From: Glaciecola sp.
Lineage (GTDB): Bacteria; Pseudomonadota; Gammaproteobacteria; Enterobacterales; Alteromonadaceae
DNA length: 64,000 nucleotides
NCBI GenBank assembly: GCA_029251505.1
Contig: JAQXDG010000211.1
Coordinates: 1 to 64,000 of the forward strand
Direction: 5' to 3'
The position numbers were made by a program, and so were the translations under genes. The notes beneath the pieces were generated by a model. That model was not told the DNA's origin, did not search any database, and was given only the letters and a program-made list of their open reading frames with translations. Positions 1-64,000 of the stretch are shown piece by piece (position 1 is the stretch's first letter; the number at the start of each line of letters is the position of its first letter).

Positions 1-42
1 TTAATAAAAATATTAATGTTTCGTTAAAGTAAGTAAATTATC

Positions 43-750
43 ATGCAAACGCCAAATATCTTAATTGTAGAAGATGAAGTTGTCACACGTACAACGCTAA
101 AGAGCCTATTTGAAGCCGAAGGTTATAATGTGTTTGAAGCCGAAGATGGCCAGCAAATGCACGACTTTTTCCAAAACAACAATATCAATCTCGTGATCAT
201 GGATATCAATTTACCGGGTAAAAACGGGTTGATTTTAGCTCGTGAAGTGCGTGACCGTAAAAATGTTGGTTTAATTTTCTTAACGGGTCGTGATAATGAT
301 GTAGACCGTATTCTTGGTTTAGAAATCGGTGCTGATGATTATTTAACAAAGCCGTTTAATCCTCGTGAATTAACTATCCGTGCACGCAACTTGTTGACGC
401 GTACCTCTAATTCTAACGATGATGAAGACTTACCATCACGTGTTAGCTTTAATGGTTGGACACTCGATGGCGACAGTCGTAGTTTGATTTCTCCAAACAC
501 CACTGAGTTTAGATTACCACGTAGTGAATTCCGTGCTTTGCACTTATTCCTCAACAACCCTGGTAAAATTCTAACGCGCGAACAGTTAATTATGGAAATG
601 ACAGGTCGTGAATTACGTCCTAATGACCGTACTGTTGATGTGACTATTCGTCGTATCCGTAAGCACTTTGAATCTGATCCAGGTGATATCGAATTAATCG
701 TGACTATTCACGGTGAAGGCTATCGTTTCTGTGGAAGCGTTGACGCATAA
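43..750 (+). CDS. arcA: Two-component response regulator ArcA (OmpR/PhoB family)
   Basis: Receiver domain (ILIVEDE...[11 protein letters not shown]...FLTGRDND...KPFNPREL) plus winged-helix C-terminus ([15 protein letters not shown]...GEGYRF). Confidence 0.93.
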
Positions 751-793
751 CTCATTATGAGTTTATTAGCGCAAGCTAACCCAATATAGCAGT

Positions 794-825
794 AAAAAAA
801 AACCATCTATTCAGATGGTTTTTTT
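794..825. terminator. Bidirectional rho-independent terminator between convergent arcA and rhlE
   Basis: AAAAAAA-AACCATCT-ATTC-AGATGGTT-TTTTT: 8-bp stem (801-808/813-820), 4-nt loop, A and T tracts on both sides. Confidence 0.85.
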
Positions 826-2096
826 GTGCGTTGACGTCGGGTTCGTGTCGGATTAGGTTTATCCGGATTAGTACGATTAGCGCTGCCACTTGATGTTCTT
901 CTTGGTTTCTTCGGACGTTTGTCTTTTGGCGCTTTCAACGCAGCTTGGGCGATACCGCTGACAGATAAACCTTTTACTTCAAGCACATCAATGTGTTTAC
1001 CAATCAAATTTTGAATATCTTTAAGCTGCTTGGTATCTTCATCGGTAACAAATGATACGGCGTGACCCGTTGCACCAGCACGCCCAGTTCGACCGATGCG
1101 ATGTACATAATCTTCAGGTACATGCGGTAAATCAAAATTAATCACATTCGGTAAACGGTCTATATCAATACCACGGGCGGCAATATCAGTCGCGACCAAG
1201 ACGTTCAAGTCCTTAGATTTAAACTCTGCAAGGGCTTTGGTTCGCGCTCCTTGGCTTTTATTGCCATGGATCGCAGCTGACTTAATACCTTGAGTTTCAA
1301 GTTTCTTAGCGATGCGGTTAGCGCCATGTTTGGTTCTAGAAAAAACCAACACCTGCTCCCACTTGTTTTCTTGGATCAGCTTGATTAACAACGCCGTTTT
1401 ATTGCTCTTTTGCACATGCACAATCGCTTGTTCAACCGAAGGTGCTGTTGAGTTCTTGGGTGTGACTGACACTTCGACTGGATTGTTAGTAAACTGCTTT
1501 GCTAACTGACGAATATCATCCGAGAACGTCGCTGAGAACAATAACGTTTGACGCTTAGCGGGGATCAACTTCATGATCCGCTTAATGTCATGAATAAAGC
1601 CCATATCGAGCATGCGATCCGCTTCATCCAATACTAAAATTTCAAGTTCTGAAAACTTCACTGCGTTTTGTTGAAACAAATCTAACAAACGACCTGGCGT
1701 CGCGACTAAAATATCGCAACCACGACGTAATTGTTTCATTTGCGGATTAATCGAGACCCCACCAAATACGACCGTTGAACGTAGAGACGTGTGCTGATGA
1801 CACGCTGCCACACTTTCTGCTACTTGTGCTGCTAACTCACGGGTAGGCGTTAAGATTAACGCTTTAACTTGGTTAGGAGACGCACGATGTGCTGACTCAC
1901 TTAATAAATGAACAATGGGTAACGCAAACGCGCCGGTTTTACCGGTACCCGTTTGCGCAGCAGCCATGACATCTTTTTGGGTTAATACTGGACCGATTGC
2001 TTCTTGTTGGATTGGAGAGGGTTGGGTGTAACCTTGATCGGCAATCGCTTGCATTACAGCTGGCGATAAGCCTAATTCGGAAAAACTAACTGACAT
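807..2096 (-). CDS. rhlE: DEAD-box ATP-dependent RNA helicase, RhlE-like
   Basis: [47 protein letters not shown] motifs; basic C-terminal tail. Confidence 0.88.
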
Positions 2097-2262
2097 TAAT
2101 AACTCACTATTGATGCATTCATCTGAACTAAAAACAGTGAACGCTTATTTAACAGCCAATATTTTACCACACAAACGCCGAATACACGCTATTTGTTACC
2201 TGTACATCTGGTTTATACCCCTTATAATGTCGCTTTGTTTTTGACTAGCCTTGCGCTAGGGA

Positions 2263-3450
2263 ATGGGTATGCAACATCAAGACGTGATTATTATTGGTGC
2301 CGGTGCGGCTGGATTATTCTGTGCAGCTACCGCAGCCGCTCGTGGACGCTCCGTCACTGTGCTAGATCATGCCAAAAAAGTTGGTCGTAAAATACTCATG
2401 TCTGGCGGTGGACGCTGTAATTTCACAAACATGTATAGCAGCCATGAAAACTTTATTTGCAACAATCCACATTTTACCAAATCTGCATTAAGCCAATATA
2501 CCCAATGGGATTTTATTGGTTTGGTGAATGAGTACCAGATTGCCTATCACGAAAAAACGCTAGGTCAGTTGTTCTGTGACGATTCGGCCAAACAAATTGT
2601 GGCAATGCTTTTAGGTGAGTGCGCCAAACACCATGTCACCGTGACCACCTCATGTGAGATCCTGAGTGTCAACAAACATGCCCTAGGCTACCACTTAAAT
2701 ACGTCCAAAGGTGAATTCACTTGTGAGTCTCTGGTCATCGCTACAGGTGGCTTGTCGATGCCAAAACTGGGCGCCTCGCCGTTTGGTTATCAAATCGCCG
2801 AGCAATTTGGCATGTCTGTTACACCTACCCGTGCCGCACTCGTTCCATTCACCTTACACACCCATGATAAGGATGTCTTAGCTGAACTCAGTGGCGTCAG
2901 CGTCGAAGCCGCGGCAACATGTGCAGAAACACGCTTTAATGAAGGGATCTTGTTTACGCATCGCGGTCTTAGTGGCCCTGCAATCTTACAAATTTCTTCA
3001 TATTGGGAAGCGGGCGATGTGGTCGAGATTGATTTATTACCGCATCTAGATCTTGAACACGAATTAACGCAAGCCCAAGCCAGCCAACCCAATACACAAC
3101 TTTCGACCGTATTGAATACTTGGTTTCCCAAACGTCTGATCACACAATTACTTGGTTATTTTAAGATTGATAACAAACCAATGAAACAATATCAAGGTAA
3201 GCAATTACTCACTATCTCTGAGCAGTTTAAACAGTGGCAACTCAAGCCTAATGGCACCGAAGGTTATCGTACTGCAGAGGTGACACTCGGCGGCGTCAAC
3301 ACGGATCATTTTTCCTCTAAAACCATGGAAAGCAAAGACCATGCAGGTTTATACTTTATTGGTGAAGTACTCGACGTCACCGGTTGGTTAGGCGGGTATA
3401 ATTTCCAGTGGGCATGGTCGAGTGGTTATGTAGCAGGGATGGATGCATAA
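2263..3450 (+). CDS. NAD(P)/FAD-dependent oxidoreductase, BaiN/RdsA (YhiN/HI0933) family
   Basis: N-terminal DVIIIGAGAAGLFCA Rossmann motif, GRKILMSGGGRCNFTN, C-terminal GLYFIGEVLDVTGWLGGYNFQWAWSSG. Confidence 0.88.
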   Translation: MGMQHQDVIIIGAGAAGLFCAATAAARGRSVTVLDHAKKVGRKILMSGGGRCNFTNMYSSHENFICNNPHFTKSALSQYTQWDFIGLVNEYQIAYHEKTLGQLFCDDSAKQIVAMLLGECAKHHVTVTTSCEILSVNKHALGYHLNTSKGEFTCESLVIATGGLSMPKLGASPFGYQIAEQFGMSVTPTRAALVPFTLHTHDKDVLAELSGVSVEAAATCAETRFNEGILFTHRGLSGPAILQISSYWEAGDVVEIDLLPHLDLEHELTQAQASQPNTQLSTVLNTWFPKRLITQLLGYFKIDNKPMKQYQGKQLLTISEQFKQWQLKPNGTEGYRTAEVTLGGVNTDHFSSKTMESKDHAGLYFIGEVLDVTGWLGGYNFQWAWSSGYVAGMDA

Positions 3451-3470
3451 TAGTTGCATCTCAAACTTGC

Positions 3471-3893
3471 TTAAAAAGAATGTTTTGTAGTGATGCGAAA
3501 TTCCACATTTTTCACATTCAAATCAGATGATAGTGGCTTGATCACATCCAAATGAATTACCTGAGTTTCACTGGACAACGCTGTATACAACCTTGCTCCA
3601 AAGCCAATTGAAGTCATTAATGTGAGGGAAATATCTTGCCTCTGCAGTGAATTGAACAGAGCGATCACCATGTTGGTATTTTTTAAATAGCCGCCCCAAT
3701 TATCATTGAACTTATGAAAATACTCTGACCATAATTGGACCACATAACGTGTATTTTTCTGAAAATCCTCACCATCAACACTTACTGCGACAAAAGCGTA
3801 ACTATTGTCTGACGTTTGAAAGCCTTTACTTATCGTACTTTCGACTACCCAATTGGGAGAGATAAGATCGTTAGAAAGAAAACAAAAAAGGAT
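3471..3893 (-). pseudogene. Open frame without an ATG/GTG/TTG start for its first 50 codons; probable 5'-truncated gene remnant (a 90-aa ORF from GTG at 3743 is possible)
   Basis: In-frame reading upstream of the 90-aa ORF stays open to TAA at 3896-3894, which lies in the amt terminator stem; no NTG start among those 50 codons. Confidence 0.45.
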
Positions 3894-3940
3894 TTATTCT
3901 TACGCGGATAGATTGCCCGTTTCGTAAAAATAAATCCTTT
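3884..3940 (-). terminator. Rho-independent terminator of amt
   Basis: 18-nt arms 3887-3904 (AAAGGATTTATTCTTACG) and 3923-3940 (CGTAAAAATAAATCCTTT), complementary with one G-U in the minus-strand RNA, then UUU-G-UUUU on the minus strand. Confidence 0.75.
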
Positions 3941-3988
3941 GTATATCAGTTAATTAATAACTATAGAGATAGTATTGAAGCTGACCGC

Positions 3989-5203
3989 CTACCCATTATC
4001 TGAATTAGTCGAACCAATACGATGGATCGCCAAATCCGCACCTTTATATTCGTCTTCTTGCGATAAACGTAATCCAGATAGTTGTTTCACACCACCGTAC
4101 ACGATGACACCTCCGACAATGGCAATAGCGATACCTAAACCAGTACCGATAAGTTGCGACACCAATGATACGCCACCTAAGCCACCAAGTGCTTCAGTGC
4201 CAAAGATACCTGCTGCAATTGCCCCCCAAGCGCCACATACGCCATGTAATGGCCAGACACCAAGGACATCATCTACTTTACTCTTGTTTTGCATCACGGT
4301 GAACAACCACACAAACAGCAAACCAGCAATCCCGCCGACGACCAATGAACCAATTGGATGCATGATATCAGAGCCCGCACACACAGCGACTAAACCTGCT
4401 AATGGACCATTATGAATGAAACCTGGGTCATTTTTACCAAACCACATTGCCGTCAAAATACCACCGACCATCGCCATTAGTGAATTCATTGCTACCAAGC
4501 CACTAATACCATCAACGGTTTGTGCCGACATGACGTTAAAACCAAACCAGCCAATACTTAAGATCCACGCCCCTAATGCTAAGAACGGAATGTTAGATGG
4601 CGCAAACGCATTGAGCTTACCGTTTTTATACCGACCGTCGCGCGAACCAAGCAATACAACAGCGACTAAGGCTAACCAACCGCCCATACCATGTACGACG
4701 ATTGAACCTGCAAAGTCATGAAAACCGGCACCAAAAGAAGCCTCTAACCAAGCTTGAAAGCCATAATTACCGTTCCAAATAATGCCTTCAAAGAACGGAT
4801 ACACCACACCAACAATTAATCCTGAAGCGATTAAGAATGGATAAAATTTAGCACGCTCTGCAATACCACCAGATACAATTGCAGGAATTGCTGCGGCAAA
4901 CGTCATTAAGAAAAAGAATTTTACGAGTTCATAACCGTTGTTTTCACTTAACGTTGCAGCACTAGCAAAGAAGGTCGTATCATATGCAATCAAATAACCA
5001 ATGAAAAAATAACATAAACATGACACTGCAAAATCGGTCATGATCTTGATGAGCGCGTTGACTTGGTTTTTATGACGAACCGTACCCACTTCTAAAAAAG
5101 CAAAACCCGCATGCATGGCAAACACCATGATCGCACCAAGTAAAATGAAAAGCGTATTGGTACCTTGTAATAAAGTTTCAACCGCACTATTAACTGGATC
5201 CAT
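3989..5203 (-). CDS. amt: Ammonium transporter (Amt family)
   Basis: 11-TM-like protein; GFAFLEVGTVRHKN, DFAGSIVVHGMGGWLALV, GPLAGLVAVCAGSD, VLGVWPLHGVCGAWGAIAAGIFG. Confidence 0.93.
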   Translation of the reverse strand: MDPVNSAVETLLQGTNTLFILLGAIMVFAMHAGFAFLEVGTVRHKNQVNALIKIMTDFAVSCLCYFFIGYLIAYDTTFFASAATLSENNGYELVKFFFLMTFAAAIPAIVSGGIAERAKFYPFLIASGLIVGVVYPFFEGIIWNGNYGFQAWLEASFGAGFHDFAGSIVVHGMGGWLALVAVVLLGSRDGRYKNGKLNAFAPSNIPFLALGAWILSIGWFGFNVMSAQTVDGISGLVAMNSLMAMVGGILTAMWFGKNDPGFIHNGPLAGLVAVCAGSDIMHPIGSLVVGGIAGLLFVWLFTVMQNKSKVDDVLGVWPLHGVCGAWGAIAAGIFGTEALGGLGGVSLVSQLIGTGLGIAIAIVGGVIVYGGVKQLSGLRLSQEDEYKGADLAIHRIGSTNSDNG

Positions 5204-5576
5204 AATTATATCTCTTTGTGTGTATCAAATTTGGTGACATGATCGCTATTATTGTTGTGCTATGATATCTGTTTGAGCTATTGAATGATGCATAATCATA
5301 TTAAATGGTGCTTTTGTCAGCATCAAATTTGTGCAGTTCAAGGTCAGACTCAGGGCGACACGTCGGTGGTTAGCGCAATTCATTGCGCGGACTTACTACT
5401 AAACACATCGATATATGCAAGAAATGTTCCGCTAAAACTCAACACTTAACGGTTTGATAAATAAGATTTTTTTAAATTATTGAAAACTTGCACTATAATC
5501 AACGCACCATTATAGTGAAAATTGCACCGTTAATTATATTATTTCACACTATTCGCACTAAATTAGGGAGCTGGCT

Positions 5577-6476
5577 TTGCACCAAACTATTGCTTTTTTA
5601 ACAACTGATAATCTTGATAATTTTTTCGTATGGGATAATTTGTTGATTGCGCCTTTTGCGCGAAGAGGGGTAATCGTTGAAACAATTTCTTGGCATGCAC
5701 AACATGTAGATTGGTCGCGCTTTAATGCAGTCATCGTACGCAGCACTTGGGATTACCAAGATGATGCACAGGCATTTATGGCTAAGCTTGCTGAGATAGA
5801 AAAAAGTGGCACCCACTTACTCAATCCTTTGACGTTAATGCAGTGGAATGTATCCAAAGATTATTTACAAACACTGGAACAACAGGGTGTTGAAATCATT
5901 CCTTCGCAGTTTTTTCAACAGGCTGACACGGCATTAATACAGTCACATTTTGTTCACTTTGAAACAAATGAACTGATCATTAAACCTTTGATATCTGCTA
6001 ATTCGGATAACACATTTAGGTTAACCGCAACTGCATTAGCTGACCAATCCGACGCCTTAAATATGATTTTCGAGACCACGCCATGTGTTATCCAGCCATT
6101 TTTAAACAGTGTGGTCGATGAAGGTGAGTACTCACTATTTTACTTTAATGGGCAATACAGTCATACCATCAAAAAAGTCCCAAAGCAGGGGGATTTTCGA
6201 GTTCAAGAAGAACATGGTGGCCAATTACATACAGTGCAGCCTGACGCTGCATTACTCGATACCGCAGAACACGTCCTAGCTCAATTACCTGAATTGTCAC
6301 TGTACGCGCGCATTGATTTATTACGCAGTACATCATCGACGCCCCATACATGGCAGTTGATGGAAGTAGAGTTAATTGAACCGTCATTGTATTTTAATAT
6401 GGATGAAGATTCGCCTGAACGTTTTGTCCAGGCGACCTTGGATTATTTGCAGCTTAACGCTGTTTGTCATAGCTAG
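5577..6476 (+). CDS. ATP-grasp superfamily protein (glutathione synthetase/RimK-like)
   Basis: TTG start preceded by GGGAG; WDNLLIAPFARRGV..., VIVRSTWDYQD, IIKPLIS, YARIDLL, LMEVELIEPSLYF. Confidence 0.75.
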   Translation: MHQTIAFLTTDNLDNFFVWDNLLIAPFARRGVIVETISWHAQHVDWSRFNAVIVRSTWDYQDDAQAFMAKLAEIEKSGTHLLNPLTLMQWNVSKDYLQTLEQQGVEIIPSQFFQQADTALIQSHFVHFETNELIIKPLISANSDNTFRLTATALADQSDALNMIFETTPCVIQPFLNSVVDEGEYSLFYFNGQYSHTIKKVPKQGDFRVQEEHGGQLHTVQPDAALLDTAEHVLAQLPELSLYARIDLLRSTSSTPHTWQLMEVELIEPSLYFNMDEDSPERFVQATLDYLQLNAVCHS

Positions 6477-7794
6477 GTTTATTCACATTTTTTTCAACCG
6501 TTGGACGCTCAGGTGCCTGTCTGCTTTCTTGTTTAACCGGCTGTCGTGTTGATTGACTGACTACATTACGATTTTTCACACGTGTAGGCTGTTTTGGAGC
6601 TTGTTTAACCGGTTCACTATACGTTTGTCGAACTGGTGATTTAACCGGTTGACTGCTCGTACGGTTGGTCATACGGTTGGTCGGTTGGTTAGTCTGCTGG
6701 TTAATCGCCTGATTCGATCGCGTCGCACTTTGTTTAATCGGCACTCGCTTCGTAAACTGGCTTCTGGCAGGTCGGTCTTTAATTTTAGGCCGCTGCTTGG
6801 TAGGTTGCTGTTGTATATTGTTTACTTTAATGTGGTTCTGACCCCAATTTTCTTGACGATGTACATTATGGCTGTAATGCGATGTGTGTAAGCGTCTAGA
6901 AAAAATCTGGTGACGCGTTTTAATGTCATAACGGTCACGCCAATAATTATGTCTAACATAACGGAACGGATTCCAACTAATCGCTATTTTTCCCGTCGAG
7001 ATATGCACGCCTACGCGCGGACCATAATTATTATAACGTTGTGGATAACGTGTTAGGTAATTGTAATGCCATAAACGCGGTTGATAACTATGCCACCATG
7101 ATCCATACACTAAAACAGGATTATAGGTCGGCAGATAAATAATTTCAGGTTGCGCTGATTCAATATATATCTTGGTCTCTTTTTCGATGACCTTTACATA
7201 CTCATCTGATTGTAAATTACCATTTCGCTGAGCTTGTTCACGCAAATAACTTAAGCGCTGTGCGACTAAGTCATACTCTTGCTCAACCACATCCCCTAGA
7301 TACTCAAGGTATTCGAGATCTTCGGTCAAATTTGTGATCACATCGGCAAAAGGTAGCAAGGCAATAACACTCGCATCCCACGGTTTACCCTCGGCAAGCT
7401 GGAGTAGTTCGTCCACTTCAAGCGTTGAGTTTTCATCAATAAACGCACGCGCTTGAATCAAGTCAACAGGTTGAGTAACCGCAGCAAAAATATGCTCTAA
7501 CAACGAATCTGGGTATAATGCAATCGGTGCTAAGGCACTATCTAGCATCGCAATAGCAGCGTCTTGCTCAGAAGTTTGTGGGCTATGTTGGGGTTGCTGG
7601 GTCTGATAGGTTGTCGTAGTCGTGGTAATCGTCTGACTAGGTTGGCTTTTAACGTAGCCATAGCGCACTGGATCTTTCGTTTCAGAATGTGCGACGACAC
7701 AGCCTGATAGACTAATCGCAGAAAGTCCAATGATGAGCATACCTAACTGTCTAGAACACGAGCGCGATGATGGGGTCGGTGTATTTAACAACAT
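6454..7794 (-). CDS. DUF3300 domain-containing lipoprotein
   Basis: Lipobox LSGC; APIALYPDSLLEHIFAAVTQPVDLIQA and VIYLPTYNPVLVYGSWW-like core; Q/P/R/T-rich C-terminus. Confidence 0.8.
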   Translation of the reverse strand: MLLNTPTPSSRSCSRQLGMLIIGLSAISLSGCVVAHSETKDPVRYGYVKSQPSQTITTTTTTYQTQQPQHSPQTSEQDAAIAMLDSALAPIALYPDSLLEHIFAAVTQPVDLIQARAFIDENSTLEVDELLQLAEGKPWDASVIALLPFADVITNLTEDLEYLEYLGDVVEQEYDLVAQRLSYLREQAQRNGNLQSDEYVKVIEKETKIYIESAQPEIIYLPTYNPVLVYGSWWHSYQPRLWHYNYLTRYPQRYNNYGPRVGVHISTGKIAISWNPFRYVRHNYWRDRYDIKTRHQIFSRRLHTSHYSHNVHRQENWGQNHIKVNNIQQQPTKQRPKIKDRPARSQFTKRVPIKQSATRSNQAINQQTNQPTNRMTNRTSSQPVKSPVRQTYSEPVKQAPKQPTRVKNRNVVSQSTRQPVKQESRQAPERPTVEKNVNKPSYDKQR

Positions 7795-7889
7795 ACTCCC
7801 TCCTAAGGGAACGTTAACGATAATCTTAATATAGTTGAAATCAACTTAACGTTAACTGAATGTTTTTTAAACAGAGCCTGAACGAGTAT

Positions 7890-8501
7890 TTATTTAAATA
7901 AATGTGGGTCAAACTCATGACCGAGTTTCTCAGTCTTGGTTTGTAGGTATTTTTTGTTGTCTTTTGTCATACCATGATCAATCGGTTGACGCCTAGCTAC
8001 CTCAATCCCCAAATTAGTTAACGCATTGACCTTTTTAGGGTTATTAGTCATCAATGAGACTTTTTTGATACCTAAATGCGCGAGCATAAATTTGCAAATG
8101 TCATATTCACGCAAGTCAGCATCAAAGCCTAAATGCTCATTTGCTTCAACCGTATCTAGCCCTGTATCTTGTAGTGCGTATGCCTTGATTTTATTCAATA
8201 AACCAATGCCTCGCCCTTCTTGACGAAGGTACAACAGCACACCAGCGCCTTGCTCAACGATATTGGCCAATGCTTTTTCTAATTGAAAACCACAATCACA
8301 ACGAGTCGAAAAAAGTGCATCTCCGGTAAGGCATTCAGAATGCACACGGATATGTACTGTGTCCTCTATCGACCACTCACCATAGCTTAATGCAACGTGT
8401 TCTTGTTGATTGCGCGTATCCACAAAACCATGGATCGTAAAATCACCAAAACGTGTGGGCAACTTAGCTTGGCTTACAAATTCAAACATCGAAACAGGCA
8501 T
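7890..8501 (-). CDS. ribA: GTP cyclohydrolase II
   Basis: RVHSECLTGDALFSTRCDCGFQL, LRQEGRGIGLLNKIKAYALQDTGLDTVEAN, MTNNPKKV. Confidence 0.95.
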   Translation of the reverse strand: MPVSMFEFVSQAKLPTRFGDFTIHGFVDTRNQQEHVALSYGEWSIEDTVHIRVHSECLTGDALFSTRCDCGFQLEKALANIVEQGAGVLLYLRQEGRGIGLLNKIKAYALQDTGLDTVEANEHLGFDADLREYDICKFMLAHLGIKKVSLMTNNPKKVNALTNLGIEVARRQPIDHGMTKDNKKYLQTKTEKLGHEFDPHLFK

Positions 8502-8637
8502 CTAGACTATCACTCGCTATCATTCACTGATTTAATTGGGACGTATTTTAACGGATAACACCTGTTTTGGCACGTGTTATTGTTGGCATTTGTCATGCTC
8601 ATCGCGGTCAAAATAAAGCGGCTTACGATAATCATGC

Positions 8638-10176
8638 TTAAGACGAACAAGAAAGCGCAATGCCTTTATCGGTAGCCAAGGGCGCTGCAGCAAATTGGTC
8701 AATCTTACTTGCTTCGTTAAACGGATCACATAACGCCGATAAATAAGCATGAAATAACGAGTAATCACCCTCTTCTGCCGCCGCGATAACCGCTTGAGCA
8801 TGATGATTACGCAATACTGTGTGAGGATTGGCTTGGGTCATATTTGCTTGCATAGTCGAAAAAGGCACTGCTTGCACCTCGGCTTCAGCTTGATAAGCGC
8901 CAAGCCATTGGTCAAACAACCCAATATCCAAATGATGATCACGCAACTGAGCCATTTCAGCCCAATCAGCATGCCCACATAACTGCCGAAAATTATGATG
9001 ATAGTCTCGACCGGCGCCCGTTGCTGCCTGCACTGAATTATCTTCGTCAGATGTCTGGCTAGATTCAACTGTTTGTCCACTTTGTAAGAGTTGCATAAAC
9101 AACGCCATCATTTCCAGCGCAGTATCGGTCACTTCGGTTAAACCAAAACGTTTAATCATCAATTCATGATAATGGGTAACTAGCGTTGACTCATATTGAT
9201 CAAGTACAGCCGTAATATCCTCAATACTGGCAAAGGGGCGAAACGCTTGGGCAAGGGCATTGAGATCCCACAAGCCAATACTTGGTTGCTGTGAAAAACG
9301 ATAACGACCTTGGTGGTCTGATTTATTACACACATAATGCGGTTCAAAATCATCAAAAAATGCATACGGACCATAATCAAACGTAATTCCATGAATTGAC
9401 ATATTATCGGTGTTCATCACCCCATGATTAAAGCCATACACTTGCCATTTAGCGATTAAGGTGGCGGTATTTTTGACGATATTGGTAAACATAGTCAAAT
9501 GTGGATTATCGGTTTCTAATGCCTCAGGGAAATGCTCGGTTAACGCATATCGCATCAATTGGTCGAGTTTGTCGGGTGCGACTTGAGGATCAGAGCCCGC
9601 TTCTCGGTCATGATAAAAATACTCAAAGTGCCCAAAACGTAAATGGCTGGGTGCTGTGCGGATCATCAACGCGGCTTTTTCGAGTTTTTCTCGATACACC
9701 GGCTCATTTGAACTGATTAAACACAATGCCCGTGACGTAGGGATATTTAAATGATGCAGTGCCTCACTCGCTAGATATTCACGGATAGTTGAACGTAGTA
9801 CCGCACGCCCATCAGCATGGCGAGAATAAGGCGTGGGACCAGCTCCTTTTAAATGAAGATCATGCCGTGAACCATCGAGCGCTTCGACTTCGGTTAATAA
9901 CACACCCCGTCCATCACCGAGTTGCGGGTTCCATTGGCCAAATTGATGGCCGCCGTATTTTTGTGCGACACTATGTTGAGTTAAGCTTGAATCTCGATCA
10001 AATAATAATCCCATGAACGCATCATTATCCTGCCATGCTTTGGGTAAGCCAAGTGCATCCCACAGATCGTGATTAATCACTTGTAACTGAGGTTGATATA
10101 CCGGCGTGGGCTTAATCGGCGTGACCAAATCCGATAATTCATCAGCATAGGTGTGTAACAACCTCGGTTGGCTCAT
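8638..10176 (-). CDS. selO: SelO/YdiU family protein adenylyltransferase
   Basis: YGGHQFGQWNPQLGDGRG, LHLKGAGPTPYSRHADGRAVLRSTIREYLASEALHHL, NTDNMSIHGITFDYGP; ends in CSS. Confidence 0.93.
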   Translation of the reverse strand: MSQPRLLHTYADELSDLVTPIKPTPVYQPQLQVINHDLWDALGLPKAWQDNDAFMGLLFDRDSSLTQHSVAQKYGGHQFGQWNPQLGDGRGVLLTEVEALDGSRHDLHLKGAGPTPYSRHADGRAVLRSTIREYLASEALHHLNIPTSRALCLISSNEPVYREKLEKAALMIRTAPSHLRFGHFEYFYHDREAGSDPQVAPDKLDQLMRYALTEHFPEALETDNPHLTMFTNIVKNTATLIAKWQVYGFNHGVMNTDNMSIHGITFDYGPYAFFDDFEPHYVCNKSDHQGRYRFSQQPSIGLWDLNALAQAFRPFASIEDITAVLDQYESTLVTHYHELMIKRFGLTEVTDTALEMMALFMQLLQSGQTVESSQTSDEDNSVQAATGAGRDYHHNFRQLCGHADWAEMAQLRDHHLDIGLFDQWLGAYQAEAEVQAVPFSTMQANMTQANPHTVLRNHHAQAVIAAAEEGDYSLFHAYLSALCDPFNEASKIDQFAAAPLATDKGIALSCSS

Positions 10177-10316
10177 GATTTTTCCTTAAAAATAATATGG
10201 TTATAATTCTCTATGCTTTTATAGAGTTACGTTGCTTATACGACACAACTGCAATAAATGTTTAAACCTTTTGGACTTGTTTATAGTATTAATGATCACT
10301 TATAAAAGGAACCAAC

Positions 10317-11021
10317 ATGCCTATTTTACATCATTTAAATCATTCTCGCTCGCAGCGCATTTTATGGTTATTTACAGAACTCGGTTTAGATTATGACATT
10401 CAAGCACACTTTCGTGATGCCAACACAGGGCTTGCGCCAAACTCTCTTAAAGCCGTATTTGATTTAGGGCGCTCACCTGTCGTCGCTTTGGACGATGAAG
10501 CACATACGATTTTAGGTGAATCAGGCGCCATCGTTGAATACTTTGCACAAACGAATCCTCAAGCGCAACTTACCGTCAAACCAAACGAACCACTATTCTC
10601 ACCCTATTTATATTGGTTACATTTTGCTGAAGGCACCATGATGCCTCCATTGATTGCTAATTTAGTATTAGACCAAGCGAAAGCAAAAAAGAAACCATTT
10701 TTAGTCAAAGCGATTGCAGATAAAGTGATAGAGGCAATATTAAATGCCTATTATGCCCCCAATAACGAACAAAATATTGCTCATGTTGAAAAACATCTAG
10801 CTCAACAAGCCCAGATCGGGTCTGATTTTTTTGTTGGTGATCGACTGACTGCAGTGGACTTTATGATGTTGTTTCCACTTGAAGCCATGGTGGCTAAAAA
10901 ACCTGGTAGCATGCCAACACACATCGTCGCTTATGTGAATCGGATGCAACAAAGACCCGCCTATCAGCAAGCCTTACAAGCGGGTGGAGAGTATAATTTT
11001 GGTCCAAAAAATGCCGCATAA
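10317..11021 (+). CDS. Glutathione S-transferase family protein
   Basis: N-terminal thioredoxin-like half, ESGAIVEYF, C-terminal helical half with VGDRLTAVDFMMLFPLEA. Confidence 0.85.
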   Translation: MPILHHLNHSRSQRILWLFTELGLDYDIQAHFRDANTGLAPNSLKAVFDLGRSPVVALDDEAHTILGESGAIVEYFAQTNPQAQLTVKPNEPLFSPYLYWLHFAEGTMMPPLIANLVLDQAKAKKKPFLVKAIADKVIEAILNAYYAPNNEQNIAHVEKHLAQQAQIGSDFFVGDRLTAVDFMMLFPLEAMVAKKPGSMPTHIVAYVNRMQQRPAYQQALQAGGEYNFGPKNAA

Positions 11022-11027
11022 ATAACG

Positions 11028-12818
11028 TTATTGTGACATGACATGCTGGGTGATCACGTTGATGAACTGGTCACCATAGCGCTCCAACTTGACTTGTCCG
11101 ACCCCTGAGACAAACAAAAAATCACTCGGTTCCATCGGTAAGTTTTGTGCCATATCCACCAAACTTGCATCTGAGAATATCACGTATGGCGGTTTGCCCA
11201 TTTCATCAGCTAAACGCTTACGTAGGTTTTTCAGTTTCGCAAATAACTCTTTGTCATAGCTGACTTGTGGCGTGTTAGCTGCTTTCTTCGTACTGGTACT
11301 CAAACGCGGTACGGCTAATGTCAAGGGCACGTCACCACGTAAAATTCCTTTCGCTGCGTCGGTTAAACGCAAGACCGCATAATTGGTGATATCAATGAAT
11401 ATATAGCCTTTGTGGATCAGCTGATTGATGATATTCACCCAATACTCATCCGCCTGACTTTTACCTATACCAAATGTCGAAAGCTTGTCATGACCTTGTT
11501 CAATAATACGTTGTGGCCGGCGTCCTTTGAGCACATCCACGACTTGATTGGTTGTGCCGATTTGACGCATCCGATAAATACAAGACAAGACTTTTTGTGC
11601 GTACATCAGCCCATCAAAATGTTGTGGCGGATCTAAACATACATCACAGTTACCGCATTGGGTTTGACTCAGTTCAGAAAAATAATTGAGCAACACTTGA
11701 CGACGACATGTTTGTGCATCACCAAAGCGCTCCATCGCTTCAAATTTTTCTAGTTCGACTTCGATACGATGACTTTCTGATGTTTCAATCCACTGCTTGA
11801 TCCGTGCCGCATCTTTTTCATCAAATAACAATAATGCCTCTGACGCAAGACCATCTCGTCCCGCCCGCCCCGTTTCTTGGTAATAGGCTTCGATACTGCG
11901 CGGTAAATCATGATGGATCACATAACGGACGTTCGATTTGTTGATCCCCATCCCAAAAGCAACCGTCGCCACCATGATATCCAGATTATCATTTTGAAAG
12001 TCGCGCTGCGCTTGAGCCCGTTCTGCTTGGGATAATCCCGCATGGTATGCCCCGCATTTAAAGCCTTTGGCATACAGCTTACTTCGCACTTCATCCACTT
12101 TGTTGCGCGAAGAACAATAAATGATGCCATTGCCTTCATGCGCATGAATAAAGCGAATAATCTGGTCAATGGGTTTAAATTTAGGGATCACCGTATAGCG
12201 GATATTCGGACGATCAAAACTCGCCAAATGAACGTGTGGGTCATTTAGATTAAGTTGTTCTTGAATATCTTGGCGTGTCGCAATATCAGCGGTGGCGGTT
12301 AATGCCATAATTGGGATATACGGAAAAATCTCACGTAAACGGCCTAAATGACGGTAGTCTTGCCTAAAATCATGGCCCCAATGCGATACACAATGCGCTT
12401 CGTCGACCGCGATCAAACTTATGTTTAATTCATGTAAACGCTCTACAAAATGCCCTTGTAAAATGCGCTCAGGTGCCACAAACAAAATATCGGTCACCCC
12501 TTGATGTAATCGCTGGTAAACCTGCGCGATTTGCTCTGCGTCAAGTTGCGAACTGATTAAATCGGCTCTAATACCTACCGCTAGACATTGTTCCATTTGG
12601 TCTTGCATTAACGAAATTAACGGCGATACAACGATGGTTAAGCCGTCGTTGATAACGGCAGGGACTTGGTAGCAAAGGGATTTGCCACCGCCAGTTGGCA
12701 TGAGCACTAGACAGTCTTGTTTGGCTAAGGATGCTTCAATTACAGCCTGTTGACCAGGACGAAACGCATCATAGCCAAATGTCTGCTTTAAAGTCGTATG
12801 TAATATATCAGCGGTCAT
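11028..12818 (-). CDS. recQ: ATP-dependent DNA helicase RecQ
   Basis: VLMPTGGGKSLCYQVPA, VDEAHCVSHWGHDFR, YYQETGRAGRDG, zinc-binding Cys cluster, HRDC domain. Confidence 0.95.
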   Translation of the reverse strand: MTADILHTTLKQTFGYDAFRPGQQAVIEASLAKQDCLVLMPTGGGKSLCYQVPAVINDGLTIVVSPLISLMQDQMEQCLAVGIRADLISSQLDAEQIAQVYQRLHQGVTDILFVAPERILQGHFVERLHELNISLIAVDEAHCVSHWGHDFRQDYRHLGRLREIFPYIPIMALTATADIATRQDIQEQLNLNDPHVHLASFDRPNIRYTVIPKFKPIDQIIRFIHAHEGNGIIYCSSRNKVDEVRSKLYAKGFKCGAYHAGLSQAERAQAQRDFQNDNLDIMVATVAFGMGINKSNVRYVIHHDLPRSIEAYYQETGRAGRDGLASEALLLFDEKDAARIKQWIETSESHRIEVELEKFEAMERFGDAQTCRRQVLLNYFSELSQTQCGNCDVCLDPPQHFDGLMYAQKVLSCIYRMRQIGTTNQVVDVLKGRRPQRIIEQGHDKLSTFGIGKSQADEYWVNIINQLIHKGYIFIDITNYAVLRLTDAAKGILRGDVPLTLAVPRLSTSTKKAANTPQVSYDKELFAKLKNLRKRLADEMGKPPYVIFSDASLVDMAQNLPMEPSDFLFVSGVGQVKLERYGDQFINVITQHVMSQ

Positions 12819-13038
12819 AGGAGTTCATAAGTAACGCAAGTGCAATTGACATGTACACTAGTAAGTCCAAAACAATTAGTGATTATATCAGGTATCTTCT
12901 TTTATATTTTGTAATAAATTACACATTTTAGGTATTTTTGATGACAACTTGACCATTAGGAAAAACTCTTATTTACTTTTGTATGAATAGTAGACAATAT
13001 GTCCTAAAGATTAATAAAGAAAATGGAATGTAGTAATC

Positions 13039-13383
13039 ATGAATTATTCAATTAAGCATGTTTCACTCAGTGTGAATGACCGCCATAATGGTCTTTCTAT
13101 GTCTGACACTATCATTACTTTTGATTTACACATCAACGGCACAGTTTACTTCGGCGTACGCTTGTGGGCTAACCGTATTTTTGAAAATAAAATCCACCTC
13201 ACCCTCATGGGTCACCCAGAATTAGATACCTATCTAAAGTCGATGAAACGTAACTTATCACGTCAGCTCGTTTATGAACTGCGCTATCGTCAAGATTTCA
13301 TCCGTTTAGCTGATGACTATTTTTCTCATCATGTAGTCGGTCAAACCGAGTTTCAACCTAGCCAACTGACCATGGAACTTTAA
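13039..13383 (+). CDS. Small hypothetical protein (114 aa)
   Basis: Complete ORF in an otherwise empty intergenic gap; no family recognised. Confidence 0.55.
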   Translation: MNYSIKHVSLSVNDRHNGLSMSDTIITFDLHINGTVYFGVRLWANRIFENKIHLTLMGHPELDTYLKSMKRNLSRQLVYELRYRQDFIRLADDYFSHHVVGQTEFQPSQLTMEL

Positions 13384-13453
13384 AAACTAATCGTTGCTTG
13401 TCTGCATAGGATAATACACAATTGCACCTTCATTTTTTAAGGCGCTGCTGACT

Positions 13454-14368
13454 GTGCATCTAACTACTGACAAACCTGCTGATTCATCATTATCCCCTAC
13501 TCAGGCAGGAATGATTTTTGCTGTGTGCGCTTATACCATTTGGGGCGTCGCACCGGTTTATTTTAAGCAGTTATTACACGTCAGTGCGACTGAAATATTA
13601 ATGCATCGGATCATTTGGTCTGCGCTAGTATTAACGGGTCTAATTATTGGTCTAAAACAAATCGGTAAAGTCCGAGCTGCTTTGGTAGACAAAAAGGTCA
13701 TGAGCCTGCTCGCTACCGCGGGGTTATTACTCGGGTGTAATTGGTGGTTATTTATTTGGGCGATTAATAATAATCATCTGTTAGAAGCAAGTTTAGGTTA
13801 CTACATTAATCCGCTATTTAACGTGTTATTTGGCTTTGTATTTTTAGGTGAACGCTTTCGTAAACTGCAAAAAATAGCAGTTGGAATGGCTTTTACCGGT
13901 GTCGCCATCTTAGTTATTTCTTTTGGAGCAATCCCTTATATTGCATTAACGTTGGCCTTAAGTTTTAGCTTATACGGCTTGTTGCGCAAACAGGTTAAGG
14001 TTGATTCTATCCCAGGTTTGCTTATTGAAACCTGTATGATGCTGCCTTTGGCTATCGGTTATTGGTGCTGGATAGATTCACCTACCTCGAATTTTGCTAA
14101 CAACCCCTTATCAACGAATGTGTTATTTATACTGGCTGGAATAGTCACGACTGCGCCATTACTGTGCTTTACTGCCGCAGCAAAACGGTTGTTATATTCG
14201 ACGTTAGGGTTTTTTCAGTATATTGGTCCGAGCTTCATGTTTGTGCTCGCTGTGGTTGTTTACAACGAGCCATTTAACATCGAACGCATCATCACGTTTG
14301 GATTTGTATGGGCAGGGTTAGCCATTTTTACGTTTGATGCATTACGCCAATATCGACGAACACGCTAG
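13454..14368 (+). CDS. rarD: EamA family transporter RarD
   Basis: GTG start; YTIWGVAPVYFKQL, HRIIWSALVL, NWWLFIWAINNNHLLEASLGYYINPLFNVLFG, FFQYIGPSFMFVLAV. Confidence 0.93.
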   Translation: MHLTTDKPADSSLSPTQAGMIFAVCAYTIWGVAPVYFKQLLHVSATEILMHRIIWSALVLTGLIIGLKQIGKVRAALVDKKVMSLLATAGLLLGCNWWLFIWAINNNHLLEASLGYYINPLFNVLFGFVFLGERFRKLQKIAVGMAFTGVAILVISFGAIPYIALTLALSFSLYGLLRKQVKVDSIPGLLIETCMMLPLAIGYWCWIDSPTSNFANNPLSTNVLFILAGIVTTAPLLCFTAAAKRLLYSTLGFFQYIGPSFMFVLAVVVYNEPFNIERIITFGFVWAGLAIFTFDALRQYRRTR

Positions 14369-14380
14369 TACCTAATGGCG

Positions 14381-16549
14381 CTAGCAAGGTGTTAATTTGG
14401 CGTAAGCCAGTACCAACCACTTAGCACCAAAATCATCAAAATTAACTTGAACGCGGGCGCTTTCTCCAGAGCCTTCATAGTTTAAGACGGTGCCATCACC
14501 AAATTTATTATGGCTAACACGCATTCCTAATGAAAAACCACTTTCGCTAAATGCTTCGTGTGAGGTGCTTGGACTAAATCGATTGTGCATAGGTTGCGCC
14601 ACATTTTGGCGTAAGCGGATCTCTTCTATGCATTCTTTGGGTATTTCTCGGATAAAACGACTCGCCGTATGGAACTTATCTTGACCATACACGCGGCGTG
14701 TTTCAGCATGCGTAATATATAACTTTTGCATCGCACGGGTCATACCGACATAACATAAACGGCGCTCTTCTTCTAACCGTCCAGGCTCATCATTTGTCAT
14801 GGCACTAGGGAACATCCCTTCTTCTACCCCAGCTAAAAATACCAATGAAAATTCTAGTCCTTTAGCCGAGTGAATGGTCATCATTTGCACTGCATCTTGA
14901 TGCTTTTCAGCCTGACCTTCGCCAGCCTCAAGGGACGCATGGGCTAAGAATGCCGATAACGGCGACATCTCGTCCGCTTCAAGAGGCACTTCAAATTGTT
15001 TGCATGCCGTGACGAGTTCTTCTAAGTTTTCCACACGGGCTTGAGATTTTTCGCCTTTTTCAGCCTGATACATGGCAAACAAACCTGATGCCTTAATCGC
15101 ATGATCTGCTTGCTTATCTAACGTCAACGGCTTAATGTCATTACTCATGTTCATGATCAAATCCACAAACCCTTGCAAGGCATTACCGGCACGTCCAGAT
15201 AAGCGTTTTTCTTGGAGTATCATAATGGAGGTTTGCCACATGGACTGTTCGGTTGAGCGAGCTAGCTCACGGATCTGAGATAGGGTTTTATCCCCCATCC
15301 CACGCGTGGGTGTATTAACCACACGTTCAAACGCCGCATCATCCAACGGATGGTTAATCATGCGTAAATACGCCAGTGCATCTTTTATTTCTTGGCGTTC
15401 AAAAAAGCGTAACCCACCATAAATACGGTATGGGATCGCTTCTTGTAACAAGGCTTCTTCGAGTACACGAGATTGGGCGTTATTACGGTATAAAATGGCA
15501 CAATCAGATAAAGCATTACCTTCATCCATCCATTCTTTGATCCGCGCCACAATAAATCGAGATTCATCCAGTTCATTAAACCCCGCGTAGAGTTTAATCT
15601 TCTCGCCATCTTCGTCTTCGGTCCATAACTCTTTGCCTAAACGACCGGCATTGTTGTCAATCACGGCATTAGCGGCTTTGAGGATATGCCCGGTAGAGCG
15701 ATAATTTTGCTCAAGTCGAACAGTCTCTGCGCTAGGAAAGTCTTTCAAAAAATGCGAAATATTTTCAACATTTGCCCCACGCCAGCCATAAATAGATTGA
15801 TCATCATCACCAACAATCATCATGTTGTTCTCAGGGCATGCTAATAAACGCAGCCATGCATATTGAATATTGTTGGTATCTTGAAACTCGTCGACTAAAA
15901 TCGTGCGAAAGCGTTGCTGGTAATGTTGTTTTAGACGCGGGTTATCACGCCATAGCTCATACGCTCGAAGTAACAACTCCGCAAAGTCGATGAGCCCTGA
16001 ACGATCACAAGTTTGTTGATAGGCTTGATAAATATCTCGCATTTTTTGTTGATTCGCATCACCAAAGGTATCGATGTCTTTAGGTCGTAATCCTTCGTCT
16101 TTGTTGCCGTTGATATACCATTGTAACTGTTTGGCTGGCCAATCTTTTTCATCCAAATTCATGGATTTGATAATGCGCTTGATCAAGCGATGTTGATCAT
16201 CTGAATCTAAAATCGTGAAATTTTCAGGTAACTTCGCTTCAGTATAATGTGCGCGTAATAGTCGATGCGCCAAACCATGAAAGGTACCAATCCACATATG
16301 ATGCAAAGATTGACCTTTAAGATGTTCAATACGCCCACGCATTTCGCGCGCAGCTTTGTTGGTAAACGTGACGGCTAATATTGAAAAAGGTGATAAATTC
16401 TCGACTTCCATGAGCCACGCAATACGATGCACCAAGACACGTGTTTTACCACTGCCGGCGCCTGCAAGAATGAGCAAATCTTGGGCTGGGGCGGCAACGG
16501 CTTGGCGCTGCTTGTCATTTAACCCATCAAGTAATCGAGAAACATCCAT
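14381..16549 (-). CDS. uvrD: DNA helicase II UvrD
   Basis: LLILAGAGSGKTRVLVHRI, FTNKAAREMRGRI, VDEFQDTNNIQY, GDDDQSIYGWRGA, HSAKGLEF, RRLCYVGMTRA. Confidence 0.96.
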   Translation of the reverse strand: MDVSRLLDGLNDKQRQAVAAPAQDLLILAGAGSGKTRVLVHRIAWLMEVENLSPFSILAVTFTNKAAREMRGRIEHLKGQSLHHMWIGTFHGLAHRLLRAHYTEAKLPENFTILDSDDQHRLIKRIIKSMNLDEKDWPAKQLQWYINGNKDEGLRPKDIDTFGDANQQKMRDIYQAYQQTCDRSGLIDFAELLLRAYELWRDNPRLKQHYQQRFRTILVDEFQDTNNIQYAWLRLLACPENNMMIVGDDDQSIYGWRGANVENISHFLKDFPSAETVRLEQNYRSTGHILKAANAVIDNNAGRLGKELWTEDEDGEKIKLYAGFNELDESRFIVARIKEWMDEGNALSDCAILYRNNAQSRVLEEALLQEAIPYRIYGGLRFFERQEIKDALAYLRMINHPLDDAAFERVVNTPTRGMGDKTLSQIRELARSTEQSMWQTSIMILQEKRLSGRAGNALQGFVDLIMNMSNDIKPLTLDKQADHAIKASGLFAMYQAEKGEKSQARVENLEELVTACKQFEVPLEADEMSPLSAFLAHASLEAGEGQAEKHQDAVQMMTIHSAKGLEFSLVFLAGVEEGMFPSAMTNDEPGRLEEERRLCYVGMTRAMQKLYITHAETRRVYGQDKFHTASRFIREIPKECIEEIRLRQNVAQPMHNRFSPSTSHEAFSESGFSLGMRVSHNKFGDGTVLNYEGSGESARVQVNFDDFGAKWLVLAYAKLTPC

Positions 16550-16632
16550 CTATTGGCCTTTTATGGTCTTTGGCTTAAAGTAGCTAGTATAGCGAAAAAC
16601 TGTGGTTTTATACAGTGCTTTTATAACGACGA

Positions 16633-17352
16633 TTATTTAGTCCAGTGTAACAGATCAGCAAAGTGAGATAACTGCACATCCGGTAAACATCGAGTCGGCT
16701 CTTGACGGATCCGCATTGGGCGATCAGCAGCATACCATGCCGACTTGTAACCATTTTGATAAGCACCTAGCACGTCATTATAAAGATTATCACCGACGTG
16801 TAATATTTGCTTGGTAGGCAAATCAAGGGCACGCTGTGCTTTGACGAACATATCCGCATGGGGCTTAGCACGATTATCAATATTCGCATGATAAACATGA
16901 CTAAAGTATCCCCCCAACCCAATGGCATTCACATCGACATTGCCATTGGTAATCGCAACCAGAGGCATTGATTCGGCTAATTGTTCTAATACCTGACGGT
17001 ACTCAATGGCAACGGTAAAATTACTGCGCTGTTGATAAAAATACGTAAAACAATCTAGCGCTGCTGCCTCTAATTCTGCGCCAGCATAGCCGCTTGCAGC
17101 CAAGCCTAAGCGTAACGTCGCTAAACGTAACATGCCCATGTCATATTGGATGTGAGGCTCGGTCGTTAACGCTTGGCGCTTGCAAGCTATCCAATCATGT
17201 TTGCTCAATTGTGCAGCCGCTGGATAATGTGACGCAATATGATCCATTAGTGCTTCTTCAGCTTGATAAATATACGGCATGTTATCGTATAGCGTATCAT
17301 CTAAATCAAACGTCATCGCACTGATATGGGTGACGGGTCGGTAAAATATCAT
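16633..17352 (-). CDS. yigB: HAD-family hydrolase, YigB-like (flavin-biosynthesis phosphatase family)
   Basis: FDLDDTLYDNMPYI, VAITNGNVD, KPHADMF, LHVGDNLYNDVLGA; position next to xerC. Confidence 0.85.
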   Translation of the reverse strand: MIFYRPVTHISAMTFDLDDTLYDNMPYIYQAEEALMDHIASHYPAAAQLSKHDWIACKRQALTTEPHIQYDMGMLRLATLRLGLAASGYAGAELEAAALDCFTYFYQQRSNFTVAIEYRQVLEQLAESMPLVAITNGNVDVNAIGLGGYFSHVYHANIDNRAKPHADMFVKAQRALDLPTKQILHVGDNLYNDVLGAYQNGYKSAWYAADRPMRIRQEPTRCLPDVQLSHFADLLHWTK

Positions 17353-18290
17353 TTTTTAGCCCTTGGATGCGCGTTATCGTACACGCCCGCTAGGTGTTGA
17401 AAATCAAGGTGAGTGTACACTTGCGTGGTGGCTAAATTAGCATGTCCTAATAGCTCTTGCACCGCACGTAAATCACCGCTTGACTCTAATACGTGTGTTG
17501 CAAAGGAATGGCGCAGTTTATGCGGAGAAATATGTGTTTCAATGCCTTGTTTTATGCCAAGTTGCTCTAACCGTTTAGCCACTTGGCGATTACCTAAACG
17601 CCCACCACGCTGTGATAAAAACAACGCAGTCTCTGTGCAATTTGCAGGAGCAATAAACTCCACTCGCCAGTGTAGCCATGCATTCACTGCATCCCATGCA
17701 TGTTGCCCAATCGGGATCCGTCGTTGTTTTCCGCCTTTACCATTGACGTTGAGAATATGATCATCCAGCACATCTAAGCAATTAAGACCGGTGACTTCAG
17801 ATAAGCGCAAACCACAACCATAGACTAGCTCAAACATCGCTTTATCACGGGCTTCATGCACCGATTCAGGAGTAAAAGTCAGTAGCCCTTCAAGTTGTTC
17901 AACATGTAAATGTTTAGGTAGCGGTTTGCCCATTTTAGGCGCATTAACTGATTCCGCAGGGTTTTGCTGCAAGACACCCTGCTCGACTAAAAATGTACAA
18001 AACTGACGTAATGCGCTTAAGCGTAATGCGATACTGCGTGCGCTTAACCCGCTCTGTTTAGATAAGGAGACAATGCGTTTTATTTGTTCAACACTCAAAC
18101 CCTGCCAAGTATGCAAGGTGAGTAAGTCTTTACTGACTAAAATATGAGAGATGTAAGCTTGTTGGGTATGTATAGAGTATTGGCGTTCAACTTTGAGCAT
18201 TTGGGCAAATGCAAATACCCACTCATCATCATAGATGGTGCTTGAGTGGGCCGGCGTAGTCATTGGCTTACTACGACTCAGGACGGACAA
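17349..18290 (-). CDS. xerC: Tyrosine recombinase XerC
   Basis: SAM-like N-domain; YGCGLRLSEVTGLN, HKLRHSFATHVLESSGDLRAVQELLGHANLATTQVYTHLDF. Confidence 0.95.
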   Translation of the reverse strand: MSVLSRSKPMTTPAHSSTIYDDEWVFAFAQMLKVERQYSIHTQQAYISHILVSKDLLTLHTWQGLSVEQIKRIVSLSKQSGLSARSIALRLSALRQFCTFLVEQGVLQQNPAESVNAPKMGKPLPKHLHVEQLEGLLTFTPESVHEARDKAMFELVYGCGLRLSEVTGLNCLDVLDDHILNVNGKGGKQRRIPIGQHAWDAVNAWLHWRVEFIAPANCTETALFLSQRGGRLGNRQVAKRLEQLGIKQGIETHISPHKLRHSFATHVLESSGDLRAVQELLGHANLATTQVYTHLDFQHLAGVYDNAHPRAKK

Positions 18291-18936
18291 GGATCCGAGC
18301 GAGCACTTGCTCTAATAATTGCTTGAGTTGCAATAAAAATAACGTGTCCATTTCTGGATGAAAATGCGTCGCAGAATCACTGCCTACCGCAAACAAACCT
18401 AGTGCTTTTTTATCACCGATTAACATCAATGCACACGACTCAACAGAGACATCATTAAAGATTTGTTTGGTTTCGTTTTGAGATAGGCGCCCAAAAAAGA
18501 AATCTGAGTGTTTAAAGCGTTTATCAATCAATGCATGATGTTTAAAATCAGCATAATCAGTACGTTTAACAAATAATTGAACACACACATTAGCCAGTGC
18601 AAGCTGACCTTTAAAACACGCTTGGAGAGCTTCTTCAACATCAGTTAATGTCTCACACGTGTATAAACGTTGCAGTAACTGTGCATAGATTTGAAATAAC
18701 TGTTCATTATTATCGGCATTGCGGATCAGTGCTGCTAATTCTTGACGTTGTTGATGTAATTGTGAACGTAATTGCTCCGCTTGTAGCTCCACCAAAGATA
18801 CCGAACCTCGATGTTGATGTGGGATAGATAATTCAGCTGTCAGCTCAGGGTATCCAACAAAAAAATCAACATTGTCACTTAAATAATCAGCAACTTGTTG
18901 TGCACTAATGCCGTTTACTTTTTCAGCTTGGCTCAT
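18271..18936 (-). CDS. DUF484 family protein
   Basis: [30 protein letters not shown]-like C-terminal half; syntenic between dapF and xerC. Confidence 0.88.
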
Positions 18937-19763
18937 AAAAATATCTTTCCATCAAAAACATGCTCAGCAGGACCGGTCATTTTTAACGTATGATCCGGAC
19001 CTTGCCAACGAATAGTTAAAGGCCCACCAGGTAAGGTAACATTGACCTCTTGTCCTAGTTTACCTTGAATTTGACCAATTGCCACAGCTGCACAGGCGCC
19101 AGTTCCGCACGCCATCGTCTCACCCACACCGCGTTCAAATACGCGCAGCTTAACGTTGTGCTCATCAATAATTTGCATAAAACCAACATTGACCTTTTGC
19201 GGAAACCGTTCGTGCGATTCTAATAATGCACCCACTCCTTGCACATCAAATGTATCAATATCATCAACAATTAAGACACAGTGTGGATTGCCCATTGACA
19301 CAGCACCACAAAAAAACGTCTGGTCTTGTTCTCGAATAATATAGGTCTTTTCTTCTTTTTGCGCTTTGAGCGGGACGTCTGCTGGCGCAAATTTTGGCTT
19401 ACCCATATTGACGGTCACTTGCCCATCTTTTTCAAGATAGAGCATGATCTTACCTGCTTTGGTGCTAACGGATATTTTACTCTTGTGCGTGAGGTTTTTG
19501 TTTTTAACAAATCGGGCAAAACAGCGTGCGCCATTACCACACTGTTCTACTTCAGAGCCATCAGCATTAAAAATTCGATAATGAAAATCTTGGTCAGGAT
19601 CGTATGGCGGCTCAACCAATAACAGCTGGTCAAAACCTATCCCCAAATTACGATTAGCCAGTTGCTGGATCCGCTCCGGAGAAAAATAGATGTTTTGGGT
19701 GATGCAATCCACCACCATAAAATCATTACCAAGACCATGCATCTTGGTGAATTCAACCAACAT
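18933..19763 (-). CDS. dapF: Diaminopimelate epimerase
   Basis: [47 protein letters not shown]. Confidence 0.97.
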
Positions 19764-19799
19764 TATTGGCAGCCTTAAATTTTAATAATTACACTTAGT

Positions 19800-21050
19800 T
19801 TACTGGACTTTGTACTCGTTGTGCCACAAATCTTCGATTTTTTCGCGTTCGCGTACGACAAGCACCTTATCACCATCCACCATGATCTCAGCTGGACGAG
19901 CACGTGTGTTGTAATTTGATGCCATAACAAAGCCATAGGCGCCAGCACTTTTCACGGCCAAAATATCATCGGGAGCGATCGCCAGTTCGCGATCTTTACC
20001 CAGAAAATCTCCGGTTTCACAGACAGGACCCACCACATCATAAATCGCAGCAGCAACGTCGGTACGCGGCGTTACAGGGACGATATCTTGCCATGCAGAA
20101 TACAGTGCTGGACGTAACAAATCGTTCATCGCGGCATCAATAATGGCAAAATGCTTGTCTTCGTTTTGCTTTAAAAACTCCACTTTCGTCAATAACACGC
20201 CGGCATTCGCAGCAATGGCTCGACCTGGCTCCATGATGAGTTTCATATGCTCACGACCTTGCATTTTTTGTGCAATCGCAGAAGCATATTCAGCAGGTTG
20301 TGGCGGTGTTTCATTGGCATACGTCACGCCTAAACCACCACCAACATCAAGGTGCTCGATTGCAATTCCTTGTTCAGCTAACTCATCAACTAAGCCTAAT
20401 AAACGCTCAAGCGCATCAACAAATGGTGCCGTGTCGGTTAACTGTGACCCAATATGACAATCCATACCTTTGATTTCAAGATGTGATAATGAATTGGCAT
20501 ATAAATACGTTTCGACCGCTTTGGTGTGAGCAATACCAAATTTATTAGCTTTGAGCCCTGTTGAAATATACGGATGCGTGTTGGCATCGACATCAGGATT
20601 AATACGTAAAGAAATCCTAGCACGTTTGTCGGCTTTTGCTGCTACGGCATTGATACGGTCAAGTTCAGCAAAGGATTCTACGTTGAAACACAAAATATCA
20701 TGGTGTAGCGCTAACTCGATTTCTGGTGTAGTTTTACCCACGCCTGAAAATACCACTTTTTGTGGATCACCACCGGCAGCTAACACTCGTTGTAATTCGC
20801 CACCAGAGACAATATCAAAGCCAGACCCTAGCTTGGCTAACACACTCAATACACCAATATTTGAATTGGCTTTAACCGCAAAACAAATCAAATGCGGATG
20901 ATCGCCTAATGCCTCATCAAATTTGTGCCAATGACGTTCTAGTGTTTTACGCGAATACACATAAGTCGGCGTGCCGTGGGTTTTGGCAATATCAGCGAGA
21001 GACACATCTTCAACATGTAACGACCCGTTTTGGTAATCAAAAAAATCCAT
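19800..21050 (-). CDS. lysA: Diaminopimelate decarboxylase
   Basis: CFAVKANSNIGVL, HIGSQLTD, LDVGGGLGV, EPGRAIAANAG, GPVCETGDFLGKDREL. Confidence 0.96.
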   Translation of the reverse strand: MDFFDYQNGSLHVEDVSLADIAKTHGTPTYVYSRKTLERHWHKFDEALGDHPHLICFAVKANSNIGVLSVLAKLGSGFDIVSGGELQRVLAAGGDPQKVVFSGVGKTTPEIELALHHDILCFNVESFAELDRINAVAAKADKRARISLRINPDVDANTHPYISTGLKANKFGIAHTKAVETYLYANSLSHLEIKGMDCHIGSQLTDTAPFVDALERLLGLVDELAEQGIAIEHLDVGGGLGVTYANETPPQPAEYASAIAQKMQGREHMKLIMEPGRAIAANAGVLLTKVEFLKQNEDKHFAIIDAAMNDLLRPALYSAWQDIVPVTPRTDVAAAIYDVVGPVCETGDFLGKDRELAIAPDDILAVKSAGAYGFVMASNYNTRARPAEIMVDGDKVLVVREREKIEDLWHNEYKVQ

Positions 21051-21065
21051 AAAACTATTCTCTAC

Positions 21066-21278
21066 TTATCTTATCTGTTCATCTGCGCTGAGCTGAGGGG
21101 TTGCAGGAGGCAATGTATCATTCTGGCTAGGCTTGTTTTGTTCAGGAGGAGGTGGCGGTAAACGCAGCGGTCCTTTTTGACCACAGCCACTGAGCACCAA
21201 ACTACCGAGCAACATGCCCAATAATGACCAGACCTGAACTCGTTTATTAAATACGCTGGGAAAGCCCATAAACCTATA
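21066..21278 (-). CDS. lptM: LptM (YifL)-like small lipoprotein; start codon uncertain (ORF open to 21362)
   Basis: Lipobox LVLSGCGQKGPLRLPPPPP directly upstream of lysA, the usual position and sequence for LptM. Confidence 0.8.
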   Translation of the reverse strand, partial: YRFMGFPSVFNKRVQVWSLLGMLLGSLVLSGCGQKGPLRLPPPPPEQNKPSQNDTLPPATPQLSADEQIR

Positions 21279-21424
21279 CATCGCTATTACTTTCGCTATT
21301 ACCTTATTATAGGTAGTATGATCGGTAACCTGAACGTAAAAAGCAAGCACAAAACGACACAATTTAGTCGCAATCTACTTGCTTGATTTAATAATCCACC
21401 AGAAACCGTATCAACCGAGCTAAA

Positions 21425-22207
21425 TTACTTAAACAATTCGTTTAAATAAGCCGCTATTCTGACGCCGCCTTGTGCTAAGCGTTGGTTCACCGTATCTAAA
21501 TGTTTATAGACATAACGATAGTTTTCTTTTTCGTTTTTGGTATAAATACCTTGGCGAATGTCATAACTTTCTTTGATCCACACCATAGGATCAGGCTCCA
21601 TCCATTGCGCAACCGTCGTTGCAGTCATCTTACGTGACAACCAATCGGTGTATTCGGTATACGACAACTTTTGCTGCTCGATGATACCGCTATCCCATAC
21701 ACGATGGAGATTAGAACGCTCCCAAAAGAATTCCAAACGGACATCATTGCCACCACGATCTTCACCGTTACCGACATGCAATGGTTGATGTAAATCACCA
21801 ATGATATGCACAATAAAATGCAACGCCGTTTGGCGATCTGCCACTGACAAACGGGTATTGATGACTTGATTACTAAACATCATTAACGCGGTGTAAGCAT
21901 CGCCTTTTTCTGGCGCACCCACTTGTGCATACGTCTTGCCGTCCGGCACAGTGACATAATGATACGCGGTGGATTCTTTTTGCCAGAACTCCGCAGGATT
22001 AGAACGGTTAAAATCCGCTAATGCCGAAATTTCCGCTAACGTATGATTTGGGTACAATTCGGCTATGGCTGCTTGCGCCTTAGGACTCAAATATTGAGTC
22101 GCAATTTCACCTGTAACGCGATGACCTATTTTGCCCCATGCCCACGCTGACTGACTGACACTCAGCAAGCTACTCACTACAAACAAACACACGATAATAT
22201 GTTTCAA
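21425..22207 (-). CDS. S1/P1-type nuclease, secreted
   Basis: Signal peptide ending WAWGKIGHRVTGEIA; HFIVHIIGDLHQPLHVGNGEDRGGNDV; HRVWDSGII. Confidence 0.92.
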   Translation of the reverse strand: MKHIIVCLFVVSSLLSVSQSAWAWGKIGHRVTGEIATQYLSPKAQAAIAELYPNHTLAEISALADFNRSNPAEFWQKESTAYHYVTVPDGKTYAQVGAPEKGDAYTALMMFSNQVINTRLSVADRQTALHFIVHIIGDLHQPLHVGNGEDRGGNDVRLEFFWERSNLHRVWDSGIIEQQKLSYTEYTDWLSRKMTATTVAQWMEPDPMVWIKESYDIRQGIYTKNEKENYRYVYKHLDTVNQRLAQGGVRIAAYLNELFK

Positions 22208-22253
22208 GCTAACGATCCTTAAAAAATGATATTAATTGACAATAAAATACGGG

Positions 22254-22898
22254 CTAGGTTGGCTTATAACCCCAACGTTGCATAATAGTTTGATCCACAC
22301 CGACGTGATCTAATATCCGTGCCACCACAAAATCGACTAAATCAGCAATGCTCTTAGGTTCATGATAAAAACCCGGTGCTGCGGGCATAATAGTCACGCC
22401 AATTTGTGATAACTTCAGCATATTTTCTAAATGAATGGTCGAAAATGGCATTTCTCGCGGCACGATAATCAGCTGGCCACGCTCTTTTATTACAACATCC
22501 GCCGCACGTTCGATCAAGTTATCACTCGCCCCCATAGCAATGGCAGATAAGGTACCTGTAGAACAAGGACATACCACCATGAGCTTGGGCGCAGCAGAGC
22601 CTGATGCCACCGGAGAAAACCACTCATCTTTGCCACAGGCAATAATCTGACCTGGCTGAGCCCCAAATCGCTCTGTAAAAAATGCACTCACGGCTTCGGG
22701 TTTACTGGGTACTTTGAGGTTTTCTTCCGTTGCCATGACGACTTTTGCCGCAGACGAAATCAACACATACACTTGAAAATCCGCTTTAACCAATAACTCT
22801 AATAAACGCAAAGCATATGGCGTTCCAGATGCTCCTGTAATGGCTAAGGTAATGCGCTTATCCCACGCGGTTAAGGTCGAGACAGGTGTTAAACTCAT
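22254..22898 (-). CDS. ubiX: Flavin prenyltransferase UbiX
   Basis: [57 protein letters not shown]. Confidence 0.93.
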
Positions 22899-22899
22899 A

Positions 22900-24261
22900 T
22901 TATGCGTCCTTATATTTGCGGGTTAACGCATCGAGTAATTTACCATGAATACCAGCAAAACCACCATTACTCATCACTAAAATATGATCCGACGGCTGGG
23001 CTTCTTTGACCACCGCCGACACTAATTTTTCCACATCTTGATAAGAGTGAACAGGCGCAATACTCTCGCGTGCCACTTCATCAATAGACCAGCTTAAATT
23101 CGCCGGTTCAAAAATAAACACTTCATCCGCTTTTGCCCACGAATCGGTCAGCTGCTCTTTGTGGATACCCAACTTCATGGTATTAGAGCGCGGTTCTAAT
23201 ATAGCTAAAATGCGCTGTACACCAACTTTGGCTTTTAAGCCTTCAACGGTGGTTTTAATGGCTGTCGGATGATGCGCAAAATCATCATAGACGGTAATAT
23301 TATTGATCTTACCTTTGATTTCCATGCGCCGTTTAACATTCACAAACTCACTTAATGATGCAATCGCAATCTCCGTGGTCACCCCAACATTGTGTGCAGC
23401 AGCTATCGCCATCAAGCCATTGTGAACATTGTGATCACCTATTAATTCCCAAGACACTTCGCCTTGTAATTGACCTTGGTAATACACTTCAAAACGTCCA
23501 CCATCGGCTTGTGTTTTTTGCGCTGTCCAATCTTTGGAAATAAATTCTTGGCGAGTCCAACACCCCATTTCTAATACATCTTGCATATTGTTATCGTGCT
23601 TTTCAGACAATATCAGGCCATTGGCTGGCACGGTACGCACTAAATGATGGAATTGTTTTTTTATCGCATTGAGATCATCAAAAATATCCGCATGATCAAA
23701 TTCTAAATTATTGAGCACTAACGTACGTGGACGGTAATGGACAAACTTGGAGCGTTTATCAAAAAAGGCACTGTCGTATTCATCGGCTTCTATGACAAAG
23801 AAGTTACCTTCGCCAATCCGCGCCGACACACCAAAGTTTTCTGGTACGCCTCCGATCAAAAAGCCCGGTGTATAACCTGCATATTCGAGGATCCACGCCA
23901 CGATACTCGCAGTGGAGGTTTTGCCATGTGTACCGGCTACTGCTAAGACCCAACGGTCTTTGAGTAAGTTATCTAATAACCATTGTGGGCCGGAGGTATA
24001 AGGTAAGTTGCGATCTAGCACGTATTCGACTGCAGGATTACCGCGTGACATCGCGTTACCAATGATTACCATATCTGGCTCAGGTGTAAACTGGGACACA
24101 TCATAGCCTTCGGTCAAGGTAATACCGAGCCCTTCTAATTGCGTCGACATGGGCGGATAGACGTTACGGTCGGAGCCAGTAACAGTATGGCCTAATGATT
24201 TGGCAAGGGCTGCAATGCCCCCCATAAAACTACCGCAAATTCCTAAAATATGTACATGCAT
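22900..24261 (-). CDS. mpl: UDP-N-acetylmuramate:L-alanyl-gamma-D-glutamyl-meso-diaminopimelate ligase
   Basis: [66 protein letters not shown]. Confidence 0.95.
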
Positions 24262-24486
24262 GATGGATTCTTATTGGCTAGATGAAAAATAATCGTAATA
24301 CTTTAGCAGATTATACCCTGTTAACCTACCAACCGGCTATATTGGATCTATATCCGAGTTAACATCCGTGTTAAAAGTAGGTACACTAGCTGTACAGGGA
24401 AAGTACAATAAAAACAATAATCCTTTCTTATGGAGTCATTGCTCCTCTGTACCCTACTCTATTAATTTATAAAGGTTTTATGTGTT

Positions 24487-25458
24487 ATGAAACGATTAAA
24501 TTCGCAATTACAGAAAGATGGAGCACCACTCGAACTCATATTATTAATTAGGACTTTACTGGCTGGCTGCAAAGAAATTTCATTTCGTGTTTCCCAAGGT
24601 TCATTAGCAGGTGTGCTCGGTTCGACACTGTCTGAAAACGTCCAAGGAGAAACCCAAAAAAAACTCGATGTCATCTCCAACCAAATCCTCAAAGATACCT
24701 TGAGTGAATCCGGTTACGTCAAAGCTATCTCTTCAGAAGAAGAAGATAATGTTGTCCCCTGTAACCCTGAAGGCAATTACTTAGTCAGCTTTGATCCGTT
24801 AGATGGCTCATCGAATACTGAGATCAACAGCTTAATTGGGACTATTTTTTCGATTACTCACGCCCCGCAATGGATGGATGCGGATGATCCTTCCGCTTTC
24901 TTGCAACCGGGTACGCAAAGTGTAGCAGCAGGTTACGTGTTATATGGTCCTTCGACTATGCTGGCTATGACCACCGGCCGCGGTACTCATCTTTATACCT
25001 TGGATAAAACCCACGGTGGCTTCTTACTGACTGAAGCGAATTTACAAGTACCACAAGACACCAGTGAATTTGCCATTAATGCATCGAATCAACGTCACTG
25101 GGAACAACCGATACAAGATTATGTGGCCGATTTAATCTTAGGCACCGATGGCCCTCGAGGTAAAGACTACAACATGCGCTGGGTCGCGGCGATGGTGGGT
25201 GATATTCATCGTGTATTATGTCGCGGGGGTATTTTTGCGTATCCGTTTGATAAACGTAACCCTAATAAACCGGGTAAACTGCGCTTGTTATATGAAGCCA
25301 ATCCAATGGCATTTTTGATGGAACAAGCCGGAGGTTTAGCCTCGACAGGTGAAGGTCGGATCATGGAAGTAATGCCAACCGAGATCCACCAACGGGTACC
25401 GGTGATCATTGGTTCGGCCAATGAAGTTGAAGCGTGCTTAGATTATTACAACCGATAA
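24487..25458 (+). CDS. fbp: Class I fructose-1,6-bisphosphatase
   Basis: [80 protein letters not shown]. Confidence 0.96.
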
Positions 25459-25464
25459 ATAATC

Positions 25465-25502
25465 AACGGCATTGGCTTTTTATTCGCCCATGCCGTTTTT
25501 TT
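25465..25502 (+). terminator. Rho-independent terminator of fbp
   Basis: AACGGCAT (25465-25472) / ATGCCGTT (25490-25497) followed by a T run. Confidence 0.8.
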
Positions 25503-25566
25503 GTTTTATCATTGCGCTTTACTATTGCGTTTATTTACGCACTTTAATACTTAGAGAATTTCCCAT

Positions 25567-26058
25567 ATGCCCCATCCTTTTGCTCATCTCCCGAAATGGT
25601 TAAGTGTTTGGCTGTTCAGCATCATTAGTATTGGCGTCTTCGCTGCACAACCTGAACCTAAAGAACTGTTTTGGGAAGATATGGTACCCAAAGGATTTAT
25701 TGCCCCAGAAGTCACGGTTGATCATCTCAATAACATGTCACAAGCTGCGCCCAATGCGCCAGTTTTACCCGAGCTAAACGGCCAATATGTAAAAATCCCT
25801 GGATTTGTTGTGCCATTAGAAGGCACAGCTGAATTGACGACGGAGTTTTTGTTAGTCCCCTACTTTGGTGCTTGTATTCATGTACCGCCACCACCATCTA
25901 ATCAAATTGTTTATGTGACATTCAAAAACGGGGTGCCCATCGATAATTTATATGATGCGGTGTGGGTTGTAGGCAAGTTGTCTACCGATGGTTGGAGTGG
26001 TGATATTGCGACTGTGGGTTATACGCTAGAAGGCGTAGAAGTATTGCCATACGAATAA
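25567..26058 (+). CDS. DUF3299 domain-containing exported protein
   Basis: Signal peptide ...GVFAAQ; NGQYVKIPGFVVPLEG...FLLVPYFGACIHVPPPPSNQIVYV. Confidence 0.85.
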   Translation: MPHPFAHLPKWLSVWLFSIISIGVFAAQPEPKELFWEDMVPKGFIAPEVTVDHLNNMSQAAPNAPVLPELNGQYVKIPGFVVPLEGTAELTTEFLLVPYFGACIHVPPPPSNQIVYVTFKNGVPIDNLYDAVWVVGKLSTDGWSGDIATVGYTLEGVEVLPYE

Positions 26059-26081
26059 GGGCGAATATTCGCGCCCTTATT
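26054..26081. terminator. Bidirectional hairpin terminator between convergent DUF3299 gene and thioesterase
   Basis: AATAAGGGCG (26054-26063) / CGCCCTTATT (26072-26081), flanked by A/T-rich sequence; includes the TAA of the DUF3299 gene. Confidence 0.65.
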
Positions 26082-26104
26082 GTATTTACATTAGCCAATT
26101 GTAC

Positions 26105-26515
26105 TTATTGTGGCACTCGCCACTCTAATAATTGCGCTCGATGTGCGTCACTAATTGGCATAGCACGCTGTTGGGCATAATCAAACTGCACCAATGTCGT
26201 CGTCCCTTTCGCCACCACAACTTGCTCATTTTCGGCATTAGCTTGCTGCACTTCTTGATACACCACAAATGAACTGTTACCAATACGCTGAATACCAGTA
26301 CGAATGGTCACTGCTTTGCCATAGTGGATTTGTGCCACAAAATCCACCGTGAAACTTGCCAAAATCAATGGCCAATTATCCAAGTCTAACTCAGGATTAA
26401 AGACTTTGAATATCGGTTCGCGCGCCGTTTCAAACCACTGCGGCACGACCGTATTGTTGACATGACGCAGTGCATCAGTTTCATAAAAACGTATGTTAAA
26501 TGTTTCACTCAACAT
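26105..26515 (-). CDS. Hotdog-fold acyl-CoA thioesterase (4HBT family)
   Basis: [26 protein letters not shown]... Confidence 0.85.
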
Positions 26516-29351
26516 AACGTTGTGGACCTGTGAGCATGGGTTTTAAGAATCGTCCCGTGTGCGAGGCTGCGACTTCAGCCACTTCTTCAGGGGTACCTTG
26601 AGCAATGATTTGACCACCACCAGAACCGCCTTCCGGACCTAGATCAATGACCCAATCCGCCGTCTTGATCACATCCAAGTTATGCTCAATGACCACCATT
26701 GTATTGCCGGCATCACGTAAGCGATTCAAGACTTCCAACAACTGCTTAATATCGTGAAAATGTAAGCCCGTCGTAGGTTCATCTAAGATATACAGGGTTT
26801 GTCCCGTATCGCGCTTAGATAACTCTTTGGCCAACTTGACCCGCTGAGCCTCCCCCCCTGACAAAGTCGTCGCCGCTTGCCCTAAACAAATATAGGACAG
26901 ACCAACATCTTTTAAGGTTTGCAGTTTACGGTTGATCGCTGGGATCGCATCAAAGAACTCTCGGGCATCTTCAACGGTCATTTGCAAAATCTCGTGGATG
27001 TTTTTGCCTTTATAACGAATTTCTAAGGTTTCGCGATTATAGCGTTTACCCTTACACACATCACATGGCACATATACATCTGGTAAAAAATGCATTTCAA
27101 CTTTAATCACGCCATCACCCTGACAGGCTTCACAGCGTCCACCTTTGACGTTAAAACTAAATCGTCCAGGCTTGTAACCTCGTGAGCGGGCTTCTTGTGT
27201 GCCTGCAAACATTTCACGAATTGGCGTAAAAATTCCGGCGTAAGTAGCAGGATTAGATCTCGGAGTACGACCAATTGGACTTTGGTCAATATCGACAACT
27301 TTGTCCAATAACTCTAAACCTTTCATGGTTTTATATGGTGCCGGCTCGCCTAACGTTGCGTTGTTTAATTCACGCTGCGCAATTTTATAAAACGTATCAT
27401 TAATTAACGTCGATTTACCTGAACCCGATACGCCTGTGACACACGTCATGATACCGGTTGGCACACGCAATGTGACATCTTGTAAATTGTTACCTGTCGC
27501 ACCCGTCAATTCTAGCCATTCGTTGTTCTTGGCCTTATTGCGTTTAGCAGGGATCGCAATCCCTTCTCGACCCGATAAATACTTACCAGTTAAAGAATGC
27601 TCCGCATTTTTAATATCTTCCAATGAGCCTTGCGCGATAATTTCACCGCCATGCACCCCAGCCCCAGGACCAATATCAATAATGTAATCTGCTTCTTTGA
27701 TAGCATCTTCATCATGCTCAACCACAATCACGGTGTTACCTAAATCTCGCAAATGACGTAGGGTTTTTAAAAGGCGTTCGTTATCACGTTGATGCAAGCC
27801 AATGGAAGGCTCATCTAGCACATACATAACGCCCACTAAACCCGCACCAATTTGACTAGCCAAACGAATACGCTGGGCTTCACCGCCAGATAATGTATCT
27901 GCACTGCGCTCTAGTGATAGGTAGTTCAATCCAACATTCACCAAGAAATTTAAGCGCTCTTTGATCTCTTTTAGGATTTTTTCAGCAATCGCGGCACGTT
28001 GCCCCGTTAATGCTAAGTTTTCAAAAAAGGCTAAACATTCAGCAATGGACATATGTGCCACTGTCGGCAAATTTGTTTTTTCAATAAAGACGTTGCGTGC
28101 TTCTAAACGCAAACGAGAGCCAGCACAGGTAGAACAAGGTTGTTGTGCTAAGTATTTAGATAACTCATCACGTACGGCATTGGATTCGGTATCTTTGTAG
28201 CGGCGCTCCATATTCGGGATAATCCCTTCAAATGGATGTTTACGCTGCATGATATCACCACGTTCATTGATATATTTAAAGCTAATGCTGGTGCCTTTTG
28301 AGCCATTGAGAATAATGTCTTTGGATTTTTTATCTAGTTCATTAAACGGAATGCTCAAGTCAAACTTATAATGCTCAGCAACTGCCTGGAGCATTTGAAA
28401 ATAATAATAACTGCGCTTATCCCAGCCACGGATCGCTCCGCCAGATAAACTTAGCTCCTCATTACTCACCACGCGAGAGGGATCAAAAAACTGTCTCGTG
28501 CCTAATCCATCACAAGTTTGACATGCCCCCGCTGGGTTGTTGAACGAAAACATGCGCGGCTCTAACTCACTGATAGAATAACCACAGTGTGGACAAGCAA
28601 AGTTTGCGGAGAAAATCATTTCTTCAGCGCTGGCATCATCCATGTAGGCGACTTTGGCATTGCCACCAGACAAGCCTAATGCAGTTTCAAATGATTCGGC
28701 TAGGCGCAGTTGTAAATCTTCACGCACTTTAAAACGGTCAACAACCACTTCAATGGTGTGTTTTTTGTGGAGATCCAACGGCGGTGGATCAGACAAATCA
28801 CATACCTCACCATCAATTCGTGCACGAATAAATCCTTGCGCAGACAAGCCCTCTAAGGTTTTAAGATGTTCACCTTTACGGTCTTGGATCACCGGAGCAA
28901 GCAACATCAGCTTTGTGCCTTCTGGCATTGCTAAAACACGGTCAACCATCTGCGATACGATTTGTGCATCGAGAGGTACATCATGCTCTGGACAACGTGG
29001 CACACCGACTCGGGCAAACATCAAACGCAAATAATCGTAGATCTCGGTGATAGTACCCACCGTAGAACGAGGGTTGTGAGAGGTAGACTTTTGTTCAATC
29101 GAAATGGCCGGAGATAACCCTTCGATATGATCGACATCGGGTTTTTCCATCATAGATAAAAACTGACGGGCATACGCAGACAAAGACTCAACGTAACGAC
29201 GTTGACCCTCAGCATATAAAGTATCAAAAGCTAAAGAGGATTTACCCGATCCAGAGAGACCAGTAATCACGACTAACTTGTCGCGAGGGAGATCAAGGGA
29301 AATGTTTTTGAGGTTGTGCGTACGCGCACCACGAACTTCTATTTTATCCAT
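26505..29351 (-). CDS. uvrA: Excinuclease ABC subunit A
   Basis: [53 protein letters not shown], CxxC zinc motifs, second ABC domain. Confidence 0.97.
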
Positions 29352-29565
29352 GCAACCGTTTCAATGTGCAAAACCTGTAGTATGACATAATCGCTTAAGA
29401 TTACGACATATATAAGTTGTTTATAATTGTGCGTCTTAATACGTAAGATTATGGGTTTTGATCACCTAGCTGCCACCTTATTGACTTAATGCCACACATT
29501 TACCCTTGCTAAAATTGTGCTAGAATGCACACATAATTATTTACTTACAGCTTGAAGTCCTAACC

Positions 29566-30912
29566 GTGAACGCTACCGAAATTCGTGCCGCTTGTGCACT
29601 TGCCGCTATTTATATTTTGCGCATGCTAGGATTATTCATGGTCATGCCGGTATTGGCAATTTTAGCAATGGATTACCAAGGCTACACCCCCTGGTTGGTG
29701 GGTTTAGCGATTGGAGGCTATGGCTTGACCCAAGCATTGCTGCAGATCCCCATGGGGATGCTATCGGATCGCATCGGACGTAAGCCAGTCATTGTTGGTG
29801 GCTTAGTATGCTTTGCTATCGGAAGTGTCGTGGCAGGCATAGCTGATAGTATGACATGGTTGATTATTGGTCGGATAATGCAAGGTGCTGGCGCGATTGC
29901 CGGTGCAGTGATGGCATTAGCGGCTGATGTCACGCGCGAATCTCAGCGCACCAAAGTCATGGCAATTATCGGGATCTCGATTGGATTTTCTTTTTATCTG
30001 GCTTTATTACTTGGTCCGGTGCTATCAAGCTCATACGGTTTGAGTGGGATTTTTTATATTACGGCATTATTAAGCGTCGCTGGTATTGGCTTAGTCTTGT
30101 ATATTGTCCCTAACGCCACCAATATTGCGCCAAGTGCCGATACGTTGCCACGACTCTCTCATATCAAAGTCCTGTTCACCCACCCACAGCTGCGTTTATT
30201 GAATATTAGTGTGTGCTTATTGCATATGTTTATTACTATTTTATTTGTACAGTTACCCCGTTTATTGAGCGATAGTGGGATTGCCCTGAGCGCACAATGG
30301 ACATGGTATTTACCGGTATTGTTGTGTTCAATTGTGGGTTTAATGGTACTGATGCGAATAGCCAAAACTCAGCCTAAAGGCGTCATGCTAATCAGTATTG
30401 TTGCCATGACGTTATGCTTTGCAGGACTAGCGTATCATGCTAATGCGACGTTGAATCTACGTTATTTGTATGGCTTTGCGATCGTCTTTTTTATTGGATT
30501 TAATTATCTAGAAGCAAATATTCCAGCACTCGTATCGAGCATTGCCCCAGCCGGCAATAAAGGCAGTGCGATGGGAATTTATGCTAGCTTTCAATTTTTT
30601 GGTGCTTTTTTAGGCGGGATCGTTTCTGGCCTAATGATCAGTTCATTTTCTGAAACAGCGCTGTATACTTTATGTATCTTGATTGGGGTTGTGTGGCTCA
30701 TAATTATTTCAATGTTAAGTCACCATGAGCGCTTAAAACGCGTTACACTTAGCCTTAATCAAACGAATGACTCGGTCGCTGAAATCGCAACGCGATTACA
30801 AGCAATAACCGGTATTAAAGACATCACTGTGGTTGAAGATGAACAGGCGGCATACCTTAAAGTAGACCCCGCCACCTTTGACTTAACGTTAGCACAACAA
30901 GCAGTCCAATAA
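29566..30912 (+). CDS. yajR: MFS transporter, YajR-like (C-terminal ferredoxin-like domain)
   Basis: GTG start; YGLTQALLQIPMGMLSDRIGRKPVI MFS motif; C-terminal ATRLQAITGIKDITVVEDEQAAYLKVDPATFDL. Confidence 0.8.
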   Translation: MNATEIRAACALAAIYILRMLGLFMVMPVLAILAMDYQGYTPWLVGLAIGGYGLTQALLQIPMGMLSDRIGRKPVIVGGLVCFAIGSVVAGIADSMTWLIIGRIMQGAGAIAGAVMALAADVTRESQRTKVMAIIGISIGFSFYLALLLGPVLSSSYGLSGIFYITALLSVAGIGLVLYIVPNATNIAPSADTLPRLSHIKVLFTHPQLRLLNISVCLLHMFITILFVQLPRLLSDSGIALSAQWTWYLPVLLCSIVGLMVLMRIAKTQPKGVMLISIVAMTLCFAGLAYHANATLNLRYLYGFAIVFFIGFNYLEANIPALVSSIAPAGNKGSAMGIYASFQFFGAFLGGIVSGLMISSFSETALYTLCILIGVVWLIIISMLSHHERLKRVTLSLNQTNDSVAEIATRLQAITGIKDITVVEDEQAAYLKVDPATFDLTLAQQAVQ

Positions 30913-30926
30913 ACACGAGGTAGCAA

Positions 30927-31481
30927 ATGGCGACTAAAGGCGTAAACAAAGTAATAATCGTAGGTAACTTAGGTAACGATCCTGAGATCCGTAATTTGCC
31001 CAATGGCGGCGCAGTCGCTAATTTGAGTGTGGCTACTAGTGAAAGCTGGAAAGACCAACAAGGTCAACCACAAGAACGCACCGAATGGCATCGCGTTACT
31101 ATGTATCGTCGTCTTGCTGAGATTGCGGGTGAGTACTTGAAAAAAGGCTCACAAGTATACCTAGAAGGTAAATTGCAAACTCGTAAATGGCAGGATCAAC
31201 AAGGTAATGACCGTTACACAACTGAAATCATTGCTGATCAAATGCAAATGTTAGGTGGTCGTACTGGCGGCGGTCAAGGTGGTAACATGGGCGGCGGTGG
31301 TTATAACCAACCACAACAAAGTAATCAAGGTGGTAATGGCGGCGGTTACAACCAAGCACCACAGCAAAACAATCAAGGTGGCGGTCAAGGCGGTTATAAC
31401 AAACCACCACAACAAGCTCCTTCAGCTCCTCAGGCGCCTAAAGAACCTGATTTTGAATTTGATGACGATATTCCTTTTTAG
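30927..31481 (+). CDS. ssb: Single-stranded DNA-binding protein
   Basis: [23 protein letters not shown]-like OB fold; G/Q/N-rich linker; C-terminal DFDDDIPF-type tip (FEFDDDIPF). Confidence 0.97.
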
Positions 31482-31520
31482 CATCGAACACAACATCCGA
31501 AAATAATCACCTTATCTAAC

Positions 31521-31543
31521 GCCCTTATTACAAGGGCTTTTTT
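31521..31543 (+). terminator. Rho-independent terminator of ssb
   Basis: GCCCTT-ATTAC-AAGGGC-TTTTTT. Confidence 0.8.
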
Positions 31544-31563
31544 ACATAATTTGGCAATGAATA

Positions 31564-31992
31564 ATGATTAACACTAAAATATATAAAGCGGTTTATAGTT
31601 TATCTGAGCAGCTAATGAAAGCTGCCAATAGCAATGACCAAGACTCATTCGATCAATTATTCGCTGAATTACAAGCGATATGCGACGATAACGAAGATAC
31701 CAACAAAGACCATCCTGAACAGTGGGAAACATTGGCTGATTTTACCGCCGATTTAGACGAAGCGGTTGCCGGATATGAAAAAGCATTGACCAAAGCGAAG
31801 GCGATTAATTCAAAAGATCATATGTCCTCAATTGCGCTATCCATGGCGCTTTTACAAATAGAACTGGGTCATACCGATGCGGCAATAGATAATCTGAAAA
31901 ATGCCAAAATCAGTGCCAATAAAATTGAAGACAAAGAGCTTAAAGCCGAAATACATGATCGACTTGAAGCGCTTGTAGATGGCTCGTATTAA
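31564..31992 (+). CDS. Small helical (TPR-like) hypothetical protein, 142 aa
   Basis: Acidic, all-helical-looking sequence with AVAGYEKALTKAKAINSKDHMSSIALSMALLQIELGHTDAAIDNLKNA TPR-like pattern; flanked by two terminators. Confidence 0.7.
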   Translation: MINTKIYKAVYSLSEQLMKAANSNDQDSFDQLFAELQAICDDNEDTNKDHPEQWETLADFTADLDEAVAGYEKALTKAKAINSKDHMSSIALSMALLQIELGHTDAAIDNLKNAKISANKIEDKELKAEIHDRLEALVDGSY

Positions 31993-32021
31993 TCCAACGC
32001 CTCATCTCAACTAAATCCACT

Positions 32022-32049
32022 AAGCCCAGCATTTTTGTTGGGCTTTTTT
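32022..32049 (+). terminator. Rho-independent terminator after the 31564 ORF
   Basis: AAGCCCAGC / GTTGGGCTT stem followed by TTTTTT. Confidence 0.85.
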
Positions 32050-32182
32050 GTGACGGTCGCTTTAATGCCCAGCATCATCAATAGTTCGATTAGCGGAAAT
32101 CCCTTGCCACGACGATGCCCCCAAAATGACAATTACCTGTCGCAATTGTCGTATCCGCTCTAAAAATTAGTGTCAATTTGTC

Positions 32183-32209
32183 TAAAGTAAAAATGATGAA
32201 TGTCGATAT
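32183..32209 (+). promoter_or_regulatory. Putative sigma-28 (FliA) promoter for mshI-mshG
   Basis: TAAAGTAA (32183-32190) - N11 (32191-32201) - GTCGATAT (32202-32209); E. coli FliA consensus TAAAGTTT-N11-GCCGATAA. Confidence 0.65.
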
Positions 32210-32348
32210 AAATGTCATGGAATGTATATATACCTGCACTTTTACTTTTCGGCAGGAAAATTGCAACAAGATATTATTGTAGCAACATTGATGTTGCTCA
32301 ATAGAGAACGGAATCTAGCACTTACGGTGCAAGAGCAAAGGAATGACA

Positions 32349-33299
32349 ATGCAAATAAGTTGGCGCCAGTACCTGACATTGAAACTTGCCAAGCGCAATG
32401 CGATATTTTCGTTAGGTATTTCTGTTGGAAAACATACTCATTATGTCGTCGGGTTAGTCAAACAAGGCGCTGAAGTCTATTGGGCACATGCCTGTCAGTT
32501 TGATATCACCTCGTTTAAATCTGAATTTAGTCTGTGGATAAAGGCCAATAATTTGGCTGGCACACCGACCTATATATCCTATACCGAATCCTACTATCAA
32601 TTACTTCAAGTCGATCGTCCGGATGTCGAAGAAAACGAAGTTCACACAGCATTACAATGGCCACTTAAAGAATTACTCACCATCAATAAAGAAGTCGCCT
32701 ACGATTATTTTGATTTGCCGGTACAAATCTCCGGACAACACAAGATCAATACCGTGGCGATTGAATATCACCACATCGAATCAATGAGTCAACTGATGCT
32801 TGATTTGCATTTGGATCTCAAGCAAATTGTGGTCGAAGAAATTGCCACTTGTGAATTAGTCCACAGCCATTCCGAAGCAGTGTTAACACTGGTACAAGAG
32901 CTGAGTGGTGAAATCTGTCTGACCATCATCAAGGACAACCGACTTTATATGACGCGTCGCTTACGTGGTTTTGATAATCTTGGGCAGTTTTCACCGGATG
33001 AGTTACGTATGGGGATCATTGAATCCCTGTGTATTCAAATCCAACGCTCACTAGATTATTTCAGTAATCAGTTACGCCAACCGCCAATCAAACATATCTT
33101 TGTACGACTCCCTATTGATCATCAAGATATTATCGCTGAGGATATTGAAAAAGTCATTGATATGCCGGTATCGCTACTGACACCAGCTATTGCTATGAAA
33201 ATTGATATCAATATCAATGATTTTAGTCTCAATGCGCTAGGTGCTGCGATGATTGCTTTACACAAAAGTAACTCTCGTTCGACACATGAGGCGGCTTGA
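32349..33299 (+). CDS. mshI: MSHA biogenesis protein MshI (PilM-like); ORF open from 32343 but the AAAGG at 32337-32341 fits ATG 32349 better
   Basis: Actin-like PilM-type protein at the first position of the msh cluster. Confidence 0.82.
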   Translation: MQISWRQYLTLKLAKRNAIFSLGISVGKHTHYVVGLVKQGAEVYWAHACQFDITSFKSEFSLWIKANNLAGTPTYISYTESYYQLLQVDRPDVEENEVHTALQWPLKELLTINKEVAYDYFDLPVQISGQHKINTVAIEYHHIESMSQLMLDLHLDLKQIVVEEIATCELVHSHSEAVLTLVQELSGEICLTIIKDNRLYMTRRLRGFDNLGQFSPDELRMGIIESLCIQIQRSLDYFSNQLRQPPIKHIFVRLPIDHQDIIAEDIEKVIDMPVSLLTPAIAMKIDININDFSLNALGAAMIALHKSNSRSTHEAA

Positions 33300-33892
33300 T
33301 GAAACATACCATTAATCTGTTACCTAATGCGCTTAAACCACAATTAGAGCTCTTAACGATATATACCGTAATGATTGCTATGATGCTTTCGTTCATGTCG
33401 ATGTTTGGTATGAGTAGTTATATGGATCATGACAAGCGTTTGTTAATCATGGAGCGAGATGCTTTGGGCAGTGAAATTAATCGCAAAATTTCGGTCCTCA
33501 ATGTCATTAATGCTGAACTAGAAAATCGCTTAGAAGATCCCATGCTTATCCAAAGCACGAAAAGCCATGAGTCTCAGCTCAAGCAAAAAAAACGCCTTGT
33601 CGCAGAACTACAATCACGTGATCCACTTCTTGAACATAGCTTTGCCGAATTACTTGAAGCGCTAGCGCTCAACCATAGTGACGAATTATGGTTAACTTCA
33701 ATTACTGTCATCGGTGAAGATATGTTATTTGCGGGTCACGCCGCAGCACCAAGCGCATTGCCAAAATGGATAACGCAATTGAGTAAGACCAAATATTTTG
33801 CAGGTCGAGAATTTGACAGCGCGAAACTGCAATTAAAAGATGAGCAATTGGTGTTTGAACTGCGCACAAGCAAAGGAGAAGATACACGATGA
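33296..33892 (+). CDS. MSHA PilN-like protein (second mshI/mshI2 position)
   Basis: KHTINLLPNALKPQ...single TM then coiled coil; PilN-like, overlaps neighbours by 4 bp. Confidence 0.75.
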   Translation: MMKHTINLLPNALKPQLELLTIYTVMIAMMLSFMSMFGMSSYMDHDKRLLIMERDALGSEINRKISVLNVINAELENRLEDPMLIQSTKSHESQLKQKKRLVAELQSRDPLLEHSFAELLEALALNHSDELWLTSITVIGEDMLFAGHAAAPSALPKWITQLSKTKYFAGREFDSAKLQLKDEQLVFELRTSKGEDTR

Positions 33893-34545
33893 AAAATTTA
33901 TCGTTAATCGCACAATTAAATTTAAAATATGGGACATGTTCACCACGCGAAAAAATCTTGGCGATGATGATAGCCTCCTTTTTATCAGCATATCTTGCTT
34001 ATGAATTATTAGTATTTCCTATTGCTAAAGAAATTAACATCATTGAGGCGTCTATCACCAGCTCCTACGATCGGTTAAACAAGATCGAGACGGAACTCGA
34101 TCAAGTCAATATTCGGATCGCAACGGATCCTAACGAACCCTTAAAAGAACGCATTGAACGCTTATCAGCGCGCATCGCACAGTTAGATAATAACTTTCAA
34201 GATCAAATCAACGAACTGATCCCGGCAGAACAAATGCCCAAGGTATTAGAAACCCTGTTTAGCAAATCGTTCAAACTCGCATTAATTGAAATGCGCTCTA
34301 TCGAACCGTTGGATTTATTTGCCAAAGATGAAGATAAACGGGACGTTAGCTTATATCAACATGGAATGCGCTTGGTGTTTAAAGGTGATTATTTTGATGT
34401 ACAACATTTTTTACAGGAAATAGAAACAATGCCATTTCAGTTGTATTGGCATTCATTAGAGTATCGAGTTGAGGCGTATCCGCTGGCCTTAGTCGAAATT
34501 GAGTTATTTACGTTAAGTTCAAATGAGGCATTCATCGGTGTATAA
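33889..34545 (+). CDS. mshJ: MSHA biogenesis protein MshJ (PilO-like)
   Basis: Single N-terminal TM, coiled coil, PilO-like C-terminus; syntenic position. Confidence 0.8.
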   Translation: MKNLSLIAQLNLKYGTCSPREKILAMMIASFLSAYLAYELLVFPIAKEINIIEASITSSYDRLNKIETELDQVNIRIATDPNEPLKERIERLSARIAQLDNNFQDQINELIPAEQMPKVLETLFSKSFKLALIEMRSIEPLDLFAKDEDKRDVSLYQHGMRLVFKGDYFDVQHFLQEIETMPFQLYWHSLEYRVEAYPLALVEIELFTLSSNEAFIGV

Positions 34546-34906
34546 CATGATTATTCCTATTATAATTTGCACATTATTTGCCAGCTCCAGTGCGCTAGGG
34601 CAAGGTAATGTATTGGTCGAATTGAAAGATCCAACACGTCCTAAAAACTTCACCGTCACTCCCTTAACGAGTAGCAACCAGAAAGCGTTGCCTCCGATTA
34701 AGGTCACTGCAATTTTTGCTTCACCTAAACAACATTATGCCGTTATTGATGGCCAATCATTTGTCCAGGGCGACACCATTCGGGATTATGTCATTGAATC
34801 AATAGGTCGCCAACGCGTTGTGCTTGCACAGATCAAAAACGGCATTACTCAACTTACTACCCTATCTGTATTTGAAGAAGAAGTGAAATCTTATGTTAAA
34901 CAATAA
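34523..34906 (+). CDS. mshK: MSHA biogenesis protein MshK (PilP-like); start may be 34547
   Basis: Signal peptide MIIPIIICTLFASSSALGQG; LKDPTRP...VTAIFASPKQHYAVIDGQSFVQGD. Confidence 0.8.
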   Translation: MRHSSVYNMIIPIIICTLFASSSALGQGNVLVELKDPTRPKNFTVTPLTSSNQKALPPIKVTAIFASPKQHYAVIDGQSFVQGDTIRDYVIESIGRQRVVLAQIKNGITQLTTLSVFEEEVKSYVKQ

Positions 34907-36557
34907 ATATTTATCTATTTTGATTGCCACCACCAGTTTATCCATCGCCGGTTGTGCTAACACTCAACATTCAACCGATGTTGCAGGTGAACTTGCTTTG
35001 AATGTTGCCGAAGCACAGCGCTTTACTGAAGCACAGAGTACGAAGGTAAATGTACCCAGTGATTTGCTTGCAGCCTACAAACCGAATGTACCAACGGCAC
35101 AAGAGTTGGTCATGGATAGCGCCAAATACGATATCAACGCACAAAATATTGATGCAGCGAGTTTTTTTGCTAATTTAGTCAAAGATACGCCATATAGTGT
35201 CGCTGTTCATCCAGAGGTAATAGGGTCGATTTCATTGGACCTAAAACAAGTACCATTAGAACAAGTATTTAGCTTAGTTTCCGACCTGTACGGTTTTCAG
35301 ATTGAACGTAAACAAAGTATTTTTCGCATTTTTCCATCCGGTATGCGGACCGAAACATTTAACGTCAACTATCTATTAATGCAACGAGATGGCACAACCC
35401 AAACCAGCATTATTTCGGGCGGCGTATCGCAAAATAGTCAAAACAATAATCAAAACCAAGGTAACAACTCCGGGTCCCAAATGGGCGGCCAAGGTAATCA
35501 AGGCGGATTTGGTGGCGGCCAAAACAACCAGCAAAATACGAATGGCACTATGATTTCAACCCGTACCGAAACCAATTTTTGGAAAGATTTAGAAGTGAGT
35601 CTAAAAACCATGATCGGTACGGACAAAGGTAGAGCGGTGTTTGTCACTCCACAAGCCGGTTTGGTCACGGTACGTGCCCTGCCTGAAGAAATTCGTAGCA
35701 TTCGTGATTTTCTGGATATTTCCGAAACCAATTTACAACGCCAAGTGGTGTTAGAAGCGCGGATATTAGAAGTTGAACTCAAAGATGAATACCAACAAGG
35801 AATCAATTGGGGCACCATTGCCAAAACGATTGGTACCACTGCGTTTGGCTTTAGTACCACAGCAGGTAATTTTGGCAATCAAATCACCCCATCATTAGGC
35901 GGTGTAACGAGCTTGTCGTTTGTTAATCAAGATTTTTCTGGGGTGCTATCGTTACTAGAAACTCAAGGCGATGTCCAGGTTCTCTCTAGTCCACGAGTCA
36001 CCGCAACCAACAATCAAAAAGCCGTTATCAAAGTTGGAAATGATGAATACTTCGTGACTGACGTATCGAGTCAAAATACGATTACCTCGACCACTACGTC
36101 AGTGGTACCGGATATCGAATTGACACCATTTTTCTCCGGGATTGCGCTGGATGTAACTCCGCAAATTGATGAAAACCACTCAATTTTATTACATGTCCAC
36201 CCATCAGTTATCGAAACCCAGGAACAAGAAAAAATCGTCACCCTCAATGAAGAAAATATCGTTTTGCCGTTAGCGCAAAGCACCATCCGTGAATCCGATA
36301 CGATCATCAAAGCCATGTCAGGTGAGATTGTCGTCATTGGTGGTTTAATGCAATCCATCACTGACGACTTGTATTCACAGACGCCTATATTGGGCGATCT
36401 CCCTTTTATCGGTAACTTGTTTAGAAACAAGAAGCAGCGCGAAGTGAAAAAAGAACTCATTATTTTAATTAAACCGACCATTGTTGAATCGGGTACTTGG
36501 CATCAGCAGATGAAGCGCAGCCAACACCAGATGGATGAATGGTTATCGGTTAAATAA
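34893..36557 (+). CDS. mshL: MSHA secretin MshL (PilQ-like)
   Basis: Lipobox SIAGC; secretin core VLEARILEVELKDEYQQGINWG, SSPRVTATNNQKAVIKVG, GGLMQS...LGDLPFIGNLFR. Confidence 0.93.
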   Translation: MLNNKYLSILIATTSLSIAGCANTQHSTDVAGELALNVAEAQRFTEAQSTKVNVPSDLLAAYKPNVPTAQELVMDSAKYDINAQNIDAASFFANLVKDTPYSVAVHPEVIGSISLDLKQVPLEQVFSLVSDLYGFQIERKQSIFRIFPSGMRTETFNVNYLLMQRDGTTQTSIISGGVSQNSQNNNQNQGNNSGSQMGGQGNQGGFGGGQNNQQNTNGTMISTRTETNFWKDLEVSLKTMIGTDKGRAVFVTPQAGLVTVRALPEEIRSIRDFLDISETNLQRQVVLEARILEVELKDEYQQGINWGTIAKTIGTTAFGFSTTAGNFGNQITPSLGGVTSLSFVNQDFSGVLSLLETQGDVQVLSSPRVTATNNQKAVIKVGNDEYFVTDVSSQNTITSTTTSVVPDIELTPFFSGIALDVTPQIDENHSILLHVHPSVIETQEQEKIVTLNEENIVLPLAQSTIRESDTIIKAMSGEIVVIGGLMQSITDDLYSQTPILGDLPFIGNLFRNKKQREVKKELIILIKPTIVESGTWHQQMKRSQHQMDEWLSVK

Positions 36558-36591
36558 CCGAACAATGCACGCTTAAAAGGATTAACCACGC

Positions 36592-37506
36592 ATGTATTTA
36601 TCGTATTTTAATTGTCAATATTGGCCATTTTCATTAACCCCAAACACCAATCAATATTTTGGGGCGACATGTCATAATGAAGCGATCATCACGCTCAACC
36701 ATGCATTATTAAGTGGTGAAGGCTTCATTAAAGTAGTTGGTGAAGTGGGTACGGGCAAAACATTATTGTGCCGTAAATTACTCAATGAATTACCCGCCAG
36801 CGTCCACACCGCCTATATTCCTAATCCGCATTTAGCCCCCAACGAATTACGCCATGCGGTGGCCAATGAATTGGGCGTTAATTTGGCGCTCAACTCCGAT
36901 CAACAGGAGTTTACCCAAGCGATCCAAACGCGCTTAGTCGCGTTGCATCAAGCGTTTGATCATGTCGTCCTGGTCATAGATGAAGCTCAGGCATTGCCTG
37001 TTGAAAGCATGGAAGCTTTGCGACTGATCACCAATTTTGAAACCGAAACACATAAGTTGTTACAAGTTGTGCTGTTAGGCCAACCAGAGTTAGATGAAAA
37101 AATCGCGCTGCCCGAACTGCGACAATTAAAACAACGGATCACCTTTTCATGTCAGCTTAGTGAGCTTGATGCTGAACAAATTTACTACTATGTCCGTCAT
37201 CGAATGGTCAAAGCTGGGTATCAAGGCCCTGAGATTTTTAGTCGTGATGTGTGCCGCATGATCAAACAAGCGACACGAGGTACGCCACGCATTATCAATG
37301 TTCTGAGCCATAAAATCTTAATGTTGATGTATGGCAAAGGGTTAAAAATGGCTACGCCTGAACTCGTGAAATTAGCGGCTCAAGACACCGAAGCATGTCA
37401 CAAAGTCAGCTTACCATGGCGCTTAAACGCCAAGGCGCAATGGCGGGCTGCATGTCTCGTCACCGTTGGTTTATGCGGAGCGCTGTTGTTATTTCCACTG
37501 GCGTAA
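36592..37506 (+). CDS. mshM: MSHA biogenesis AAA ATPase MshM (ExeA-like)
   Basis: VVGEVGTGKTLLCRKLL Walker A, VVLVIDEAQAL Walker B, GTPRIINVLSHK. Confidence 0.9.
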   Translation: MYLSYFNCQYWPFSLTPNTNQYFGATCHNEAIITLNHALLSGEGFIKVVGEVGTGKTLLCRKLLNELPASVHTAYIPNPHLAPNELRHAVANELGVNLALNSDQQEFTQAIQTRLVALHQAFDHVVLVIDEAQALPVESMEALRLITNFETETHKLLQVVLLGQPELDEKIALPELRQLKQRITFSCQLSELDAEQIYYYVRHRMVKAGYQGPEIFSRDVCRMIKQATRGTPRIINVLSHKILMLMYGKGLKMATPELVKLAAQDTEACHKVSLPWRLNAKAQWRAACLVTVGLCGALLLFPLA

Positions 37507-37560
37507 GGTAAAGACACCTGCCTACGCCCGAATAATTAAGTTCTTTATCCATAAGGAAAT

Positions 37561-38475
37561 GTGATGAGTACTGTCAATCAAATGTTACATGATCTCAACG
37601 CGCGCACAGGCGATTTAGCGATGAACGGTGCCGAAACATATGCGCCTATTGAACCCGTTCGCATCAATAAGACAACAAAATACATCGTTGGAACAGCCTG
37701 CTTTGCTGTACTTGCTATCATACTTATGACGCAAAACGTGAGCACCTATAACCGCACGATACCCGTGGATGACATCGGACAGGTCAATACACAGAGTCAG
37801 CAACCGAGCGCGCAGTCAACAGCCACCATACTCGCGTCGGATGCCATGCCTGCAACTGCCGCCCCAACGTCGCAAACAGCAGATATCGTCGCATCAGCAA
37901 CACAAATGAAAATCATCCCAAGCGTAGATGATGTAACTAATACGCGCATCGATGTGGCTCCATTCGACGGCTATATGCAAGTTAATACCAGTAATGGCGA
38001 AGGGCGCTTTATTGCAGGTTTGCAAGATAAAGCCCGACTTGCGATACAAAGTAATAATACCCAAAGTGCCATTCAAGCCCTACAAGCGTTACTTACGGCT
38101 AAACCTTATGATCATGCTTCACGACTGTTATTAAGCCGCTTATATTTTCAATCCAATCAATCTGATAAAGCGTTAAATTTACTGCAAGCAGCGCCATCTG
38201 AAGATGATTTATCAATCGAATTTTTAGGTTTTCGTGCAAGTCTTTATACCGAAGCAGGAGAGCACCTCAATGCAATTAGCGATTATCAGGTGCTGACACG
38301 ACTAGAGCCGACTAATGTGCGTTGGCAGTTGGGTATTGCCATTGCTTATGATCAAATTGACGCTTATCAAGATGCTAAATTTGCCTATGAACAAGTCAAA
38401 TTAATTGGTGATTTACCCACTAATATTTTTACGTTTATCGATGAACGAATCACCATATTAAAGGATTTAATATGA
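37561..38475 (+). CDS. mshN: MSHA biogenesis protein MshN (TPR)
   Basis: STVNQMLHDLNAR N-terminus, TM, TPR C-terminus; syntenic. Confidence 0.87.
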   Translation: MMSTVNQMLHDLNARTGDLAMNGAETYAPIEPVRINKTTKYIVGTACFAVLAIILMTQNVSTYNRTIPVDDIGQVNTQSQQPSAQSTATILASDAMPATAAPTSQTADIVASATQMKIIPSVDDVTNTRIDVAPFDGYMQVNTSNGEGRFIAGLQDKARLAIQSNNTQSAIQALQALLTAKPYDHASRLLLSRLYFQSNQSDKALNLLQAAPSEDDLSIEFLGFRASLYTEAGEHLNAISDYQVLTRLEPTNVRWQLGIAIAYDQIDAYQDAKFAYEQVKLIGDLPTNIFTFIDERITILKDLI

Positions 38476-40223
38476 AAAATAATTTACGGATGCGCTTAGG
38501 TGACCTGCTCATCCAACACAACTTGATCACCCCTGAACAACTTGATATTGCGCTCGATGAACAAGGGCGTACCGGCCGCAAATTAGGTGCGGTATTAATT
38601 GATTTAGGCTATGTGGCTGAGTCGCAGATGTTGAGTCAATTAGCTGATCATTTGCATATCCCGCTGATCGATATTGATAAAATACCAATCAATCCTGATA
38701 GCGTAAAAAAACTACCCGAAATTCAAGCTCGTCGCTATCGAGCATTGATTATCAAAGAACAAGCACATTCATTTTTATTAGGCATGGCTGATCCAACCGA
38801 TCTTAACGCTGTAGATGCTATCGGGGGGCTGCTACCCAAAACATTAGAATTGGCAGTTGTGAGTGAATCACAGCTCTCCAACGCGTTTGATAATTACTAT
38901 CGCAAAACTGAAGAAATTGCGTCGTTTGCCGAAGAATTGGCACTGGAGTATTTGGATCAAAATGAATTTTCTATTTCGACGGAGCTAAGTGAAGACCAAG
39001 ATACCGCGGTATCTCGATTGCTCCAATCCATCTTTGAAGACGCGGTCATGTCTAAAGCGTCAGATATTCATATTGAACCGAATAATGATATGTTACGGAT
39101 CCGACATCGAGTTGACGGCATGCTGCAAGAAAACATCATCAATCAAAAAAATATCGCCAATGCGTTGGTCTTACGTTTAAAACTCATGGCGGGACTTGAT
39201 ATTTCAGAACGACGCTTACCCCAAGATGGTCGCGCGCAAATCCATATTAAAAATAAAAGAATAGATGTTCGTTTATCCACCATGCCCACCCATGATGGAG
39301 AGGCGGTGGTGATGCGCTTATTGGATCAGTCCGCAGGGATCTTAAGTTTAGCGCGGTCGGGCATGCCACCGTTGATCTTTCATCGATACAAAAACATGCT
39401 CAGTCGTCCTAACGGACTGATTTTGGTGACCGGCCCCACCGGCTCAGGTAAAACAACCACCTTGTATGGTTCGTTGAGTGAATTGAACACCCCTGAGAGA
39501 AAAATCATTACGGTAGAAGATCCGGTCGAATATAGCTTGCCGCGTATCAATCAAGTCCAGGTCAATAACAAGATTAACTTGGATTTTGCACGCGTACTGC
39601 GAACTGCGTTAAGACAAGATCCCGACATTATCATGGTTGGGGAAATGCGAGATCAAGAAACGGCCGAAATCGGCATGCGCGGTGCCTTAACTGGACACTT
39701 GGTATTATCCACACTCCACACTAATGATTCGATTTCATCGGCAATCCGTTTAATCGATATGGGGACACCTGGTTATCTGGTCGCCAGTGCGTTACGCGGC
39801 GTTATTGCGCAGCGCTTAGTCCGTAAAATTTGTGAAAATTGCAAAGTCGATACACTGCCAAGTGATGAGCATTTGACATGGTTACAGCATTTGGACCCCA
39901 ACGCTCATCATATTAACTTTAAAAAAGGCGACGGCTGTCAAAAATGTAACCACACCGGTTATGCCGGACGGGTCGGCGTATTCGAATTATTGCAGATGAC
40001 AGAAGCAATGATGGATATGCTCAAAATCGATGATACTGCGGGGTTTGCGCTTGCAGCCAAACAATCACCTGGCTACAAACCCTTAGCCAATGGCGCATTG
40101 GACTTTGCAAAACAGGGCATTACCACAATTGAAGAGGTACTTAAATTAGTTGAAAACATCTCGGAAATGGATTATTTGCCCACCGCTGAGTCAGTCCTGG
40201 AGTTAGACGATGCCACAGTATAG
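38472..40223 (+). CDS. mshE: MSHA extension ATPase MshE (GspE/PilB family with N-terminal MshEN domain)
   Basis: GPTGSGKTTTLYGSL, EDPVEY, GALTGHLVLSTLHTND, CxxC pairs; N-terminal RLGDLLIQHNLITPEQLDIALDEQ...LGAVLIDLGYV. Confidence 0.95.
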   Translation: MKNNLRMRLGDLLIQHNLITPEQLDIALDEQGRTGRKLGAVLIDLGYVAESQMLSQLADHLHIPLIDIDKIPINPDSVKKLPEIQARRYRALIIKEQAHSFLLGMADPTDLNAVDAIGGLLPKTLELAVVSESQLSNAFDNYYRKTEEIASFAEELALEYLDQNEFSISTELSEDQDTAVSRLLQSIFEDAVMSKASDIHIEPNNDMLRIRHRVDGMLQENIINQKNIANALVLRLKLMAGLDISERRLPQDGRAQIHIKNKRIDVRLSTMPTHDGEAVVMRLLDQSAGILSLARSGMPPLIFHRYKNMLSRPNGLILVTGPTGSGKTTTLYGSLSELNTPERKIITVEDPVEYSLPRINQVQVNNKINLDFARVLRTALRQDPDIIMVGEMRDQETAEIGMRGALTGHLVLSTLHTNDSISSAIRLIDMGTPGYLVASALRGVIAQRLVRKICENCKVDTLPSDEHLTWLQHLDPNAHHINFKKGDGCQKCNHTGYAGRVGVFELLQMTEAMMDMLKIDDTAGFALAAKQSPGYKPLANGALDFAKQGITTIEEVLKLVENISEMDYLPTAESVLELDDATV

Positions 40224-41433
40224 TTATGAGGGACGTAAGGCTGGAGGGCAAATCACGCGTGGTACGTTAGATGCTTCAGATCCTAATGCAGCAGCAAAGA
40301 GTCTTATGGCCAAAAACATTATTCCATTGAATATTGTTGCTGGAGGAGATGTCAGAGCCTTGGAGCAACCGGATCAGATCTCAATATTTACTCCTAAGGT
40401 GTCACTGGCCGATCTCGTGATGTTTTGCCGCCAAATGTACTCATTAGCCAATGCCGGTGTCCCGATCATGCGTTCTGTCAGAGGGTTGGCGAATACCATT
40501 ACATGTAAACGTTTAAAAAGTGCCTTAATGAATATACAAGAAAGCCTTGAACGTGGCCGCACTTTATCCTCGGCGATGAATGAACACCCCACAATCTTTA
40601 ATCAACTCTTCATCTCACTGATCCACGTGGGCGAAAACACCGGTCAGATCGATGCCTCATTTGCGCAGCTTGCCCGATATTTAGAGCGGGAACAAGAAAC
40701 ACGCAAACAAATTAAAGCCGCTACCCGTTATCCGACGTTTGTCCTGATTGCCATCACCGCAGCCATGGTCATTATGAATGTTATGGTGATCCCTATTTTT
40801 GCCGATATGTTCAAAAAATTTGGCTCGGAACTACCGTTAATGACCCGAATATTATTGAGCTCATCTGATTTCTTTATCTATCAGTGGCCCTATTTAGTTG
40901 CTGGATCATTGTTGCTGATTGGCGGTATTTACCAATACCTGAATACCGATAGTGGAGCGTATCGCTGGGATAAACTTAAATTAAATTTACCCATTTTGGG
41001 CAGTATTTTTCAACGCTCACTCATGAGTCGTTTTGCGGCGAGTTTTGCTATGATGCTTAGTGCGGGGGTCCCCTTAAATTCAGCGCTATCCTTGGTCGCT
41101 GATGCAGTCAATAACCGTTATATGTCCCAGAAAATTTTAGAAATGCGCACCAATATCGAACGCGGTGAAAATCTTTCTAGGGTATCTGCATCCAGTGGCT
41201 TGTTTCCGCCCTTGGTTATGCAAATGATCACTGTCGGTGAAGAAACGGGGCGCATTGATGAGCTACTCATCGAAGTCGGCAATTATTATGAGCGCGAAGT
41301 TGAATACGACTTACAAAAATTAACTGCTCGCATCGAGCCGATTTTAATTTCCGTCGTCGCAGGCATGGTACTGGTGTTAGCGTTAGGAATATTTACCCCT
41401 ATGTGGGATATGATGGGGGCAATTAAAGGCTAA
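40210..41433 (+). CDS. mshG: MSHA inner-membrane platform protein MshG (PilC/GspF)
   Basis: MPQYSYEGRKAGGQ, RQMYSLANAGVPI, VGEETGRIDELL. Confidence 0.94.
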   Translation: MPQYSYEGRKAGGQITRGTLDASDPNAAAKSLMAKNIIPLNIVAGGDVRALEQPDQISIFTPKVSLADLVMFCRQMYSLANAGVPIMRSVRGLANTITCKRLKSALMNIQESLERGRTLSSAMNEHPTIFNQLFISLIHVGENTGQIDASFAQLARYLEREQETRKQIKAATRYPTFVLIAITAAMVIMNVMVIPIFADMFKKFGSELPLMTRILLSSSDFFIYQWPYLVAGSLLLIGGIYQYLNTDSGAYRWDKLKLNLPILGSIFQRSLMSRFAASFAMMLSAGVPLNSALSLVADAVNNRYMSQKILEMRTNIERGENLSRVSASSGLFPPLVMQMITVGEETGRIDELLIEVGNYYEREVEYDLQKLTARIEPILISVVAGMVLVLALGIFTPMWDMMGAIKG

Positions 41434-41461
41434 TTATTTTAGTTTTTTATCAAATAATTAC

Positions 41462-41488
41462 TAAACAAAATACGCCTTCTACCGATAA
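41462..41488 (+). promoter_or_regulatory. Putative sigma-28 (FliA) promoter for mshA
   Basis: TAAACAAA (41462-41469) - N11 - ACCGATAA (41481-41488). Confidence 0.6.
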
Positions 41489-41550
41489 AAACATTAGAGA
41501 TATTATTGCTTAATTCTCTATTAAATTAATTCACTTTTAAAGGAATAAAT

Positions 41551-42045
41551 ATGAAACAACGTGGTTTTACACTAATCGAACTGATCATCGTGATCGTCAT
41601 CCTTGGTATTCTTGCTGTTACTACCGCTCCTCGTTTTATGGATATGCAAGGCGATGCCAAAGCCTCAACACTAGCCGGAGTTAAAGCCTCTTTAGAAAGT
41701 GGCGCGACGCTCGTATATGCCAAAGCAGCACTAGCTGGTGAACAAAAGAAAGCACCGGGTTTAGTTAATGTCAGTCAATCTGGCACAGCTGTTAACCTAG
41801 CTACTCAATATGGCTATCCAAAATCTAGCGAAATGACGACGATTGCTAAATTGAACAGTTGGATTGATATTGATCCGGCTGATTTTAAAGTTGAAGCAGC
41901 TGGGACGGGTAAATTTGCAATCAGCTTATTTGGTCAAACTGCTTATGCAACAACTGATGGGGCCGAGAATTGTCACGCAGTGTACACTGATGCGACTGAT
42001 GTTGATTCATCTCCGGTTGTTGTCCTTGAAAAAACGGGTTGCTAA
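41551..42045 (+). CDS. mshA: MSHA major pilin
   Basis: Type IV prepilin leader MKQRG/FTLIELIIVIVILGILAVTTAPRF; C-terminal Cys pair; followed by a strong terminator. Confidence 0.93.
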   Translation: MKQRGFTLIELIIVIVILGILAVTTAPRFMDMQGDAKASTLAGVKASLESGATLVYAKAALAGEQKKAPGLVNVSQSGTAVNLATQYGYPKSSEMTTIAKLNSWIDIDPADFKVEAAGTGKFAISLFGQTAYATTDGAENCHAVYTDATDVDSSPVVVLEKTGC

Positions 42046-42094
42046 TTAGGTTGTGATCTAATCACACTGTTTATAACACGATTCACAGACGATG

Positions 42095-42123
42095 AAAGCC
42101 CTAATTTATTAGGGCTTTTTTTT
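42095..42123 (+). terminator. Rho-independent terminator of mshA
   Basis: AAAGCCCTAA-TTTA-TTAGGGCTTT followed by an uninterrupted T run to 42123. Confidence 0.92.
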
Positions 42124-42186
42124 GCTTGATGTTTGTTGAGTAACGTTACTATGAGGGGGTATTAGGCATTCATCGAATAAAATAAT

Positions 42187-42213
42187 TAAAGCGCACGATG
42201 TGGGTGTCGATAT
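42187..42213 (+). promoter_or_regulatory. Putative sigma-28 (FliA) promoter for mshC-mshQ
   Basis: TAAAGCGC (42187-42194) - N11 (42195-42205) - GTCGATAT (42206-42213), the same -10 octamer as upstream of mshI. Confidence 0.65.
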
Positions 42214-42248
42214 AAAATGTAGAAAAGGATTTTAGCTCATATACAAGG

Positions 42249-42797
42249 ATGGATATGGCGCAACGTGGATTTTCACTCATCGAACTCATTACTGTGATGA
42301 TGATTGTTAGTATTATTGGGTTAACCGCATTTGCGCGCTTAAATGATACTCAAGGGTTTGCCTATGCTGCGCAACAAGAGCGTTTGATCAGTACCCTTCG
42401 TCTTATCCAAAACAAAGCGATGCAAGATACCCGCCCCGCGATCTGTTACCAAATTAATTTTCGTTTGCCCGATGTCAGTGGCAGTGTTTTGCCTGCGTAT
42501 GGTTTTGCTACCCGCAATTATGCTCTAAGTAATGCCGCACAGACCTGTGATGAAAACGCGATTGATTTTACGGTTTACCCGGAGCTCATTACCCAACCCA
42601 ATGAACTGGACAGCGCGGATATGACGTTGATCACTGCTGATGGCGCAGCATTGGGATATCGTTCCTTAGGCTTCGATAGTTTGGGGCGTCCGCAAAATAC
42701 CGCGAATAATTGCACTAACACGTGCAAAATCAGCTTCGATATCGCCTCCGTATATGGTGTGTGCATCAATCGTGAAGGCATGATTTATGCTTGTTAA
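42249..42797 (+). CDS. mshC: MSHA minor pilin MshC (start may be 42255)
   Basis: Prepilin leader AQRG/FSLIELITVMMIVSIIG; syntenic. Confidence 0.87.
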   Translation: MDMAQRGFSLIELITVMMIVSIIGLTAFARLNDTQGFAYAAQQERLISTLRLIQNKAMQDTRPAICYQINFRLPDVSGSVLPAYGFATRNYALSNAAQTCDENAIDFTVYPELITQPNELDSADMTLITADGAALGYRSLGFDSLGRPQNTANNCTNTCKISFDIASVYGVCINREGMIYAC

Positions 42798-43404
42798 TTT
42801 TCCCCGTAAAAAATCTAATAACCACCATGAACAAGGCTTTACCTTAATTGAAATGATCGCAGGCATTGTGGTGTTTGGGGTCGTTATAGGCATCATCGGT
42901 ACCATTATTATTCCACAAACTACACAAAGCTTTGACCCGCTTTGGCAAGTTCGTGCCACCGAACTAAGCCAATCACTGTATAACGAAATCAACGCCAAAG
43001 GATTTGATGAGAAATCTGATTTTGTAGGTGGGATGACTCGATGCAACGAACCGACCGCTCCTACCTGCACCCCAAGCGGTCAGTTTGGTCCAGATACTGG
43101 CGAATCACGTGCCACCTATGATGACATCGATGATTATCATGGTTTGAACTTGAGCAATGCCGCCATATCGGACGCACAAGGGTTTACTCCGTTGATTAAT
43201 GGCACCGCCATGTACCAAGGATTTACCGCTAGCGTATCTGTCATGTATGACGACAACCTCAATGGCGTCAATGATGATGATCTTAATGGCAATGGTGTGC
43301 TCGATTCAGGCACATTAGTGGGTAACACGAAAGTCATTACTATCACCATCACGACACCAAATGATGATCCGATCAGATCCAGTTTTATTAGAAGGAATTT
43401 TTGA
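42787..43404 (+). CDS. mshD: MSHA minor pilin MshD
   Basis: Prepilin leader EQG/FTLIEMIAGIVVFGV; E.RATYDDIDDYHGL motif. Confidence 0.88.
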   Translation: MLVNFPRKKSNNHHEQGFTLIEMIAGIVVFGVVIGIIGTIIIPQTTQSFDPLWQVRATELSQSLYNEINAKGFDEKSDFVGGMTRCNEPTAPTCTPSGQFGPDTGESRATYDDIDDYHGLNLSNAAISDAQGFTPLINGTAMYQGFTASVSVMYDDNLNGVNDDDLNGNGVLDSGTLVGNTKVITITITTPNDDPIRSSFIRRNF

Positions 43405-44264
43405 TGAAACACCCCGCTCAACAGCATGGATTTACATTAATTGAACTGGTCTTTGTCTTAATCATTGTCGCGATTGTTGGCGTCGGGATCAGCGGTTTTA
43501 TGCGTGCTACCGTATTGCAGTATTCAGAGTTTATGAGTCGATCAAAATTAATCAATGACAGTAGTTTTATTGTCGAGCGAATGGCCCGCGAAATCAAACA
43601 TGCGATCCCCAATTCAATCCGCGTCAGCGGTAACAGCAACAGTCATTGTTTAGAGTTTGTCCCAAGCAAATGGGCTACCACATACACCGCTTTACCAATG
43701 CAACCAAGCAATGAAACTGAAGTCAATGTGATCCGTATGGCGGATATCAACAATGCCACGTTCTTGCCCACTACAGCAAACGATTATGCGTTTGTGTACC
43801 CAATGGAAAGTGCGGATATTTATGATGGAACACGCAACAAGCGGCAAATGATTACTGCTTGCAGTGACGATGGTGATGGCGATTGTGCTACGGACGACGA
43901 CAGCGATAATATTATTCAATTATCTGTCGCTAACGCATTTGCCCAAAGTTCACCTGCATCTCGTTTGTATATTGGCTCTACGGCAGTGAGTTATTGTGTT
44001 CGCAACCAGCAAGTCTATCGTCATACTGGTGCACTCGATGCAACACAAACCATCTTCACATCCGGTGGCGTATTGATGGCGCAAAATATTGCCAATACCT
44101 TATCGTCCAATCCTGCAGCTCAAACCGGTGCCAGTGATGACCCGTTTCGATGGTACGAAATGAGCTTGCGTCGTAATGCCTATTCTCGGATTTTGTTGTC
44201 ATTTTCTGACAACGGTCAAACTATTTCCTTTATGCATGAGGTTCACATTCCCAATGTACCGTAA
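43401..44264 (+). CDS. mshO: MSHA minor pilin MshO
   Basis: Prepilin leader QHG/FTLIELVFVLIIVAIVG; syntenic; overlaps mshD by 4 bp. Confidence 0.88.
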   Translation: MMKHPAQQHGFTLIELVFVLIIVAIVGVGISGFMRATVLQYSEFMSRSKLINDSSFIVERMAREIKHAIPNSIRVSGNSNSHCLEFVPSKWATTYTALPMQPSNETEVNVIRMADINNATFLPTTANDYAFVYPMESADIYDGTRNKRQMITACSDDGDGDCATDDDSDNIIQLSVANAFAQSSPASRLYIGSTAVSYCVRNQQVYRHTGALDATQTIFTSGGVLMAQNIANTLSSNPAAQTGASDDPFRWYEMSLRRNAYSRILLSFSDNGQTISFMHEVHIPNVP

Positions 44265-44685
44265 TTCACTGACCCACCAACAAGGTAGCATGTTAGTTAT
44301 TGCACTATTTGTGATCATTGTATTGGCCATGCTCGGTGCCACAATGAGTAAAATGGTGATTGCCTCTAATGTGACTTTTGTAACTGATTTAACAGGACTG
44401 CGAGCCAAGCACGCAGCACAAACTGGGCTAGAGGTATTAGGTAGCCAATCTTTTCCTTTAGATAATTCGATTCAGACGTGTAACACCACCGTAAATTCAA
44501 ATGCCGCATTTACAGGGATCACAGGATTTAGTCATTGTGCATATACAGCAGCGTGTAACACGATTTCAATCACCAAAAATGGCACTGAACACTATTTTTA
44601 CCGCTTCACTAGCGTAGGCACATGTCAAGTTGGCGATAATATCGTTAGCCGCACCCTATCAGTTGATGCAATGCAAGCTCGCTAA
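44254..44685 (+). CDS. mshP: MSHA biogenesis protein MshP (ORF open from 44176; ATG 44254 fits the domain)
   Basis: QQGSMLVIALFVIIVLAMLGATMSKM (PilX-like N-terminus); syntenic. Confidence 0.82.
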   Translation: MYRNSLTHQQGSMLVIALFVIIVLAMLGATMSKMVIASNVTFVTDLTGLRAKHAAQTGLEVLGSQSFPLDNSIQTCNTTVNSNAAFTGITGFSHCAYTAACNTISITKNGTEHYFYRFTSVGTCQVGDNIVSRTLSVDAMQAR

Positions 44686-44739
44686 GACAACACTACAATA
44701 AAAAACATAGCTAACCAGCTGATTGTTATAGAGGTTTTT

Positions 44740-47700
44740 ATGAACTTAATACGGATATTTGTACTCTTTGCGGCCTTTACTTCGTTTTTGGTAGGGGCAA
44801 ATACTGATTTACGCCCGGTATTTCCGGACCCCGTGTCATCATCATTTGGTGCTGATCTATATTTGCGTGGGGACATTGAGTTTAGTGGCGGTGATAACCA
44901 ACTTAATTTTGACAGTATTGATGATAGCTACACTGTATGGTGGTGGAATGTAGTCACCGAAGCTTGCAACAATCAACGCTGTTATGCCAACGGTGAGCGC
45001 TCACAAACACTCGATGTCCCTGATTTTCGCTATACCAGTGGCAATGATCAACTCACGGTTGACGATGAAGATGACACCCTAATCACGAGTGATGATTACC
45101 ACAATATCACCGTTATGGACAAAGGTGAATTGCTCTTGGGCCCAAGTGGTAGCAACAAAACGGTTGTTATTAAGCATTTGATGCTTAGGGATAAAGCCAC
45201 ATTAATATTACAGGACGGTATCTATTTCATCGAAAACTTGACTGCTGAAAACAGTGAAATTGAATTAGAAAATGAGTCAACCACAGTAACATTATTAATT
45301 AAAAATTTAGTTGTTGAAGATACGGACATCAATACGCAGAAAAAGAGTAGCGCAGGCAATCTAGGCATGGTGCTATATAATAGCGCTAGAATAGAGGGTA
45401 AAACAAAAATAGATGGGTTTATTTATGCCCTTGATACTATTGATATCCTTGATGACTTTACATTAAATGGCGCCATCAATGCGGCTAATTTTAAACTCCA
45501 AGAGGACATCAAAATTGAATACAACGAAGATGACATCGTCAATAGTAAATTATTTGACTTTAATATAGAGCCTCCTAAATTAATCGGACATTGGCCTCTG
45601 GATATTTGCCCAACACAGATGACCGATAGCATTCCTGATATTGTGGGCGAACATCACGCTATCGCCAAAGTCGGTTTAGCTACTGAAAACGCGGGTAAAT
45701 ATTGTCAATCCGGCAGGCTACAAGGAACCGGGGCCCATATTTATATTCCTGATAACGCCAAATTACGTGGCGAAAAAGGCACTATCTCGTTTTGGTTTAA
45801 CATCGATGATCTTGATTACAGCAACACCAAAGAAGACGGGGGGCAATATTTATTTTCCAGAGATTCATACCATAGAGATATGGGAGGTCATATTTCCTCA
45901 TGGGTTGATGATAAGGGCCGGGTAAGATTACGTTATCAAACTAACTCAAAAGATTATGAACTGAAAAGCGACAAAGATGAGATACAAGCCGATCAATGGT
46001 ATTTTTATGCTGTTACTTGGGATAATGACACAACCCGACTCTATATCAATGGCAATGAGGTAGACGAGGACGATAAGGCATCGGGCAGCCAAAAAAATAA
46101 TTCTGAACCCATGATCTTTGGAGGAAATGCTTCACGTAGCTCTAATAGTGAAACAACCCCAAGTGAATTAAGTGATTTTTTGCAAGGCAATATTGATGAT
46201 ATCCGTTGGTATGATGATGCATTAGACAACAGTGAACTGAATGAATTAATGGCACAAGCCGACTACGAGTGTACGGCATGTGACAATGTGTCCTCCAAAG
46301 GGTTGGTCGCAGAGTATCGCTTCTCTGATACCCGTTGGGGTAATCCTGGTGATATCCAAGATTCTTCAGGTAATGCTATGCACGCGACGTTATCGGGTGA
46401 AACACGCCTGCTAACACCGGTCAATAATATGTCCTGTGGCACGTTAGACATTCCGCCAAATACCGATCAAAACACACCTGATTTTTTAGATACTCCCATT
46501 GATTTAGAAAACGATGTCGGTCCTGAAGGGACGATTTCTTTTTGGTTTAAATCTAATTCAGGGTGGCAAGATAAACGCGACCGCACCTTATTTGATGCGG
46601 TGCAAATATCACAAGCTACCACGAAACACGTGTTGAACAAGTATTTTTATTTAATGCTCAAAGAAAATGGCAGTCTGCAATTTGGCTTTGAATCTTCAAA
46701 CGACGCAGATATTCGCTATAACTCCAATTCGTTTTCTTACCCTGAGTCAACTTGGGTGCATATTGCACTGAGTTATAGTTATGTGACCAAAGATGTGCAA
46801 TTGTTTTTAAATGGGATCCAGCAAGTCTTTACTACGACCGAAGGCGCTAATTGGAACTACATCATGCCCGACTATGGTAATTTAGCGTTTGCCGATAACC
46901 GCACCGATTATATTACCGCAACCTCATCGGCCAATGGCCGGTATGATGATGTGAGGGTATATAGTCATTTACAAAATGCCGCTGATATACAAGCTGATAT
47001 GCAAAAAGCAGAACCCTGCGCGGTCTTATACGGCTATAAAATCGAGCACCCTGATCAAGCCTTAACCTGTGATGCCGCCCCCGTCACGGTCAAAGCCTGT
47101 AAAAATCAAGATTGCAGTGAATTGTATGAACACCCCGTGCAAGTGAGTTTAGCACCGTCACCTAATGGTGATCCCGCAGGACAAGTATATGAATTTCAAG
47201 AGCAGTTTACGTTTGATTTAGTCTCACGCACCCCTGGTAATACGCCTTTAGTATTTACGCCAATGTATCATGCAAAGCCTGACGGTTTGGTCAATACATG
47301 CACCAACGGATGTAATATCAATTTTGTGAATGCAGGGCTACAAATTTATGCTGACCAAGCAACGGATTATGGCTCTGATGCGACACTGACCCAGCAAATC
47401 ACGGCACAAGGCATGGTCGCTGGTGCATCTATGAGTCATATTAACATGCGTGCAGTGCGTGATAATAACGGCGTGTGTGAAGCACTTGTCAGCGGAACCA
47501 AAGAAGTTAACCTGACATATGCATGCTATCAATATGATCAATCCGGCAATCCGGTTCAAGGTTGTGCGGTACCGTTTGGTGCTCTCCCGCTCAATACGCA
47601 AGCCAGCTCTATAACGCGCGCAACCAATATGCTATTTAATAACGCGGCGCAAACTGATTTTGGAAACTTTAGCTTACCTGACGCGACCCACTTCACCCTC

Positions 47701-49128
47701 AAAGCGCACATGAATGTTGATGGGGCGATATTACAATCGAATCAGCTAAACGTCGAATTTACGCCACAAAAAATCACATTAAGTCATAACATCACCAACA
47801 ACCACATCGCCGGACTACCGTTTAATTTTAAGATTGTCGGTTATGGGGCCAACGATATCTTGTTGCCAAGTTACAACCCGCAGCAATTAACGGTCTATGC
47901 GAGCCGTATCGCGCCAGAAACAGGCACAGAATTTGGCACGTTGTCTTTTGCAGAAGAGTATCAAATCAGCACCAATCCTGAACTTAATTTGGTGATCCCT
48001 AGTACGCCTTTATTCGGTTCTCAGCTGCGCTTCACGCAAGGGCAATATCTATATGAAAATGCCTATTTTTCTGATGCGGGTACTATTGAACTCTATATGG
48101 TCGACCAACATGCGTATCGCACAGTGCAATCAAATACCCTGCGTATTGGTCCTTTTGTTCCGGCTTATTTTGATGTACAAGCGGTCTATCCACCTGAATT
48201 TGAGGATGCAACGTCCGATGCCTTTACGTATGTAGGGCAACCATTTTTCTTTGATATTAGTGCCTTACCAAACATCGAAGTAACCGCCTATAACGCGCTC
48301 AATCAAGTTGCACATAATTATACTGGTGAGTTGTGGAAGCTGTTTCCAAGTGCGGCGCAAACTCAGGCACAAATCAGTTACACCGACGTATCAGGTGCCG
48401 GCCTGACAGTGAGCCAAGCGACGACTCCGACTACGCCGACAGTGAGTGATTATGATAACAATGATGGCAGCGGCCAAATATTGCTCAATAACATCGCATT
48501 ACAATACGCTAAACCAACACTGCCCGTCTCCACCTTTGCAACAGGGGTTGATATGGTGCTGGATGAAGCATTTTTAACGGACGTTAACGGCACCTGTTAT
48601 CAAGTTGCTTATCCCGCTGGGTGCAGTGCATTTACATTTAGCCATATCACAGGTACTCAACAACGTTACGGTCGATTAAATATGATCAATGCATTTGGCC
48701 CAGAAGATCAAACATTGTACATCGTACTGCAAGCGCAGTATTACGCAGATGGCAATTGGTTGGTGAACACCGATGATAATGCAACCAACATCTCCCTAGC
48801 ACAAAACTTAGGGCAGGTTAGTTTAACGCCTTTACCTGACAGCGAAAATAATATTGCGAGTCTGTATAGCAATATTCAAAGCACCGGATTTTTAGCCGCA
48901 GGCATATCGGATACCAGTGATTTGAGTTTTACCCCTGCTAATCTTCGCGGTGGGTTACAAGTCACAATATCCTCTTTAGTCGGCTCACCAGCGTGGGCTA
49001 AGTATCTAAATTATGATTGGAATGGCGATGGGATGATTAATGGCTTAGATGCCCCATCAGCTACGATTAATTTTGGTATTTATAGAGGTAATGATCGCAA
49101 GATAAATTACCGTGAAGTCTTAGAGTAA
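44740..49128 (+). CDS. mshQ: MSHA biogenesis protein MshQ, with two LamG/concanavalin-like domains
   Basis: Signal peptide; repeat-rich beta-helix-like N-terminus; two LamG-like modules (GTISFWF...LYINGNEV...; GTISFWF...LFLNGIQQ...); C-terminal DWNGDG...ATINFGIYRGNDRKINYREVLE. Confidence 0.88.
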   Translation: MNLIRIFVLFAAFTSFLVGANTDLRPVFPDPVSSSFGADLYLRGDIEFSGGDNQLNFDSIDDSYTVWWWNVVTEACNNQRCYANGERSQTLDVPDFRYTSGNDQLTVDDEDDTLITSDDYHNITVMDKGELLLGPSGSNKTVVIKHLMLRDKATLILQDGIYFIENLTAENSEIELENESTTVTLLIKNLVVEDTDINTQKKSSAGNLGMVLYNSARIEGKTKIDGFIYALDTIDILDDFTLNGAINAANFKLQEDIKIEYNEDDIVNSKLFDFNIEPPKLIGHWPLDICPTQMTDSIPDIVGEHHAIAKVGLATENAGKYCQSGRLQGTGAHIYIPDNAKLRGEKGTISFWFNIDDLDYSNTKEDGGQYLFSRDSYHRDMGGHISSWVDDKGRVRLRYQTNSKDYELKSDKDEIQADQWYFYAVTWDNDTTRLYINGNEVDEDDKASGSQKNNSEPMIFGGNASRSSNSETTPSELSDFLQGNIDDIRWYDDALDNSELNELMAQADYECTACDNVSSKGLVAEYRFSDTRWGNPGDIQDSSGNAMHATLSGETRLLTPVNNMSCGTLDIPPNTDQNTPDFLDTPIDLENDVGPEGTISFWFKSNSGWQDKRDRTLFDAVQISQATTKHVLNKYFYLMLKENGSLQFGFESSNDADIRYNSNSFSYPESTWVHIALSYSYVTKDVQLFLNGIQQVFTTTEGANWNYIMPDYGNLAFADNRTDYITATSSANGRYDDVRVYSHLQNAADIQADMQKAEPCAVLYGYKIEHPDQALTCDAAPVTVKACKNQDCSELYEHPVQVSLAPSPNGDPAGQVYEFQEQFTFDLVSRTPGNTPLVFTPMYHAKPDGLVNTCTNGCNINFVNAGLQIYADQATDYGSDATLTQQITAQGMVAGASMSHINMRAVRDNNGVCEALVSGTKEVNLTYACYQYDQSGNPVQGCAVPFGALPLNTQASSITRATNMLFNNAAQTDFGNFSLPDATHFTLKAHMNVDGAILQSNQLNVEFTPQKITLSHNITNNHIAGLPFNFKIVGYGANDILLPSYNPQQLTVYASRIAPETGTEFGTLSFAEEYQISTNPELNLVIPSTPLFGSQLRFTQGQYLYENAYFSDAGTIELYMVDQHAYRTVQSNTLRIGPFVPAYFDVQAVYPPEFEDATSDAFTYVGQPFFFDISALPNIEVTAYNALNQVAHNYTGELWKLFPSAAQTQAQISYTDVSGAGLTVSQATTPTTPTVSDYDNNDGSGQILLNNIALQYAKPTLPVSTFATGVDMVLDEAFLTDVNGTCYQVAYPAGCSAFTFSHITGTQQRYGRLNMINAFGPEDQTLYIVLQAQYYADGNWLVNTDDNATNISLAQNLGQVSLTPLPDSENNIASLYSNIQSTGFLAAGISDTSDLSFTPANLRGGLQVTISSLVGSPAWAKYLNYDWNGDGMINGLDAPSATINFGIYRGNDRKINYREVLE

Positions 49129-49169
49129 TCGCGATTTTAGCCACTGTTAGGCGATATTTAGCAAAATCA

Positions 49170-49211
49170 AAAGTCAGATTTATGGTATGTTTAACCAAAT
49201 CTGGCTTTTTT
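49170..49211 (+). terminator. Rho-independent terminator of the mshC-mshQ unit
   Basis: AAAGTCAGATTT (49170-49181) / AAATCTGGCTTT (49197-49208) with one G-U, then T run. Confidence 0.82.
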
Positions 49212-49303
49212 GTGTCTGTTTTATGAAAATAAAGTATGCAATATATTGAAACTTCCCATAAAATACCTGTCATAAAGAAAGACTCCTAATAACTACAAAA
49301 TAA

Positions 49304-50356
<1,053 letters not shown>

Positions 50357-50361
50357 CGAGT

Positions 50362-50385
50362 AAAGGCAACGGATGTTGCCTTTTT
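50362..50385 (+). terminator. Terminator/attenuator-like hairpin between mreB and mreC
   Basis: AAAGGCAAC (50362-50370)-GGAT-GTTGCCTTT (50375-50383), T run 50381-50385. Confidence 0.65.
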
Positions 50386-50389
50386 CATT

Positions 50390-51235
50390 ATGAAACCAAT
50401 ATTTAAACGTGGCCCATCCCTAGAATCACGACTAATGATTGTTGTCGTGCTCTCTTTAGCTCTGCTTGTTTCTGATGGCTTGTATGGCATATTTACACCT
50501 GTGCGCAGTGTTCTGACGACGTTTGTCTCCCCGATCCAATATATCGCTTCCCTACCCGCATCTTTATTAAACGCCAGCTCCAACCGAATTATTTCTCAAG
50601 AAGAACTCATTGCAGAAAATAACTTACTGATCCAACAAATGATGGCACTGCAAGCAGATAACCAGCGTTATCAAAGCCTGTTAGCTGAAAATGAGCAGTT
50701 ACGTAAATTGCTCGATGCTCCGGTACAAACCGCACTGCCAAAAACCGTCGCAGAACTCATGGCTGTCGATAACAACCCTTATTCATTACAGGTATTGATT
50801 AACAAAGGCAGCTTAAGTGGGGTATATAATTCACAGCCCGTCATTGACGACCAAGGTATAGTGGGACAAATTGTCGATGTGGCACAAACCACATCTCGCG
50901 TATTATTAGTCTCTGATCTATCCCATGCGATTCCGGTGCGCATTTTACGCAATAACCTACGCTTAATAGCCAGTGGTAGCGGTGAGCTTAATGCACTGAA
51001 TGTAAGACACGTCGCCCACAGTGCCGATATTGCTGAAGGTGATATCTTGGTGACGTCTGGATTAGGTAATATTTTTCCTGAAGGCTATCCGGTGGCAGTG
51101 ATCGCCAGTGTTGTACGTAACGAAGGACAACCGTTTGCAACCGTTAAAGCCACCCCTTTGGCGCGGTTAGACCGCTTACGGTATTTGTTATTATTGGGAC
51201 GTGAAAATACGCCGCTGGAGACCCGTAATGAATAA
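50390..51235 (+). CDS. mreC: Rod shape-determining protein MreC
   Basis: Single TM, coiled coil, VDNNPYSLQVLINKGSLSGVYNSQPVIDDQGIVGQI. Confidence 0.94.
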   Translation: MKPIFKRGPSLESRLMIVVVLSLALLVSDGLYGIFTPVRSVLTTFVSPIQYIASLPASLLNASSNRIISQEELIAENNLLIQQMMALQADNQRYQSLLAENEQLRKLLDAPVQTALPKTVAELMAVDNNPYSLQVLINKGSLSGVYNSQPVIDDQGIVGQIVDVAQTTSRVLLVSDLSHAIPVRILRNNLRLIASGSGELNALNVRHVAHSADIAEGDILVTSGLGNIFPEGYPVAVIASVVRNEGQPFATVKATPLARLDRLRYLLLLGRENTPLETRNE

Positions 51236-51701
51236 ACGCTATGTCATTTACATGACCCTGTTTATTGCACTGGTACTAGAAGTACTCCCCATGCCATTAA
51301 ACCTCGTCGTATACCGACCTGAATGGTTATTATTAGTGTTGATCTATTGGAATATCGCCTTACCGCAACGCGTCAATATCGGGATTGCATTTATCTGCGG
51401 GATTATTTTGGATATTTTATTAGGCAATAGTCTCGGCTTAAATAGCTTAGCGTTAGTTATTTCGGTGTACATCAGTTCACTGCATTATCAGCGTTTACGT
51501 AATTATTCAATCTGGCAGCAGATGGTCATATTAGGTCTACTATGTGCCTTGTACAACTTAATTATATTTTGGTTGCAACACTGGTTAACCGATGTCTTAT
51601 TTCAATTTACGTATTTTTGGCCCATTTTAACAACCGTATTTTTATGGCCTTGGCTATTTTGGTTATTGCGTAAAATCAGACGACAATTGGATCTAAAATG
51701 A
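51228..51701 (+). CDS. mreD: Rod shape-determining protein MreD
   Basis: Small multi-TM protein following mreC; start ATG 51228 overlaps the mreC stop. Confidence 0.9.
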   Translation: MNKRYVIYMTLFIALVLEVLPMPLNLVVYRPEWLLLVLIYWNIALPQRVNIGIAFICGIILDILLGNSLGLNSLALVISVYISSLHYQRLRNYSIWQQMVILGLLCALYNLIIFWLQHWLTDVLFQFTYFWPILTTVFLWPWLFWLLRKIRRQLDLK

Positions 51702-52300
51702 CAGCATTGTATAACCAACAACACGCACTCGTATTAGCTTCTGCCTCACCACGACGAGTCGAACTATTAAAGCAAATCGGGGTCGAATTTACACAAGCCC
51801 CTGCTAATGTTAATGAAGACGTCCATGATAATGAACAAGCTGCAGATTACGTGCTGCGTTTAGCTCGAGAAAAAGCCTTTGTAGTCGCTTTTACACAACC
51901 CGACAAATATGTATTAGGTAGTGATACGACGGTCCATATCAATGGGACGATTTTAGGTAAACCGACCGATTTTGATGACTTTATGACAATGATGGCGTTA
52001 TTATCCGGACAGACTCATGAAGTCATAACGGCAGTGTGCATTGCGACAATTGGCAATACTGGACTAGATATGAGTGAAGCGGTGGTCACATCCAAAGTCA
52101 CCTTTGGCGAGTTGAATGAGCAACAACGACTCGCCTATTGGGAATCTGGCGAACCTATAGGTAAAGCCGGCGGATACGCGATCCAAGGTATAGGCGGACA
52201 ATTTGTTAAGCATATTGACGGCAGTTATAGTGGCATTGTGGGCCTGCCCCTCGCACAAACTGTTGCTTGCTTACAAGAATCAGGAGTGATTAATGCATGA
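51698..52300 (+). CDS. maf: Maf family nucleotide pyrophosphatase
   Basis: LVLASASPRRVELLKQIG, VLGSDTTV, GKAGGYAIQGIGGQFV. Confidence 0.93.
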   Translation: MTALYNQQHALVLASASPRRVELLKQIGVEFTQAPANVNEDVHDNEQAADYVLRLAREKAFVVAFTQPDKYVLGSDTTVHINGTILGKPTDFDDFMTMMALLSGQTHEVITAVCIATIGNTGLDMSEAVVTSKVTFGELNEQQRLAYWESGEPIGKAGGYAIQGIGGQFVKHIDGSYSGIVGLPLAQTVACLQESGVINA

Positions 52301-53763
52301 GTGCTGAATTATTAATTAACGTCACACCATCTGAATCTCGTGTGGCATTAATAGACAATGGTATTTTACAAGAAATCCATATCGAGCGGCATACCAAGCT
52401 CGGCTTAGTCGGGAATATTTATCGTGGTAAGGTTTCTCGCGTATTACCAGGAATGCAAGCGGCATTTGTCGATATTGGCTTTGAAAAAGCGGCGTTTTTG
52501 CATGCCTCAGATATCGTGATCCACAATGAAGTGATCGAGGATGTTAACCCCAACCATATTACCAAAAAAGACATCCGTGAGCTGGTCCGAGACGGACAAG
52601 ATATCGTCGTCCAAGTCGTTAAAGATCCGATTGGTACCAAAGGTGCACGCCTGACAACTGATATTACCATTCCCTCACGTTATTTAGTATTTATGCCATC
52701 CGTCACACATGTTGGTGTATCACAACGTATTGAAGATCCCGAAGAACGCGAACGTCTCAAACATATCGTGCAGACATTTTGTGATGAAAATGGTGGATTT
52801 ATCTTGCGTACCGCAGCCGAAGGCGTCAATGAAGAAGAACTTGCCCAGGATGCCGATTTTTTAAAACGCTTATGGGGCATCATTCAAACTCGAATGAAAA
52901 CCAAAACCGCTAATGTATTATTTCAAGATCTGCCTTTAGCCCGCCGTGTTATCCGTGATTTTACGGGAACCGAAATTGAAAAAATTCGTATTGACTCTAA
53001 GCTTTCATTTAATGAACTGGTGGAATTTACCAAAGAATACGTGCCTGAACTACAAGGTAAATTGGAATATTACAAGGGCGAGCGTCCAATCTTCGATTTA
53101 TATGATGTAGAAAATGAAGCCCAACGGGCACTCAAGCGCCGTGTCGATCTTAAATCTGGTGGCTATCTGATCATTGATCAAACTGAAGCCATGACCAGCA
53201 TTGATATCAATACAGGTGCGTTTGTTGGCCATCGCAATTTAGAAGAAACTATTTTTAATACCAACATCGAAGCAACCCAAGCGATTGCTCGGCAACTACG
53301 TCTACGTAACCTTGGTGGGATGATTTTAATCGATTTTATCGATATGGAGGAACCAGATCACCAAAGAAGGGTCTTACATTCATTAACCCAAGCATGTAGT
53401 TTGGATCGTGCTAAGACTAATATTCATGGTTTTACTGCGCTTGGCCTAATTGAAATGACGCGCAAACGCACCCGTGAGAGCTTGGAGCATGTCTTATGTG
53501 AAGATTGTCCCGTATGCGAAGGTCGAGGGTCGATTAAGACCGTCGAGACCGTTTGTTTTGAAGTCATGCGAGAAATTGTGCGAGTAAACCGTGCGTATGA
53601 TGCTGATAAATTTGTCGTGTATGCATCTCCAGCAGTAGCAGAAGCACTCATGGGAGAAGAATCAGCAATGCTTGCCGAAGTTGAACTGTTTGTCACAAAA
53701 CAAATCAAGGTGCAAACAGAACATTTATACAACCAAGACAAATTTGATGTGGTAATGATGTAA
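52297..53763 (+). CDS. rng: Ribonuclease G
   Basis: ELLINVTPSESRVALIDNGILQEIHIER, GNIYRGKVSRVLPGMQAAFVDIG, IDINTGAFVGHRNLEET. Confidence 0.96.
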   Translation: MSAELLINVTPSESRVALIDNGILQEIHIERHTKLGLVGNIYRGKVSRVLPGMQAAFVDIGFEKAAFLHASDIVIHNEVIEDVNPNHITKKDIRELVRDGQDIVVQVVKDPIGTKGARLTTDITIPSRYLVFMPSVTHVGVSQRIEDPEERERLKHIVQTFCDENGGFILRTAAEGVNEEELAQDADFLKRLWGIIQTRMKTKTANVLFQDLPLARRVIRDFTGTEIEKIRIDSKLSFNELVEFTKEYVPELQGKLEYYKGERPIFDLYDVENEAQRALKRRVDLKSGGYLIIDQTEAMTSIDINTGAFVGHRNLEETIFNTNIEATQAIARQLRLRNLGGMILIDFIDMEEPDHQRRVLHSLTQACSLDRAKTNIHGFTALGLIEMTRKRTRESLEHVLCEDCPVCEGRGSIKTVETVCFEVMREIVRVNRAYDADKFVVYASPAVAEALMGEESAMLAEVELFVTKQIKVQTEHLYNQDKFDVVMM

Positions 53764-53765
53764 AT

Positions 53766-56700
53766 ATGAGTAAACCATCGGGCAATACTTGGATCACAAC
53801 CAGCTTATCAATATTGTGGCGCAGCGCTACGATATTGTTGGTGTGTGCAGCAGTATTGATCACCGCTATACGCTTAAGTCTACCGCATACAAATCACATC
53901 AATGCGCATGTTACCCAATATTTGTCACAACAACTCAATGCACATATTGTAATCGGTAAGATTGATGGCTACTGGGAAGGTAACGGCCCTCATCTGACCT
54001 TACATCACGTTAATTTAACGCCTAATTCAACAGCAGATAGCCAAGCCCAAGGCGTTGAATTTGAACTCAATAACATTTACGTTGAAGTGGATTTGTTTGC
54101 ATCAATACTGCAATGGAGCCTTGTCACTGAAAAGTTTGAACTGCAAGGCTTACAGCTTGACTTAGATCTCAATAAAGCCCAACCAACCGAGCTCGAAAAC
54201 ACATCAAGTAACTTGCCTGATTTACTACAAGATATTCTACTCAACAAATTAGAATATTTTTCAGTGGTCGAGTCCAATATCAATATCAAACACACCAATC
54301 AGACTCAACACATTGATATTAAACAGTTATCTTGGATAAACAATGGCGTCATGCACAAAGGGACAGGAGAAATATTTTTTAATAATAATCCTGAAAATAT
54401 TGCACAAGTCTCGGCGCAACTAATCGGTCAGCCCGATAATTTACATGGCACTGTGTTTTTAGAAACCCAAAAAATTGCATTTGGTCGTTGGCTTTCAGCC
54501 TATATGCCTACTCACATTGAGCTTGATCAAAGTGCTGCGCAAGGGAATGCATGGCTCACCATTGATGGCTCTGCAATCACCCAAGTTCGTGGGCAAATTA
54601 CACCAACTCAACTGCGCTGGAAGGATGCACAGTCATCGTTAATCACCAGTATTCAAAATGTCGATTTTATGGCTATCCCTCAAGGGGATACCTGGTTAGT
54701 GAATGCCCAAAATGTCGTCGTAGGGATCAATGATACCACCCTAGCGATGAATTTTAGTGCGTTGCGTGACGCCGCTGGAACTTGGTCACTATCAAGTATC
54801 ACTCCCTTTGCTGTCGCACCATTACAAGCCGTAGGTGAGTTTTTCTTATCAGGCAATGCCCAATCTTGGTTAGCGCAAGCACAGCCACAAGCGCAAGTCA
54901 GCAGTATTGAATTAGTAGCAAATAAAGCACAATGGCTAGGGCAGATTACATTTGACCACGTCGCACTACAACAAACATCACTACCGGGTGTCAATGATCT
55001 ACAACTGATCGCCTCTTTCAAGCAAATGAAGAGTACAACAGCGATTGATTCACTGCAGAGTATGCACTCTCCGGTATTAGTCGGGATCCAAATTAAAGGT
55101 GAAGAACAATCGTTGTTGACCGATCAGTTATTAGCCCAAAATATCACTATGCACGCATTGGATGCGAGTCTATACCTGTCAATTGACCCCTATGAATTTT
55201 CAATATTACCTTCTAAAATCACTCTTGCCTCAGACTTAGTCCAAGCAGATGTCGAGTTAGCGTATCGCGGGAGTGAAGATGTGTTATCAATCAGCGCGTT
55301 AATCGCCCCTGAGACCGCCAAAAATGTCGTCAAGTTATTACCAACCACATTGATGGGTACACAAACATACCAATATCTTATCAACGCATTAGACACTGAT
55401 ACGCAAACGGGTACGATTACACCGACGCGCTTAATTTGGCATGGTGCAGGACAAGATTTCCCTTTTGAACGAAATAACGGGGTATTTCAAGCCAGTTTAT
55501 TCATGCACCAAGGTCAATTTAAGTTTGGTAATCAGTGGCCAATGCTCAGTGAGCTCGATTTAGAATTAGCATTTGAAAATAATGATCTGGTTATGCGGGC
55601 GCCGAGTGGCAAAATTTTAGATGTAACGCTAGGGGATTTGACGGCTACATTACCAGGTCTCAGTGGTCAAAGCTTACTGACCATTGATGCAACTGGCTCA
55701 GGTTCAGGTTATGCACTGGCGCAAGTGATGGCACAGTCGAGTTTAGCCAGTTCACTAGGTCAGCTACTAAATGAAAACATTATTATTTCAAACGCGCTAT
55801 CTGCCACTCTCAATTTACAGATCCCATTAGATAATGATGATGTGATTGCTAGCGGGACGATTGATTTACCTAATAATTATATTCAATTTATAGATGTCGA
55901 CTTGGCGCTAACCCAAGCGCAAGGTCAACTCAGCTTTGTCAACGACAAGATTACGGTTAATACACTCTCCGCCAAGCTATTTGACCAACAGATAGCCCTG
56001 TCATTAGATGGCGCAAACAGTGCCGATGGTTACACAGCAAAGGTTGCACTTAGCGGCGATTGGGATGTGGCACAGTTTGCACACCTAGCGAGTGCCGAAT
56101 ATGCCCATGCCTTTGCAGGTCAAGCGACATGGCAAGGTCGATTAAACTTGCAGTTACCGCAATCAGGGATGCATTATACGTTTGATCTCAACAGTGATTT
56201 AGTCGGAGTCACCCATTCGTTACCCGCTCCATTTGCCAAAACACCCGATACCATCATGCCCTTATCTATCCGTGCAACCGGAACTGATTTAGCTTCTGAA
56301 ATTAATGCAACACTTGGCGATGATGTCCGTTTTGCTGGCGTCCTACCTCATAAAGAAAAACAGTTTTCGCGCGCGCATTTAGCATTAGGCGCAAGTGAAT
56401 TTCAAGGTACAGGGGTCGGATTTAGTATTTCTGCCAATTTACCCCGCCTTGATGTCAGTGAATGGTACCAAACCTTAGACCGCTTGTTAGCTGGATTTGG
56501 GGGAACGACGACACCGATATTTTCAACACCTGAACGTATCTTTATGACCATTGATCAAGTCACTCTAGCCAATCAAACTATCCATAACATTAATGCCACA
56601 GCCAAACAATCTGATAACAACTGGCAAATTGATCTGAACGCACGAGAAGCGCGCGGCACAGTGCGTTTATTTAATGACTGGCTGGGCAGCGGAATCGATA

Positions 56701-57695
56701 TTCAAGCAGACTATATCAATATCAGTACGCTTGCACAGACACCATTAGCGACATCGCGACCGTCCATAGACCCGCGCACCTTACCGCCAATTGCCTTTGC
56801 CTGCACCCAATGCCGTGTGGTCGATAACAATCTTGGTGCAGTCACCCTGCGCACTACTCCCACTGAGAGCGGTATGCGGATTAATCAACTCATGACTCAA
56901 AATGATCATGGTGGGGTGAATCTAACGGGGACATGGGACGCGACAACAGATACCTCGTCACGTACAGCTATCAACGGTGAAATTACTAGTGATGATTTTG
57001 GTGCTTTCTTGAACGAATTTACATTTTCAACTGGTATCAAAGACTCTGCAGCCCGTTTCAAGTTGAATTTAGCCTGGGATAATGCACCGTTTGATTTTGC
57101 CTTTGCGGATGTCAATGGCAATATCGATTGGTCTTTATCCGATGGCTATCTTGCGGAAATTAGTGATAAAGGATCGCGTATTTTTACCCTGTTGTCGCTT
57201 GATTCTTTGGTACGTAAACTCAGTTTGGATTTTCGTGATGTCTTTGCCAAAGGTTTTTTCTATGACAAAATCAATGGCACTATGACGATTGAAAATGGCA
57301 TTGCATTTACCCAAGATACTGTTGTTGATGGTGGTGCAGGTGAAATCGACATTGCTGGTTATTCTGACCTCGTCAATCAAGAACTTAATTACACGGTCTC
57401 ATTTGCACCAAATGTTACCGGTAACTTACCCGCACTGGTATATTTTATGGTAAACCCGCCTACGGCAATTGCGGCGTTAGCGGTTAACCAAGTATTAACT
57501 TCCGCGAAGGTTTTTTCAAATATCAACTATTCAATCCGAGGTGACTTTAGTGCCCCGGTTATTACCGAATTACAACGTCAAAGTACTGAAGTGACGCTAC
57601 CCAAGCGCCAAAATGTACAAATATTACCGGATGAAGCTGTCCCATTAACTGAAATCGATAAAATTCCAGTCAATTTACAACCGCAAACCAAATAG
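53766..57695 (+). CDS. yhdP: YhdP family large AsmA-like envelope protein
   Basis: 1309 aa; N-terminal TM, AsmA/DUF3971-like repeats, C-terminal VVDGGAGEIDIAGYSDLVNQELNYTVSFAPNVTGNLPAL; position after rng. Confidence 0.92.
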   Translation: MSKPSGNTWITTSLSILWRSATILLVCAAVLITAIRLSLPHTNHINAHVTQYLSQQLNAHIVIGKIDGYWEGNGPHLTLHHVNLTPNSTADSQAQGVEFELNNIYVEVDLFASILQWSLVTEKFELQGLQLDLDLNKAQPTELENTSSNLPDLLQDILLNKLEYFSVVESNINIKHTNQTQHIDIKQLSWINNGVMHKGTGEIFFNNNPENIAQVSAQLIGQPDNLHGTVFLETQKIAFGRWLSAYMPTHIELDQSAAQGNAWLTIDGSAITQVRGQITPTQLRWKDAQSSLITSIQNVDFMAIPQGDTWLVNAQNVVVGINDTTLAMNFSALRDAAGTWSLSSITPFAVAPLQAVGEFFLSGNAQSWLAQAQPQAQVSSIELVANKAQWLGQITFDHVALQQTSLPGVNDLQLIASFKQMKSTTAIDSLQSMHSPVLVGIQIKGEEQSLLTDQLLAQNITMHALDASLYLSIDPYEFSILPSKITLASDLVQADVELAYRGSEDVLSISALIAPETAKNVVKLLPTTLMGTQTYQYLINALDTDTQTGTITPTRLIWHGAGQDFPFERNNGVFQASLFMHQGQFKFGNQWPMLSELDLELAFENNDLVMRAPSGKILDVTLGDLTATLPGLSGQSLLTIDATGSGSGYALAQVMAQSSLASSLGQLLNENIIISNALSATLNLQIPLDNDDVIASGTIDLPNNYIQFIDVDLALTQAQGQLSFVNDKITVNTLSAKLFDQQIALSLDGANSADGYTAKVALSGDWDVAQFAHLASAEYAHAFAGQATWQGRLNLQLPQSGMHYTFDLNSDLVGVTHSLPAPFAKTPDTIMPLSIRATGTDLASEINATLGDDVRFAGVLPHKEKQFSRAHLALGASEFQGTGVGFSISANLPRLDVSEWYQTLDRLLAGFGGTTTPIFSTPERIFMTIDQVTLANQTIHNINATAKQSDNNWQIDLNAREARGTVRLFNDWLGSGIDIQADYINISTLAQTPLATSRPSIDPRTLPPIAFACTQCRVVDNNLGAVTLRTTPTESGMRINQLMTQNDHGGVNLTGTWDATTDTSSRTAINGEITSDDFGAFLNEFTFSTGIKDSAARFKLNLAWDNAPFDFAFADVNGNIDWSLSDGYLAEISDKGSRIFTLLSLDSLVRKLSLDFRDVFAKGFFYDKINGTMTIENGIAFTQDTVVDGGAGEIDIAGYSDLVNQELNYTVSFAPNVTGNLPALVYFMVNPPTAIAALAVNQVLTSAKVFSNINYSIRGDFSAPVITELQRQSTEVTLPKRQNVQILPDEAVPLTEIDKIPVNLQPQTK

Positions 57696-57705
57696 AACCT
57701 TTAGC

Positions 57706-58542
57706 ATGAATCAGCCTATTAATTTAGTGGCAATACAGCTCGTATCCACACCTGATATTGATGATAATTTTGCACAAGTCATAGAGCAACTTGAACGAGC
57801 TAAACTCGATATTGATACTAATTTGCCATCATTAGTGGTGTTGCCGGAATGTTTTGCATTTTTTGGTGGACGCGATATCAGTGCCTTAACGTTATTGGAT
57901 GCCCAGTTACAAGCACAATTATTTGATCGGCTCGCCAGCATTGCCAAGTGTTACAAAATTTGGTTAATCGCGGGTTCCATTCCGACCCCCTCACCGATTC
58001 CAGATAAAATGTACGCGACCGCATTGTGTTTTGATCCCCACGGGCAGCTAGTGGGTAAATATCACAAGACACATTTGTTTGATGTTGATATCAATGATGC
58101 TACAGGTGCGTATCGTGAATCTCAGTCAACGCTAGCAGGAACAGAGCCTTTCGTGCTAGAAACTGATTTTGGCCGGATTGGTGTCTGTATTTGTTATGAC
58201 CTTCGATTTTCAACCCTGTTTAATGCGATGGTCAAAGACAATCCCATCGATTATTTGGTGGTGCCAGCTGCTTTTACCAAAGAAACCGGTCAAGCGCATT
58301 GGCATCATTTACTCGCAGCTCGTGCAATTGAATACCAATGTTATGTCATTGCGGCTAATCAAGGTGGCACCCATGCAAATGGCCGTCAAACTTATGGCCA
58401 TTCTGCCATTTATTCGCCATGGGGCGATGTCTTAGATATTATTAAACACAATGCAGGATTTGTGATTGCTAAAAGCGATCCTATTCGGCATGATGAGATT
58501 AGAACAGCACTTAATGTGCAACAGCACCGTCAATTTTTTTAG
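57706..58542 (+). CDS. Carbon-nitrogen hydrolase (nitrilase superfamily)
   Basis: [26 protein letters not shown] catalytic E-K-C arrangement. Confidence 0.93.
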
Positions 58543-58550
58543 GAGAACAT

Positions 58551-59996
58551 GTGACTTCATCAGTCCAAGCTAATTTACTCGATGCCTCAGGGTTATCCAT
58601 AGCGCAAGTTAACGACACACTGGGCTTGTTGTGTACGCATGACGTGAACTATGCTGATTTATATTTTCAATCTTCACAACACGAAACTTGGGTGTTAGAA
58701 GACGGCATCATTAAAAATGGTAGCTACAATATCGAGCGTGGGGTTGGGGTTCGTGCCATCAGTGGTGAAAAAACTGGCTTTGCGTATTCTGATGATATCA
58801 ATATCACCGCCTTACATGATGCAGCCAAAGCTGCGCGTTCCATTGCCCCAGCGGTGAATGTGACCCAAGCTATTACGCCTTTTGCAACCGTCCACGCCGA
58901 TGCAAAATATATGAGCGATAATCCATTGTTGCAGATGCAAGACGCCGAAAAAATTGCGCTACTTAAATCGACTGATAAATATATCCGTGAACAAGCTGCC
59001 AATGCTTCACAAGTCAGTGTTAGCATTACTGGGGTATATGAAGAGATTTTAGTTGCCGCAACCGATGGTACCTTTGCAACGGATCAGCGCCCATTGATCC
59101 GCTTAAATGTGTCTGTGTTACTCGAAGAAGGTGACCGACGTGAACGTGGCGGCTCTGGTGCAGGTGGACGCTATGCCTATGATTATTTTTTATCTGACGA
59201 CAACGGTAAGCCATTTTACGAGCGTTTAGCGGATGAAGCGTTGCATATGGCGCGAATTAATTTACAAGCGATTGACGCGCCTGCTGGCAACATGCCAGTG
59301 GTGTTAGGCAATGGCTGGCCGGGTGTGTTATTACATGAGGCAGTTGGGCATGGTTTAGAGGGTGATTTTAACCGCAAGGGCTCATCCACCTTCTCTGGCA
59401 AAATCGGTCAACAGGTCGCGGCTAAAGGCGTGACAGTTGTTGATGATGGCACGATGTTCGATCGACGCGGCTCCATGACCATCGATGATGAAGGCACACC
59501 GTCTCAATACAATGTGCTTATCGAAGATGGAATATTACAAGGCTACATGCAGGATAAGCATAATGCGGCATTAATGGGCGTTGCCCCAACCGGCAACGGT
59601 CGTCGCGAATCTTACGCGCATTTACCGATGCCACGTATGACCAATACGTATATGCTCGGTGGTGAACATACTCAAGCTGATATTATCAGTACCATTAAAC
59701 TTGGCGTGTTTGCACCTAACTTTGGTGGCGGACAAGTCGATATTACGTCGGGTAAATTTGTATTTTCGACGTCAGAAGCGTATCTCATCGAAGAGGGTAA
59801 AATTAGCACTCCGATCAAGGGTGCAACCTTAATCGGTAATGGTCCCGATGTAATGGGTAAAATATCTATGATAGGCAATGACTTAGCGTTAGATAAAGGC
59901 GTTGGGGTGTGTGGCAAAGATGGTCAAAGCGTGCCTGTAGGTGTAGGTCAACCGAGCTTGAAGGTCGACGAAATTACCGTTGGTGGCACGCAATAA
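58551..59996 (+). CDS. tldD: Metalloprotease TldD
   Basis: [25 protein letters not shown] (HExxxH); GTG start. Confidence 0.96.
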
Positions 59997-60021
59997 TTAA
60001 TTTTTTGAATATAGCTTCAGT

Positions 60022-60543
60022 TTAGTTTGGCATCACGCTTTTGAGATATTGAAAAATCTCACGTGATGCTTTTGGCGACTTATTTTGTTCGGCTTGCTTT
60101 TTGGCTTGACGAACTAGTTGACGTAAACGTTGACGATCAAGGTTAGGATAGGTATTAAGCAATGCTTCAACTGCCTCATCACCTTGTTGAATTAATTCGT
60201 CACGCGCGATTTCAATCGCATGAAATGCTTGATTTGATTGACGCTGTTTAGCGTTAAGTACCGCTAAGGCGTTTTCAATCGGTTCAAAATCCGATTGACG
60301 TAACAACTTAGCCACTAATTGTAATTGACGACGATAGCCTTCTTTTTTCTTATCGATACGCTGCGCAAGTGCCACGGCATCTGCCAGATCTTCTGACATA
60401 GGAATCGTTTTTAAGGCTTTCTTAGTCAGGCCCACTAAGGTTCGACCGACCAGATGCAATGCATCAGCTTGTTGTTTAAGTTGAGTTTTACTAACCCAAT
60501 TTTCATCTTCATCTGGGGCGGCTGTAAATTCTTCTTGGGACAT
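60022..60543 (-). CDS. yjgA: YjgA (DarP) family ribosome-associated protein
   Basis: DEDENWVSKTQLKQQADALHLVGRTLVGL...RQLVRQAKKQAEQNKSPKASREIFQYLKSV; adjacent to pmbA. Confidence 0.93.
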   Translation of the reverse strand: MSQEEFTAAPDEDENWVSKTQLKQQADALHLVGRTLVGLTKKALKTIPMSEDLADAVALAQRIDKKKEGYRRQLQLVAKLLRQSDFEPIENALAVLNAKQRQSNQAFHAIEIARDELIQQGDEAVEALLNTYPNLDRQRLRQLVRQAKKQAEQNKSPKASREIFQYLKSVMPN

Positions 60544-60598
60544 AACATTTAACTTTTTCTTTTGAATATGGTTCTATTATAACAACGGAACCACAAAC

Positions 60599-61951
60599 TT
60601 GGATAGCGAAACCGACATTATGCAAACAAAACAGCAACTCGAAGACATCAAACAGGTCGTAAGTGATGTATTAGCCATGGCCAAAGCGCAAGGCGCAACT
60701 GAAGCCGAAGCGAGTATGTCGAAAGTTCAGGGGATCGCCGTCTCTGCGCGAATGCAAGAAGTCGAAAATATCGAATTCACCAATGATGGCGGCTTAGGTA
60801 TTGCCGTTTATGTCGGTCGCCACAAAGGCTCTGCTTCAACGGCAGACTTATCCCCCGCGGCATTATCATTAACCGTACAAAAAGCCATCGAGATCGCTAA
60901 ACATACCGGCGAAGATGACTGCAATGGCATTGCCGATGCCGAACAAATTGCGACTTATATTCCTGATTGTGATTTATATCATCCGATTGAATTAGACACT
61001 GAATTAGGTCTTAGTTATGCGCTCGCCGCCGAAAAAGCAGCATTAGATAGCAGTGACAAAATTACTAACTCTGATGGTGCCAGTTATAACGCCAATGTCG
61101 GTTGTCGCGTATACGGTAACTCACATGGTTTAATTGCGGGTTATCCCAGTACTCGTTATAACTTAAGCTGTGTGGTGTTAAGCCAATCAGAACAGGATAT
61201 GCAACGTGATTATGCGTACAGCGTATCGCGTGTCAGTACTGAACTATCTGCACCTGAAGCGATTGGTCAAGAAGCTGCTAAAAATGCAATTGACCGCTTA
61301 GATGCCCGTAAAATTAACACCGGAAAATACCCCGTGGTATTTGATCGTCAAATCGCCTCTAGCTTATTTGGTCATTTCGTCGGGGCAATCAGTGGCGGGA
61401 GTTTATATCGTAAATCATCATTTTTACTCGACTCTATCCAGACTCAGGTGTTACCTGAATGGCTCAGTATTGCCGAAAAACCGCATGTTAAACGCGCACT
61501 AGCTAGTTCACCTTTTGATAACGAAGGCGTCCAAACCAAAGATATGCAAATTGTACAAGATGGTGTGTTACAACATTATCTATTAACCAGTTATTCCGCG
61601 CGTAAAATGGGCTTAACTACCACCGGACATGCTGGTGGGATCCATAACTGGTATGTCTCGACCAATGCACCAGACCAAGCGGCTTTATTACAGCAAATGG
61701 GCACAGGATTATTGGTCACAGAGTTGATGGGACAAGGTGTCAATGGCGTGACTGGTGATTACTCGCGTGGTGCAGCTGGGTTTTGGGTAGAAAATGGGAT
61801 TATCCAATATCCTGTCCATGAAATCACGATTGCGGGTAATCTCAAGACGATGCTCAAAAATATTACTGCTGTGGCAAATGATATTGAAGCTCGCGGTAGT
61901 ATTCAGACAGGATCAGTATTGATCAGTGAAATGCAAATAGCCGGTAATTAA
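60599..61951 (+). CDS. pmbA: Metalloprotease PmbA (TldE)
   Basis: TldD/PmbA fold; ASMSKVQGIAVSARMQEVENIEF, GGIHNWYVS, ELMGQGVNGVTGDYSRGAAGFWVENG; ATG at 60620 (MQTKQQ) also possible. Confidence 0.95.
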   Translation: MDSETDIMQTKQQLEDIKQVVSDVLAMAKAQGATEAEASMSKVQGIAVSARMQEVENIEFTNDGGLGIAVYVGRHKGSASTADLSPAALSLTVQKAIEIAKHTGEDDCNGIADAEQIATYIPDCDLYHPIELDTELGLSYALAAEKAALDSSDKITNSDGASYNANVGCRVYGNSHGLIAGYPSTRYNLSCVVLSQSEQDMQRDYAYSVSRVSTELSAPEAIGQEAAKNAIDRLDARKINTGKYPVVFDRQIASSLFGHFVGAISGGSLYRKSSFLLDSIQTQVLPEWLSIAEKPHVKRALASSPFDNEGVQTKDMQIVQDGVLQHYLLTSYSARKMGLTTTGHAGGIHNWYVSTNAPDQAALLQQMGTGLLVTELMGQGVNGVTGDYSRGAAGFWVENGIIQYPVHEITIAGNLKTMLKNITAVANDIEARGSIQTGSVLISEMQIAGN

Positions 61952-61988
61952 TCGGCTAAAATAAGTTATAGGGCAATGACTCATTGCG

Positions 61989-62831
61989 TTAGCGCAAATA
62001 AACATCGAAACGGTGTTTTTTACCTTTAATTTGCATGGTTGGCGCTTTATCTTGTAAAAATGGCGCGTAATTGGGTCGTTTCACGACGACTCGTTTCGCG
62101 GCTAATATTAGCGCTGGCGTTAATAAATCATCCGCATCCGCATCATGCCCGAGTAACGTTTGAAACATTTTCATTGGCTTTTTTACGGCTGCGGATTTTT
62201 TCTTATGAGGAAACATCGGATCTAAGTACACCACATCGACCTCTTGCTTTTGTTCAATGAGCTCTTGCAACCGCTCGACCGCATTGCCAGGTAAAAGCTT
62301 CATTCGTGCGACAATATCCTTGCTTTGTGCATCTTCACTTCCACGCTCTAGCCCATCATGTAATAACGCACACACAACATTCGTCCGCTCAAGCAGCGTG
62401 ACTTGACAACCTAGGGATGCCAAAATAAAACTATCCGTGCCTAAACCTGCAGTTGCATCCACCACACTCGGGCGTAATGTACTTTTTATCCCTACAGCTT
62501 TGGCGATAGCTTCGTTTTTGCCACCGCCTTTATCTTTGCGATAGAGCAACGCATCTGCGGCAAAATCAACACACAATGGCAACAATTTAGGATCGCGTAA
62601 ATCAACTAATCCGACGCCTTCATCGACACTCACTAGTGCGTGCTGACCAAATTGATCAACGGCTTTATCGGTGTAAATGGCTGCTAACTGTTGAAGGCCA
62701 ACAAATTCAAGTTGGTAAGTACTTGCTAGCGCTTTAAGGTATTTAATATCTGACAACACATCATTAAATTTGATTAATGATAACGGCTTACCCGCAGTGT
62801 TATGCAACACTCTACCACTAAAATCAGGCAT
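61989..62831 (-). CDS. rsmJ: 16S rRNA (guanine1516-N2)-methyltransferase RsmJ
   Basis: VVDATAGLGTDSFILASLGCQVTLLER, VVYLDPMFPHKKKSA. Confidence 0.93.
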   Translation of the reverse strand: MPDFSGRVLHNTAGKPLSLIKFNDVLSDIKYLKALASTYQLEFVGLQQLAAIYTDKAVDQFGQHALVSVDEGVGLVDLRDPKLLPLCVDFAADALLYRKDKGGGKNEAIAKAVGIKSTLRPSVVDATAGLGTDSFILASLGCQVTLLERTNVVCALLHDGLERGSEDAQSKDIVARMKLLPGNAVERLQELIEQKQEVDVVYLDPMFPHKKKSAAVKKPMKMFQTLLGHDADADDLLTPALILAAKRVVVKRPNYAPFLQDKAPTMQIKGKKHRFDVYLR

Positions 62832-64000
62832 TTGAATATTGTTCCTTTGCGCCTAACCAACGGTTAATCATGGCTTGCGCATTGGCGGGATGATGCACAA
62901 ATAAATCCGCAGCTAACTGCTGGACTTGATCAAGTAAGTGCCCGTCACGAACTAAATCTGCGATTTTTAGATCGGCAATGCCGGTTTGTTTGGTACCTAA
63001 AATCTCACCCGGCCCGCGGATTTCCAGATCCATTTGTGCGATATAAAACCCATCATTTGAGTCTCGCAAGACACCTAAGCGCTTAGTGGCAGTCTTGGAT
63101 AGGGTACCGTCATACATTAATACACAATGACTTTCTACCGATCCTCGACCTACTCGGCCGCGGAGTTGATGCAGTTGAGCTAAGCCTAATCGTTCTGGGT
63201 TTTCAATGATCATTAAACTAGCATTGGGTACATCTACGCCAACTTCGATAACCGTAGTGGCGACTAACACATCGAGTTCTGCGGCTTTAAATTGTGCCAT
63301 AATTGCTTGTTTTTCTGCCGGTTTCATTCGGCCATGGACTAATCCTACGTGCAAATCAGGTAAGGCAGTCTTTATTGCAATATATGTATCTTCGGCAGCT
63401 TGGCTTTGTAATACTTCAGATTCTTCGATTAGCGTACATACCCAATATACTTGACGGCTATCTGCGGTGACCGATTTGTGTACGCGTGCCATAATTTGAT
63501 CCCGTCTAGCACTAGGGACAACGATAGTTTGTACTGGCGTGCGTCCAGGCGGAAGTTCATCAATGACCGATGTATTGAGATCGGCATATGCCGTCATGGC
63601 AAGCGTGCGTGGGATCGGTGTCGCAGTCATGACTAGCTGATGCGGGAAACGCCCTTGCATCTCCCCTTTTTCACGTAACGCTAAGCGCTGATGTACACCA
63701 AACCGGTGTTGCTCATCAATGATCACCATTGCCAAGTTATGATAAATGACTTTTTCTTGAAAAACAGCGTGGGTACCCACTAACAAATTAATATCGCCAG
63801 ACACTAACGCAGTTAGTACTTGCTCACGTGCTTTGCCTTTTAATTTGCCAGCTAACCAACCCACATGAATGCCTAACTCAGTGAACCATGTCGCAAAATT
63901 TTGGGCGTGCTGTTCGGCTAATAATTCTGTCGGTGCCATCAGTACCACCTGATAGCCAGCAGAAATGACATTCAGTGCCGCTAAAGCTGCCACTAACGTT
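62824..64000 (-). CDS. recG: ATP-dependent DNA helicase RecG, N-terminal part lies beyond the window end
   Basis: IIDEQHRFGVHQRLALREKG, TATPIPRTLAM, HQLRGRVGRG; frame stays open to the window edge (TLVAALAALNV...). Confidence 0.95.
   Translation of the reverse strand, partial: TLVAALAALNVISAGYQVVLMAPTELLAEQHAQNFATWFTELGIHVGWLAGKLKGKAREQVLTALVSGDINLLVGTHAVFQEKVIYHNLAMVIIDEQHRFGVHQRLALREKGEMQGRFPHQLVMTATPIPRTLAMTAYADLNTSVIDELPPGRTPVQTIVVPSARRDQIMARVHKSVTADSRQVYWVCTLIEESEVLQSQAAEDTYIAIKTALPDLHVGLVHGRMKPAEKQAIMAQFKAAELDVLVATTVIEVGVDVPNASLMIIENPERLGLAQLHQLRGRVGRGSVESHCVLMYDGTLSKTATKRLGVLRDSNDGFYIAQMDLEIRGPGEILGTKQTGIADLKIADLVRDGHLLDQVQQLAADLFVHHPANAQAMINRWLGAKEQYSNA

Follow-up and report, generated by a model that had tools for sequence, protein, structure and literature searches.

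Candidate FliA-type promoters before the MSHA pilus genes of a Glaciecola genome that has lost its flagellum

The MSHA pilus locus of a flagellum-less Glaciecola carries three candidate FliA-type promoters, one ahead of each of its transcription units, and the same genome encodes the flagellar sigma factor FliA. The explanation we favor is that the three sites are FliA promoters, and that FliA, accompanied by FlgM in sister genomes, outlived the flagellum and now drives the MSHA genes. We regard this explanation as probable, if only modestly so. A fuller version, in which FliA, with FlgM in the sisters, regulates all three MSHA units and FlgM is relieved without flagellar export, is put forward tentatively, as a possibility about which we are more doubtful. 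Transcription of the three msh units by FliA, and the mode of its control, are what we infer from sequence. Throughout, the window is the entire 64 kb stretch of DNA that was analyzed; its genome is called G000, and the other genomes of the genus are G001 to G009.

The first site, at 32183..32209 (+), precedes the mshI-mshG unit and reads TAAAGTAA-N11-GTCGATAT. The second, at 41462..41488 (+), precedes mshA and reads TAAACAAA-N11-ACCGATAA, and the third, at 42187..42213 (+), precedes the mshC unit and reads TAAAGCGC-N11-GTCGATAT. A sequence-only reading of the window had placed sites with an 11-nt spacer at these coordinates and had reported a 12-mer, TGTCGATATAAA, common to the mshI and mshC leaders. 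The DNA matches the sites letter for letter, and the 12-mer is there as described. That reading also likened the sites to the Escherichia coli FliA consensus, a likeness that holds for core and spacing: all three msh sites combine TAAA at −35 with the core CGATA at −10, with 11 nt between the 8-mers. It does not extend to every consensus base. Specifically, a scan with the full 8+8 E. coli consensus, allowing at most three mismatches, misses all three msh sites and yields a single chance match. Thus, the match is to the core and its spacing, not to each base of the consensus.

The exact core, TAAA-N17-CGATA, occurs five times in the window: three times in the msh leaders and twice inside genes. 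In dinucleotide shuffles of each leader, the core arises with P = 0.0037 (mshI), 0.0039 (mshA), and 0.0021 (mshC), and the product of these values gives a joint chance of ~3e-8 for its presence in all three. We also scored sites with a weight matrix, built by hand from what is generally known of FliA promoters and from the flagellin sites of relatives; genome-wide scans used exact-core patterns. Over both strands of the whole window, the matrix ranks the mshI site first, the mshC site second, and the mshA site third. Its best site lies just upstream of flgM in 10 of the 10 genomes tested (12-23 bits), and the msh scores fall within the range that it gives to the flgM and flagellin promoters of relatives. 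Genome-wide, exact-core matches in G000 number 69, most of them intragenic, versus 50 for a reversed control pattern, and so slight an excess counts against the explanation we favor. Seven matches are extragenic and have an ORF of 100 aa or more beginning no further than 300 bp downstream; three of the seven are the msh sites. Among all 69, coding matches included, the weight matrix places mshI third and mshC 14th. Elsewhere in G000, a strong FliA-like site, TAAAGCGG-N11-GTCGATAA (L194; G000:C191:33605-33631, −), lies 135 bp before a 177-aa ORF of unknown function; it is not among the strict matches in G001.

The first msh unit (32343..41433, +) consists of closely spaced ORFs, namely mshI, a second mshI-like ORF, and mshJ, K, L, M, N, E, and G, and has orthologues in 60 relatives. 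The major pilin gene mshA, an ORF with the prepilin motif GFTLIEL, forms a unit of its own (41551..42045, +) with a terminator behind it. The third unit (42249..49128, +) contains mshC, mshD, and three further ORFs that are tentatively named mshO-, mshP-, and mshQ-like from their position and homology. The three terminators claimed for this arrangement are all credible, two of them in a terminator scan and all three by folding. They lie before the mshI unit (32022..32049, +; 32022-32045 in the scan; −16.8 kcal/mol, z = −5.0), behind mshA (42094..42123, +; 42094-42119 in the scan; −14.1 kcal/mol, z = −4.3), and behind the mshC-mshQ unit (49169..49213, +; −15.8 kcal/mol, z = −4.6), where a T run follows. 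The third (~49169-49209) has a long loop, which is why the scan missed it.

The cognate sigma factor is present: G000 encodes a full-length FliA (TIGR02479, 256 bits, above the cut-off). Searches of the same genome found neither FlhA nor flagellin. Of the nine further genomes in the genus, seven show the same combination of FliA without FlhA or flagellin, and one of these seven consists of a single contig; the remaining two, G002 and G004, are flagellated. Among 199 genomes surveyed across the family, 19 are without FlhA, including six Glaciecola. FliA is kept in all six of these Glaciecola and lost in all 13 others. MSHA, by comparison, occurs in only four genomes of the genus (G000, G001, G002, and G004). 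Flagellum-less Glaciecola without MSHA (G003 and G005-G009; n = 6) also keep FliA, so MSHA is not the sole reason for its persistence. Neither FlgM nor MSHA was detected in the flagellum-less G003, G006, G007, G008, and G009, and no shared FliA targets emerged from core sites common to the MSHA-less G003 and G009. These two genomes share a few near-identical 26-mers that contain the core; the one that was placed lies inside rplS. The FliA tree is compatible with a single loss of the flagellum or with several.

fliA sits in a deletion scar. Specifically, in G000, G001, and G005, the start of flrA is fused to the end of flhG, and fliA and cheW follow. The fused ORF overlaps the start of fliA and carries a FleQ/FlrA N-terminus (Pfam) and an FlhG C-terminus, the latter 66% identical in G000 to residues 145-288 of G004 FlhG. 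Thus, the genes between flrA and flhG have been removed. The fusion (L062:10346-11179, L063:1496-2173, and L067:4274-5020) is decaying, its internal length differing in the three genomes; the G001 remnant still has a sigma-54 activator fragment. The che genes that lie behind fliA in G004 are missing downstream of fliA in the scar genomes, where cheW is left. Retention of cheW downstream of fliA, with the neighboring che genes gone, is seen at L062:8836-9327 and also at L063, L067, L068, and L070. Gene order is smr-fliA-cheW-metA in G006 and G008, with flgM missing, and rplS-fliA-metA in G003 and G007. We interpret fliA as the last survivor of a stepwise erosion of the flagellar cluster.

The gene for the anti-sigma partner, flgM, is kept in the flagellum-less G001 and G005, where it is divergent, upstream of fliA, and adjoins smr. 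A FliA-type site lies 61-63 bp upstream of flgM in these genomes, reading TAAAGTAA-N11-ACCGATTA in G001 and TTAAGTAA-N11-GTCGATTA in G005. A search for FlgM in G000 was negative; the contig that carries fliA there (C103) ends before the place where flgM is expected. Of the flagellum-less FliA-FlgM type, G000 shows the loss of flagellar genes and an intact fliA; flgM with its FliA-type site was found in the sisters.

Selection still acts on FliA, weakly in the window's clade, to judge by substitution patterns: within G000, G001, and G005, fliA has an omega of 0.29-0.39 and neither a stop nor an indel. Values for comparison are 0.03 for mshE, 0 for metA, and 0.05-0.08 for cheW (versus G005), and, at the other end, 0.42 for flgM and 0.42-0.65 for the FlrA-FlhG remnant, the length of which varies. 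In G003, G007, and G009, fliA omega is 0.07-0.19; more broadly, the fliA genes of L065, L069, and L071 (G003, G007, and G009) and of L068 and L070 (G006 and G008) are intact and constrained, with omega of 0.06-0.19 within clades. Three-taxon estimates from pairwise counts put fliA omega at roughly 0.3-0.45 on all three branches. Neutral drift of the G000 gene was considered and rejected: the tally of 13 private amino-acid changes versus 4 private synonymous codons is a biased count because the outgroup, G004, is synonymously saturated. G000 FliA is changed at positions conserved in the alignment, from FETFA to FETFV, from LREIG to LREIA, and from DWTPRS to DWAPRS, and these changes are, in our judgment, the strongest argument that the system is fading.

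These changes bear on the possibility that the sites are left over from a flagellated ancestor, that FliA is fading in G000, and that sigma-70 or other promoters now account for most msh transcription. Consistent with such a history are the raised omegas of fliA and flgM, the altered −35 element of the mshA site in G001, the decay of the FlrA-FlhG remnant, and the failure to find FlgM in G000. However, fliA has acquired no stop or indel in three lineages and its omega is well below 1, G000 and G001 both retain intact sites before mshI and mshC, and the FliA sites are not overlapped by any good sigma-70 site, the sigma-70 matches in the msh leaders being no more than chance. We consider this account unlikely, while taking it seriously.

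Comparison among relatives shows how far each site reaches. For mshA, the two elements are identical at 16 of 16 positions between G000 and the flagellated G004, versus 4 of 11 in the spacer; in G001 and G002, the −35 reads TCAA and the −10 is good. The mshI site is identical in G000 and G001 and weaker in G002 (TAAAGTAA-N11-GCAGATAA), and the G004 contig does not include the mshI part of the locus. The mshC site is confined to G000 and G001: it is absent in G004, and G002 has the −10 only. FliA sites are not a general feature of MSHA loci, as equivalent conserved sites are lacking at ~55 other Alteromonadaceae loci. The idea that FliA sites serve msh genes across the family was rejected, the scans having returned isolated high-scoring matches only, in genomes with or without FliA. 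A search with the MshE of the window returned only one close relative, a Glaciecola metagenome-assembled contig (L051, 99% match). Since the mshA site is shared with the flagellated G004, the link between FliA and mshA appears to predate loss of the flagellum; we read it as a clade-specific trait that is older than that loss. An insertion of ~10 kb interrupts mshG, and with it the msh locus, in G004 (L080, L211; G004:C26, about 83.6-94.0 kb); it carries integrase-like and recombinase-like genes, as judged by eye. With mshG interrupted in this way, the MSHA pilus of the flagellated G004 may be broken.

The same comparisons, together with the scans, address whether the three sites could be products of chance or serve some other factor, such as a sigma-70 variant or a DNA-binding regulator, with FliA unrelated to msh. 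The core occurs ~50 times by chance genome-wide, the mshC site is kept no further than G001, and the sites are missing from the wider family, all of which such a proposal would accommodate. The small joint chance calculated above for the three leaders, the preservation in G004 of both elements and their spacing though the spacer sequence has diverged, and the presence of the cognate sigma factor make it, in our estimation, quite improbable.

The hook-basal-body checkpoint does not survive in this organism. The earlier reading had proposed that, through FliA-type promoters, the pilus would be made only once the hook-basal body is complete; its sites do look like FliA promoters and the genome encodes FliA, but the checkpoint was not supported. 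That MSHA belongs to the late flagellar class, switched on at hook-basal-body completion with FlgM export, agrees with the existence of the sites and of FliA and may hold in the flagellated G004, which has the mshA site, but with no FlhA, no flagellin, and fliA lying where the cluster was deleted, it is refuted here unless the cluster is missing from all assemblies, and we give it almost no credence. Specifically, FlgM cannot exit through a flagellar export gate in such a cell, and the checkpoint cannot operate; it may have been possible only in the flagellated ancestor or in G004.

The notion that FliA outlived the flagellum and drives the MSHA genes suggests the following course of events. 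FliA control of mshA would have arisen in the Glaciecola clade while the flagellum was still present, and comparable FliA-type sites would have come to lie ahead of mshI and mshC. Deletion would then have removed the flagellar cluster, with survival of fliA and, in the sister genomes, of flgM. FliA would be made from whichever promoter precedes the overlapping flrA'-flhG' remnant, and FlgM, itself behind a FliA-type site, would restrain it. Because there is no flagellar export gate, release of FliA could come about through FlgM turnover or dilution, or through an altered FliA/FlgM ratio. In this manner, FliA would drive the MSHA genes with no checkpoint on flagellar assembly in place.

Partial precedents exist. 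Non-motile genomes often encode a FliA homologue (41%; PMC12199754). FliA and FlgM persist in Legionella oakridgensis, which has no flagellum, and in other Legionella of clade III; relief of FlgM by turnover or dilution is proposed for L. oakridgensis, where FlgM seems to be degraded (Tlapak et al. 2017, as described in PMC5655016). The resemblance is that the flagellar regulon is lost, fliA is kept, flgM is sigma-28-dependent (here, in the sisters, it lies behind a FliA-type site), and there is no export gate. The differences are that no pilus target is reported for Legionella, whereas the candidate targets here are the three MSHA units, and that some Glaciecola have lost flgM while fliA stays. 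Synechocystis PCC 6803 uses SigF to control pilA (PMC2758279). Like FliA here, SigF is a group 3 alternative sigma factor acting in a flagellum-less host at a type IV pilin promoter, which in Glaciecola is a predicted one. SigF differs in that it falls outside the group of E. coli RpoF/FliA, and its promoter sequences are TAGGC and GGTAA. Finally, Vibrio cholerae shares homologous MSHA machinery with MshE and shows cross-talk between flagellum and MSHA; the link suggested there is post-translational, via c-di-GMP and MshE (PMC7098655), whereas the candidate link here is transcriptional, by FliA-type sites. A search of the open literature, with subscription papers outside its scope, found no report of FliA-driven transcription of msh genes or of a FliA-driven MSHA locus.

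If FliA does drive the MSHA genes, Glaciecola would offer a naturally occurring example of a rewired regulatory circuit: a regulator of swimming would have persisted after swimming was lost by taking charge of an attachment organelle. The role of FliA in a cell without a flagellum, and the relief of FlgM without export, become directly testable because a single genus contains the successive stages: a flagellated genome with a FliA-type site before mshA (G004), flagellum-less genomes that have both FliA and MSHA (G000 and G001), and flagellum-less genomes that have FliA without MSHA (G003 and G005-G009).

Two observations concern mshA itself. Here, the gene starts 117 bp after mshG (window 41433-41551); most other Alteromonadaceae have ~1.2 kb with another prepilin gene between mshG and mshA. 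Between G000 and G001 (window 41551-42045 versus L079), mshA shows 77% identity and an omega of 0.60, and most of its msh neighbors are 92-99% identical. Such strong divergence amid near-identical neighbors suggests diversifying selection on the pilin.
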